DNA of 42,374 bases, taken from the IMG/VR virus record IMGVR_UViG_3300031576_000130, positions 1 through 42,374 of that record; one strand, written 5' to 3'. The position numbers and the translations under genes were made by a program. Under the pieces are notes generated by a model, which was not told where the DNA came from, ran no database searches, and saw nothing but the letters and a program-made list of their open reading frames with translations. The DNA comes from a virus. This document shows positions 1-42,374 of the stretch, piece after piece. How positions within the stretch are numbered: position 1 is the stretch's first letter; each line of letters opens with the position of its first letter.

Positions 1-164
1 CGACACGTCCGTCGCCAACACCATCGACGTCACCGCTAAGTGGAGCGCGGCAGCGGGTAACTCGATCCGTGCGCGCGTCTCGACAGTCGAAATCGCCAAC
101 ACATAGGAGAGTTACGATGCCGTTCACGACCAAACAGCGCGACCAACTCTTCGCTATCTTCCTC
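1..164. repeat. Terminal direct repeat, left copy
   Basis: Bases 1-164 match 42211-42374 except at position 38 (a) against 42248 (c). The repeat covers the 3' end of a virion gene and the start of the next gene, so it is a wrap-around of one circular or terminally redundant map and not two genuine gene copies. The mismatch changes Lys to Gln in the virion protein and may be a strain variant or an assembly error. The true physical ends cannot be told from this. Confidence 0.95.
2..106 (+). CDS. C-terminal end of virion protein (continues from 41801)
   Basis: This reading frame enters from the left edge and stops at TAG 104-106. Its 34 residues equal the C-terminus of the 171-residue protein encoded at 41801-42316, with one substitution (Lys here, Gln there). 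It is the same gene seen again through the terminal repeat and should be counted once. Confidence 0.9.
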   Translation, partial: DTSVANTIDVTAKWSAAAGNSIRARVSTVEIANT

Positions 165-413
165 CACGCCAACCGTGACAAGAGCGCCAGCGGCCCCGAG
201 CCTGTCCTCCGCGAGCTCTGGCGGGTATTCCTCCTTCCTCCCGAGGGGCAGGAGGCGGCGATCCGCAGCTGGCTCGCGGCCTACCGCGGCGAGCGCTCGG
301 CCGTCCTCTCGGCCTACGACGTCGAGGCGGCGGCGGCGAAGGAGATCGTCGCCGACGACATCAAGGTAACAGACGACCTCGTCACGGCCCTCTCGAAGGG
401 CGCCGTGCGGTGA
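117..413 (+). CDS. Small soluble protein upstream of the packaging genes
   Basis: This is a 98-residue protein of no recognised family. The ATG at 117 has AGGAG at 105-109, seven bases upstream, and is preferred over a longer in-frame start at 69, which lies inside the preceding gene. The composition is helical and mildly acidic at the C-terminus, with no membrane segment. It overlaps the next gene by a GTGA junction (GTG 410, TGA 411-413), so the two are probably translated together. Its place two genes before the terminase would fit a packaging or head role, but nothing in the sequence proves that. Confidence 0.75.
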   Translation: MPFTTKQRDQLFAIFLHANRDKSASGPEPVLRELWRVFLLPPEGQEAAIRSWLAAYRGERSAVLSAYDVEAAAAKEIVADDIKVTDDLVTALSKGAVR

Positions 414-733
414 TCCCCGATCTCCTCCTCTTCCTCGCCGCGTTCGTCGTCGCCCCGGCCCTCGCCGTCTTCGCGCTCCTCGCCCTCCTCTGTGTCGTGA
501 CCGTCCTCCGCGCGCACCTCGGCGCCTGGTTCGTCCGGCTCGCGGTGCTCGCGGTCGCCGGACTCGCGGCCGTCGCGACGTACGCCGCGTCCGGCCCGTG
601 CTGGTGGGAGACGCCCCGCCCGCCGGCCGCGGTCTGCGACGCCCCTCCGACGACTACGACGACCCGCCCCTGTCAGGACCCCTGGCACGACGGCCTCCCC
701 GGCGACTCGTGCACCTGGCGCCAGCCCGCCTAG
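410..733 (+). CDS. Small membrane protein, two predicted TM segments
   Basis: This 107-residue protein starts with GTG overlapping the previous stop. Two hydrophobic stretches (about residues 3-32 and 39-60) are rich in Leu, Ala and Val and are separated by a short Arg-containing turn. They are followed by a tail with Cys, Pro and a run of Thr, including paired Trp after the first Cys. It is therefore likely an inner-membrane protein with an exposed Cys-containing C-terminus. Function is unknown. A holin- or spanin-like role is conceivable, but the clear lysis cassette lies elsewhere (20018-20922). It ends 6 bases before the terminase start. Confidence 0.65.
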   Translation: MIPDLLLFLAAFVVAPALAVFALLALLCVVTVLRAHLGAWFVRLAVLAVAGLAAVATYAASGPCWWETPRPPAAVCDAPPTTTTTRPCQDPWHDGLPGDSCTWRQPA

Positions 734-739
734 TCCCCG

Positions 740-2320
740 ATGGATCTCCGCTCTGTAGCCGAGGCCGCCGACCTCCTTGCCGCCCGCCACGTGCGGGACG
801 GCCTGTACGCGCTCGTCTCCGGCGACCCCGGCCCGTTCCCGCACCAGGTGCGGCTCTGGGAGTCGGTCAAGTCTGAGGCGTGGCTCTTCGGCGCGAACCG
901 GAGCGGCAAGACGGAGGGGCTGATGGCCCGCCGGGCCGCCCGCCTCCGGTTCGGTAACCCGGACCCGCGCGGGGCCTACGGGAACGGGATCGCGATCTTC
1001 GACCGGGCGATCAAGTCCTGGGTCGTCTCCCTGAAGCATGAGATGAGCCGGAACGTCGTCCAGCCGAAGCTGTTCAACAACGGGGCCGCCGTCGACGGCG
1101 GGCGCCCGTTCATGGTCCCGGAGTCCGAGATCCTGTCCTGGAACCAGACCCACCAGACGCTCCGGCTCAAGAACGGCTCGATCAACGTCTTCAAGAGCTG
1201 CGACCAGGGCCCGGCCGCGTTCCAGGGGGCGGACGTCGACGACATCGACTTCGACGAGGTCCCGGACGAGGACGTCTACAAGGAGTCGACGATCCGGGTC
1301 GGGGGCGGTCGTCGGCTGATGATCCGCGGAGCGGCGACGATCCTCCCGCCGCCGGGAGAGCCTGGCGGGATCACCTGGATGTACCCGGCCAAGGTCAAGC
1401 CGTGGCTCGACTCCGGGAAGGACAGCCCGCACCTCGACATCTTCACCGCCTCGATCTACGACAACCCGACGATCCTCCCCGAGGAGATCACGCGGCTGGA
1501 ATCCCTCTTCCCGCCCGGCTCCCCGGAGCACATGATCCGGCTGCGCGGCGCCCTCCTCCCGTCGATCGGCGGCTCCCTCGTCTACAGCGGCAGCTTCAAG
1601 AGAGAGTTCCACCTGAACCCAGCGATCGCGCCGGTCGACGAAGACGGGTTCCGTCACCCGAACGCGCACCCGTACCTCCCCCTGGTCCTCGCGGTCGACT
1701 TCAACGCGGTGAACGGGGTCTGGCTCGTCGGCCAGAAGGTCAACAAGATCTTCCGGGTCCTCGACGAGATCGCCCTCGAGCGGTCGGACATCTCCTCGAT
1801 GGCGTACGAGTTCCGCTCGAGGTTTCCCGCGCACGGCGCGGAGCTCTGGATCTACGGGGACGCGACGGGCCGCCGGCGGGACGGCCAGACGGGGGAGGCG
1901 AGCTTCTACCTCATCCAGGAGTACCTCCAGAACTACCCGTGTCCGATCCGGTTCCTCATCCCCGAGTGTAACCCGCCGGTGAAGGACCGGGTCGCCGCCG
2001 TCAACCGCGCTCTCCGACCTGGGGACGGCACCCGGATGGTCGACATCGCCGCGCACTGCGAGCGGCTCGCCGCCGACCTCGAGTCGACGAAGTGGAAGGC
2101 GAACGGCTCGATCGACAAGTCCGACCCGCGGCACCAGTCGAACGCGGCCGACGCCCTCGGCTACTGGATCGTCGGCGACTCGCCGGTCCCGCGCTTCCGG
2201 TCGGCCGACTACCGGCTCCGGTCGATCCGCGCGCCGGGTACACTCGCGATGCAGAGTCGCGGGCAGTCCGGCCAGGTCTTCCCGTCCCGCGGACGAGTCT
2301 ACGGCGCCCGACATGCATGA
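740..2320 (+). CDS. terL: Terminase large subunit (DNA packaging ATPase/nuclease)
   Basis: This is a 526-residue packaging motor that translocates DNA into the prohead and cuts it. An N-terminal ATPase has a Walker A motif GANRSGKTE at residues 51-59 and a Walker B region DDIDFDE near 167-173. The C-terminal RNase H-like nuclease shows Asp320 (AVDFN), Asp374 (YGDATG) and a late Asp in NAADALGYW near 470, the usual three-acid arrangement. Length is typical. It is followed with an 8-base overlap by the portal gene, the standard order. No small terminase subunit was recognised nearby. Confidence 0.95.
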   Translation: MDLRSVAEAADLLAARHVRDGLYALVSGDPGPFPHQVRLWESVKSEAWLFGANRSGKTEGLMARRAARLRFGNPDPRGAYGNGIAIFDRAIKSWVVSLKHEMSRNVVQPKLFNNGAAVDGGRPFMVPESEILSWNQTHQTLRLKNGSINVFKSCDQGPAAFQGADVDDIDFDEVPDEDVYKESTIRVGGGRRLMIRGAATILPPPGEPGGITWMYPAKVKPWLDSGKDSPHLDIFTASIYDNPTILPEEITRLESLFPPGSPEHMIRLRGALLPSIGGSLVYSGSFKREFHLNPAIAPVDEDGFRHPNAHPYLPLVLAVDFNAVNGVWLVGQKVNKIFRVLDEIALERSDISSMAYEFRSRFPAHGAELWIYGDATGRRRDGQTGEASFYLIQEYLQNYPCPIRFLIPECNPPVKDRVAAVNRALRPGDGTRMVDIAAHCERLAADLESTKWKANGSIDKSDPRHQSNAADALGYWIVGDSPVPRFRSADYRLRSIRAPGTLAMQSRGQSGQVFPSRGRVYGARHA

Positions 2321-4232
2321 CCTGAACGACACCTCGCCAGAGAACGTCATCCGGATCTCGAAGCGGTACCTCGACCGCGGCGAGCTGGTGAAGAAGCGCC
2401 GGACGCGCAAGAACACCGAGAACTGGGACGCGTACGCCGGCGAGCAGGACTGGAGCCACAAGGCCGAGTTCCAGAGCCGCGAGACGACGCCCGGGTTTCC
2501 GATCGCCGTCGAGCAGATCGTCGGGACCTTCGAGCGGGCCCTGACCGACAACGACGAGTGGGGCTCCGCCGACGCGCCCGGGATCGGGAAGCCGTTCCTC
2601 GCCCCGTCGATGATCTGGGGGCTCCTGGTCCACTACCTCCAGCGGCTCTGGACGCCGGGGATGCGGCCGGAGACGACGTACGGAGTCCAGGCGTTCGTCG
2701 GGGACGCGGTCAAGCGCGGCATCCTCGAGGGCGTCGTCGTCGCCAAGGTCTTCCCGGTCCTCGTTCGCCGGCGGGAGCACCGGTTCAAGAAGCCGCCGAA
2801 GGGGCTCGCGCCGGGCGTGTACCCGGCGCACGACCTCGCCGGCGAGCGCGTCGAGCCCGTTGACGTCGACGAGGTCCGGCTCGCGATCGACCTGATCCCG
2901 TGGGAGGACTACTTCCGGGACCCGTCCCCCGCCCTCTCGTACGAGATACACCGGACCCGTCGCCAGCTGCACGAGCTCCGGGCGAACCCGGAGTACGACC
3001 AGGGCGCGGTCGACAAGCTCTACAGCCGGGCGGCCGACACGGTCAGCCAGTACGAGAAGCGGACTCGGGCCGGCGAGAACTACGTCGCCCCGGACCCGTA
3101 CGAGGTCGAGGTCTTCGAGGCGTGGGGCGACGTGATCGACGACCGGACCGGGGAGCGGCTCTTCGAGAACCACTTCTGGACCTGGTCGAACGATACACTT
3201 CTTCGGTCCCCGACGCCGAACCCATACTGGCACGGCCGGCGGCCGATCCTCGCCGCCCCGCTGATCCGGGTGCCTGGATCCGTCGTCCACAAGGCGCTCG
3301 CCGACCACGCCGTCCCCGTCTGGCGCGCGGCGAACGAGCTCGTCAACCTCGTCCTCGACGCCGCGATGCGGGGCACGTGGGGCGTCGGGCAGGTCCGGCC
3401 CGACCTGATGGAGTCGCCCGAGGAGATCGCCGACGGCATCCCCCAGGGGTACACGGCGGTCCTCAAGCCGAACGTCCCGCAGAACCAGAAGTTCTACGAG
3501 CGCGTCGACAACGGCGAGTCGTCCCCGGTCTCCCTCGACGCCCTGAACCGGGTCGAGAGCTACGTCAACGAGGCGCTCGCGACCCCGGACACGAAGCTCG
3601 GCCAGCTCCCTCCCCGCCAGGTGAAGGCGACCGAGATCGTCTCCGCGATGCAGTCGTCGGGCTCGCTCTTCGAGTCGCTCGCCGCCCGGTTCGAGGACAC
3701 GTTCCTCGAGCCGCTCTTCGAGCTCTGCTGGCAGCTGATCCTCCAGTACGCCGACGACTTCGTCCAGGCGGAGTTCGTCCAGATCCTCGGCCCCCGGCTG
3801 ACCCTCCAGCTCGACGGGCTCCGGCCCCGAGAGCGGTGGGCGCTCGTCCACCACGCGAAGTTCAAGGTCCGCGGCCTCCGCGGCGTCGCGTCCAAGGAGC
3901 GGACGTTCAACAAGCTGATGACGGTCTGGCAGCTGCTGTCCACGAATCCGCAGTTCGCCGACCTCTTCGGTCGGTCGAAGGACTACACGAAGCTGTTCGA
4001 CCAGACCCTGACCGCCTCCGGGATCGACCCCGAGTCGGTCGCCCTCGAGGAGGAGCCGGAGGGCGCCCCGGCGCCCGCGGAGTCCCCGCCCGGGACGATC
4101 GGCGGCGGCCAGCTCAACGCGGCCCTCCCCGCCTCGGCCGGCGCGTCGATGGCCGGTGAGGGCGCGGCCGCCGCGCAGGCCGCCGCGAGCGGCGAGGCCG
4201 AGTTCGCGCCGACGGCCCCACAGGCCGCCTAG
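2313..4232 (+). CDS. Portal protein (head-tail connector)
   Basis: This is a 639-residue protein expected to form the dodecameric portal ring through which DNA passes. The call rests on size, an acidic and aromatic-rich body, position directly after the terminase with an 8-base overlap, and position ahead of scaffold and capsid genes. The long helical middle section (about 120-560) suits portal stem and wing domains. The last 70 residues are Ala-, Pro- and Gly-rich and look disordered. No single diagnostic motif can be quoted, so the assignment leans on context and overall resemblance to podovirus connector proteins. Confidence 0.85.
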   Translation: MHDLNDTSPENVIRISKRYLDRGELVKKRRTRKNTENWDAYAGEQDWSHKAEFQSRETTPGFPIAVEQIVGTFERALTDNDEWGSADAPGIGKPFLAPSMIWGLLVHYLQRLWTPGMRPETTYGVQAFVGDAVKRGILEGVVVAKVFPVLVRRREHRFKKPPKGLAPGVYPAHDLAGERVEPVDVDEVRLAIDLIPWEDYFRDPSPALSYEIHRTRRQLHELRANPEYDQGAVDKLYSRAADTVSQYEKRTRAGENYVAPDPYEVEVFEAWGDVIDDRTGERLFENHFWTWSNDTLLRSPTPNPYWHGRRPILAAPLIRVPGSVVHKALADHAVPVWRAANELVNLVLDAAMRGTWGVGQVRPDLMESPEEIADGIPQGYTAVLKPNVPQNQKFYERVDNGESSPVSLDALNRVESYVNEALATPDTKLGQLPPRQVKATEIVSAMQSSGSLFESLAARFEDTFLEPLFELCWQLILQYADDFVQAEFVQILGPRLTLQLDGLRPRERWALVHHAKFKVRGLRGVASKERTFNKLMTVWQLLSTNPQFADLFGRSKDYTKLFDQTLTASGIDPESVALEEEPEGAPAPAESPPGTIGGGQLNAALPASAGASMAGEGAAAAQAAASGEAEFAPTAPQAA

Positions 4233-4242
4233 GAGACAGAGA

Positions 4243-4515
4243 ATGCCAACCCCTGAAGAGATCCGCCGCGGGTTCAGCACCGGGACCGCGCCGACCCCGC
4301 CGACGAGGCGGTTCGCCGACGCGCCTCCCGCTGTCCCGCCCGCCCCGCTGCCCGGAGCCGTCCCTCCGTCGAACCCCGGTCCATTCACCCCGCCGCCGGC
4401 TCCGGCCCCTCGGGGTCTCGGCCTGTCCCGTGGCGTGATCTCGTCCGAGACGAAGGAAGAGCGCCGCCGGCGCAAGATCGCTCGCGGCGAGCAGCTGACC
4501 CAAGAAGACCTGTAA
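4243..4515 (+). CDS. Proline-rich small head-region protein
   Basis: This is a 90-residue protein. The ATG at 4243 follows AGGAGA at 4231-4236, and longer in-frame starts inside the portal gene are rejected. The first 60 residues are Pro- and Ala-rich and probably disordered. The last 30 are a charged helix with the basic stretch KEERRRRKIARGE. It lies between the portal and the scaffold/capsid genes, so a minor structural or assembly role is likely. No family was recognised. Confidence 0.7.
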   Translation: MPTPEEIRRGFSTGTAPTPPTRRFADAPPAVPPAPLPGAVPPSNPGPFTPPPAPAPRGLGLSRGVISSETKEERRRRKIARGEQLTQEDL

Positions 4516-4525
4516 CGGAGGAACG

Positions 4526-5041
4526 ATGCCACAGCGCCCAGAGGACTACATGAGCACGAAGAACGTCGGCGGGAGCCGCAAGGGCGGGACCGACGCGACG
4601 TCGGGTGACCCGTTCGGGTACCTGAAGATCGGCCCGAACCACAGCTACCTCGGCCACTTCACGAGGGCGAAGTTCCTGGAGGAGGGGCACAACGAGCGCC
4701 GGCCCAAACTGCCGACGGCTGACCGGAACCTGGGTCGGAAGCTGACCGACACCTCCCCGACGCACGCGGTCGTCCGCGGGGTCGCGAGGCCGATCGACGT
4801 GATCGGTCGGAAGGCGGCAGCGGCCGCGATCCGCGGCGGAGACGTCAACGTCGCCCGGGAGCGCCCGGTGCTCGCCGCTCGGCTCGCCGCCAAGACCGAG
4901 CGTCGGGGTCTCCGGGCCGAGGGCGCGTCCGCTGCCGCGATCCGACAGAACCGCCGGGCTCTTCGTGACGTCGTATCGAGCGCACGGAAGGGTGCGGAGA
5001 GCCGCCGCAGCGAGCGTGCCGTCCGTCGCCGGACCTCCTAG
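4526..5041 (+). CDS. Basic protein of the head gene cluster, unknown function
   Basis: This 171-residue protein starts at an ATG preceded by GGAGGA. It is strongly basic, with Arg-rich helical segments from about residue 85 onward, and has no membrane segments or recognised motifs. The basic charge would suit contact with packaged DNA or an internal head role, which is inference only. It sits 4 bases before the next gene in the same tight head operon. Confidence 0.7.
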   Translation: MPQRPEDYMSTKNVGGSRKGGTDATSGDPFGYLKIGPNHSYLGHFTRAKFLEEGHNERRPKLPTADRNLGRKLTDTSPTHAVVRGVARPIDVIGRKAAAAAIRGGDVNVARERPVLAARLAAKTERRGLRAEGASAAAIRQNRRALRDVVSSARKGAESRRSERAVRRRTS

Positions 5042-5045
5042 TCCG

Positions 5046-5270
5046 ATGCGCGAGACGCAGTTCGTCTCCCACGACAGCCACGCCCGACACCCGGACGTCG
5101 GTATGCCGAACCCCGGCCCGAGAAACCCTGGTGACGGCGCCGTCTCGAAGAAGATCCGCCACATGGTCCGGGAAGGCAAGCCGCAGAAGCAGGCCGTCGC
5201 GACGGCTCTGTCCATGAAACGGGCCGGCAGGCTTACCACGTCCGGCGGCTACCGTCGGGTCGGGAAGTGA
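5046..5270 (+). CDS. Small conserved-type phage protein with KKIxxMxxEGKPQKQAVA motif
   Basis: This is a 74-residue protein. The ATG at 5046 is chosen because it lies just after the previous stop (5041). The C-terminal half contains SKKIRHMVREGKPQKQAVAT, a pattern I recall from many small phage and prokaryotic proteins of unknown function, in which basic residues alternate with a short helix ending in AVA(T/I)A. The gene ends in a GTGA overlap with the next. Function is unknown. Confidence 0.7.
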   Translation: MRETQFVSHDSHARHPDVGMPNPGPRNPGDGAVSKKIRHMVREGKPQKQAVATALSMKRAGRLTTSGGYRRVGK

Positions 5271-5761
5271 AGCACGCGCTCGAGGATCGGCGCGGGCTCT
5301 CGTCCCTCCCCGTCGCCGCCGACGCCGCCACCTGGTGGAGGGAGTGGGGACCGAAGATCGTCGCCGTCCACGGGAAGCAGGGCTGGATCCTCTTCCTCCT
5401 GGACGCCCAGGAGAAACTCGTCGAGGTACACATGTTGGTGAGTCGTCTTCTGCGGAACAAGCCCGAGTGGGACTCCCGCGGCTGGTCGCAGGCGGAGTGG
5501 GAGGACGTCGAGCTTCAGACGGCGGCCGCCGCCGCATGGTTCGCGCAGAACGCTCCGACGCCGATGAAGGACGCACCCGAGTGGGCGCAGTTCCTCTTCT
5601 CGGCCCAGCACGGGAACTTCGCCGTCCTCCGTCGGCTCGGCCGGGAGCTTCGCGCGATCCAGGAGCAGGGCTACCTGGTGGCGACCGTCGAGCGGAAGCC
5701 CGGCGAGGGGATCGAGTGGGGAGAGAAGGCCGTCGAGGTCGCGATGCAGGAGGCGGAGTAG
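5267..5761 (+). CDS. Hypothetical protein, Trp-rich
   Basis: This 164-residue protein is translated from GTG 5267, which overlaps the preceding TGA. It is acidic, helical and unusually rich in tryptophan (WWREWG near residue 23, then several WGP, WDS and WSQ contexts). No catalytic motif or membrane span is evident. It is coupled to its neighbours on both sides (the stop TAG at 5759-5761 shares a base with the next GTG), so it is part of the head-assembly transcript. Function is unknown. Confidence 0.7.
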   Translation: MKHALEDRRGLSSLPVAADAATWWREWGPKIVAVHGKQGWILFLLDAQEKLVEVHMLVSRLLRNKPEWDSRGWSQAEWEDVELQTAAAAAWFAQNAPTPMKDAPEWAQFLFSAQHGNFAVLRRLGRELRAIQEQGYLVATVERKPGEGIEWGEKAVEVAMQEAE

Positions 5762-6090
5762 TGCCGGCCCTGACCCCGAAGCAGCGGGCGATCATCGAGC
5801 GCCAGGCCGCCGCCGGTGCCACCGCCCGGTACATGCTCGACCGCGCCAGGACCGTCTGTGTGACCTGCGGTGCGGGCTCCGACATCTTCAAGGAGCGCGA
5901 ACAGCAGCTCATCCAGGAATCCTGCACCTGGTTCCGTGAACCCGGTGCGTCCAAGGACGATCACATCGCCATCCGGTACATCGCCGCTCTCGCAGAGATC
6001 CGCGACCTCCGCGCCGCACTCGACTCCCGCGTCGCCAAGGAGCAGACCGCACGAGCCGCCCTGTACGGAGGCGACCCGACCGCCGGCTAA
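5761..6090 (+). CDS. Hypothetical helical protein with one CxxC pair
   Basis: This is a 109-residue protein. GTG 5761 overlaps the previous stop by one base and is preferred to an upstream in-frame start inside the neighbour. The N-terminus is LTPKQRAIIERQAAAG, and VCVTCG near residue 34 forms one CxxC pair, which is not enough for a complete zinc site. The C-terminal 50 residues are a long charged helix. It lies directly upstream of the scaffold gene. No family was recognised. Confidence 0.65.
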   Translation: MPALTPKQRAIIERQAAAGATARYMLDRARTVCVTCGAGSDIFKEREQQLIQESCTWFREPGASKDDHIAIRYIAALAEIRDLRAALDSRVAKEQTARAALYGGDPTAG

Positions 6091-6114
6091 GCCGGCCGCC
6101 GAAAGGAGCAGTCC

Positions 6115-6957
6115 ATGCCCAAGTCCGCTACCGCTACTCCCGCCGCCGAGGGAACCGTCGACTGGACCGGTGCCGAAGCATACATGCAAGGCAAGTCCGG
6201 CGACGACTCGACCACTGGAGACAAGACCGAGACCCCGGAGTTCGTCGAGTTCAAGCACCGTGGCAAGGTTCTCAAGGTGGACCGCGACACGGCCGCGACG
6301 CTCGAGGAGCTACGCCGCGACGCGCGCGGCGCGAACGGCCGCCTCGGCTCAGAGCTCGCTAGGACGCGCGAACGCCTGGCCCGGCTCGAGGGAGAGATCA
6401 CCGCAGGACGTAGGACGCCGGAGACCGAGCCCGCGATCCCGCCCCTGCCCGACCCACTGCTCGCGACCCGGGACATCACCGCCTGGCAGCGTCAGTACGA
6501 CGCGCACCACTCGGCGAAGATGGACCACATGCGGGCGGACCTCGAGGGCCGCTACAACGCCGACCGCCAGGCAGAAGCCGAGCGGGCGCGGACGGGGCAG
6601 CGGGAGCAGGAGTGGGCCAACCGGTTCTACTCCGAGTACGACCACCTAGACGACCCCGACCTGAAGCCGATCGTGGCCCAGGTCTACACCGAGCACAAGG
6701 CGGAGATCGACGCGTTCGGCGACGACCTCTCCGCGGCCCACGAGCACCTCGCCGAGCTGGCCGACGCACGACTCGTGCGACTCAAGAAGGCCGGGCGGGG
6801 CGACACAACCAACAACGATAGGCGACCGCCGCGCGTCGAATCGAGCGCCGGACCGACCCCAGGGATGCAGACCGAGGACAAGCCACGCGAGTTCTCTGCT
6901 GCGAGCTGGGTCGCGAAGGAGCGACTGAAGATGAGCGGGCGGGAGCCGAAGAAATAG
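6115..6957 (+). CDS. Capsid scaffolding protein
   Basis: This 280-residue protein has AAGGAG at 6102-6107 before the ATG. It is acidic and highly charged, with long helical, coiled-coil-like regions (about 55-110 and 130-225), a Pro-rich linker near 105-120 and a basic C-terminal end (LKMSGREPKK). This composition and the position immediately before the major capsid gene are the usual signature of podovirus scaffolds, which guide procapsid assembly through a basic C-terminal helix. There is no protease motif. The assignment comes from composition and order, not from a sequence match. Confidence 0.8.
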   Translation: MPKSATATPAAEGTVDWTGAEAYMQGKSGDDSTTGDKTETPEFVEFKHRGKVLKVDRDTAATLEELRRDARGANGRLGSELARTRERLARLEGEITAGRRTPETEPAIPPLPDPLLATRDITAWQRQYDAHHSAKMDHMRADLEGRYNADRQAEAERARTGQREQEWANRFYSEYDHLDDPDLKPIVAQVYTEHKAEIDAFGDDLSAAHEHLAELADARLVRLKKAGRGDTTNNDRRPPRVESSAGPTPGMQTEDKPREFSAASWVAKERLKMSGREPKK

Positions 6958-6966
6958 GAGACTACC

Positions 6967-7920
6967 ATGGCCTACAGTTGGGACTTCGACGCCCCTACCG
7001 GGACGTTCAGGAACTTCCAGCTCTCCGCGGACGTCTACGAGACCTCCCTGGAGAACAGCGTCGCGATGCGCTTCGTCGAGGTGCAGAGCGAGTTCGGGAA
7101 GAACAAGGGCGACACGCTCACGTTCGCCCGCTTCACCCACATCGCCGAGCCGGCCTCGGCCGAGCTCAGCGAGCTCAGCCCGATCCCCGAGGTCACCTTC
7201 AGCCTCGCGACGAGCACGTTCGTCGTGAGGGAGTACGGCGTCGCCGTCCCCTACACCGGGAAGCTGGAGACGCTCGCCAAGTACAACATCGAGAACCTGA
7301 TCCAGCGGACGCTCATGGAGCAGAAGCGGCTGGTCCTCGATACCCTCGCCCTCTCCTCGTTCGACGACACGAATGTCAAGTACGTGCCGACGGCGCCGGC
7401 GACCTCGAGCATCACGTTCAACTCGACCGCCTCCGGGACCGCCCAGGCCGGCCTGAACTACTTCCATGTCGAGGACATCTCGAGCCTGATGTTCGACCGG
7501 CTCAACGTCCCCTACTTCGAGGGCGAGAACTACGTCGGCATCTTCCGCGGGAAGAGCTTGACGGCCCTCCGCCGGGACTCACAGTTCGTCTCCTGGAACC
7601 AGTACACGACCCCGGGGATGAAGGCGAAGGGTGAGGTCGGGACGATCGAGCGCGTCCGCCTCGTCGAGACCAACCACGCGACCGCCCTCCCGTACGTCGG
7701 CGCCAACAGCTTCGGCTCCGGCGTCGTCTTCGGACAGGACGGCGTCGGCATGATCGAGGCCGAGGCGCCGCACCTCCGGGCCGCGCTCCCCTCGGGACAC
7801 GGCCGGTTCAAGTCAATCGCCTGGTACGGTCTGTTCGGATTTAACATCATCTTTTCAGGGGCCACTACGGAGGCCACCTCTAAGGGGACCTCGCGCATCG
7901 TTCACGTAACATCGGCATAA
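6967..7920 (+). CDS. Major capsid protein (HK97-type fold, N4 gp56-like)
   Basis: This 317-residue shell protein has a good ribosome site (AGGAGA at 6956-6961). Features recalled from N4 gp56-like capsid proteins are visible: GDTLTFARFTHI near residue 50, a run of alternating strands in the 60s-90s including REYGVAVPY, and a later EGENYVGIFRG segment. It follows the scaffold in the standard order. The last 30 codons use A/T-ending codons more than the rest of the gene, just before the LAGLIDADG endonuclease gene, which may be a conversion tract left by homing (inference). Confidence 0.88.
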   Translation: MAYSWDFDAPTGTFRNFQLSADVYETSLENSVAMRFVEVQSEFGKNKGDTLTFARFTHIAEPASAELSELSPIPEVTFSLATSTFVVREYGVAVPYTGKLETLAKYNIENLIQRTLMEQKRLVLDTLALSSFDDTNVKYVPTAPATSSITFNSTASGTAQAGLNYFHVEDISSLMFDRLNVPYFEGENYVGIFRGKSLTALRRDSQFVSWNQYTTPGMKAKGEVGTIERVRLVETNHATALPYVGANSFGSGVVFGQDGVGMIEAEAPHLRAALPSGHGRFKSIAWYGLFGFNIIFSGATTEATSKGTSRIVHVTSA

Positions 7921-7924
7921 CGGG

Positions 7925-8323
7925 ATGCTCGCTCTACGAGACGTCTACTGGCTCGCCGGTCTACTGGAGGGAGAGGGCTACTTCGGGTTACACGCTCCGA
8001 AGCGCGCCCGACGATCTTCCGGCTCGATCGGTATCACCCTCGCGATGACCGATCGCGATGTCGTAGAGCGAGCCGCCCACCTGTTCGGAAAGACCGTACA
8101 CCACTATGACCGGCCGCGTTACAAGCGGATGTTCCGGTTCGTTGCGTACGGGAGTAAAGCGGCGGGGTGGATGATGACCCTCTATCCACTCCTAGGGCAG
8201 CGGCGACAGGCTCGCGTGAGAGAGCATCTCGCCTACTGGCGTGCCCAACCCGGGCGGTGGGGTTGTAACTCGGGAGCGTCTCACTCGCTCCCCCCTGAGG
8301 CCCACGAGAATCGAGCGGCCTAG
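7925..8323 (+). CDS. LAGLIDADG homing endonuclease, single motif
   Basis: This 132-residue protein has the motif WLAGLLEGEGYF at residues 9-20, the dimer-interface helix and metal-binding acid (Glu17) of LAGLIDADG nucleases. One copy implies a homodimer. A basic DNA-contact region follows, and an ALAYWRAQPG-like helix closes the fold. Such enzymes make site-specific double-strand breaks that spread their own gene. It stands free, four bases after the capsid stop and without a clear ribosome site, and its codon use is less GC-biased than its neighbours. No intron is apparent, because the flanking genes are intact. Confidence 0.88.
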   Translation: MLALRDVYWLAGLLEGEGYFGLHAPKRARRSSGSIGITLAMTDRDVVERAAHLFGKTVHHYDRPRYKRMFRFVAYGSKAAGWMMTLYPLLGQRRQARVREHLAYWRAQPGRWGCNSGASHSLPPEAHENRAA

Positions 8324-8363
8324 GCCGCAGAAGGATGTGAACCGTGGGTAAGGAGAATCGTCC

Positions 8364-8831
8364 ATGCTAATCTACCAGATCGTCCCTGGTGCGGTCTCGA
8401 CCGCCGTCCAGGACTTCAACGCCGCGGACGTCAAGATCCGCATCCCCCTCTGCGAGTCGATCAAGGTCGTAGAGTACGGGTTCCGGTCCCTGGTGACGGA
8501 TCCCGGGACGACCGGCGTCCTCCGACTCGCCTACGTCGACGGGACAAACGCCGTCGTCGCCCTCGACACGTTCAGCCCGGTAGCGGCCGCGGCGGTCGGT
8601 GACCTCGTCTCGCGACGGGTCGACGTCCACCTCGACACGCTCACGAACCGGAAGCTCGTGAGCATCGAGGGCACGCCCGGGACGCTGACCGAGGACACGA
8701 ACGGGTTCGTCGAGCTGATCGTCGACGTCTCGACCGCCTTCGGACCCAGTGTCACCGCCTGCCCGTACGTCAAGTTCGCCCTGGCCGGTACCTCGAAGAC
8801 CGCGCACACCAGCCAGACCGTCAGCCCGTAG
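8364..8831 (+). CDS. Probable virion (head-associated) beta-rich protein
   Basis: This is a 155-residue protein with AAGGAG at 8350-8355 before the ATG. It is rich in Val, Thr, Ser and Asp in strand-forming alternation, with no Cys except two and no membrane segment. It resembles capsid decoration or head-fibre proteins in composition and in its place just after the capsid gene. That is inference from context, and no family was recognised. Confidence 0.7.
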   Translation: MLIYQIVPGAVSTAVQDFNAADVKIRIPLCESIKVVEYGFRSLVTDPGTTGVLRLAYVDGTNAVVALDTFSPVAAAAVGDLVSRRVDVHLDTLTNRKLVSIEGTPGTLTEDTNGFVELIVDVSTAFGPSVTACPYVKFALAGTSKTAHTSQTVSP

Positions 8832-8860
8832 GTCCGTAACGTTCGACCACACCCGAGACC

Positions 8861-8886
8861 GGGGAGGGGCCAGCCGGTCCCTCCCC
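8861..8886 (+). terminator. GC hairpin between head genes
   Basis: GGGGAGGG (8861-8868) pairs perfectly with CCCTCCCC (8879-8886) around a 10-base loop. No T run follows, so this may be a pause or processing site or an mRNA-stabilising hairpin, not a true intrinsic terminator. It sits in the only 75-base gap of the head region. Confidence 0.4.
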
Positions 8887-8906
8887 CGCCTCAGAAGGAG
8901 TCGCCG

Positions 8907-9275
8907 ATGGCCGCTACGAAGAAGTCGACCACCCCACCCGAGAACCACATCGTCCGCCGCTGGGAGTCTTGCCCGATCATCTACGGGCTCGACAGCCGCG
9001 ACCGGCGAGAGAACCCCGACTACCACGCGTCGATCGCCCTGACGAGCGACGGCCGGTTCGTCGCCGACAACGGGACGGAGATCGACCCGAAGATGATCCC
9101 TCCACACATCCTCGAAGCGGCCAAGACGACGGACCTGAACATCATCTACCGCGAGCCGACGCGGCGGACGCTCGGGATGGACCAGGCGATGCTCGCCGCG
9201 GGCGTCCCGGACACCGAGCCGGACGCGACGATCCGTGCGAAGCGCGGGAACGTCGGAAGGCGCGCGTTCGCGTAA
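8907..9275 (+). CDS. Hypothetical head/tail-region protein
   Basis: This 122-residue protein starts with ATG after GAAGGAG (8893-8899). The N-terminal 15 residues are basic and disordered. The centre contains a mixed strand/helix region, and the C-terminus is basic (IRAKRGNVGRRAFA). It is coupled to the next gene by TAATG (ATG at 9275). Position between decoration and tail adaptor genes suggests a minor structural role, and no motif identifies it. Confidence 0.7.
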   Translation: MAATKKSTTPPENHIVRRWESCPIIYGLDSRDRRENPDYHASIALTSDGRFVADNGTEIDPKMIPPHILEAAKTTDLNIIYREPTRRTLGMDQAMLAAGVPDTEPDATIRAKRGNVGRRAFA

Positions 9276-9472
9276 TGCCGGGCGACTTCCACCTGTTCCC
9301 ATACGTCTGTCCGGGCTGCGGAGCGTGTCGGGTCTGCGGAGCGTGTCGGGTCTGCGGTCGTCCGTGGCTGAGTCCGCCGCTGCCGTATGTCAATCCGTTC
9401 AGCCCCTACACCCCGACGTCTCCTGGAACGGCCGATCCCTTTCCGCCGGCTACGATCACCGTAACCTGCTAG
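9275..9472 (+). CDS. Tiny Cys-rich protein with internal tandem repeat
   Basis: This 65-residue protein begins at an ATG overlapping the previous TAA. Residues 12-28 carry six cysteines in an alternating CPGC-GAC-RVC pattern. The module GACRVC is encoded twice by a perfect 18-base repeat (9320-9355). The rest is Pro-, Tyr- and Ser-rich, ending in a lone Cys. Six closely spaced Cys suggest metal binding, but no known zinc fold is complete. It is short and repeat-bearing, so its reality rests on the overlap with its neighbour and matching codon bias. Confidence 0.55.
   Translation: MPGDFHLFPYVCPGCGACRVCGACRVCGRPWLSPPLPYVNPFSPYTPTSPGTADPFPPATITVTC
9320..9355 (+). repeat. 18-bp perfect tandem duplication
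   Basis: Two identical 18-base units (9320-9337 and 9338-9355) lie inside the Cys-rich gene and each adds one Gly-Ala-Cys-Arg-Val-Cys module in frame. Length changes by whole units would keep the reading frame. Confidence 0.9.
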
Positions 9473-9482
9473 CGAAGGACCG

Positions 9483-10472
9483 ATGGCCAACTACACGACC
9501 GTCGACGACCTCCGCACCGACGCCCTCTTCCGGGCGGGCGAGCCGGTCACCTCGACCTCCAGCTTCTTCACGAAGTCGGTCGAGTACCTCAACCGGATAC
9601 AGCAGACCCTCGTCCTCGGCGGGTCGATCGCGGTCGGCCGAGACCTCGCGACCTCCGCCGGGATCTACGCGCACGTCGTCGACCTCCCGATCACCGACTT
9701 CTGGTGGGCTCGGAAGACGCCCCCCGGCATCGTCACGACCGAGGCGCTGATCGAGACCGGGACGGTGACCGTGACCGAGGGCTCGACGACCGCGACCTTC
9801 TCGAGCGCCCCCGCGGCCTCCGTCGCTGGCTTCCGGCTCGAGGTAGCCCGGCTCCCGACCGTCCCCCGCGTCCTCTCCCATACCGCGGGGTCCACCACGG
9901 CGACCCTCGACGCCGCCTGGCCCGAGGACACGCAGACCGCCGCGAGCTACGTCCTCTTCAGGAGCGACTACTCCCTCCCGCTCGACTTCCTCCGGTTCGC
10001 CGGCGCCCCGTACCTCCACAGCCGGTACCGCGACCCGATCCCGGTCTCCGAGCGCGAGAACCTCGACGCGAGCTACCCCTGGGGGTCGTTCGCCCGCCAG
10101 CCTCCGACGGCGGCCGCGCTCGTCCAGCCCCAGGTGATCCAGGTCAACTCGTACGACACCCGGGGCTACCGTCTCGAGTTCGACTACATCTTCCTGCCCG
10201 ACGACCTCGCCTCGGGCGGGACGCCGATCCTCCCGCGGCACCACCGGGCGGTCTTGGCCGTCGGCGCGGCGATGCTCATCTGCTTCGACAAGGGGGACGA
10301 CCGCGCCAAGAACCTCGCGTCCGAGTTCCGCGAGATGGTGCAGCGCCTCGTCCAGGAGCACCGGAAGATGCTCTCCGAGGGCTCGAGCGTCTTCGGGGTC
10401 CACCGGATTCGCCAGCGGAACGCCGGGCGCCGCGCCCGGATCCAGCCGCGGGGCGAGGAATACCTGGTGTAG
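9483..10472 (+). CDS. Tail adaptor protein (gp11 / tail tubular A-like)
   Basis: This 329-residue protein probably forms the ring beneath the portal that connects head and short tail. The N-terminus (TTVDDLRTDALFRAGEP) is the helix typical of podovirus adaptor proteins. The middle is a beta-rich insertion (residues about 85-155, Thr/Ala-rich). It is followed by LPLDFLRFAGAPYLHSRY and a C-terminal helical bundle. It lies directly upstream of the tail nozzle gene, as in T7-like and other podoviral layouts. The assignment rests on this order and pattern. Confidence 0.75.
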   Translation: MANYTTVDDLRTDALFRAGEPVTSTSSFFTKSVEYLNRIQQTLVLGGSIAVGRDLATSAGIYAHVVDLPITDFWWARKTPPGIVTTEALIETGTVTVTEGSTTATFSSAPAASVAGFRLEVARLPTVPRVLSHTAGSTTATLDAAWPEDTQTAASYVLFRSDYSLPLDFLRFAGAPYLHSRYRDPIPVSERENLDASYPWGSFARQPPTAAALVQPQVIQVNSYDTRGYRLEFDYIFLPDDLASGGTPILPRHHRAVLAVGAAMLICFDKGDDRAKNLASEFREMVQRLVQEHRKMLSEGSSVFGVHRIRQRNAGRRARIQPRGEEYLV

Positions 10473-10475
10473 TCC

Positions 10476-12914
10476 GTGGCGTACGAGGGTCTAGTCGCCC
10501 CCCTCGTCGCCGGCCGCGCCGGGCAGGCCGCGCACGAGAACCGGCTCCTGTCGAGCTCGGCCGAGCTCTTCGACGCGCGCGGGGTCACGTTCGAGGACCG
10601 GCACGTCCGGAAAGAGGCCGGGGCGACGAACTTCGACGCGGCCGGAGTAGGCACCGCGCAGACGTTCACGGGAACGCTGAGCGCCAGCCGCCAGCACATC
10701 TCCGCGATCACCTCGAGCCTCGGGTCGGGAACGATCCTCCTCGTCGATACCGTCGTCGGCGACGCCGACACCTCCCCCCTCACGTTCCTGACCGGCACGG
10801 CCGCCGTCGGGAACGCGATGCTCGTCTCGGTCGCCCAGAAGACGGGCTCCGCGTCGACGATCACGGTAACAGACTCGAACGGTCACACGTACACCCAGCT
10901 CGCGAAGAAGATCGGCGGGACCGACGTCCCGCTCACGGTCGCGACGTTCGGTGCGATCTTGACGTCAGGGCTCCCCGCCGGCGGGACGATCACGGTCACG
11001 TCGACCGCCACCGGGTCTCTCGCCGCCGTCGCCTCCGAGTTCAGCGGCGTCGTCACGGTCTCCGATAGGTCGGCGACGGCCGTCGGGCCGACGCTCGGCG
11101 GGACCGCGATCACGACCGGCCCCCTCCCCCCGTCCCAGGCGACCCCCGTCCTCCTGATCGAGTCACTCGCGACGAACGGGTCGACCGCGGACACGCTGAC
11201 GCCGACGTCCGGGTTCACGAACACGAGCAAGCGGTCGAACTCCGCCCTAACGATGACGATCTTCCAGGCGTACCGGATCGACACGGTCGTCACCGTCATC
11301 ATCGCCGCGATCGACTGGTACTCCGGTCTCAGGATACCGAGCGGCGGGGTATTCAAGGCGGCGACGACATCGGGCTCGACGACGGTCACCGGGTCGGCCG
11401 GGACGCTCTGGACGACCGGGACCGAGGCGCAGCGGATCTTCAGCGGGGACACGATCGTCCTCTACAACGCGACGGACATGGAGTCGCGGGTCGTCTCGTC
11501 CGTCGCGAGCGACACGAGCCTGACGACGACCGAGACGTGGACGACGACCTTTACCGCGACCGACTACGTCGTCGTCCGCGGGAGCCGGTTCATCACGGCG
11601 ACGACCGGCGGGAACATCTTCAAGGAGCGGAACAGCGACCTCGACGCGGTGACCCTCGCGTCGAACCTGTCGAGGGTCGCCCGTCCCGGGAAGTTCATCG
11701 TCTGCGGCAAGGAAGACGGGAACCGAAACCGGAAGCTGATCTACGTCAACGGCTACAACGCTCCCCAAGGTCTCGTCGACGACGGCTCAACCATGTCGCC
11801 GATCTCGACGCCGAACGTAGACTGGGACGCGACGGCGACGAACGCGGCCGCCCGCCCCTGGAACGGCGTCGTCCACCGGAACCGCGTCGTCGTCGTCTGC
11901 CCGAAGGGGAAGGACCCGCACCGGCTGTACTACTCGGACCCGACAAACCACGGCGACTTCAACGGCGCGGGCGCGACGAGCCAGCGCGTCCGGTCCGAGA
12001 CCGGCGACGAGATCTGGGGCCTGACGTCGTTCCAGGGGGTCCTCTGGGTCTGGAAGTACCCGGTCGGGATCTTCTACATCGACGACGGGGATACGGACAC
12101 GAGCCTGTGGATCGAGCGGACGAAATCTCAGTCCGTCGGCTGTGCCCCGAGCCCGTTCTCGGTACTCACGATGGACGACGACGTCATCTTCATGTCGGCG
12201 ACCGGCGCGTTCCACATCCTGTCTGCCGTCGACACGCTCGGCGGCGTCCGGGCGTCCGACCTCTCCTGGCACCTCGGCCTGAACAAGTGGCTGCGCGACA
12301 ACCTGAACCTCGCCCGGCTGAACCAGGTCCTCTCCGTCTGGTACCCGCACAAGAAGGTCGCCCTGTTCGCGGTCCCGAGCGTCGGGAGTACGAGTAACGA
12401 TCTCGTCCTCCGCTGGGACTTCTCTGGTGTCGAGCAGGGCGAGCCGGCCAAGTTCTCGTACAGCGAGCGGGACACGCCCGACATGCTCGCCCTGAAGAAG
12501 GCCGCCGACGGCATCTTCAAGCCGGTCGCCGGCGAGGGCGTCTTCGTCAAGCTCCTCGATCAAGAAGCTCGGAACAAGGAGGGCGCGGCGTACACGGGGC
12601 GGTACCAGACGCCCCATCTCGACCTCTCCCACCTCGACGTGGCGCTCGCCTACCGACGGAAGCTATTCGAGCACCTCGAGCTGCTCATGGAGCCCGTCGC
12701 CGCGGGCACCCTAACGGTCGACGTCTACGTCGACAACGTCCTCAAGGAGACGCTCACGTTCGACGCGACCCAGCGCCGGCAGCGGAAGAAGCTGAACAGC
12801 GGCGACGGGTTTACGATCAGCCTCCGGGTGACGAACGAGGTCGTCGACGAGGACTTCAAGGTCCTCGCCCACCTCGTCTACTTCAAGCCCGGGAACGAGG
12901 ACCAGAACCGCTGA
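10476..12914 (+). CDS. Tail nozzle protein (tail tubular B-like)
   Basis: This 812-residue protein starts at GTG 10476, three bases after the adaptor stop. Residues about 65-330 are Thr/Ser/Gly-rich beta repeats that look like inserted Ig-like or adhesive domains. The C-terminal half has propeller-like segments: RKLIYVNGYNAPQGLVDDG, a DRNRV-type region and GLTSFQGVLWVWKYPVGIFY. These patterns are common in podovirus nozzle proteins that extend the DNA channel below the adaptor. The stop overlaps the next ATG (TGATG). Size and order support the call, with no catalytic motif expected. Confidence 0.75.
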   Translation: MAYEGLVAPLVAGRAGQAAHENRLLSSSAELFDARGVTFEDRHVRKEAGATNFDAAGVGTAQTFTGTLSASRQHISAITSSLGSGTILLVDTVVGDADTSPLTFLTGTAAVGNAMLVSVAQKTGSASTITVTDSNGHTYTQLAKKIGGTDVPLTVATFGAILTSGLPAGGTITVTSTATGSLAAVASEFSGVVTVSDRSATAVGPTLGGTAITTGPLPPSQATPVLLIESLATNGSTADTLTPTSGFTNTSKRSNSALTMTIFQAYRIDTVVTVIIAAIDWYSGLRIPSGGVFKAATTSGSTTVTGSAGTLWTTGTEAQRIFSGDTIVLYNATDMESRVVSSVASDTSLTTTETWTTTFTATDYVVVRGSRFITATTGGNIFKERNSDLDAVTLASNLSRVARPGKFIVCGKEDGNRNRKLIYVNGYNAPQGLVDDGSTMSPISTPNVDWDATATNAAARPWNGVVHRNRVVVVCPKGKDPHRLYYSDPTNHGDFNGAGATSQRVRSETGDEIWGLTSFQGVLWVWKYPVGIFYIDDGDTDTSLWIERTKSQSVGCAPSPFSVLTMDDDVIFMSATGAFHILSAVDTLGGVRASDLSWHLGLNKWLRDNLNLARLNQVLSVWYPHKKVALFAVPSVGSTSNDLVLRWDFSGVEQGEPAKFSYSERDTPDMLALKKAADGIFKPVAGEGVFVKLLDQEARNKEGAAYTGRYQTPHLDLSHLDVALAYRRKLFEHLELLMEPVAAGTLTVDVYVDNVLKETLTFDATQRRQRKKLNSGDGFTISLRVTNEVVDEDFKVLAHLVYFKPGNEDQNR

Positions 12915-13591
12915 TGGCCGCCCGGGGAAGCATCGACGTCAGCATGCTGACAAAGCTCCCGCTGATCGGCGGGCGCGGACCCCAGGGCGCGACCGGCGCC
13001 GCCGGCGCGAACGGGACGAACGGAACGAACGGGACGGACGGGAGCGTTCGGCGGCCCTTCCGGTCCGGTCAGCTGTACACGACTCCGGGGACGGCCCAGC
13101 TCACCGGAACGGCCGCGGTCTCGCTCGGGGTCGGCAACGCACGGATCCACCTGTTCAAGGTCGACATCACGACGACCTTCGACCTGTTCCAGGTGGGGAA
13201 CATCGGGACCTCGGGGACGCTCCTCGCCCGCGGCCTCATCTACTCCGTTACCGCCGCGACCTTGACACCGGTAGACCCCGTCGTCCTCGACACCGGGACG
13301 ATCAGCCTCGCGGGCGCCGCGGCGACGGCCGTGATCTCACAGTCGCTCACGCCCGGCTGGTACTACATCGGGCTGAACCTCGAGGGCAGCGGCGCCGCGA
13401 TCCTGTTCCGCGTCCCCGCCTGGGCCTCCTACTTCGATACCCCCCTGGGCGTGACGTCGTTCGCGACGGGGGCACCGAACGGCCGACTCCAGCAGACCGG
13501 GACGGCCGCCGGCGCGCCGGCGGCGGCCGGATACGCCCTGACGGCGACGACGCCGGAGCAGGGCGGGTCCGCGTGGCTGAGGGCGGCGTGA
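12914..13591 (+). CDS. Collagen-like virion appendage protein
   Basis: This is a 225-residue protein coupled to the nozzle gene. After a 20-residue N-terminal segment comes a short Gly-X-Y collagen-like run (GPQGATGAAGANGTNGTNGT, residues about 22-41), followed by a 175-residue beta-rich globular domain. Collagen-like trimers join attachment and receptor-binding domains in many phage fibres and capsid decorations. Trimeric tail or head fibre is therefore the likely role (inference). The start ATG 12914 overlaps the preceding TGA. Confidence 0.75.
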   Translation: MAARGSIDVSMLTKLPLIGGRGPQGATGAAGANGTNGTNGTDGSVRRPFRSGQLYTTPGTAQLTGTAAVSLGVGNARIHLFKVDITTTFDLFQVGNIGTSGTLLARGLIYSVTAATLTPVDPVVLDTGTISLAGAAATAVISQSLTPGWYYIGLNLEGSGAAILFRVPAWASYFDTPLGVTSFATGAPNGRLQQTGTAAGAPAAAGYALTATTPEQGGSAWLRAA

Positions 13592-14511
13592 CGACCTACC
13601 GCGGCGTCGTCAAGCCCGACGAGGACGTCCTCGCCTTCCTCCTCCGCCACAAGGAGCGGATCGGGGAGACGCCGCCGCTCGGGCTCTTCGTCGCCGAGCG
13701 GGCGCAGGGGGTCGTCGCCGCGCTCCTCGTCTGGACCGAGCCCTTCCTCCACGTCTCCGTGATCGTCGAGGGCGTCTCCGTCTTCGTCCTGACGAAGCTC
13801 GCCCGCTTGTTCGAGCGGTGGGCTGCCGGTCGCGGCGCGACCCGGTACGCCTTCTGCGTCCCGAGCGACGACTACGCGTACCGCCGGATCGTCGAGCACA
13901 GGGGAGCGATCCGCGGTGCGGTAGAGGACCGGTTCGTCTGGTACGTCCAGCCGATCCACCTCGCGGGAGAGCACACGCGAGAGCGGCCCGGCCCGGAACC
14001 GGACACGTTCCGCCGCTGGGAGGCGGCCGACGAGCGCTCCGTCACCCCGCTCGTCCGGGCGTTCCTCGAGGAGCACTACGCCGCGGGCGGGGACTACCCG
14101 CCGACCGACAAGAACGTCGCGGCCCTCTTCCGCCGCGGGGTCAAGGCCGGCGACGAGGGCGACCCGGCGCTGCTCGCGATCCGTGACGGCCGCCCGGTCG
14201 GGTTCGTCCTCTGGTGTCGAGTCCCCCCGGTCGATCTCGACCTTCGCGAGAGTATCTGCTGCGGGGTCGGGACGTACATCGACCCGGCGTACCGCCGCAA
14301 GGGGCTCGCGTCGGCTCTCCGGCTCGTCGCGACCGACGTCGCGCGGCACCAGGGGTACACCAGGGTCGACGGCGTCGCGCTCGACGCGCGGGGGCTGGCC
14401 GCCGGGAGGGCTGTCGGCGGACAGCCGAGCGGAACCTTCATGCGCTTGCCGATACGCACCGTAACGCCTACAGAACCGAGTACAACCGAGACACCGGAGC
14501 AAGTGGAGTAA
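13588..14511 (+). CDS. GNAT family acetyltransferase, probable two-domain
   Basis: This is a 307-residue protein. I place the start at GTG 13588, a GTGA overlap with the previous stop as elsewhere in this genome; GTG 13573 is also possible. The C-terminal half holds the acetyl-CoA-binding motif A, GVGTYIDPAYRRKGLASALR, around residue 225, with the R-x-x-G-x-A pyrophosphate loop. The N-terminal half (ending near DDYAYRRIVEHRGA) also resembles a degenerate GNAT fold, so it may be a tandem GNAT. Target is unknown. Genes of this type occur among virion genes of other podoviruses, so modification of a virion or host protein is plausible. Confidence 0.8.
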   Translation: MTTYRGVVKPDEDVLAFLLRHKERIGETPPLGLFVAERAQGVVAALLVWTEPFLHVSVIVEGVSVFVLTKLARLFERWAAGRGATRYAFCVPSDDYAYRRIVEHRGAIRGAVEDRFVWYVQPIHLAGEHTRERPGPEPDTFRRWEAADERSVTPLVRAFLEEHYAAGGDYPPTDKNVAALFRRGVKAGDEGDPALLAIRDGRPVGFVLWCRVPPVDLDLRESICCGVGTYIDPAYRRKGLASALRLVATDVARHQGYTRVDGVALDARGLAAGRAVGGQPSGTFMRLPIRTVTPTEPSTTETPEQVE

Positions 14512-14514
14512 CCG

Positions 14515-15732
14515 ATGGCAACCGTAGCTTCAGTAGCCGCGTCCGCCGCGGTCGTCGCGGGAGCGGCGGCTAGCGCCGCCGGCGCCGGCGGTGGCAAGGG
14601 CGGAGGCGGAGGTGCAGCCGGTCCGATCGGCCCACGGCTTCGAGAGCGCCTGTTCAACCGGGGAACCGCCGAGATCCTGAACGAGGAGCGGGCGGTCCTC
14701 GAGGACTCTCTCGCGCAGTCCGGGCTCCTCGAGCCCGAGCTCTACCGTGCCCTTGGCCTAGAGCCGATCTTCGATCGGCCGGAGGAAGAGGTCGGACCAG
14801 AGCTAGCCGGCCTGTCCGCGGCGCTTCGTGGCAGCCAAGACAAGATCGCCGAGCAGCGGCGGCTCAAGGCCGAGCTCCAGGGGCAGCTGAAGGAGAAGTC
14901 GAAGACCGGGAAGGGTCAGAAGGGCCTGAAGCGGCAGATCCGCGACGTCCACCAGGGGCTGAAGCAGCTGGAGAAAGAGGCCGCGACCTACGCCGAACAG
15001 TTGGGCCGGACGTCGGCCGTCCCGCGCCGGATCGTCGGGTTCAAGCGACTCGACGGGATCGCGGACCCGACCGGATCCGCCGGCGGCGCGTTCGGTCAGG
15101 CGCTCGAGGGGTTCAACGCGCACCTGGCCGGCGCGCTCTCGGGCCAGGAGCCGCTCGACCCGACGCTCAAGCGGGAGTTCGAGGACCGCGAGCGGCGGCT
15201 CCGCGACCGGCTACGGAACACCCTCGGTCCGGACTACGAGACGAGCTCGGCCGGGCAGCAGGCGATCGCCGACTTCTCTCGGGAGAAGGCCGAGGCGTTC
15301 GCTCAGTTCAACCGCCAGTCGATCCAGGTGTTCGCCGGTCTCGGCGAGCAGCGGGCCGAGGCGCTCGCGAACCTGACGAGCGCTCGGCTGAAGAACCTCG
15401 CGTTCCCGGCGACATTCCGGGCGGAGCTCGGAAAGAACCTCGAGGGGCTCGCCGCACAGCGGATCAACCTCGGCCAGCTCCGCCAGCAGGAGCGGTTCGG
15501 TCAGACGGAGCAGCAGCAGCGCGCCGACCAGATCAACGCTCAAGGTCAGAGCAGCCAGGGGCTCGCGAACATCCTCGCGGGGGTAGGCTCGGCCGGCGGC
15601 TCTCTGAGTAAGTTCCTCGGTGAGCGGGGCTTCGGAAGCCCGTCCGAGGCTGCGAAGACCGTTGGTGGCTTCTTCGGCGGAGGCAGCGGAGCACCCGACA
15701 TTAATCTAGTAGGCACTACTAGGCTCGTCTAG
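14515..15732 (+). CDS. Internal virion / ejection protein A
   Basis: This is a 405-residue protein. The N-terminus is an Ala/Val/Gly-rich hydrophobic stretch (residues 1-38) that could insert into a membrane. The rest is mostly helical and charged, with Gln/Arg-rich coiled-coil sections (about 105-165 and 245-340). It is the first of three consecutive genes between the tail genes and the lysis genes, the place of ejection (core) proteins in podoviruses. The resemblance to the T7 gp14 type is in character and order only. Confidence 0.65.
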   Translation: MATVASVAASAAVVAGAAASAAGAGGGKGGGGGAAGPIGPRLRERLFNRGTAEILNEERAVLEDSLAQSGLLEPELYRALGLEPIFDRPEEEVGPELAGLSAALRGSQDKIAEQRRLKAELQGQLKEKSKTGKGQKGLKRQIRDVHQGLKQLEKEAATYAEQLGRTSAVPRRIVGFKRLDGIADPTGSAGGAFGQALEGFNAHLAGALSGQEPLDPTLKREFEDRERRLRDRLRNTLGPDYETSSAGQQAIADFSREKAEAFAQFNRQSIQVFAGLGEQRAEALANLTSARLKNLAFPATFRAELGKNLEGLAAQRINLGQLRQQERFGQTEQQQRADQINAQGQSSQGLANILAGVGSAGGSLSKFLGERGFGSPSEAAKTVGGFFGGGSGAPDINLVGTTRLV

Positions 15733-15741
15733 GGGATAGAG

Positions 15742-16776
15742 ATGGCAAACGGAACCGATCCGACTACCGATCGCATAAACGCTCTATCTGGCGGCGCCCC
15801 GCTCCCCCAGGCGGCGACGATGGCGATCGCCAAGAGGCTGCTCGGCCCCGACCTCGCCCAGCGATACGGCGACGTCATCGGCGCCCGTCCGACCGGCGTC
15901 GGAGACATCGCCCGCGACTTCGCGCTCGGCGCCTTGTCCGGCGACCCGTTCAAGGCCGACCAGGTCAAGGCGAAGGTGTTCGAGCAGTTCGCCGCGACGA
16001 AGCGACAGGAGGAGGACCAGGCGTTCCAGCGGGAGAGCGCGGCGCGTGAGCAGCTCAACGGCTGGTTCAATCTCCTCGACCAGGTGAAGAAGACACCGAA
16101 GGACCTGCGCAAGGACCTCCTGATCGGGGGCGCACAGAAGCTCGGGATCGACGTCACGTCGCCGGTCCTGGTAAAGGTCATCACGCAGTACGAGAAGTTC
16201 GGGACCGCCTTCGAGGCCCTGACCGACCCGGCCGTCCGCGCGATCGTCGACGAGGACCCTATCGCGGGGATCGAGCAGCTCCAGAAGATGGGGGTCGACA
16301 GCCAGGAGGCGATAGTCGCGATCCAGACGATCCAGTCGATCAAGGCCCAGAAGGCGACGACACAGAACGTCCTCGCGCAAGCGGCACGCGCCGCGCGGGG
16401 GATTACGCCGACCCCCGTCGACCTCGCGCAACACATCCGCCCGGTCGCGGAACAAGAGCTCCGACTAAGGCGGTCCGGGACGGCGTCGCCAGATCAACCG
16501 TTCGCCGAGATGTTCCGCGGGAAGACGGACGCAGAAGTCCAGCAGGTCGCCCTTGCCGGCGGAGTTCCCAAGCCGGGGAAGACGAGCGCGCTCGACAGGA
16601 TCCTGGCGGAGGCGTCCGGGGAGACACCGGCAGCTGCCGCACCCGCCGCCCCGGTCGTCCGCAGGAAGGCTGCCGGGATCCCCCAGCTCGGGACGGTGAC
16701 GACGACCGGCGGTGGCGGGGCCGGCATCTCTCAGACGACGACCCCGACGTCGACACCCGGCCTGACGGTGCGGTAG
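15742..16776 (+). CDS. Internal virion / ejection protein B
   Basis: This 344-residue, mostly helical protein has no membrane spans. Residues 60-250 are charged helices (ADQVKAKVFEQFAATKRQEE and similar). The last 60 residues are Ala-, Pro-, Thr- and Gly-rich and probably disordered. It is predicted to be a core or ejection protein because it lies between two other such genes. The exact family is not recognised. Confidence 0.6.
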   Translation: MANGTDPTTDRINALSGGAPLPQAATMAIAKRLLGPDLAQRYGDVIGARPTGVGDIARDFALGALSGDPFKADQVKAKVFEQFAATKRQEEDQAFQRESAAREQLNGWFNLLDQVKKTPKDLRKDLLIGGAQKLGIDVTSPVLVKVITQYEKFGTAFEALTDPAVRAIVDEDPIAGIEQLQKMGVDSQEAIVAIQTIQSIKAQKATTQNVLAQAARAARGITPTPVDLAQHIRPVAEQELRLRRSGTASPDQPFAEMFRGKTDAEVQQVALAGGVPKPGKTSALDRILAEASGETPAAAAPAAPVVRRKAAGIPQLGTVTTTGGGGAGISQTTTPTSTPGLTVR

Positions 16777-16784
16777 AGGACCCG

Positions 16785-19700
16785 GTGCCGACCTACGAGG
16801 TCGACGTCGGCGGGGAGACCTACGAGGTCGAGTCGGCTACCGACCTGACCGACGACCAGGTGCTCGCCGCCGCTCGCGGGGGCGAGGTAACGCCGCCCCT
16901 CACCCCGGAAGTCGCCCCGGCGGACGAGCCCTTCGTGAGCCGTTACGGCGCGACCGGGATCCGGGCGGCATCCGGTGCCGTCGCCGGGTACGTAGGAGCA
17001 ATCCCGAGCCTCATCACGACCCCGGCCGCCGCCCTCATCGGCGGCGCCGGCGAGGCGCTCGCACAGGCGCGGGAGGTCTCTCGGGGGGAGCGGGCGGGGT
17101 TCAACCTCGGGAGCATCGGCGTCGAGGCCGGGATCTCCGCGGTCCCGCTCGGCCGGCTCGCCAGGGGGGCGACCGTCGCCGCTCGAGCCGGGACAGAGGC
17201 CCTGAAGATCGGGGCCGTCGAGGCGGTCGGTGCTCAGGCACGGTCCCTAGCAGAGACCGGAGAACTGGCGTCCGCCGGCACGACAGCGACCGCAGCGGCG
17301 CTCGGAGGGGCCGCTGGAGCGGTGGCAGGGGCGCTCACCCGACCCACGGCGCGCACCGTCGGCGAGGCCGAGCAGGTGCTAGAGCAAGTAGCAAAGACCG
17401 AGGGGCGGGCGCTCGGGGCCGACGCGGACCGCGAGGCCCTCCAGCTCGGGCTCTTCGACTCCGCCGGCCACGTCAACCTTCAGGTAGCCGACTACCTCGC
17501 TCCGACGACGCGCGGCGCCTCCGTACGGGCGACCGGCCAGGTCGCCGACGCGGTGATCGCCGAGGGCAAGGAGGCGGCCGCGGTCCTATCCCGGACCAGG
17601 GCCGCCGCCGGCGACGAGCGGCTCTACCGCCAGGTCGCCGAGGCGTTCGACACCGGAGAGATCGCCGCGCCCGAGCTGGCGCGGGAGCTCTCCGACCGCG
17701 GGCTGTCGATGAGCGAGTTCGTCGCCGACTACTACGTCCCCTCGATCCGCCGGGCGGGCCGGCAGCTCCAGCAGCTGTCCCAGGTGCGGAAGTTCATCGA
17801 CGAGTCCGCCGACCCCGCGGCCCGGAAGCTGCTCGAGGACATGAGCAGCGAGACGTCGTCGAACCGGGTGCTCGCCTTCCTCCAGAAGCTCGACGACACC
17901 CGGCGCGGGCTCCTCGTCTCCCAGGTGAAGACCGGGGTACGGAACGCCATCTCGCAGGGCGCGGCATACGGGACCGATCTCGTCGAGCAGGCGGCGTCCC
18001 AGCTGCTCGGCGGGCGAGGTGACTTCTTCGGGTCGGTCGAGGCGTTCACGCGGGCGTGGGGCCGGAAGGAGTCGCGGGAGACGGTCAAGCGGATGCTCAA
18101 GTACCGCCGCGACCTTTACCGCCAGCTGGGACAGTTCGAGTACGAGCCGAACGGGTCGTTCGTCAACGACATCCCGGTCCTGAACGCGACCCTCGGACGG
18201 TTCACGCGGGCGACGACCTGGATCAACCGGTACCAGGAGGAGTTCTTCCGCCGAGCGAAGTTCGACGCGACCGTCCGACAGGGGCTGAAGGCGGCCGGCG
18301 TCGACCTGGAGAAGGCGCTCGCCGACCCGAAGCTGATCCCGGACGCGCTCCTCGACGAGGCGACCGAGTCGGCGCTCGAGCTGACGTTCGCCGGCGCCAA
18401 CCCCGGCGGGCTGAAGAAGCTGATCGCCGGTGCGCAGATGACGCGCCCGATCTCGACGTTTGTGACGACGTTCCCGCGGTACATGGCGAACGCGGCGACC
18501 TTCGTCGCTAGGCGGAGCCCGCTCGGCCTCGTCCGGCTCGCGACCCAGCACGGGCGGCAGGACGCCGCGACGGTCATGGCCGAGGCCGCGAGCGGGAGCC
18601 TGCTCTTCGGGGGCGCGCTCGCCCTCCGCTCGAGCGAGTCCGCCGGCGAGAAGTGGTACGAGGTCAAGCGCGGCGACAAGCGATTCGACCTCCGCGGGTT
18701 CGCCGGCCCGTTCGCGCCGTACCTGTTCGCGGCCGACGCCTTCCGCCAGTACATGGACACCGGGTCGGTCAACTTCACCGGCCAGGACTACATCGAGGGG
18801 ACGATCGCGATGAACCGGGTCACCGGGACGGCGGCGACGATGCTCTCGTTCCTGACCCAGCGGATGGACGATCAGGACGCCTGGCAGAAGTTCGCGTCGA
18901 AGATGGCGGGCGAGTGGTTCGCTGGGTTCGCGACCCCCGCGAAGGGGATCAAGGACGTCCTGACCGCGACCGGTGTAGAGGAGCCCGAACTTCGCGACGT
19001 GCGCGAGGAGCCGTTCCTCGGGCCGATCAAGGCGGCGATCCCCGGCCTCCAAGAGACCCTACCGAAGCGGGTGTCGCTGACGACCGGCGCCCCGATCCCC
19101 GTCGAGAACGTCGGGCTGTCCGCGCTCCTCGGGCTGTCATCCCGGACTACGAACGCGGTCGAGGCCGAGCTCAACCGGCTCGGGATCTCCCAGCTGGACG
19201 TCGCCCCGAAGACGGGGATCCCGAAGGCGGACCGTGAGATGTACCGCCGGGTCGGGAAGGTCGTCTCTGCGGTCGGGCCGCGGGTCATCGGGACGCGGAC
19301 GTATCAGGCGCTCCCGGACGAGGAGAAGGCGCTCGCCTTCCGCGAGCTCTTCGAGGAAGCCCGCGGCGCCGCGCGCCGGCACCTGGAGGCGACGAGGCCG
19401 AAGCTCTCGGCCGCGACCCAGTTGCGGCGACAGGTGACGAAGGCGGAGCGGCGGGCGCTCGAGGCGAAGGGGGTCGACGTCGGCGCGCTCGTCGAGCAGT
19501 TCGCGGCCGCCGAGCCGGAGACCGACGGCGCGGCCGCCCCGCCGGCGCCTCCCGCCCGACCGGCACCACCTGCACCAGGGGGGACGTCCGCCCTCGACGA
19601 GGGAACGGCCCCGGCGACCCCGTTCGACGACCTCTTCGCCGAGGCCGCGTCGCTGACCGGCGTCCCCGTCCCGTTCCTCAAGGCGATCGGGCATACGGAG

Positions 19701-20021
19701 ACCCGGTTTCGGAACGTCCAGGGTCCCCCGACGCGGTTCGGACGGGCGCGCGGAGTGATGCAGATATTGCCGTCAACCTTCGCGCCGTTCGTCGACGAGG
19801 CGGCCGGACTCCTCGGGCACGAGCCGAAGATCGACGAGCCCCGCGACAACATCGTCGTCTCGGCGCTCCTGATCCGGGACATCCTCCAGAAGACGGAGGA
19901 CGCCGAGGTCGCGGCCCGGGAGTACCACGGCGGGCCGGATACCCGGATCCACGGCCCGAAGACCGCAGCGTACGGCCAGGACGTCGCGAGAAAGTTCCGG
20001 TCGTGGAGGGAGGGCGCATGA
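16785..20021 (+). CDS. Large ejection protein with C-terminal lytic transglycosylase domain
   Basis: This is a 1078-residue protein from GTG 16785. The N-terminus (YEVDVGGETYEVESATDLTD) is a small beta domain, followed by Ala/Gly-rich and then long helical regions. A Pro/Ala linker near 905-935 leads to an SLT-type domain: HTETRF with the likely catalytic Glu near residue 972, then GVMQILPSTFAPF and a late AAREYHGG motif. This would cleave peptidoglycan glycan strands during DNA entry, as T7 gp16 does, although in T7 the domain is N-terminal. It ends in an ATGA overlap with the lysis cassette. Confidence 0.85.
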   Translation: MPTYEVDVGGETYEVESATDLTDDQVLAAARGGEVTPPLTPEVAPADEPFVSRYGATGIRAASGAVAGYVGAIPSLITTPAAALIGGAGEALAQAREVSRGERAGFNLGSIGVEAGISAVPLGRLARGATVAARAGTEALKIGAVEAVGAQARSLAETGELASAGTTATAAALGGAAGAVAGALTRPTARTVGEAEQVLEQVAKTEGRALGADADREALQLGLFDSAGHVNLQVADYLAPTTRGASVRATGQVADAVIAEGKEAAAVLSRTRAAAGDERLYRQVAEAFDTGEIAAPELARELSDRGLSMSEFVADYYVPSIRRAGRQLQQLSQVRKFIDESADPAARKLLEDMSSETSSNRVLAFLQKLDDTRRGLLVSQVKTGVRNAISQGAAYGTDLVEQAASQLLGGRGDFFGSVEAFTRAWGRKESRETVKRMLKYRRDLYRQLGQFEYEPNGSFVNDIPVLNATLGRFTRATTWINRYQEEFFRRAKFDATVRQGLKAAGVDLEKALADPKLIPDALLDEATESALELTFAGANPGGLKKLIAGAQMTRPISTFVTTFPRYMANAATFVARRSPLGLVRLATQHGRQDAATVMAEAASGSLLFGGALALRSSESAGEKWYEVKRGDKRFDLRGFAGPFAPYLFAADAFRQYMDTGSVNFTGQDYIEGTIAMNRVTGTAATMLSFLTQRMDDQDAWQKFASKMAGEWFAGFATPAKGIKDVLTATGVEEPELRDVREEPFLGPIKAAIPGLQETLPKRVSLTTGAPIPVENVGLSALLGLSSRTTNAVEAELNRLGISQLDVAPKTGIPKADREMYRRVGKVVSAVGPRVIGTRTYQALPDEEKALAFRELFEEARGAARRHLEATRPKLSAATQLRRQVTKAERRALEAKGVDVGALVEQFAAAEPETDGAAAPPAPPARPAPPAPGGTSALDEGTAPATPFDDLFAEAASLTGVPVPFLKAIGHTETRFRNVQGPPTRFGRARGVMQILPSTFAPFVDEAAGLLGHEPKIDEPRDNIVVSALLIRDILQKTEDAEVAAREYHGGPDTRIHGPKTAAYGQDVARKFRSWREGA

Positions 20022-20179
20022 CGGTCGACCTGAACACCCTCGTCCAGGGGGCGAGCCTGGCGCTCGTCCTCGGGATCGGGCGTACGCTGTGGCGTACGGT
20101 CTCCGTCGTCGAGCGGCTGGACGAGCGGACGACCCAGCACGGCGAGCGGATCGAGACGCTCGAGAAGCGGGTCGCGTGA
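20018..20179 (+). CDS. Small single-TM protein of the lysis cassette
   Basis: This 53-residue protein is translated from ATG 20018, which overlaps the previous TGA. A hydrophobic segment (residues about 8-21) precedes an amphipathic charged helix (ERLDERTTQHGERIETLEK). This short TM-plus-helix layout is common among phage holin-associated or antiholin-like proteins. It overlaps the lysozyme start by GTGA, so the two are co-translated. A part in timing or enabling lysis is inferred from position. Confidence 0.7.
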   Translation: MTVDLNTLVQGASLALVLGIGRTLWRTVSVVERLDERTTQHGERIETLEKRVA

Positions 20180-20595
20180 ACCGGGCGGCTCTGAAGGCGC
20201 AGCTGGTCCGACACGAGGGGCTGCGGCTCAAGCCCTACCGGGACACGGTCGGGAAGCTGACGATCGGCGTCGGGCGCAACCTCGACGACGTCGGGATCAC
20301 CGAGGACGAGGCGCGGACTCTTCTCGACAACGACGTCGCCCGGGTCGAGTCACACATCGCCCGCGTCGTCCCAGCGTTCTCGTCCCTCGACGACGTCCGG
20401 CAGCGGGTCCTCGTCGACATGGCGTTCAACCTCGGCGTCCCGGGGCTGCTCAAGTTCAAGGCGATGCTCGCCGCCGTCGAGGCCCGAGACTTCTTCCATG
20501 CGGCTCTCGAGATGATCGACAGCCGGTGGGCGGCCCAGGTCGGGCAGCGAGCGACCCGACTCGCGGCGATGATGGAGACAGGGACCGATCCGTGA
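20176..20595 (+). CDS. Endolysin, GH24 lysozyme (T4 type)
   Basis: This is a 139-residue muramidase that hydrolyses peptidoglycan at the end of infection. The catalytic pattern E-8x-D-5x-T of T4-type lysozymes is complete: Glu14 (HEG), Asp23 (YRD) and Thr29 (LTIGVGRNLDD). There is no signal peptide or SAR-type N-terminal helix, so export should depend on a holin. Start GTG 20176 is set by the GTGA overlap and brings the catalytic Glu to position 14; a longer in-frame start at 20089 would read into the neighbour. Confidence 0.95.
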   Translation: MNRAALKAQLVRHEGLRLKPYRDTVGKLTIGVGRNLDDVGITEDEARTLLDNDVARVESHIARVVPAFSSLDDVRQRVLVDMAFNLGVPGLLKFKAMLAAVEARDFFHAALEMIDSRWAAQVGQRATRLAAMMETGTDP

Positions 20596-20765
20596 GGATG
20601 CGCGAGCGAATCCTCGAGTCCGGGCAGCCGGGCGCCCTCGGATTCGTCCTACGGCTCGCCGGCGCCCTCTGGAGGAGGCACCGTGACGCTCTGGCAGAAG
20701 ATGAAGCTCGGTCGCGAGGCTCTGAAACTCTGGAGTCTCGCGGAGAAGGAGAGAAGCATGGGTAA
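20592..20765 (+). CDS. Possible small overlapping lysis-region gene
   Basis: This 57-residue frame starts at GTG 20592 (GTGA overlap with the lysozyme stop) or at ATG 20598. It has a short Leu/Ala-rich patch and a charged C-terminal half. The last 83 bases overlap the holin-like gene in another frame. The GTGA junction and 87-base gap otherwise left empty argue for a real gene, but the overlap and lack of a clear ribosome site argue against it. An embedded spanin component was considered, but no signal or lipobox is present. Confidence 0.35.
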   Translation: MRMRERILESGQPGALGFVLRLAGALWRRHRDALAEDEARSRGSETLESRGEGEKHG

Positions 20766-20922
20766 GAGTTTGCTCACTAGCAAGACGTTCTGGCTGAACG
20801 TCGTCGGCGCGGCGACCGTTGCGGCCGGTTTCGTCCCCCCGCAGTACGGGGTCCCGGCGCTCGCGATCCTCAACATCGTGAACCGACTACTGACGAACCA
20901 GCCGATCACGTCCGTCGCCTAA
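20683..20922 (+). CDS. Holin-like membrane protein with two candidate starts
   Basis: This is a 79-residue protein. The segment SKTFWLNVVGAATVAAG and the following Pro-Gln-Tyr turn, then ALAILNIVNRLLTNQPIT, match a small phage membrane protein type often placed beside endolysins. Two hydrophobic helices are predicted. GTG 20683 follows GGAGGAGG (20671-20678), and an internal ATG at 20758 follows AAGGAGAG, so long (79 aa) and short (54 aa) forms may both be made. The long form adds a basic amphipathic N-terminus. It is the last gene before the terminator. Confidence 0.75.
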   Translation: MTLWQKMKLGREALKLWSLAEKERSMGKSLLTSKTFWLNVVGAATVAAGFVPPQYGVPALAILNIVNRLLTNQPITSVA

Positions 20923-20928
20923 CAGAAT

Positions 20929-20981
20929 ACTCAGCGTCCTGAGTAAAACGCCGTCGATCCCTCAGCGGGTCGACGGCGTTT
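20929..20981. terminator. Double hairpin, bidirectional terminator between convergent modules
   Basis: Two adjacent perfect inverted repeats are present: ACTCAG/CTGAGT (20929-20934 with 20939-20944), and a 12-bp stem AAACGCCGTCGA/TCGACGGCGTTT (20946-20957 with 20970-20981). The second is flanked by T-rich bases on either strand reading outward. It separates the plus-strand lysis genes from the minus-strand operon, whose last gene ends inside the stem (stop at 20962-20964). Confidence 0.85.
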
Positions 20982-21159
20982 CTGCTTCTGTCGTGAAGTC
21001 GAACCAGTCACCGATCGCGTTCATCACCTCGCGCTCGACGTTCTCGATCGAGCGGTCACTGAGCGGCGGCTCTTCGGAGTACTCCCTGTACCGTTGTAGG
21101 CCATAGGACACGCCTTGCTCGATCGCCATCTCTATGACGTTGTATACCTTTACGCGCAT
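20962..21159 (-). CDS. Small acidic protein, paralogue of the 24021 gene
   Basis: This is a 65-residue protein and the last gene of the minus-strand module. The stretch EQGVSYGLQRYREYSEEPPLSD resembles the EGFDYAFRYYSEFRPIKD segment of the 61-residue protein at 24021-24206, with a shared G-x-x-Y-x-x-x-x-Y-x-E/S core. The two are likely paralogues. Function is unknown. The last codons lie in the terminator stem. Confidence 0.65.
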   Translation of the reverse strand: MRVKVYNVIEMAIEQGVSYGLQRYREYSEEPPLSDRSIENVEREVMNAIGDWFDFTTEAETPSTR

Positions 21160-21428
21160 GCCTTCTTCTCCCTCGCGATCTCGTAGTCACAGTCCGCGCG
21201 CTTGACGCCGTCCACGTCGTAGCTGAGCTTAACGAGGAGCGCCCGCTCGCCCTTCGTCAGGTTCTCCCGGCACCATCGGACCCGGTCCTCGCGCCCCCTC
21301 CAGGTGTCGGGGGCGGCGACCGGGAGGGGCTGGGTCATCGGGTCGGCCGGCGCCGGCGGGTCGGGGAGGCCGCTGAAGCCGTACTGGAGTGAGGGGCAGT
21401 CGGCGAGATCGTCGAGTTCCTTTCGCAT
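21150..21428 (-). CDS. Hypothetical protein, 92 residues
   Basis: The start is set at ATG 21428, after AAGGAG about 12 bases upstream that overlaps the DUF5664 stop. A longer open frame upstream is only the shadow of that gene. The N-terminus is helical (MRKELDDLADC), the middle is Pro-rich, and the C-terminus has a Trp/Arg helix and four Cys in total, without a recognisable metal-site spacing. It overlaps the next gene by 10 bases. No family was recognised. Confidence 0.6.
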   Translation of the reverse strand: MRKELDDLADCPSLQYGFSGLPDPPAPADPMTQPLPVAAPDTWRGREDRVRWCRENLTKGERALLVKLSYDVDGVKRADCDYEIAREKKACA

Positions 21429-21445
21429 CCGCTCGAAGAGCTCCT

Positions 21446-22174
21446 TCAGTGCGGCCTCCCGCAGATGCCACAGTCGCAGCGCGCCTCTGAGCCGACATCG
21501 GCCGCGCCCGTCGCGCACTCGAACGGCTCGTCCGTCAGCTGGCTCGCTTCTCTCAGCGCGCGGCTGATCTTCTCGAGGTGCTCCCCGGGTGTTCCGGCAC
21601 AGACGTTCGCTAGCTGGCCGGGGTACCGCTCGGCGACGGGCCGTGGCGCGGATAGGGATAGCGGCGCGGATAGGGATAGCGGCGCGGATAGGGTCTCGGC
21701 GGGGATGTACGTCTCGGCGCGCCCGGTGTAGACCTTCGGCTCGGTCAGCTCGGCGATCAGCTTCCCGGCGACCCCCGGCGTCGGCCTGTCGTCGACGAGG
21801 TTCCCGGTCGCCTTCGCGTCGAGGAGGATCGCCATGCACGCGGCCGCGTGCGCGACGTGCGGCTGGCCGGACTCGGGGTCGAGCTCCTCCCCGTCGAGGG
21901 CGGTGAGCAGGTGCCGCATCGCCGCGGCGACGTAGATCGAGTACCGGACCTTCTTCTGGCGCCAGTTGTATTTCCCGTACTTGGCCGCCCCGAGTGCCAT
22001 CACCTTGCTCAGGTAGAGGAGCGCCGCCGGCGGAACGAGGTCGAGTTGCGGTTTCGCGACGCCGAGGGCGTCCTTCGGGTTTATCCCTTCACCCTCGGCG
22101 TGCCGTACCACGACACTTCCGCAGGGCGATATCGTACAATTCGGCCCGCGGCTGTGCGAGCAGGTCATGCTCAT
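21446..22174 (-). CDS. DUF5664 / dATP-dGTP diphosphohydrolase-type protein
   Basis: This is a 242-residue protein from ATG 22174 with GGAGGA upstream. Residues 30-125 carry the family signature: NPKDALGVAKPQLDLVPPAA, a VMALGAAKYGKYNW motif, AAMRHLLTALDGEELDPESG and a final HVAHAAACMAILLDA helix. These His/Glu/Asp residues fit an all-alpha metal-dependent NTP pyrophosphohydrolase, and relatives (MazZ-like) trim the dATP/dGTP pool. The second half is a separate region with SAPLSLSAPLSL repeats and a CDCGICGRPH Cys-rich end. The call of activity is inference from the family name. PurZ, its partner in 2-aminoadenine phages, is absent here. Confidence 0.82.
   Translation of the reverse strand: MSMTCSHSRGPNCTISPCGSVVVRHAEGEGINPKDALGVAKPQLDLVPPAALLYLSKVMALGAAKYGKYNWRQKKVRYSIYVAAAMRHLLTALDGEELDPESGQPHVAHAAACMAILLDAKATGNLVDDRPTPGVAGKLIAELTEPKVYTGRAETYIPAETLSAPLSLSAPLSLSAPRPVAERYPGQLANVCAGTPGEHLEKISRALREASQLTDEPFECATGAADVGSEARCDCGICGRPH
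21645..21693 (-). repeat. 18-bp tandem repeat inside the DUF5664 gene
   Basis: The unit ggcgcggatagggatagc occurs at 21645-21662 and 21663-21680, followed by a 13-base partial copy to 21693. It encodes the Ser-Ala-Pro-Leu-Ser-Leu repeat of the linker, in frame. Confidence 0.9.
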
Positions 22175-22402
22175 CGTCTCTTCCTCCGCTTCTTCTGGTT
22201 CTCGTCGATTACGTACCGTAGCTGCTGCGTCTCTTTTCGGGTCGCGCACTGGATCAGCCGTAGTCCGAGGTGCGTCGCCTCGCGGCGTCGTCAGGAGAAT
22301 GCCTGTAGACCGAGCGGCCACCGACGAAGTGCTCGAGCGAGATGCGGCAGCTGTACGGTCGGTATTGCCGGAGGGTTCGCCGGTACCTTGTGTGTTCTTC
22401 AT
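22171..22402 (-). pseudogene. Frameshifted small gene between CitE and DUF5664 genes
   Basis: ATG 22402 overlaps the CitE stop (ATGA), and a TGA at 22171-22173 overlaps the DUF5664 start (ATGA), the coupling used throughout this operon. The interval is 232 bases, not a multiple of three. G/C-ending codons shift from one frame (EEHTRYRRTLRQYRPYSC then SLEHFVGGRSVYRHSPDDAA) to another (ATHLGLRLIQCATRKETQ then YVIDENQKKRRKRR). A single protein of about 77-80 residues interrupted by one or two indels explains this. The indels may be real or assembly errors. Function is unknown. Confidence 0.6.
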
Positions 22403-23238
22403 CACGCCTCCTTCAGAATCGCCCGAGCTTGTCGATCGACTGGGATGCCGACGACCAGCCCGTTCTCGTCGACCCAGACCTCGCCGAGCCTGGCCGCGTG
22501 CTGCGCGTGGATCCTCCCCGCCCACGCTCGCTCGATCTCACCCGGGCCAAACAGGTCGTTCGCGATCGGCACCTGGAGCGGGTGAATGCAGGCAGCCCCG
22601 GTGAAGCCGAAGCTCCGAGATCCGCGCCAGGTGGCCGTGACGTGACTCGAGTCGCGGACGTTGAAGCAGGTGTCGAGCGCCTGCTTCCCGAACGCGGCCG
22701 CGTAGGTGGCGAGCTTCTGCTTAGCGTAGACGAAGCGGGTGTTCGTGAGCGGGCCGTAGTCGATCCAGGAACCCCAGCGCCGATCGGAGACGCCCATCCC
22801 CGCAGCGAAGTCGGCGACCCCGAAGATGCCCCCGAGGACGTTCGGGAGGGCGAGGATCGAGCGGAGGTTGACGATCGCGCCCGGGGTCTCGATGACCGGG
22901 AGGAGCGGCACCGTGGCCGTCTCACCCTCGTACGTCATGAGCTCTCGCGCCTCGGTGATCTTCGGGACCACGAGGACGTCGAGCCGGCAGCCGGCGTCGA
23001 GGAGCGTACCCGCGTCCGTCGTGTACGGGTTGATCCGAACGGCGACGACCTGGGGGACGATCTTGCCGATCGAAGAGCGGAGATACGCGACGAGCGTCTC
23101 GAGGGCGTACGCCTTGTGGTGGGGCGGGACCGAGTCCTCGAGGTCGAACATCAGGCAGTCCGCGCCGGACCGAACGGCCTTCTCGTAGAGCGCCGGCTTG
23201 TGAGCCGGGACGCAGAGGAGTGAACGAATCCGTTTCAT
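22402..23238 (-). CDS. CitE/HpcH-type CoA-lyase or aldolase
   Basis: This is a 278-residue protein from ATG 23238 (ATGA overlap, AAAGGGGG upstream). It has the full TIM-barrel signature of citrate-lyase-beta-like enzymes: RSLLCVPAHKPALYEKA (5-21), GADCLMFDLEDSV (25-37), VRIN with Arg68, VPK (Lys93), VIETPGA with metal-ligand Glu117, FGVADFAAGMG with Asp143, and GFTGAACIHPLQV (211-223). The family cleaves or forms C-C bonds of CoA thioesters with Mg2+. The substrate is not predictable. It is rare in phages to my knowledge, and codon bias matches the phage, so it is not a recent bacterial contaminant. It is coupled to the DUF4406 gene. Confidence 0.88.
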   Translation of the reverse strand: MKRIRSLLCVPAHKPALYEKAVRSGADCLMFDLEDSVPPHHKAYALETLVAYLRSSIGKIVPQVVAVRINPYTTDAGTLLDAGCRLDVLVVPKITEARELMTYEGETATVPLLPVIETPGAIVNLRSILALPNVLGGIFGVADFAAGMGVSDRRWGSWIDYGPLTNTRFVYAKQKLATYAAAFGKQALDTCFNVRDSSHVTATWRGSRSFGFTGAACIHPLQVPIANDLFGPGEIERAWAGRIHAQHAARLGEVWVDENGLVVGIPVDRQARAILKEA

Positions 23239-23624
23239 GCGGCCCCCTTTTCGATGTCGTGTCGTATGCACTTCATCCGCCCCGCGACGAGCGTGTCGAG
23301 GCTGTAGTAAACCGGCTTCCCGATCTTCCCCGCGAACGCGACCTCTCGGTCCCCGCCGGCGGACGGGAGCGGGTTCCCGCGCTCGTCCGACATCCGGAAG
23401 ACGGCGTCACAGGCTTCGATGCACCGGAAGTCGTACTGCATCCAGTCCTCGTAGCTCCGCGGGGCGAGCATCTCCATGCCGAGCGCCTTCTCGTGGGGAC
23501 AGATGACGACGAACCCGAGGTCCATCAGCGTCGCCGCCGCCTCGATCCCGCGCCGGATGTTGACCGGGAAGTTGCCGCCGGTGGTCATCGGGCCGCTCAC
23601 GTAGACGATCATCGGTCGGGTCAT
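23235..23624 (-). CDS. DUF4406, nucleoside 2-deoxyribosyltransferase-like protein
   Basis: This is a 129-residue protein. ATG 23624 is set by the ATGA overlap. The N-terminus MIVYVSGPMT with GGNFPVNIRRGIEAA and the later SYEDWMQYDFRCIEACDAVF and GGDREVAFAGKIGKPVYY segments follow the small Rossmann-like fold of DUF4406 and 2-deoxyribosyltransferases, which bind a nucleoside and swap its base. The Asp and Glu in the expected loops are present. Actual activity is not known for the family. Position beside CitE-like and DUF5664 genes suggests nucleotide or base metabolism. Confidence 0.8.
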   Translation of the reverse strand: MTRPMIVYVSGPMTTGGNFPVNIRRGIEAAATLMDLGFVVICPHEKALGMEMLAPRSYEDWMQYDFRCIEACDAVFRMSDERGNPLPSAGGDREVAFAGKIGKPVYYSLDTLVAGRMKCIRHDIEKGAA

Positions 23625-23794
23625 GCCGTCTCCGTGTCGCGCCGCTCTGCTTCCCGGGCTGCCTCCGTGAGGCGCTGCCCAAGCGCGCGGGTGTCCTGGA
23701 TCGACAAGCGACGCTCGAAGCGGGTCTCGCGGTCGGTGACGACGATCCGCCGAGGCGCGACGGTCGCGTCGATGTGGACGTAGAAGCTGCTCAT
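23621..23794 (-). CDS. Small hypothetical protein, 57 residues
   Basis: ATG 23794 and the TGA stop are both in ATGA overlaps with neighbours, which fixes the gene. The N-terminal half forms strands (SSFYVHIDATV, RRIVVTDRETRFERR) and the C-terminal half is a charged helix. No family was recognised. Confidence 0.7.
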   Translation of the reverse strand: MSSFYVHIDATVAPRRIVVTDRETRFERRLSIQDTRALGQRLTEAAREAERRDTETA

Positions 23795-24033
23795 TCGTAC
23801 ACGTCGCCGTTCTCCGCGAGCTTGGCGTCCTCGTAGGGCGCAACGGCCCGACGATACAGTTCCAGCTTCGCGCACTCGAGGGCGCCGATCGCGGCGTTGT
23901 AGCTGGCGTACCGCGGGCTGCGGCCGAGGAAGAGGAGGACAAGCCGGGTGATGCAGTAGTTCAGGTCCCCAGGGGTCAATGTCGCCGGGAGGTGGGCGAA
24001 CCACTGGCGGCGGGATTTCTCTATGTAGGGCAT
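23791..24033 (-). CDS. DUF6899-like small phage protein
   Basis: This is an 80-residue protein. PGDLNYCITRLVLLFL, then NAAIGALECAKLELYRR and the ending APYEDAKLAENGDVYE, match a small family seen in many phages that I recall as DUF6899. No catalytic function is known. The start at ATG 24033 overlaps the upstream gene by 13 bases. Confidence 0.75.
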   Translation of the reverse strand: MPYIEKSRRQWFAHLPATLTPGDLNYCITRLVLLFLGRSPRYASYNAAIGALECAKLELYRRAVAPYEDAKLAENGDVYE

Positions 24034-24206
24034 CGCTCCTCCCCGACGTACTGCGCGAGTGCGGCCGCAGCTTCGATGTACGCCTCGCGCAGCCGGTGAA
24101 ACTTGCGATCCTTGATAGGCCGAAATTCGCTGTAGTATCGAAACGCGTAGTCGAACCCCTCGCTGTCGATCGTCGCGCGTACGTCGTCGAGTTCCTTGTC
24201 GGTCAC
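24021..24206 (-). CDS. Small acidic phage protein, paralogue of the 20962 gene
   Basis: This 61-residue protein has the core EGFDYAFRYYSEFRPIKDRK followed by FHRLREAYIEAAAALAQYV, a helical pattern I recall from many small phage proteins of unknown function. The start ATG 24206 overlaps the polymerase stop (ATGA). The related gene at 20962-21159 ends the same operon. Confidence 0.75.
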   Translation of the reverse strand: MTDKELDDVRATIDSEGFDYAFRYYSEFRPIKDRKFHRLREAYIEAAAALAQYVGEERCPT

Positions 24207-25996
24207 GCAGCCTCCGCGTAGTTGACGGCCGACGTCTTCACGTCGACGCGCGGCCGAAGTTGAAACTGATCGAAGTCCGTCATCGCCTCACAACACGTGC
24301 GGAGAATAGCCGTCTCATTCTCCGCAGGGTACTCGATAACGAGTTCGTCGTGACACTGAAGCAGCATACGCGCCCCCATCCTAGCAAGCTCTGGCTCGAG
24401 CCGCTGCATCGCGACCCGGATCATCTCGCCGACCGCACCCTGGATGACCCGGTTCCAGGCGGCGTACGGCCGGTCGCCGGGGTAGTGGCAGACCCGGCCG
24501 GTCCAGAGCCGGAGCGAACCGACCCCCTTCCACAGGTCCGAGTACGCGTACATCGCGCGCTTGATCTCCGGATAGAGATCGAAGAATCCGTGACGGACTT
24601 CGAACGCTCGGCGCGTCCCGGCATCGACATACCCCTTCATCGACGGAAACCACTCCTTCGCTCCGCCGCTCCAGCCCATCGAGAGCGCGATCCGCCATAC
24701 TCCGGCGCCGTACTGGATCATCAAGAAAAGGATCTTCGCCTGGTGCCTCGTGATCCTGAGACCCGTCGCCATCTCCTGGTAGATGTCCCGGGAGGCGTGG
24801 TAGGCGTCGAGCAGGGCAACCGACTTGCAGTAGCTGGCTCCCATCCACATTTCGGCCCGCTCGTAGTCGAGCTTGGCGAGCTTCATCCCCGTGCGGGGGA
24901 CAACCAACTGCCGGACCTGGTAGATGGCGTTCAGGTCGTCGTCGACGTGCGGGAGCGCCTGGAAGTTCGGACCGGAACACGACAAGCGGCCGGTCTTCGT
25001 CCCCCCGACATCGCTGGGGTCCCGGGTCAGGTTCAGCTGCGGGTGGAGGACGCCGGCCGAGTCGACGAGCTCGAGGATCGCGTCGTAGTACGCGGACTTC
25101 GCCTTCCCGAGCTTCTTGTAGTCGACGATCCCGCGCGCGAGCGGGTGACCGGAGAGGGCGAGCGTCGCCTCCTTGGCGTCCACCGTCCCGAGTAGCCTCG
25201 CGACCTGCTGCCACGAGTTCGGATTGAACATCGGGCCGGTCGTCTCCCGGATCGACTGGAGGAGATCGGCCTTCCGGGTCGCCGTGGATGCCGATAGCCG
25301 CCGGCACCGGTCGACGTCGATCGAGATACCGCCGACCTGCATACGGGCTAGGAGGAGGTTGTACGCGTTCATCTCGACAGCGAGCTTGGTCAGCCCCCAC
25401 TGCTCGAGCGCCGGCGCGTAGACCACCCGGAGGCGGCGCGGGAGGAGGACGTCGCCGCAGGCGTAGTCGGCGACCTCGCTCGCCGGCAGCCTCCAGAGGT
25501 TCCCCTTGCGCTCGCGGATCGACCGCATCTTGGGGAAGACCTCTCTCAGCCGGGCGTCCATCGCGTCCTTTGACGCGGCCGCGCCGGACCCGAGTCGCCG
25601 CGCGGCGATCGCGGCGAGCGAGAAGGACGCCTCGTTCTCGTCCATCAACAACGCGTCGATGATCCCGTCGCGCGTCGTCGCGGTCAGGCACCAGTCGCCG
25701 CCCGCCTCGTACGAGAGCATCGTCAGGTCGTATCGAAGGTTCCAGCCGCCGAGCGTCTTCCCCCTGAGCGCGTCGAGCAGATGTGGCAGGCGCTCTCCCG
25801 GGAGGTTCCCGCCGGTCTCGTGCCGAAAGGGGAAGTAGTCTGCCTCCCCATCGAGTCCCACCGCGACCCCGACCGCCCGGTCGCCTTTCCACGGGACCAG
25901 CCCGTTCGACTCGATGTCGACGTCGACAACGCCCTTGGGGTCGGCCCGGGACAGCCGCTCGAGGCGCGTGGCGACGGTGCGGTCGGTTACGAGCAT
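24203..25996 (-). CDS. polA: Family A DNA polymerase with 3'-5' exonuclease
   Basis: This 597-residue replicative polymerase lacks the 5' nuclease domain of bacterial Pol I. Exonuclease motifs: Asp27-x-Glu29 (DVDIES), Asn86/Asp90 (WNLRYD) and Tyr178/Asp182 (YACGD). Polymerase motif A has Asp377 (LDYERAE). Motif B runs Arg417, Lys421, Tyr429 and Gly430 (RHQAKILFLMIQYG). Motif C is His549-Asp550-Glu551. The residue eight after Arg417, equivalent to E. coli Phe762, is Leu425. That leucine state was linked with temperate phages in virioplankton surveys and agrees with the integrase here. It overlaps the HNH gene by 10 bases. Confidence 0.96.
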   Translation of the reverse strand: MLVTDRTVATRLERLSRADPKGVVDVDIESNGLVPWKGDRAVGVAVGLDGEADYFPFRHETGGNLPGERLPHLLDALRGKTLGGWNLRYDLTMLSYEAGGDWCLTATTRDGIIDALLMDENEASFSLAAIAARRLGSGAAASKDAMDARLREVFPKMRSIRERKGNLWRLPASEVADYACGDVLLPRRLRVVYAPALEQWGLTKLAVEMNAYNLLLARMQVGGISIDVDRCRRLSASTATRKADLLQSIRETTGPMFNPNSWQQVARLLGTVDAKEATLALSGHPLARGIVDYKKLGKAKSAYYDAILELVDSAGVLHPQLNLTRDPSDVGGTKTGRLSCSGPNFQALPHVDDDLNAIYQVRQLVVPRTGMKLAKLDYERAEMWMGASYCKSVALLDAYHASRDIYQEMATGLRITRHQAKILFLMIQYGAGVWRIALSMGWSGGAKEWFPSMKGYVDAGTRRAFEVRHGFFDLYPEIKRAMYAYSDLWKGVGSLRLWTGRVCHYPGDRPYAAWNRVIQGAVGEMIRVAMQRLEPELARMGARMLLQCHDELVIEYPAENETAILRTCCEAMTDFDQFQLRPRVDVKTSAVNYAEAA

Positions 25997-26580
25997 GGCG
26001 GGCCAGGGATAATGCTACGTGCAGGCCACCGACGTAGATACCGCGCGGCAGCTTCAAGATGCTCTGGCGTCACGCCTCGCCGTACAAGCCAGTAGTTGTC
26101 GCGCCAGCAGAGCAATCCGCGGACCGTAGCCGCAAGTCCATGTTGCCGCTCAAACTTTTTTGAGTGAAGATGATCGACCGAAAGATGGCGAAAGCGCCCG
26201 CGCGGCGGCCGGCCGCAGATCGCACATCGGCCGTCTTGCGCTGCAAGCAGTTGTAGGTACTGATCTTGCGTGATCCCGTATCGACTCTTGATGTTGCGCC
26301 AGTACGTCGCGTCGCTACCATGAGCTCGTTGTGCGCGCCTTTCTTTACGCGCTTGACGAAGAGACACAGCATTTCGCGTGTCGGATAACGCTGGAGCCCC
26401 GGGACGCCGCGCTCGTCCTTGAGCACGGCGGCGGGCACTAGCTGCTTTCGAGCTACACTCTCGGCAGTAATGCGCGCGCGTACTACGCGCCGGGTGCGGG
26501 CATCCGTCTTCGATACACTTCAACCGCACCCGATATGGCAGAACACTCAGGCACGGCGGCCGGCTAGTTGTCGACGACAC
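25987..26580 (-). CDS. Endonuclease VII-type HNH nuclease
   Basis: This 197-residue protein from GTG 26580 may start later, at the in-frame GTG before RLKCIEDGC. An N-terminal CxxC/CxxC ribbon (CIEDGCPH and HYCREC) is followed by the nuclease: YGITQDQYLQLLAAQDGRCA, CGRPPRGRFRHLSVDHLHS and VRGLLCWRDN. In T4 endonuclease VII the last motif usually has a second Cys (LCxxCN); here it is Asp, as in some homing-type relatives. Codon use is less GC-rich than the polymerase beside it, which suggests a mobile origin. Role may be homing or recombination-junction cutting. Confidence 0.85.
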   Translation of the reverse strand: MSSTTSRPPCLSVLPYRVRLKCIEDGCPHPARSTRAHYCRECSSKAASARRRAQGRARRPGAPALSDTRNAVSLRQARKERRAQRAHGSDATYWRNIKSRYGITQDQYLQLLAAQDGRCAICGRPPRGRFRHLSVDHLHSKKFERQHGLAATVRGLLCWRDNYWLVRRGVTPEHLEAAARYLRRWPARSIIPGPPCS

Positions 26581-26728
26581 TCAAGTCCTCGAGCAGGTCC
26601 AGGTCGCCCACGCGCCCGCCGTCGACGGAGATCGCTCCGCACGAGCAGGTGACGAAGTCGTGCCGGTGACGGGACTCGATCGTGTCCTTGCACCGCCGGC
26701 AGCGGGCCGCGTTCAGCGTGATCGCCAT
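26564..26728 (-). CDS. Small Cys-rich zinc-ribbon-like protein
   Basis: This 54-residue protein starts with an ATGA overlap at 26728. It reads MAITLNAARCRRCKDTIESR, then HRHDFVTCSCGAISVDGG, giving two pairs of Cys (CRRC and CSC) with His between. It matches a small phage family I recall as DUF7695. Zinc binding is likely, function unknown. It overlaps the endonuclease gene by 17 bases. Confidence 0.8.
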   Translation of the reverse strand: MAITLNAARCRRCKDTIESRHRHDFVTCSCGAISVDGGRVGDLDLLEDLSVVDN

Positions 26729-27180
26729 CAGGCGGGCATAACCTCTTTCACCTTCGGGTACATCTTCGTCGAGTCGTTCGTCCCGGGCTCGTTCTTGACG
26801 AACAGCTTGAGTGGCCGGCCGATCGGATCGGGAAGGCTCGGGTTCTGCGGCGTCGGAAGCGGGAGCTTCAGGACGTCGCGGAGGAACGGGCCGAGCTTCT
26901 CCTTCGGGTGACCGGTCAGCCGGGTACCCGTGTAGTGAGCGAGCTCACCGTCGCCCTCCCGCCCGTCGACGGAGCAGAGGAAGACGAATCGCTCGCTCGT
27001 CTTCTCCTTGTACGTCGAGAGGATACGTTTCCAGGCCTTCACCTTGCCGGGATAGACGCCGTCGGCGATCGGCGACTCCAGTTTCCAGGTCTGGTGGCCG
27101 CCACCTCCGAAGGTGACCGCCCCGTTACTCTCGTTCGGGGGCGGGGCCGGGAGCGGCTCGGCCGTGTTCGGGATACCCAT
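26728..27180 (-). CDS. Putative ssDNA-binding or replication accessory protein
   Basis: This is a 150-residue protein with AGAGGAGA before ATG 27180. The N-terminal 25 residues are Pro/Gly-rich. A beta-rich core has VYPGKVKAWKRILSTYKEKT, then ERFVFLCSVDGREGDGEL and LTGHPKEKLGPFLRDVLKL, ending in a KLFVKNEPGTND region. This strand-rich layout is seen in small phage proteins next to polymerases and nucleases and resembles an OB-type accessory. No direct evidence of DNA binding exists; the call is contextual. Confidence 0.55.
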   Translation of the reverse strand: MGIPNTAEPLPAPPPNESNGAVTFGGGGHQTWKLESPIADGVYPGKVKAWKRILSTYKEKTSERFVFLCSVDGREGDGELAHYTGTRLTGHPKEKLGPFLRDVLKLPLPTPQNPSLPDPIGRPLKLFVKNEPGTNDSTKMYPKVKEVMPA

Positions 27181-27232
27181 GCGTTCTCTCCTCTTCAGTT
27201 GTAGCGACCTTCAGGCGGTCGCGAAGTTACCG

Positions 27233-27877
27233 CTATCGTACATAGCCCTCGATCATCGGCCGTACCTGGTGGAGCGCGCGCGCCCACGTCCACGCCTTGA
27301 ACCCGACGTCGAGGATGTACCGGGGGAAGAAGACTTGGTGGAAGATGCCCGTCTCGGTCGAGAACCGGCCGATGTGCGCTCCGCAGAGGGCGATGCCCGT
27401 CAGCCGCTCGAAGAAGTGGGCGTAGGCCGCGACCTGGATGAAGTGCTCGGGGAACGGCCCCTTCCCGGACTTGTAGTCCATGACGCCGAGCCCGTCGGAC
27501 TCTTTCGTGATCGCGTCGACGCACCAGCCGGCCTTGTACTCCTCGTCGACGCCGTAGACCTCGGTCGCGACGATCTCGATCTGGGTCTGACGGCGCCAGC
27601 GCTGGAAGGTCTGGAGGCCCTGGTCGACGCGCGCCTTGTACTCCTCGGGGATGTCCGGCGGCGCCGTCCCGAGGACCTCGGCCTCGATGACCGCGTGGAC
27701 GAGGGTCCCGATCGACGCCGCCGCCCGACCTCGAGCCGACCGTATGTCGATCCCGTCGAGTCCCTGTCGGTTCGCCCAGCGGATCAGGTTCTCGGTCGAC
27801 CAGCCGATGTTCTTGTTGACGGTCGTGACCCCCGGGGCTCGCTCGCCCGAGAGCAATCGATAGTCCTGGGTAGGCAC
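27233..27877 (-). CDS. PD-(D/E)XK exonuclease (RecB/Cas4-like)
   Basis: This is a 214-residue protein. GTG 27877 overlaps the upstream TAG. The motifs are in order: ASIGTLVHAVIEAE (His near residue 61), EVYGVDEEYKAGWCVDAIT (Asp in the strand), GVMDYKSGKGP (D-x-K) and the QVAAYAHFF helix. It belongs to the RecB/Cas4 nuclease group and would process DNA ends in replication or recombination. It lies next to the polymerase and the putative ssDNA-binding gene. No four-Cys Fe-S cluster as in Cas4 is seen. No Cas1, Cas2 or repeats are present, so it is not CRISPR-related. Confidence 0.88.
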   Translation of the reverse strand: MPTQDYRLLSGERAPGVTTVNKNIGWSTENLIRWANRQGLDGIDIRSARGRAAASIGTLVHAVIEAEVLGTAPPDIPEEYKARVDQGLQTFQRWRRQTQIEIVATEVYGVDEEYKAGWCVDAITKESDGLGVMDYKSGKGPFPEHFIQVAAYAHFFERLTGIALCGAHIGRFSTETGIFHQVFFPRYILDVGFKAWTWARALHQVRPMIEGYVR

Positions 27878-28209
27878 TACGCCGCCATCCGAATCGCCCG
27901 CCGCAGGACCCGGAGGACGTCGGCGTGCCGTGTCGTCGGGTCGTCGTTGAACGTCACGATGCTCCAGGTTCGATCGATGGCGATGATGGCTTTGGTGAGG
28001 AGAGTCCGAGCGCCATCATGGGCGCCAGCGTACTGCCCGTCGGCGGCGCGATAGAGCGCTCCGACGAGGCAGAAGCTCTTCGCATCGCGCGAATTGCAGA
28101 GCACCGGGTTGCCGTCCGCGTCGCGGGCCGGTGTTCCCTGTGTCCACTGCTCCGGGGTGCGAAGCAGCGCGAGCACTTTCGTAAGCACCGTCTTCCGCGT
28201 CCGTCGCAT
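27877..28209 (-). CDS. DUF6197-like protein
   Basis: This is a 110-residue protein. ATG 28209 is set by an ATGA overlap with the upstream gene. Segments LLRTPEQWTQGTPARDADG, FCLVGALYRAA and VTFNDDPTTRHADVLRVLRR match a small family found in phages and actinobacteria that I recall as DUF6197. It is of unknown function, probably helical with a conserved Cys-Leu-x-Gly-Ala turn. Confidence 0.75.
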   Translation of the reverse strand: MRRTRKTVLTKVLALLRTPEQWTQGTPARDADGNPVLCNSRDAKSFCLVGALYRAADGQYAGAHDGARTLLTKAIIAIDRTWSIVTFNDDPTTRHADVLRVLRRAIRMAA

Positions 28210-28622
28210 CACCGGGCCTCGATCGGTGCGAGCACGCGCCGGGGCGCGCCCGGCCGGGGACACTTGAGCGTCCCGTCATTCTTGACCCGGCACGGCCGGT
28301 AGTTCGGGAAGGCGACGTCGGGGCAGCGGTTGACCGTGATGTAGTTCGTCGTGTCCCCCGCTTCACCCTCGTACCGGCAGACGACCTCGGGGCACGGAGC
28401 CGGGTCGGGGCAGCCGGCGTCCGGGTAGCACCGCTTGACGTCCTGCGGGGTCGGGCAGGCGTCGACCGGGGGCGCGACCGGGCAGCAGGCGACCCCGTCG
28501 TAGTGCCGGTCGCCGGTACAGGCCGGCGGCGCGCCAAACGCGAGGGTCGCGAGGAGCAGAACCAGGCCGGCGATGATCGCGACGAGTGATGTGGGCGGGT
28601 ACGTGAAACCGTTCTTCTTCAT
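28209..28622 (-). CDS. Exported or membrane-anchored Cys-rich protein
   Basis: This 137-residue protein follows AGAGGAGA. The N-terminus (MKKNGFTYPPTSLV then AIIAGLVLLLATLAFG) is a signal peptide or membrane anchor with a basic n-region. The remaining 105 residues hold eleven Cys in a Pro-rich context, such as ACC, PCPE and VCR, suggesting an extracytoplasmic disulfide-bonded domain. No lipobox of standard form and no known fold were recognised. Surface expression from a temperate phage could serve superinfection exclusion or conversion, but this is speculation. Confidence 0.7.
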   Translation of the reverse strand: MKKNGFTYPPTSLVAIIAGLVLLLATLAFGAPPACTGDRHYDGVACCPVAPPVDACPTPQDVKRCYPDAGCPDPAPCPEVVCRYEGEAGDTTNYITVNRCPDVAFPNYRPCRVKNDGTLKCPRPGAPRRVLAPIEAR

Positions 28623-28634
28623 GGTCGTCTCCTC

Positions 28635-28844
28635 TTACGTTGCGGACGTTCCGAAGCAGATACGCTTGCGCGGCCGATGAGAGTCCTCCCGATGCACGTG
28701 AGCCGCCCGTCCGTCGTTCGATGCGTAGGCGCCGCAGGCCCGACAGTTGCCGCCGTCTCTTACGAACGGTCCCGGCCGCGGGAGCGGCCAGCGGTCGACG
28801 TGCACGGGCATGGCGACGGAGAAGGTCTTGCCGAGGTACTTCAC
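28635..28844 (-). CDS. Small hypothetical protein with CxxC
   Basis: This 69-residue protein starts at GTG 28844 (GTGA overlap). It is basic, with NCRACG near residue 33 and a Cys near the end. A single CxxC plus histidines (HVHRED) might bind metal. No family was recognised. Confidence 0.6.
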   Translation of the reverse strand: MKYLGKTFSVAMPVHVDRWPLPRPGPFVRDGGNCRACGAYASNDGRAAHVHREDSHRPRKRICFGTSAT

Positions 28845-29065
28845 TGGCCGACCTCCGCCGTCGATCTTGCCCCGTCGAGGACGGCGGCGAGCATCTCGAT
28901 CCGGCCCTCGACCTCGAGCGAGGCGAGCCCGATCGTCCCGCCCCCGGTCGGGGCGAGCACCTGGACGATCGTCGTCAGGCCGCCGGGCCCGGACTCCATG
29001 GAGATGATGCGCTCGACGGAGACCCAGACGGACTTCATCTGGCCGGAGAGCTTAAAGAGGGGCAT
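28841..29065 (-). CDS. Small beta-rich hypothetical protein
   Basis: This 74-residue protein begins at ATG 29065 overlapping the upstream stop. It reads as strands (FKLSGQMKSVWVSVERIISM and TTIVQVLAPTGGGTIGLASL), ending in a helix. It is fixed by overlaps on both sides. Function is unknown. Confidence 0.65.
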   Translation of the reverse strand: MPLFKLSGQMKSVWVSVERIISMESGPGGLTTIVQVLAPTGGGTIGLASLEVEGRIEMLAAVLDGARSTAEVGQ

Positions 29066-29259
29066 CAGGCCCGCACCTTCGCGAGCCCGAGCCGGAGCGC
29101 GAGCTTCCGCAGCCGGACGCGCCAGTTCTTGAGAACGACCCCCTCGAGCGCGGACAGTCGGACGTTGACGCTCCGACCGACGTACTCCTCGAGCGACCGG
29201 ACCCTCGTGTCGAGGTTGCGTCGGAAGGCGCGGCGGGCGCCGCGAAGTTTCGGACTCAT
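29065..29259 (-). CDS. Small basic hypothetical protein
   Basis: This 64-residue protein from ATG 29259 is placed by ATGA overlap; an in-frame ATG at 29286 reads into the upstream gene. It is rich in Arg and Lys with amphipathic helices (RRNLDTRVRSLEEYV). It could bind nucleic acid, but there is no recognised motif. Confidence 0.65.
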   Translation of the reverse strand: MSPKLRGARRAFRRNLDTRVRSLEEYVGRSVNVRLSALEGVVLKNWRVRLRKLALRLGLAKVRA

Positions 29260-29507
29260 CGTACGCTCCTCACTTTCTTGACCCACGGGCGAGGGATCAC
29301 GGTGATGTCGGCGAACTCGTCGTCGCTCTCGTCGTACGTCGACGCGAGGCGGACGCAGTCGCGGTCCGCACTTATAAGGTAGCCGATCGTCGAGCGGGAC
29401 GCAAGCGGCTTCTTCTCCGCCTCCGCGCGCGGGACGTGCTCCATGTAGGTGATCGCGTCGAGCCAGGCGACCTCGACTCGCTTGAGCTTTGCCTTAGAGC
29501 TTGACAC
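29256..29507 (-). CDS. Small conserved-type phage protein, DUF-like
   Basis: This 83-residue protein from GTG 29507 contains VEVAWLDAITYMEHV, then STIGYLISADRDCVRLASTY and DITVIPRPWVKKV. This resembles a widespread small beta protein of phages in which a W-L-D-A start leads to G-Y-L-I and I-P-R strands. Function is unknown. It overlaps the helicase gene by 14 bases. Confidence 0.75.
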   Translation of the reverse strand: MSSSKAKLKRVEVAWLDAITYMEHVPRAEAEKKPLASRSTIGYLISADRDCVRLASTYDESDDEFADITVIPRPWVKKVRSVR

Positions 29508-31266
29508 TTGGGTCGTCCTCTGCTGGGGGCTTGGGGAGGGGCTCGCCGTCCGCGGCCTGCTTCCGGTACTTCTCGACCGTATGGTGAGACCAGCCGAGCG
29601 CCCGCTCGAGCTCGGCGTTCGTCGTCGCCCCGGCCCTGATCGCCGCCCGCATCTGCTCGGCTCGCCTGCTCCGCTCGGCGTGGGGGCGGGACTCTGGCAT
29701 CTCGACGACCTCGTACCGGCCGTCGACGTACTTGAGGGCGAGGTCTTCGGGGTCGTCCGTCAGGCGGGACTCCCAGGAGAGGATGCGGAGGTCGCCGGAC
29801 GGGGCGGGACGTAGCCGGATGACGATGTCCATGTCGCCGGTAAGAGCGCTCGAGCCCCGGGCGAAGTCGGCGAAATCCTCCGCCCCGGATCCGGCTTGCG
29901 CCTGCCCCTTGCGCGCGTGCCGGACGAAGAGACAGGCGATCCCGACGGACTTGGCGCGGTCGAACGGGTCGAGGATCGCGACCGCCCCGGCCCGGTTCTC
30001 GGCGTCGCCGTACAGGCGGGACAGGCGGGAGAGCGTATCGACGACGATCAGCTTCGCCCCGAGCCATTCGGCGATCGTGACGACGTGCCCGATCGCTTGA
30101 GGCCAGGCGCCGAGCTCGGCGAGCCCGGTCTTGCGAACAACGTAGAGCGGGAGGTCCGATCCGTAGAGCCCGGCTCTCTCGAGGGTCGCCCGGAGCGAGC
30201 CCCCCTCCTGCTCCGTCACGAGGACCACCGGCGACCGGACGCACGAGCGGCCGAGAAATTCATCCCCGTGCAAGACTGCACGAATCAGCTGGTAGACCAG
30301 GGTCGACTTGCCCTTCTTGACCTTGCCGATGACCTCGGTTAGCCCACCTGGGGTGACGAAGTCGGGAACTATCCAGGATTGTTCAGGAAACTCCAGGGTG
30401 CAGAGCGGCTGACCGGCAGAGGCAGGGTACGGCGGCACGGCATGTCCTACGGGAGTAGGACTGCCGTGTGCCGGCCCATTGCCGCCCCCCTCGCCGGCGA
30501 CGTCGACGGGTGCGGGGCGTCGGGCGTACGCCGCTCGCAGCTTGGCGCGAACGTGTTCCGCGGTCCACGGGTTGTGTGGGTTGCCTACCGGGAGACTGCT
30601 AACCCAGGTGCTCAGTACCACCTGGGCGACGTCGTCCTCGAGGTTCCAGGCTGCCCACCAGGCGAGGCGCGCTAGGGTCGGCTCCTGCGCGCCCGGGAGG
30701 CAGAGCTCGGGGTGAGATAGCACCTCGGCTACCCACGGCTCTCTTACGGGCTCCTGGAGCACACCCGAGGCATCCTGAGCGCGTTCCGTGACCCAGCGCG
30801 GGAGATCGATCGGTTGACCGTCGTCGAGGACGACGTACTCCTTGCCGTTCGGATGGCACGAGGGCGGCGCCACGACGTAGCCTCCGTCTCCCTTCCTGTC
30901 TACCCCCTGGAGGTTGGTCTTCCCACAAGGGACGGTCCCGCCGGGGTGCCGGCAGTAGACGTGGTACCCGCCGCCCCCGGTGCCGACGACGTACCTCGAG
31001 CCGACCGGGAGCGTCCGGGTCACCTCTTCGATCGCCCCGCCGTTCCTCGGGTCGACGTCGATCACGACGAGGTCACTGATCGCGCCGGTCACGATCGCGA
31101 CACCGGCCTCCGGGTTCGCCGTCCAGTACGCGCGGGCGGCATCGCTGCTCATCCGCTCGAACTGGTAGCCGGCCCACGGGACCGCCGGCTGCTTTGAGCG
31201 GGGCCGGAGCGGGAAGCACGACCAGCCGCGCGCGAGGTAGGCGAGCGCCGCATCGATACTCGTCAT
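29494..31266 (-). CDS. Primase-polymerase / RecA-like helicase fusion
   Basis: This is a 590-residue replication protein. ATG 31266 is set by the ATGA overlap. The N-terminal PrimPol (archaeo-eukaryotic primase type) has Asp70-x-Asp72 (VVIDVDPRNGG), His102 (GGGYHVYCRHP) and GDGGYVVAPPS. The central linker contains GGNGPAHGSP. The RecA-like ATPase carries Walker A GKVKKGKS (314-321), Walker B LIVVD (406-410) and SSALTGDMDIV (472-483). A C-terminal helix-turn-helix-like region is TTNAELERALGWSHHTVEKY (549-568). It would prime and unwind DNA for the family A polymerase. No separate helicase is present. Confidence 0.9.
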   Translation of the reverse strand: MTSIDAALAYLARGWSCFPLRPRSKQPAVPWAGYQFERMSSDAARAYWTANPEAGVAIVTGAISDLVVIDVDPRNGGAIEEVTRTLPVGSRYVVGTGGGGYHVYCRHPGGTVPCGKTNLQGVDRKGDGGYVVAPPSCHPNGKEYVVLDDGQPIDLPRWVTERAQDASGVLQEPVREPWVAEVLSHPELCLPGAQEPTLARLAWWAAWNLEDDVAQVVLSTWVSSLPVGNPHNPWTAEHVRAKLRAAYARRPAPVDVAGEGGGNGPAHGSPTPVGHAVPPYPASAGQPLCTLEFPEQSWIVPDFVTPGGLTEVIGKVKKGKSTLVYQLIRAVLHGDEFLGRSCVRSPVVLVTEQEGGSLRATLERAGLYGSDLPLYVVRKTGLAELGAWPQAIGHVVTIAEWLGAKLIVVDTLSRLSRLYGDAENRAGAVAILDPFDRAKSVGIACLFVRHARKGQAQAGSGAEDFADFARGSSALTGDMDIVIRLRPAPSGDLRILSWESRLTDDPEDLALKYVDGRYEVVEMPESRPHAERSRRAEQMRAAIRAGATTNAELERALGWSHHTVEKYRKQAADGEPLPKPPAEDDPSVKL

Positions 31267-32135
31267 ATTCGACGTAGTCCTTTTGGCTTGAGCGCCCAGA
31301 GGCGGCGCTCGAGCTCGGTATTTTGGAGGGTATGAGTCGAGCACAGGGCTGCGCTCCAGGCCGCGTTCTCGGCCGCGCGCCGGGCCGCGTTCCAGGCCGC
31401 GCTCTCGGCCGCGCTGTCGGCCGCGCTGTCGGCCGCGCTCCAGGCCGCGCTCCAGGCCGCGCTCCAGGCCGCGCTTTCGGCCGCGCTCCGGGCCGCGCTC
31501 TCGGCCGCGCTGTCGGCCGCGCTCCAGGCCGCGCTCCAGGCCGCGCTTTCGGCCGCGCTCTCGGCCGCGCTCCAGGCCGCGCTCCAGGCCGCGCTCCAGG
31601 CCGCGCTCCAGGCCGCGCTTTCGGCCGCGCTCCAGGCCGCGCTCCGGGCCGCGCTCCAGGCCGCGCTCCGGGCCGCGCTCCAGGCCGCGCTCCGGGCCGC
31701 ACCCAGCTGGTCAGGCGTGATTTCACCTCGCTGAAACGCGCGTTGGGCGGTGATGGCCGCCCAGCTCCGCCGGTCGACGGCGAATCCGGCCATTGCCTGT
31801 CCGAGAAGCGCTGACTCGGCGACCCAGCATGCAAACTCGAAGAGTACCGCGGTCGCGTCAGCCACCCAGAGAACGGTACGGCGGGTCGCGACGGCCTTGT
31901 CATCGCCCTCGATGATCTGACCGTCGAGTTGTACCCGACATACGATCGGGCCGGGCGCATACCCTAGGGCGTCGATCCCGCGCCGCGACCCATGGAGACC
32001 GCGTGCGCAGAGTTTGATCGGCTCGGCTCCGCGGTACACGAGTGTACAACCGCGGCGGACGCGCCGGTTGTCGTCGTACCGAAGGCGCTTGGTCGCTCGA
32101 ACAAAGTGCCAGCCGTACCAGCTACGCGGTGTCAT
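31263..32135 (-). CDS. Alanine-rich repeat protein with DUF7666-like N-terminus
   Basis: This is a 290-residue protein. Residues 7-105 match a small domain I recall as DUF7666: WYGWHFVRATKRLRYDD, then KLCARGLHGSRRGIDALGYA and PIVCRVQLDGQII. Residues 146-262 are 29 four-residue units of Ser-Ala-Ala-X, where X is Trp (14), Glu (7), Arg (5) or Asp (3). The repeat should form a long Ala helix. The first 145 residues are not repetitive. It is coupled upstream and downstream by ATGA. Function is unknown. Confidence 0.82.
   Translation of the reverse strand: MTPRSWYGWHFVRATKRLRYDDNRRVRRGCTLVYRGAEPIKLCARGLHGSRRGIDALGYAPGPIVCRVQLDGQIIEGDDKAVATRRTVLWVADATAVLFEFACWVAESALLGQAMAGFAVDRRSWAAITAQRAFQRGEITPDQLGAARSAAWSAARSAAWSAARSAAWSAAESAAWSAAWSAAWSAAWSAAESAAESAAWSAAWSAADSAAESAARSAAESAAWSAAWSAAWSAADSAADSAAESAAWNAARRAAENAAWSAALCSTHTLQNTELERRLWALKPKGLRRI
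31349..31700 (-). repeat. 12-bp tandem repeat, about 29 units
   Basis: The plus-strand consensus is ggccgcgctcca with variants at the codon for the fourth residue. Each unit adds four residues, so gain or loss of units keeps the frame. The opposite strand also stays open through it, giving a Gly-Arg-Ala-Pro frame that is a by-product. Confidence 0.92.
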
Positions 32136-32290
32136 TCCTCATCTACCTTCGCAACCATCACCAGGAACCGCTCGCCGGTCGGGATCGTGACGAAGAAATC
32201 AGACTCCTCGCTCCCCGGAGCCGTCGTCGCGTCGGCTATCACGCTGTTGATGCGCACCTGGAGTGCCTCGGCAAAGTCAAGCGCTTCCAT
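32132..32290 (-). CDS. Very small hypothetical protein, 52 residues
   Basis: This gene runs from ATG 32290 to a TGA that overlaps the next start (ATGA at 32135). It is acidic, MEALDFAEALQVRINSVIAD followed by a strand pair (DFFVTIPTGE and RFLVMVAKV). It fills what would otherwise be a 140-base gap. It overlaps the upstream gene by 14 bases. Confidence 0.7.
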   Translation of the reverse strand: MEALDFAEALQVRINSVIADATTAPGSEESDFFVTIPTGERFLVMVAKVDEE

Positions 32291-32564
32291 ACGGCTGTCC
32301 CTTCTCATTGAGCTCGGCCGGAACCGGAGCCGGTTGCTCGCTCACGACTACGATCAAGGTCTCGTATATCTTACTCATCTGAAGGTGGAGCATCTCGAGC
32401 GGCACCTTCAGGTCGGGGTGCCCCGCCTGGATCGCCGCGACCAGGACCGAGAGCGCGTCGAACGCGGCGTTGATGTCCCTCGCGAGACTCAGGACCGCTA
32501 GCCCGGGGACGATCCAGCGGCGGCCGGACCCCTCGGGAACGGCGGCGGTCAGGTGGTCAGTCAT
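32277..32564 (-). CDS. Hypothetical helical protein, 95 residues
   Basis: This protein is translated from ATG 32564. The central helix WIVPGLAVLSLARDINAAFD is mildly hydrophobic and continues to KVPLEMLHLQMSKIYETLIV. It has no Cys or motif. Both ends overlap neighbours. Function is unknown. Confidence 0.65.
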   Translation of the reverse strand: MTDHLTAAVPEGSGRRWIVPGLAVLSLARDINAAFDALSVLVAAIQAGHPDLKVPLEMLHLQMSKIYETLIVVVSEQPAPVPAELNEKGQPYGSA

Positions 32565-32796
32565 GTGCGTTGAGCCTTCCTCGGAGGTTACGCGCGGTCA
32601 CGAGCAGCCGGCGCACGGTGCTGTCGCGTTCTATCTGCGCCTGGTTGAGTCCGCTGCGTCGGAGCGTGGCCGTCCTGTCCTGGAGCGCCCGGCCGGCGCG
32701 TCGCCACCGCTCCTCGAGCGACCACGTCGCCGGATGAGGCGACCCGGTATCCGGCCGCATCGCGCCGGTCTGCTGATCGTCGGTCGGGAGTTTCAT
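32557..32796 (-). CDS. Hypothetical basic protein, 79 residues
   Basis: ATG 32796 overlaps the integrase stop by ATGA. The helical basic stretch WSLEERWRRAGRALQDRTAT and NQAQIERDSTVRRLLV may be DNA-binding. Position next to the integrase would allow a recombination directionality factor, but no such family was recognised. Confidence 0.65.
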   Translation of the reverse strand: MKLPTDDQQTGAMRPDTGSPHPATWSLEERWRRAGRALQDRTATLRRSGLNQAQIERDSTVRRLLVTARNLRGRLNAHD

Positions 32797-33653
32797 CGGG
32801 TCACCCCTCTAAGGTCGCATGGATCGCCGGGCGAGTCAAGGCGGGACAGGACGTCGGTCGCCTCGTCGTCGCTCCGCCGGTCGTACTTGATCGTCGTCGT
32901 GATCGACGCGTGCCCCATCGCGCGCTGGATGTCGCGCGTGTCGAGCCCGCTCCTGCGGCACTCCGCGTAGAACGTGCGACGGAGGTCGTGCGGCGCTAGG
33001 ACAACGCCGACCTGGCGTGCGAGAGAGACCAGCGTGCAGTAAACCCCCGAGTCCGAGCGCCAGCGGAACACGTGCTCACGTTCCGGGCACGCGGTCTGCC
33101 ACGCGCGAAGGTACCGTAGCGTTCGCTCTGGCACTCGCAGCTTCCGCTCTTTGTTGCCCTTCCCGCGCACGAGTAGCGTCCAGACGCCGGCGAGGTCGTG
33201 TCGTCTCTGGAGCCCGGCCCATCGGAGCCCGGCGAGCTCGGATCGACGGAGCCCGAGCCCGGCCGCGACGGCGACGAGCGCCGCGTGCTCGAGCGTCGGT
33301 GCCCCCTGGAGTAGCAGCTCTACCTCAGACCAGGCGAGTGCCCTTCCCCTCCCGACCCGGCTCCCCCGGATCGGCGGGAGGGCAGCGAGTAGCCGCACGT
33401 GCTGGTCCCATGACATGAGATTGAGCCGCCAGCACGCGCGGATCACTTCCCGGACGGCGGTAAGTCGGCGGTTGCCGGTCGTCGGCGCCACGCTGGTCGC
33501 GATACGCTGGCGCAGGTCGGTAGCCGTCGCGGCGTCGAGCGTGTGCCACGGGGCGCCCTCGGCGAGCGCTGCCGCGATCTTGAGGTCGCTCCCGATCACT
33601 CGCCGGGATGACGCCGCGAGCGAGCTTAGGTAGTGTGAGACGGGGTCGGGCAT
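32793..33653 (-). CDS. int: Tyrosine recombinase (phage integrase)
   Basis: This is a 286-residue protein. ATG 33653 is chosen for GAGGAG nine bases upstream and because earlier in-frame starts overlap the neighbour. The catalytic set is complete: Arg136 (GLGLRRSEL), Lys165 (RGKGNKE), His222 and Arg225 (PHDLRRT), His248 (MGHASITT) and Tyr257 (IKYDRR). The N-terminal 95 residues are a SAM-like core-binding domain. This is the main evidence for a temperate life. No attachment site was recognised beside it; the tRNA lies 4.5 kb away. Confidence 0.94.
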   Translation of the reverse strand: MPDPVSHYLSSLAASSRRVIGSDLKIAAALAEGAPWHTLDAATATDLRQRIATSVAPTTGNRRLTAVREVIRACWRLNLMSWDQHVRLLAALPPIRGSRVGRGRALAWSEVELLLQGAPTLEHAALVAVAAGLGLRRSELAGLRWAGLQRRHDLAGVWTLLVRGKGNKERKLRVPERTLRYLRAWQTACPEREHVFRWRSDSGVYCTLVSLARQVGVVLAPHDLRRTFYAECRRSGLDTRDIQRAMGHASITTTIKYDRRSDDEATDVLSRLDSPGDPCDLRGVTR

Positions 33654-33838
33654 CGCTCCTCGCCGCGCTGTTGCGCGTCGGTACACGGGGTCTCCCGCCG
33701 CTCTCGCAGGAGGTCCGCGTCGTGTTCGGCTCGTTTCTTGAACGCTCGCGGATCGATCGCGAGCTTCTTCGGCCGCCATGCCGGCGCCCTTTTCACGGCG
33801 AGCGCCAGGAAGAGGCGCCATAGGGATAAAGGCCTCAT
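33626..33838 (-). CDS. Small basic protein upstream of integrase
   Basis: This 70-residue protein starts at ATG 33838 (ATGA). The first 20 residues (MRPLSLWRLFLALAVKRAP) are weakly hydrophobic and basic. The rest is charged with a His/Thr-rich end. It overlaps the integrase start by 28 bases. Signal-like or membrane-surface location is possible, and function is unknown. Confidence 0.6.
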   Translation of the reverse strand: MRPLSLWRLFLALAVKRAPAWRPKKLAIDPRAFKKRAEHDADLLRERRETPCTDAQQRGEERCPTPSHTT

Positions 33839-34044
33839 GGAAGTTGCGCAAGCTCCTGCTGAGTGAGCGGCGTTTCGTCGCTCGCGGCTGCGCGGGGGTT
33901 AAACGCGAACCATTCGGCGGCTCTCCTGCTACCAGTGCGTGCGAGTACGTCGGTATAGACGTCGTGTCGTCGTACTGGTAATCCCCCGTATCGAATGACG
34001 TCGTTCATGAGGTCGTCGAGAAAACGTCGCTTCCGCGGTCTCAT
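33835..34044 (-). CDS. Hypothetical protein, 69 residues
   Basis: Set by ATGA overlaps at both ends. A basic N-terminus (RPRKRRFLDDLMNDVIRY) is followed by VYTDVLARTGSRRAAEWFAF, perhaps a small helix-turn-helix-like fold. No family was recognised. Confidence 0.65.
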   Translation of the reverse strand: MRPRKRRFLDDLMNDVIRYGGLPVRRHDVYTDVLARTGSRRAAEWFAFNPRAAASDETPLTQQELAQLP

Positions 34045-34256
34045 CGTTTCAGCCTTTCGTCACGGCACGGGTCGCACAGTACCGGGCGACCCGGGAGCGT
34101 GATCCGCCGGATCGTGTGCGGCCGGCTCTTCCCGCAGGATGAGCACCTATGCTCGTCGTCGTCGTGCCACGCGCACCGCGTACCTCCGTCGAAGATCGGG
34201 CTGCCGCACTCTGGCGCACCGGGATCGTCCCCGTAGTGGTAGTCGCAGCGGGTCAC
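34041..34256 (-). CDS. Small zinc-ribbon-like protein
   Basis: This 71-residue protein contains several Cys/His pairs, CDYH near the start, then CGSPIF, CAWH, CSSCGK and CDPC near the end. This is enough for two zinc sites. It could be a nucleic acid- or protein-binding regulator. Coupled by ATGA on both sides. Confidence 0.7.
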   Translation of the reverse strand: MTRCDYHYGDDPGAPECGSPIFDGGTRCAWHDDDEHRCSSCGKSRPHTIRRITLPGRPVLCDPCRDERLKR

Positions 34257-34675
34257 TCGTTCACCCGCCGATCGAGCTCGGCGCTAATCGCCGTGAAGAT
34301 ACCGGCCTCGGCCCCGTTGAAGAGATAGCGCTCCAGAACGTTGACGAGGTGTGCTGTCGCCATATCTCGGATGCGTTGCGTCCTGCCGTCTTGGCTCGTC
34401 CACGTCGGCTCGAGCGGGGCGGCCGGCGTGTCGAGGTCGACGCCGAGATCGGCCACGGCGTGCGCGTTCAAGGTCGGTCGAAGCGTCGCGAGGCGGAACT
34501 TCAGGGCTGCGTAGTAGACGACTTCCGCCTCGGGGAGCGTTCGGCAGTCGTACTTGCGTTGAAAGGCGGCCGCGGACACGGCCCGCCAGTCTTCGAGGAT
34601 GTCGCCCGCGTGCTGGTCGCTTCCGATCTCGACCGTCCGCTTTTCGACCACGCGCCGTGTCAGCTTGATCGCCAT
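34253..34675 (-). CDS. Hypothetical protein, 140 residues
   Basis: ATG 34675 follows AGAGAGG. Mixed strands and helices; the segment LPEAEVVYYAALKFRLATL and late ERYLFNGAEAGIFTAISAEL give it a regular helical end. No motif identifies it. A 75-base gap with a weak GC dyad lies upstream, before the DUF932 gene. Confidence 0.65.
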   Translation of the reverse strand: MAIKLTRRVVEKRTVEIGSDQHAGDILEDWRAVSAAAFQRKYDCRTLPEAEVVYYAALKFRLATLRPTLNAHAVADLGVDLDTPAAPLEPTWTSQDGRTQRIRDMATAHLVNVLERYLFNGAEAGIFTAISAELDRRVNE

Positions 34676-34750
34676 ACTTTACCTCTCTCTCGGTCGCTTG
34701 GAGTGCGCCCGCAGAGCCGGCCTCGTCCCGAAGCCGGCCCGGCTGAAGCA

Positions 34751-35611
34751 CTAGGCCGCGAGTCGGTCGAACGCCTCCTGCTTCACGCGGTCGGCCTCGA
34801 GCCCGAAGAGAAGAGCGTTGACCTTGCCTGCGTCGCCCCCGTGGCGATTGACGCCGTGGTCGACGTACTCGGCGACGGCGTTGAGCGCGCCATACCGCGT
34901 CCCGTGAATCCCCGCGTTCAGCTTGCCGTCCGAGAACAGGTGAACGACGTGCGCCCGCCTCGCGCGGACACCGTCGACCTGGTTCTCGGCCGTCGGGGTC
35001 GGCCAGAGTTCCTCGGTCAAGCTCTTCATGTCTTGGACCGAGAACCGCTGCGCGACGAGGCTGAGCGCCTGCGCATGGAACGTGCCGAAGTACGCGCGGG
35101 CACGAGCGATGACCTCGATCGTCGTCTCGGCCCGCTTCTGCGCGTCGCCCACATGGCGGATGTTGAACCGGGCCGCCATGTTCTTGAGCGCGACGCGAAG
35201 CTGATTCCAGCAGAAGCACCGCGTCGGGGTGAGACCGACGAAGTAGCAGCCGGTCGCATCGTTGTGCATCCCGAGGAACAGGTACGGTGCGTGCTCCTGC
35301 CCGGCGACGTCGAATGACGCCCCGCGCAGCTTCGCCTGCACGTACATCCGGCGCCCGTCGCCGATCATTCCGGCGTTGACGATCTCGACGTCGCCGCACG
35401 CGCGCATGATGTCGAGCCCGGTGCGCGGCTGCACGATGCCGTAGCGCGGGGACGCGATCCCCAAGGCCGTTCCGGTGTCCGTGCGCACGAGCGCTCGCCT
35501 ACCCTCGATCTCTCTCCCGCCGGCGGTGTAGACCGGCTGCGCCTCGATCGTGAACCCGAACAGCCGAGCCATCTGCTCGTCGTCGGTCGTGCTCGTGAAC
35601 TGCTGTCTCAT
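34751..35611 (-). CDS. DUF932 phage/plasmid-like protein
   Basis: This is a 286-residue protein. ATG 35611 has GGAGG upstream. The order of motifs fits DUF932: ALVRTDTGTALGIASPRYGI, then QPRTGLDIMRACGDVEIVNA, GRRMYVQAKL, PYLFLGMHNDATG and TPTRCFCWNQLRVAL. The family is common in phages, plasmids and prophages. It has no established enzyme activity, and links to early takeover or antirestriction have been suggested. Its early place here fits. Confidence 0.85.
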   Translation of the reverse strand: MRQQFTSTTDDEQMARLFGFTIEAQPVYTAGGREIEGRRALVRTDTGTALGIASPRYGIVQPRTGLDIMRACGDVEIVNAGMIGDGRRMYVQAKLRGASFDVAGQEHAPYLFLGMHNDATGCYFVGLTPTRCFCWNQLRVALKNMAARFNIRHVGDAQKRAETTIEVIARARAYFGTFHAQALSLVAQRFSVQDMKSLTEELWPTPTAENQVDGVRARRAHVVHLFSDGKLNAGIHGTRYGALNAVAEYVDHGVNRHGGDAGKVNALLFGLEADRVKQEAFDRLAA

Positions 35612-35657
35612 AGTGACCTCCGTTGTTGTACCGTCTAAATGCAAGCGGCATGCCAGA

Positions 35658-35933
35658 TCAGAACGTTGAGTTTCCCGGGTCGCGCGGCTTCAGTAGCGTC
35701 GCAGACCTGTCGAAAGCGGCACAGCTGCGACGCCTCGGTGGCTGATGAATGTACGCCTCAGCCTCGCTCTGGCACCGGAGGCACGCGCGCAGGATGCGGA
35801 CGCCGCGGGTTGCGAGGCGGCCGGCTACGAACGGGTGTCGCCCTATGCCGCGCCCGGTGTAGATCCGAACGTCGGGCAGGTTCCATCGGGACGCGGCGCG
35901 AACGCGCGCGGCCGTGATCGTCGTAACCTCCAT
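35658..35933 (-). CDS. Hypothetical protein, 91 residues
   Basis: ATG 35933 with GGAGG (in ggaggttcac) upstream. VRIYTGRGIGRHPFVAGRLA and ACLRCQSEAEAYIH are visible; codon bias is right for coding. It ends near 35658 with no clear domain. A longer frame to 36107 overlaps the zinc finger gene and is rejected. Confidence 0.6.
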   Translation of the reverse strand: MEVTTITAARVRAASRWNLPDVRIYTGRGIGRHPFVAGRLATRGVRILRACLRCQSEAEAYIHQPPRRRSCAAFDRSATLLKPRDPGNSTF

Positions 35934-35979
35934 GTGAACCTCCACAAGGAGCCCGCTCGGTTGCAGGCGCCCTAGCAAG

Positions 35980-36231
35980 TCACTCGCGCGTGAGGCGCGA
36001 GACTCCTTCATGCTCGCCGAGCTCTTCCGAGTCGACCGCGCGGGGTGCGGCGACCCCACGCTCGAATCGCGCGTAGACGCGGCGGGCGTAGTCGTCGCGC
36101 CAGTCATTCGGCGGCGCGTGGCGGACGCGAAGATGCGTCACCCAGCTTTCCTCGTCGCCGATCACGCAGCTGCACTCGGAACAAATGATGCCGCCGCAGA
36201 CGGCGAGCTTGTAGGGCTTGCGGGTTGCCAC
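35980..36231 (-). CDS. C2H2-like zinc finger protein
   Basis: This is an 83-residue protein. I choose GTG 36231, one base after the stop of the preceding small gene and about eight bases from GAGG. GTG 36246 is an alternative. CSECSCVIGDEESWVTHLRV with a following RHA gives a C-x2-C...H-x4-H finger. A DNA- or RNA-binding or adaptor role is likely. Confidence 0.7.
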   Translation of the reverse strand: MATRKPYKLAVCGGIICSECSCVIGDEESWVTHLRVRHAPPNDWRDDYARRVYARFERGVAAPRAVDSEELGEHEGVSRLTRE

Positions 36232-36232
36232 G

Positions 36233-36322
36233 CTAGATGACCTCACTTTCTCTGCGCGCTCTGCGATAGAGCACGGTTGCGGACGGCGGTGCTGCCCAAG
36301 CGAACAAGTTAGCGAAATCCAT
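36233..36322 (-). CDS. Tiny ORF with strong ribosome site, 29 residues
   Basis: ATG 36322 has AGGAGG (36327-36332) six bases upstream. The 29-residue product (MDFANLFAWAAPPSATVLYR plus a basic tail) has a short hydrophobic N-terminus. It ends with TAG one base before the zinc finger GTG, so it may couple its translation. Short, but the site is one of the best in the window. Confidence 0.55.
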   Translation of the reverse strand: MDFANLFAWAAPPSATVLYRRARRESEVI

Positions 36323-36332
36323 GGTATCCTCC

Positions 36333-37034
36333 TCAGACGTGGATTACGAAGCCGCTCGTATCCTTGCGCGCTCGCCCCTTAGCGCGCAGGCCGACGATCA
36401 CCCCGCGCGGGTCGAGAAAGCGAAGGTCGGACACGTCGCCGTCGACGACGGGTCGGCCGGCGTACGCCGCCGGGAGTGGTTGGCCGCGCCGCGTACTGAA
36501 GACGACCGCTACACTCGTCCCGGCTCGGAGCGCCCGCACGCAGTCGTCGGCGTTGCTCTCCGATCGTGAGAATGTCAGGTGGTAGTTGTGGCGCTCGCGT
36601 AGCCACGGCTGGGGTAGCTTCGTGTAGTCGTAGAATTGGACACGAGGGGAGCGCTCGGCCATCGCGTGTGCCAGCAGCGGCAAGTCAGACGTGCCGTTGA
36701 CGCGCATGACCAGCGTCAAGCCGCGCCGCTCGGCCAAGCGCTCCGCTTGTATGATGTCGCGAGCAAGTGCCTCTTCAAACCCCTGGCGATCCAGCTTGTA
36801 AAACGCCGTGCGCCGCCTGCGCGCTTCCTGAATCGCGTTGGTCGTCGCACCCGTCGCGATGATCCCGCCGCGCCCGGCCGTGTTGAGACACGCTGCCATG
36901 CATCCCGGCGTTGCTCGCGCGCAGACTGTGCCGTAGCCCGCGACGTTCGCCGGCGCAAGGTGTAGCACGGCCGTCAGGTAGCCGCGCGCCTCGCCCTTGG
37001 CAGCCTTCGGGTTGCCGAGCGTCAGTAGTTTCAT
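36333..37034 (-). CDS. DUF7227-like conserved phage protein
   Basis: This 233-residue protein has motifs I recall from a widespread phage family (DUF7227): TLGNPKAAKGEARGYLTAVL, CARATPGCMAACLNTAGRGG, MRVNGTSDLPLL, VQFYDYTKLPQ, NYHLTFSRSESN and DGDVSDLRFLDPRGVIVGLR. Four Cys in the second motif may bind a metal. Function is unknown; the fold is not obvious from sequence. Starts with ATG 37034. Confidence 0.82.
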   Translation of the reverse strand: MKLLTLGNPKAAKGEARGYLTAVLHLAPANVAGYGTVCARATPGCMAACLNTAGRGGIIATGATTNAIQEARRRRTAFYKLDRQGFEEALARDIIQAERLAERRGLTLVMRVNGTSDLPLLAHAMAERSPRVQFYDYTKLPQPWLRERHNYHLTFSRSESNADDCVRALRAGTSVAVVFSTRRGQPLPAAYAGRPVVDGDVSDLRFLDPRGVIVGLRAKGRARKDTSGFVIHV

Positions 37035-37036
37035 TG

Positions 37037-37237
37037 TTACACAGTGCGACGGAGTATCTCGACGCCGCCTCGCTCGTTCGCATCGACGACAACGACGACA
37101 ACTAACCCGCGCGCACGGTTCAGGAAGAACTGAACGTAGCGGCCGTCATCCAAGATAGCACGTGCGCGAACCCTGTCGTGCGCGACGTCGAGCGACGCCC
37201 GTACACCGTTTGTGCTCTTCATCATGTTGCGTGGCAT
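37037..37237 (-). CDS. Hypothetical early protein, 66 residues
   Basis: ATG 37237 is preferred because GGGAGG lies nine bases upstream. The frame is open back to a GTG at 37405 (122 residues), but no ribosome site was seen there. DVAHDRVRARAILDDGRYVQ and FFLNRARGLVVVVVVDANER form strand-rich segments. Function unknown. Confidence 0.6.
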   Translation of the reverse strand: MPRNMMKSTNGVRASLDVAHDRVRARAILDDGRYVQFFLNRARGLVVVVVVDANERGGVEILRRTV

Positions 37238-37485
37238 TTTGAGTAGCCTCCCATCGCGGTCGCAAGATGCAATCGTGATGCCAGCACCTCGCCGCGAAAA
37301 CGCTCGCGATTCCCCGCTGCTGAGTGCCGCAATCATGCCACTCCGGCACATTCGCGACGCGCCAACGCCCGCTATCTTGCTGGCACCGCAGTTGATCGCG
37401 CGCACCTACGCGAGGCGTTTTCGGGGCTCACCGCAAAGGATACATTTGCGTGCGGTTCAGCGGGTCACCCTTATGCGCCGCGTCA
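37238..37485 (-). other. Leader region of the minus-strand operon, no certain gene
   Basis: No long gene here convinced me. An SD-preceded ATG at 37486 (AGGAG at 37496-37500) opens only nine codons before TGA. In the same frame the next 16 codons read TARKCILCGEPRKRLA before TAG, a Cys-pair peptide. A separate frame from GTG 37405 joins the gene at 37037. So this is either a leader peptide or a damaged small gene. Confidence 0.4.
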
Positions 37486-37512
37486 TGCCTCGAATCTCCT
37501 TATCTTTCGCGC

Positions 37513-37518
37513 ATATAA
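37513..37518 (-). promoter_or_regulatory. Candidate -10 element for the minus-strand module
   Basis: TTATAT reads on the minus strand here, about 13 bases upstream of AGGAG at 37496-37500. The -35 region is weak (ATGGAA at a 17-base spacing). The placement at the head of the long minus-strand run of genes makes a promoter likely, but the -35 match is poor. Confidence 0.4.
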
Positions 37519-37649
37519 CGCACTATCTGCACACGTTCCATAGCGCGAGCTCGAGCGCGACCCCCCGGCAGGGGGCCGTAGCGTGTCGCGGTCGCTCTGG
37601 CCGCGTGGTATTGTAGCGCAGCCGGGGACAGAAAGATCACACGAAGGGC

Positions 37650-37678
37650 TTGACACACCCGCTGTCACATGCTACACT
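37650..37678 (+). promoter_or_regulatory. Consensus sigma-70-type promoter for the plus-strand module
   Basis: TTGACA (37650-37655) and TACACT (37673-37678) are separated by exactly 17 bases. The predicted start is 37685-37686, the first base of the downstream GTG codon, so the transcript would be leaderless. A dyad TGACA-N7-TGTCA (37651-37667) overlaps the -35 element and spacer. Another, TCACA-N15-TGTGA (37665-37689), spans the -10. Either could be an operator. Confidence 0.82.
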
Positions 37679-37685
37679 GGTACCT

Positions 37686-38114
37686 GTGAGGCCGGTGTCG
37701 ATCGGACCGCGGGTCGCCTACGACCCAGCCGCCCTGGAGCAGAACGTCCGCCGGTATGTCGCGGTCGCGGAGCGGAACCTCGCCGCTCTCGACGCGGCCG
37801 GCAAGGACATCCAGCCACTGCTCGATCGCCTGAAGCCGGTCCTCGACGCCGGCCAGCCCGGGACCGTGTTCGATGACCTCGAGCGGTTCACGATCGTCTA
37901 CGACCGGCTCGCCAAGGCAGGGCTGAACCTGGTGAAGGCGATCGACGAGCTCTCTCGCCTCCAGTCGTTCCTCTCCGGCGGGCCGGACAGCCGCCCGGAC
38001 CTGACCGGGGCGTCCGAGATAGAGCTCCGGGCGATACTCGTGAAGGGTGTCCGGGCACTCGGCATCCAGAACGTGCAGGAACTGTTCGCGCCGCCGCCCG
38101 ACGAGGCGGCGTAA
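37686..38114 (+). CDS. First gene of the plus-strand module, helical protein
   Basis: This is a 142-residue protein from GTG 37686, with a second GTG at 37695. It is nearly all helical: RRYVAVAERNLAALDAAGKD, then VYDRLAKAGLNLVKAIDEL and a C-terminal IELRAILVKGVRALG helix. There is no recognised HTH. The strong promoter with its start at this codon suggests leaderless expression. It could be a small terminase subunit, since none is otherwise seen, or a regulator of the switch. Neither is proven. TAA 38112-38114 directly abuts the tRNA. Confidence 0.75.
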   Translation: MRPVSIGPRVAYDPAALEQNVRRYVAVAERNLAALDAAGKDIQPLLDRLKPVLDAGQPGTVFDDLERFTIVYDRLAKAGLNLVKAIDELSRLQSFLSGGPDSRPDLTGASEIELRAILVKGVRALGIQNVQELFAPPPDEAA

Positions 38115-38187
38115 TGCGGAGTAGCGCAGCGGCAGCGCGCCGGGCTCATAACCCGGAGGTCGCGTGGTTCGAGTCCCGCCTCCGCAT
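38115..38187 (+). tRNA. tRNA-Met (CAU), initiator-like
   Basis: The acceptor TGCGGAG pairs fully with CTCCGCA (seven pairs, U1-A72). The D stem is GCGC/GCGC with GG in the loop, and the anticodon stem is CCGGG/CCCGG with loop CTCATAA (CAU). The three G-C pairs at 29-31/39-41 and the weak 1-72 pair are initiator hallmarks. The T stem GCG-T-GG against CCCGC has one extra T (bulge) beside a standard TTCGAGT loop. CCA is not encoded. It lies directly after the stop codon of the preceding gene. Confidence 0.85.
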
Positions 38188-38274
38188 CTCTACGGCATCC
38201 GCCCCCTTGGGTCTGGCACACCCTTAACAGTGCGTCACGGGGCGTAACCCGGCCACACCCAGGCCGGATGGGTA
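38188..38274 (+). ncRNA. Structured intergenic RNA segment
   Basis: Several short inverted repeats lie between the tRNA and the terminator, including CCGGCC/GGCCGG (38249-38254 with 38262-38267, 7-base loop) and GGGT/ACCC near 38209-38223. No gene is open here. The segment may be a tRNA 3' trailer with processing signals, an attachment region or a small RNA ended by the adjacent terminator. Confidence 0.4.
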
Positions 38275-38326
38275 GGTGAGGGCGCACCTGGTGTTGGCTA
38301 AGCCCCCAGGGGCACCCTCACCTTTT
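38275..38326 (+). terminator. Intrinsic terminator downstream of the tRNA
   Basis: GGTGAGGG (38275-38282) pairs with CCCTCACC (38315-38322), with an inner CCTGG/CCAGG and GGC/GCC stem, followed by TTTT (38323-38326). It separates the promoter-proximal gene and tRNA from the virion genes. Downstream genes would need read-through or another promoter. Confidence 0.72.
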
Positions 38327-38339
38327 ATCTCGGAGGAGC

Positions 38340-38699
38340 ATGGCAACCGCAGCGCTGACCGCGACGTTCCTCGCCCAGGTCCAGGGCGGGGACACGGGCA
38401 CCCAGAACGTCTCGATCACCTGGGCGATCACGTCCCCCCTGGAGATCGTCTACGAGCAGGTCCTGACCCAGGGGGCGTTCAACGCGGTCGTCCTCCCGTC
38501 GACGCTCGCGACCCTCGTCGTAGTCATCCCTCCGACGACGAACACCCAGGCGGTCACCCTTAAGGGGCTGACCGGCGACACCGGGACGCCCTTGAACGTG
38601 AGCCTGCCGACGATCCTCGCGGTCCCTTCCGGGACGTCCGGGCTCGGACTGACCCTCGGCGCCGGCTCGAACCAGAAGTTCAAGTTTCGGCTCATCTAA
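38340..38699 (+). CDS. Small beta-rich virion-type protein
   Basis: This 119-residue protein follows CGGAGGAG. It is Thr/Val/Gly-rich. The segment IPPTTNTQAVTLKGLTGDTG is echoed in the next gene (VPAPNNTTSITVKGVAGDTG), so the two are tandem paralogues. No Cys, no membrane span. Likely an exposed head or tail decoration, by composition and module. Confidence 0.7.
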   Translation: MATAALTATFLAQVQGGDTGTQNVSITWAITSPLEIVYEQVLTQGAFNAVVLPSTLATLVVVIPPTTNTQAVTLKGLTGDTGTPLNVSLPTILAVPSGTSGLGLTLGAGSNQKFKFRLI

Positions 38700-38734
38700 C
38701 GGCGCATCTAACGGCTCAGACAGGAGACACAGGA

Positions 38735-39046
38735 ATGCAGGCGTCACAGCTCGGTCGACTCCAGAACCTACTGCGGTCGTGCGCCCCGTCGGGGGGCGAC
38801 ACGCTCCTCTCGTCCGGGGCGAACACCCTTACCGTCCCGTCCGGCTCGGACATCGTCCTGATCGTCCCGGCGCCGAACAACACGACGTCGATCACCGTCA
38901 AGGGCGTCGCCGGGGACACCGGCGTCGCCGCCGTGACGAACTTCCCGATCGTCCTGACCCTCGCGTCCGGAAACATCGTCCTCACGGTCGGCGCCGACGT
39001 CCGGGTCCAGCTCCTCTGGGGCAAGACCAGCGCCCTGTCGTCCTAG
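38735..39046 (+). CDS. Small beta-rich virion-type protein, paralogue of 38340
   Basis: This is a 103-residue protein. After a 25-residue helical N-terminus, the beta domain with VPAPNNTTSITVKGVAGDTG matches the preceding gene in its core. AGGAGACACAGG lies before ATG 38735. Probably a virion surface protein; both may form a mixed complex. Confidence 0.7.
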   Translation: MQASQLGRLQNLLRSCAPSGGDTLLSSGANTLTVPSGSDIVLIVPAPNNTTSITVKGVAGDTGVAAVTNFPIVLTLASGNIVLTVGADVRVQLLWGKTSALSS

Positions 39047-39055
39047 GAAGAGCCG

Positions 39056-39421
39056 ATGGCGACCATCCAGCACACGACCGAGAACATCGTCGGCGGGACG
39101 ATCCGGGTCACCTGGGCGAACCTGACGACGACGAACAACGTCGGCACCCCCGTCGAGGCCCCGGACCACACCTTCAAGGAGGTCCAGGTCAAGGGGACGT
39201 TCGGTGTCGGCGGGAACGTCAACATCGAGGGCTCGCTCGACGACGGGACGACCTGGGCGACGCTCAACGACGCCCAAGGCAACGCGCTCGCCGTCGCGGC
39301 GGCGAAGATCGAGCGGGTCCAGGAGTCGACGGCGACCGTCCGGCCGAGCGTCTCCGCGGGCGACGGGACGACGAGCCTGACCGTCGTCATGATCCTCAAG
39401 CTGGAGAACGTGCTATCATGA
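39056..39421 (+). CDS. Beta-rich virion-type protein, 121 residues
   Basis: AGGAAGAG precedes ATG 39056. Segments such as TIRVTWANLTTTNN, VQVKGTFGVGGNVNIEGSLD and DDGTTWATLND look like a small jelly-roll or Ig-like domain. The stop overlaps the next ATG (ATGA). Likely a tail or head appendage part. Confidence 0.7.
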   Translation: MATIQHTTENIVGGTIRVTWANLTTTNNVGTPVEAPDHTFKEVQVKGTFGVGGNVNIEGSLDDGTTWATLNDAQGNALAVAAAKIERVQESTATVRPSVSAGDGTTSLTVVMILKLENVLS

Positions 39422-39858
39422 GCGCGGTCAACGACATCGTTCGCCTCGGGGAACAGCTGAAGGCGGCGCAGGAGAAGGTCGACCGGCTCGGCTCCCTCGA
39501 GCAGGCGGTCGAAGAGACGGAGGCGCGACTCGCGACGCTCCGGGCGGCGGAGGCCGAGTCGGCCAAGAGTCTCGACGTCGCGGCCGAGACCAGAGCACAC
39601 CTCCTGGAGGAAGCGGACAAGAGCGCGGCAAAGGTCGTCGATCTCGCGAACGCAGAGAGCCTCGAGATCCACGAGGAAGCCCACGTGACCGCGGCGAAGA
39701 TCACCGATGAAGCGAACGCGCGAGCGCAGGACGCGCTCCGGACCGCAGACGCGGCCGAGGCGCGGGTCGCCGCCCTCGAGTCCGAGGAGACCCGGCTCTC
39801 CCAGCACGTCAACGACCTCCGCGCCGAGCTCGAGTCGATCCGCCGGAAGCTCGTCTAG
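39418..39858 (+). CDS. Coiled-coil protein
   Basis: This is a 146-residue protein from ATG 39418, the ATGA junction. Almost the whole chain is a heptad-rich charged helix (LKAAQEKVDRLGSLEQAVEE to VNDLRAELESIRRKL). A trimeric or dimeric stalk between small beta proteins and the fibre is plausible. It was chosen over a much longer shadow frame that opens at 38779. Confidence 0.75.
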   Translation: MSAVNDIVRLGEQLKAAQEKVDRLGSLEQAVEETEARLATLRAAEAESAKSLDVAAETRAHLLEEADKSAAKVVDLANAESLEIHEEAHVTAAKITDEANARAQDALRTADAAEARVAALESEETRLSQHVNDLRAELESIRRKLV

Positions 39859-39868
39859 GAGATCCCTG

Positions 39869-40207
39869 GTGAGCTCGGTTGTCACCAGCCGACTCGCGCT
39901 TCTCGAGGTCCCGATCGACTTCGTCGCGACGGGGGACAACACCCTCGTCGCGGGGGTCGCCGGCGCCTCCGTCCGCGCCTACCACCTCTTCCTCGTCGTC
40001 TCGGCCGCGACGACCCTCACGTTCAAGCGCGGGGGTACCAGCCTCAGCGGCCCGATGGCGATGACCGCGAACGGCTCCGTCGTCCTCGACTTCGTCGGCC
40101 AGCCCTGGCTGACGACCGCGGACGGCGAGGCCCTCGTCCTCAGTCAGTCCGGGACCGCGCAGGTCTCGGGCCAGCTCGGCTACACCCAGATCCTCACGTC
40201 GGCGTAA
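39869..40207 (+). CDS. Beta-rich virion-type protein, 112 residues
   Basis: GTG 39869 follows GGAG eight bases upstream. The protein, SRLALLEVPIDFVATGDNTL then GASVRAYHLFLVVSAATTLT and TFKRGGTSLSGPM, reads as alternating strands. It ends four bases before the fibre gene. A fibre-associated or decoration protein, inferred from place and composition. Confidence 0.7.
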   Translation: MSSVVTSRLALLEVPIDFVATGDNTLVAGVAGASVRAYHLFLVVSAATTLTFKRGGTSLSGPMAMTANGSVVLDFVGQPWLTTADGEALVLSQSGTAQVSGQLGYTQILTSA

Positions 40208-40211
40208 CCCC

Positions 40212-41801
40212 GTGTCCCACATCGTCAACCCGGCCGCCTCGAACCCGGGGACGGTCACGTCCGTCGCCGGCGGCGTCGGGATCACGAACACGCCGGAGCC
40301 GATCACCGGCGCCGGGACCGTCGACCTCGACATCAACTCGCTCACCAGCGAGACCGCGCTCGCCGCGGGCGACCTCTTCCCGTTCCTCGACGTCTCGATC
40401 AGCCTCGCGCCGTCGTCTCAGCGGAAGGTCACGCACGCGAACCTAGAGGCGAGCCTCAGCCTCAACAACCTCCTCGGCACCCTGTCGCCGGCGAAGGGCG
40501 GGACCGGGCTGTCCTCGGTCACGGCGAACTCGGTCCTCTCCGGGAACGTCGCCGGGACGGCGATCGAGTACCGGAGCCTGACGACCCTGACCCCGGCCTC
40601 CCTGGCGATCACGCCCGGCGCCGGCATCTTCGGCTTCTCGCTCGACGCCGACCTCGACGCGTTCGCGACCCTCGGGACGACCGGGCTCGTCGTCCGCGGC
40701 GGCGCTGGGTCGTTCGCGACCCGGTCTATCGCCGTCTCCGGCGGCCTGCTCACGATCGCGAACGGCGACGGGATCTCCGCGAACCCGACCGTCGGCCTCC
40801 TGAACTCGGCGATAGACCACGGCGCCCTCAGCGGACTCGCGGACGACGACCACGCGCAGTACCTCCGCCTCGCCGGCCGGACCGGGACGACGAACGACCC
40901 GACGCTCTCGACGTCGACGACGGGCTCGATCACCGGGTCGTCCGGCGGCGCCGCGAACCACCTCGATCTCTTCGCGAACACGACGGCCCTCGCCCCGGCC
41001 AATGCCGGCCGGGTCCGCCCCCGCGAGCGGATCAAGTTCACCGACAACTGGACGTTCACGGCGAACTACACCGGCGACGGGCTGATCGACGGCCGGCCGA
41101 CGGTGACGATCACCGGCGCGGGCCTCGTCGCCTTCCCCGGCTTCTTCTACCAGCCGACGATCGTCTACAACACGAGCCAGGCCCTCAGTCAGTGCCCCGC
41201 GTTCAACGGCGCCCCGGTCTACCGGACGAGCGCGACGGGGCTGAACGACCTCCTGACCGTCTTCGGCGGGTACATCTCCAGCCCGCAGTACCAGCAGAAC
41301 GCCGGCGCCGGCTCGACCGGGACGACCGCGCACCTGAGCGGCTACTTCTCCGAGCTGACGGCGAGCCGGACGTCGACCGGGACCGGGACGGTCACCCGGG
41401 CCGCGCACCACTGGATGGCCGCGGGCTCGATCGGCGCCGGGATCACGGTGACCGACTTCAACGGGCTCTTCCTGACGAACCCGTCGAACGCCGGGACGAT
41501 CACGACGCTGACCGGGGTCGAGATCGCCGCACTGACCTCGGGCGGGACGAACCTCTCCCTCCGCTCCGCCGGGACCGGCGTCGCGATGCGTCACGCGGGG
41601 TCCGCCGTCTTCGGCGCGAACGCGGCGCCGACGAACGCCTCGGTCGGCCTCGAGCTGTCCTCGACGACGAAGGCGCTCCTCGTCTCCCGGATGACGACGG
41701 CCCAGCGAGACGCGCTGACCGCGACGAACGGGATGATCATCTACAACACGACGACGAATACCTTTCAGGGGCGGGCCGGCGGGGCGTGGGGTGCCGTCTG
41801 A
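40212..41801 (+). CDS. Tail fibre / receptor-binding protein
   Basis: This is a 529-residue protein from GTG 40212. It contains phrases typical of tail fibres: LSPAKGGTGLSSVTANSVLS (about 92-111), DHGALSGLADDDHAQYLRLA (near 210), and a C-terminal TTKALLVSRMTTAQRDAL followed by NGMIIYNTTTNTFQGRAGGA. The last is a common fibre or chaperone-like end. It likely contacts the host surface. The stop overlaps the next ATG (TGATG). Confidence 0.88.
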   Translation: MSHIVNPAASNPGTVTSVAGGVGITNTPEPITGAGTVDLDINSLTSETALAAGDLFPFLDVSISLAPSSQRKVTHANLEASLSLNNLLGTLSPAKGGTGLSSVTANSVLSGNVAGTAIEYRSLTTLTPASLAITPGAGIFGFSLDADLDAFATLGTTGLVVRGGAGSFATRSIAVSGGLLTIANGDGISANPTVGLLNSAIDHGALSGLADDDHAQYLRLAGRTGTTNDPTLSTSTTGSITGSSGGAANHLDLFANTTALAPANAGRVRPRERIKFTDNWTFTANYTGDGLIDGRPTVTITGAGLVAFPGFFYQPTIVYNTSQALSQCPAFNGAPVYRTSATGLNDLLTVFGGYISSPQYQQNAGAGSTGTTAHLSGYFSELTASRTSTGTGTVTRAAHHWMAAGSIGAGITVTDFNGLFLTNPSNAGTITTLTGVEIAALTSGGTNLSLRSAGTGVAMRHAGSAVFGANAAPTNASVGLELSSTTKALLVSRMTTAQRDALTATNGMIIYNTTTNTFQGRAGGAWGAV

Positions 41802-42316
41802 TGGCGTTCCTCTACACGAGTACGAACAATGCGACGGTCACGGCGACAACGACGGAAGGGACCCTCCTCGCTCCGGGTAATGGGGTTCTCACACTACCCG
41901 GCGGTGAGCTAACGGTCGGAACGCTCCTCCGCATATCCGTCCGTGGATTCTTCGTCGGGGTCGCGCTCACGCCGACCCTACAGCTCCGCGTGCGAGTGAA
42001 CGACGGGACGACTAATCACGTGATCGGAGACACAGGAGCGCAGGTGATGGGCGTCGGTTCGGTCGGCCGCGGGTTCAGTATCGACTTCGGCTTCGTCTAC
42101 ACCGCCGTCGGGGGGTTTGGGGCGATCAAGGCGGAGGGTCGTGCGATCATAGCGCTCACGGCGACGACAGCGGCCCCCTGGGACATGGCGAACGGCGGAG
42201 TTGGCCTGATCGACACGTCCGTCGCCAACACCATCGACGTCACCGCTCAGTGGAGCGCGGCAGCGGGTAACTCGATCCGTGCGCGCGTCTCGACAGTCGA
42301 AATCGCCAACACATAG
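41801..42316 (+). CDS. Virion-type beta protein downstream of the fibre gene
   Basis: This is a 171-residue protein coupled to the fibre gene. It is Thr/Val/Gly-rich with strands throughout (ATVTATTTEGTLLAPGNGVL, LLRISVRGFFVGVALT, LQLRVRVNDGTTNHVIG). It uses A/T-ending codons more than the fibre gene. Phage genes in this place often form a baseplate or fibre cap, and no family was recognised. The final 105 bases lie in the terminal repeat. Confidence 0.75.
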   Translation: MAFLYTSTNNATVTATTTEGTLLAPGNGVLTLPGGELTVGTLLRISVRGFFVGVALTPTLQLRVRVNDGTTNHVIGDTGAQVMGVGSVGRGFSIDFGFVYTAVGGFGAIKAEGRAIIALTATTAAPWDMANGGVGLIDTSVANTIDVTAQWSAAAGNSIRARVSTVEIANT

Positions 42317-42374
42317 GAGAGTTACGATGCCGTTCACGACCAAACAGCGCGACCAACTCTTCGCTATCTTCCTC
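42211..42374. repeat. Terminal direct repeat, right copy
   Basis: This matches bases 1-164 except for c at 42248 against a at 38. It closes the map: the gene beginning at 42327 continues at 165. Confidence 0.95.
42327..42374 (+). CDS. Start of the small protein continued at 117-413
   Basis: The first 16 codons (from ATG 42327, AGGAG upstream at 42315-42319) are identical to those of the gene at 117, cut off by the window edge. Same gene, not a second copy. Confidence 0.9.
   Translation, partial: MPFTTKQRDQLFAIFL

Follow-up and report, generated by a model that had tools for sequence, protein, structure and literature searches.

A divergent phage member of the CitE-like superfamily with a conserved barrel active site and a glycine at the lid-acid position

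CoA-type C-C lyases act where acetyl-CoA, pyruvate and glyoxylate are exchanged, and a phage equipped with such an enzyme of its own would handle central carbon directly. The question whether such phages exist is raised by a gene located on the minus strand (positions 22402..23238) of the 42,374-nucleotide IMG/VR virus record IMGVR_UViG_3300031576_000130, the whole of which is hereinafter called the window. An initial annotation made from the sequence alone described this gene as an integral phage gene for a CitE/HpcH-type lyase with intact catalytic residues, of a kind that is rare in phages. The predicted product (P0001, 278 aa) is a TIM-barrel lyase of the CitE-like (HpcH/HpaI) superfamily according to profile, PDB and structural model matches, and the analysis described here addresses the origin of the gene, the state of its active site and the reaction that the protein might catalyze.

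The genome can be considered closed at ~42,210 bp because the last 164 bases of the window (42211-42374) repeat the first 164 (1-164), with a single mismatch. The plus strand encodes a terminase-like protein, an SU10-type portal, a tail-fibre-like protein, a lysozyme and a capsid-like protein related to proteins of Vibrio and Streptomyces phages, and the minus strand encodes a DNA polymerase A, endonuclease VII, an exonuclease, a primase-polymerase/helicase and an integrase. The lyase gene belongs to the same minus-strand operon as the family A DNA polymerase (24203..25996, identified by profile matches). Its upstream partner (23235..23624, minus strand) encodes a DUF4406 protein similar to nucleoside 2-deoxyribosyltransferases, also identified by profile matches; the downstream gene (21446..22402, minus strand), the start of which overlaps the lyase stop codon, encodes a protein with a match to the dATP/dGTP diphosphohydrolase N-terminal domain (PF18909); and a terminator-like hairpin recognized in the sequence (20928..20997, minus strand) closes the operon. 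If the downstream gene starts at 22402, a low-complexity N-terminal stretch precedes the diphosphohydrolase domain; a later ATG near 22174 could serve as the start instead.

The lyase open reading frame is intact, with an ATG at 23238, a stop codon at 22404-22402 and a good ribosome-binding site, and it overlaps both of its neighbors. The ATGA reported for both ends is present at the upstream junction, where the start codon overlaps the DUF4406 stop (23238-23235), but at the downstream junction the two genes share a single base (TGATG, 22404-22400), with AAGGAGG ahead of it. The leave-one-out codon score of the gene (0.470) falls between those of the DUF4406 gene (0.490) and the DNA polymerase gene (0.412), which confirms the phage codon bias noted previously. 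Given the closed genome, the surrounding phage genes, the overlapping junctions and the matching codon use, the lyase gene is an integral part of the phage.

The protein is a member of the CitE-like superfamily, with homology far above chance. Residues 5-220 match the Pfam profile HpcH_HpaI (PF03328; E=1.4e-23, 83.8 bits against a cut-off of 25), and this assignment stood in the search for other families; the top sequence matches in PDB are RipC (3qll, 8e-24) and the CitE-like protein 1sgj (9e-23), followed by malyl-CoA lyases. The AlphaFold model, obtained for a single chain from a ten-sequence alignment (mean pLDDT 83.5), consists of a TIM barrel and a helix-hairpin-helix lid. A Foldseek search initiated with this model returned malyl-CoA lyase (8e-20 for 4l9y), CLYBL, (S)-citramalyl-CoA lyase and CitE as the top matches; the TM-score with 1sgj, by target length, is 0.86, and RipC is also among the proteins closest to the model. 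The family named in the initial annotation is therefore correct, but none of the specific functions within it can be transferred. The best NCBIfam model is the RipC equivalog NF038242, which matches over the full length with 106.7 bits, below the cut-off of 375, and the citrate lyase beta subunit equivalog TIGR01588 scores 57.7 bits against a cut-off of 443.4; the C-C_Bond_Lyase profile (PF15617) yields a weak match (E=2.9e-4, 20.5 against a cut-off of 28.4). Because the equivalog cut-offs are missed and a core element of the catalytic machinery is missing (see below), we do not assign the protein as CitE, RipC or malyl-CoA lyase and consider it a phage protein that has diverged deeply within a known superfamily.

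The active site within the barrel is conserved. The signature segments and residue numbers given in the initial annotation are all exact, namely VRIN with R68, IETPGA with E117, FGVADFA with D143 and GFTGAACIHP at 211-220. An alignment with the malyl-CoA lyase of Rhodobacter sphaeroides, for which the roles of Arg76, Glu141, Asp168 and Asp299 have been described (PMC3832036), equates Arg68 (codon 23035..23037, minus strand), which contacts the substrate and its hydroxyl, with Arg76, and the two Mg2+ ligands, Glu117 (22888..22890, minus strand) and Asp143 (22810..22812, minus strand), with Glu141 and Asp168, respectively. The second shell is present as well (D32, E34, D35), with E34 and D35 matching the water-holding Glu44/Asp45 of the CitE-like core (PMC3832036). 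Altogether, 23 of the 25 near-invariant positions of the cellular relatives are retained, the two departures being R46L and D264G. Thus, the claim of intact catalytic residues holds for the barrel, where neither metal ligand is lost, but not for the C-terminal lid.

In malyl-CoA lyase, a lid Asp (Asp299 or Asp318) contributed by the neighboring subunit has been proposed to protonate the enolate, and this residue is described as conserved in malate synthases and throughout the CitE-like superfamily, thioesterases having Glu instead (PMC3832036). In the phage protein, the lid (22405..22539, minus strand) retains its fold in the AlphaFold model, with a helix at 234-251, a short hairpin and a helix at 265-277, these parts of the single-chain model being only moderately confident (pLDDT 60-75). 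The alignment with 4l9y, in which chain position 320 corresponds to native residue 299 by offset count, places Asp299 on Gly264 (codon 22447..22449, minus strand). Among 61 cellular homologs, this position is occupied by D in 52, E in 7 and G in 2, that is, by an acid in 59/61. The lid is altered at Gly264, its helices and the basic residues at positions 14 and 20 are retained, and the N-terminal segment PAHKPALYEKA is similar to PGSRPALFEKM in malyl-CoA lyase. The loss of the lid acid could also mean that the lyase activity has been lost.

The protein was compared with known members of the superfamily. The malyl-CoA lyases of R. sphaeroides (4l9y) and Methylobacterium extorquens (5ugr) are the best Foldseek matches and share the barrel, the C-terminal lid and equivalents of R68, E117, D143, D32, E34 and D35; unlike these enzymes, to which it is about 26-27% identical, the phage protein has Gly264 in place of Asp299, a shorter insertion after the D143 strand and no accompanying pathway genes. 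The CitE-like protein of Deinococcus (1sgj) has the same domain architecture and length, but the phage protein lacks the lid Asp, and no CitD or CitF family member was detected among the scanned window proteins (part of the ORFs), the neighbors being DUF4406 and dGTP_diPhyd. RipC of Yersinia pestis (3qll), a (S)-citramalyl-CoA lyase (see also 8khl), is the best sequence match and differs in its lid Asp and in its gene neighbors. Rv2498c of Mycobacterium tuberculosis and human CLYBL share the fold and the Mg2+/Arg site (PMC6689899) but are only 23-26% identical to the phage protein, which lacks their lid acid. The C-C_Bond_Lyase family is linked to tellurite-resistance systems, and the partners typical of such systems were not seen in the window.

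The rarity of this family in phages, suggested by the initial annotation, was corroborated in several databases. No PHROGs family matches the lyase, BFVD contains no CitE-like structure (the best TM-scores, about 0.5, are to generic TIM barrels), and tblastn searches of INPHARED with three CitE-like queries yielded only bacterial citrate/CoA operons and no genuine phage gene. Where the neighbors of an INPHARED match were inspected, the match proved to lie in a bacterial operon, of citrate lyase or MaoC/acyl-CoA genes, within a record that is mis-labelled or chromosomal; the annotation of AFYI01000001 is that of a Salmonella citrate-lyase operon. The records MT835692, MT835693, OR846603, OR845935 and OR850963 contain bacterial citrate-lyase/acyl-CoA operons and are probably mis-labelled bacterial contigs. 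Scans of IMG/VR, which employed exact degenerate motifs of the lyase and also of the polymerase and so give a lower bound, detected host-type CitE genes and a single true phage gene, in contig L037 (IMGVR_UViG_3300005830_000129). Of the other matches, those in L009/L039 and L010/L036 are host genes at prophage edges with MaoC and aldehyde dehydrogenase neighbors, that in L040 lies at the end of its contig and falls into the same host-type clade, and the remaining pattern matches encode no CitE. The same polymerase and lyase motif scans of IMG/VR found no close relatives of the window phage, and a literature search for phage CitE, HpcH or K01644 as an auxiliary gene returned nothing useful. The family is, then, very rare in phages.

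The L037 gene (9929-10675) lies among tail genes in a contig that also encodes a P22-type portal and capsid. Its 249 aa product is about 30% identical to the window lyase and resembles it in phage-gene surroundings, barrel motifs and the Gly at the lid-acid position, but its lid is shortened, poorly predicted and without a hairpin, and most of the lid and the N-terminal basic residues are missing. The gene directly precedes a GNAT acetyltransferase ORF (ending at 11139), no DUF4406 gene lies next to it, and the CitE-like gene and a GNAT are all that the contig and the window have in common; in the window, the GNAT related to that of L037 (29%) is encoded in the tail region (13573-14511). Lid-Gly proteins are also encoded on actinomycete plasmids, in L004 from Amycolatopsis (3983-4834), the best plasmid-borne match to the window protein (36%), and in L122 from Streptantibioticus (2917-3798). 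These genes lie near an MFS transporter gene, possibly within secondary-metabolite clusters, and one of them adjoins a gene for MaoC, a usually CoA-dependent family.

In the phylogenetic tree, the window protein falls outside every cellular clade with good support, on a long branch of 1.6 changes per site, and the best identities found are 36-39%; the lyase is not a recent acquisition from any host sampled. Grouping the window and L037 proteins, both of which are long branches, is compatible with the data (p-AU 0.35). Unlike the window protein, L004 and L122, which have the same Asp to Gly replacement, form a clade nested among Asp-lid enzymes; a common origin of the window and actinomycete lid-Gly proteins is disfavored, the forced grouping being weakly rejected (p-AU 0.032). 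This small clade probably lost the lid acid separately, and losses of the acid with retention of the barrel site have thus probably occurred repeatedly. Because the two phage proteins and the actinomycete clade without the acid keep the remaining active site, the necessity of the lid acid proposed for the CitE-like superfamily is testable, and the lid glycine offers a clean test.

Which reaction, then, might the window protein catalyze? The reading we favor, with a probability of roughly 0.55, is that it is a phage-borne, Mg2+-dependent, CitE-like C-C lyase or aldolase that is expressed together with replication and nucleotide genes and has an altered proton transfer. Under the proposed mechanism, Mg2+ held at the predicted E117/D143 site would bind the 2-oxo-acid or 3-hydroxy-acid end of the substrate, Arg68 would help to deprotonate the substrate hydroxyl, and the C-C bond would break or form via an enolate, in the way suggested for malyl-CoA lyase; the step assigned to the lid Asp might be taken over by water or by a different residue in the altered hairpin, or might be needless with a different substrate. 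Since this proton step must be handled otherwise, it is improbable that the protein is an ordinary lyase of citrate, citramalyl-CoA or malyl-CoA. Such an enzyme would most likely serve to tap a small host metabolite pool, a 2-oxo acid or an acyl thioester, during phage DNA replication. A more far-reaching and tentative version is that CitE-like lyases of phages form a class of their own, which gave up the lid acid and took on a new reaction in the service of replication, with a different route for the proton or a substrate that is not a CoA compound and may be linked to a nucleotide.

It appears doubtful that the protein is a canonical beta-hydroxyacyl-CoA lyase (malyl-, citramalyl- or HMG-CoA) drawing off a CoA metabolite of the host, with Asp257 or Glu258 of the slightly longer hairpin substituting for the lid acid. 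The nearest solved structures are CoA lyases, the helix-hairpin-helix lid is predicted, the N-terminal segment is similar to that of malyl-CoA lyase, and the bacterial lid-Gly subclade includes a member encoded beside MaoC; given the retention of the lid helices and basic residues 14 and 20, CoA use is possible. This reading has to be reconciled, however, with the conservation of the lid acid both across the superfamily and in the present alignment, the failure of the CitE and RipC equivalogs, the L037 homolog without the basic residues and most of the lid, and a neighborhood in which no CoA-transferase or hydratase was seen. Because these equivalogs score far below their cut-offs and changes affect the lid, the part that binds pantetheine and provides the acid, we regard CoA-lyase activity as no more than a candidate function. 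A nucleotide-linked or sugar substrate, processed in a small pathway with the DUF4406 and dATP/dGTP-pyrophosphohydrolase-like neighbors, for example to make or break a modified nucleotide precursor, is unlikely: the overlapping genes on either side belong to nucleotide metabolism, and the loss of the acid that serves acyl thioesters would suit a non-CoA substrate, but the pairing with DUF4406 occurs in one genome only, the neighbor in L037 is a GNAT, and no known base-modification gene was recognized among the proteins scanned. Moreover, DUF4406- and PF18909-type proteins occur in many phages, since each has PHROG families of its own, whereas the lyase has none.

The absence of the lid acid, the long branch and R46L are also what one would expect of a descendant that has lost catalysis and persists as a binding protein or a regulator of host metabolism, but the retention of every Mg2+ ligand, of the Arg and of the second shell in so divergent a sequence suggests selection on the active site and makes such a descendant quite improbable. 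A host gene at a prophage edge or a mis-assembly, the explanation for the other IMG/VR and INPHARED matches except L037, has a negligible chance of applying here, where phage genes lie all round and the nearest cellular homolog found is less than 40% identical; host contamination is ruled out by the circular closure, the overlaps on both sides and the codon use.

Other features of the genome bear on the biology of the phage. A PADLOC search gave no defence match. The tyrosine integrase (32793..33851, minus strand; profile and sequence matches) indicates that the phage is probably temperate, and a phage-borne tRNA-Met (CAT) is located at 38115-38188. The endonuclease VII gene (25987-26580) has a codon score of -0.327, compared with 0.187 to 0.604 for the other scored genes, and may be a recent arrival or a mobile element.
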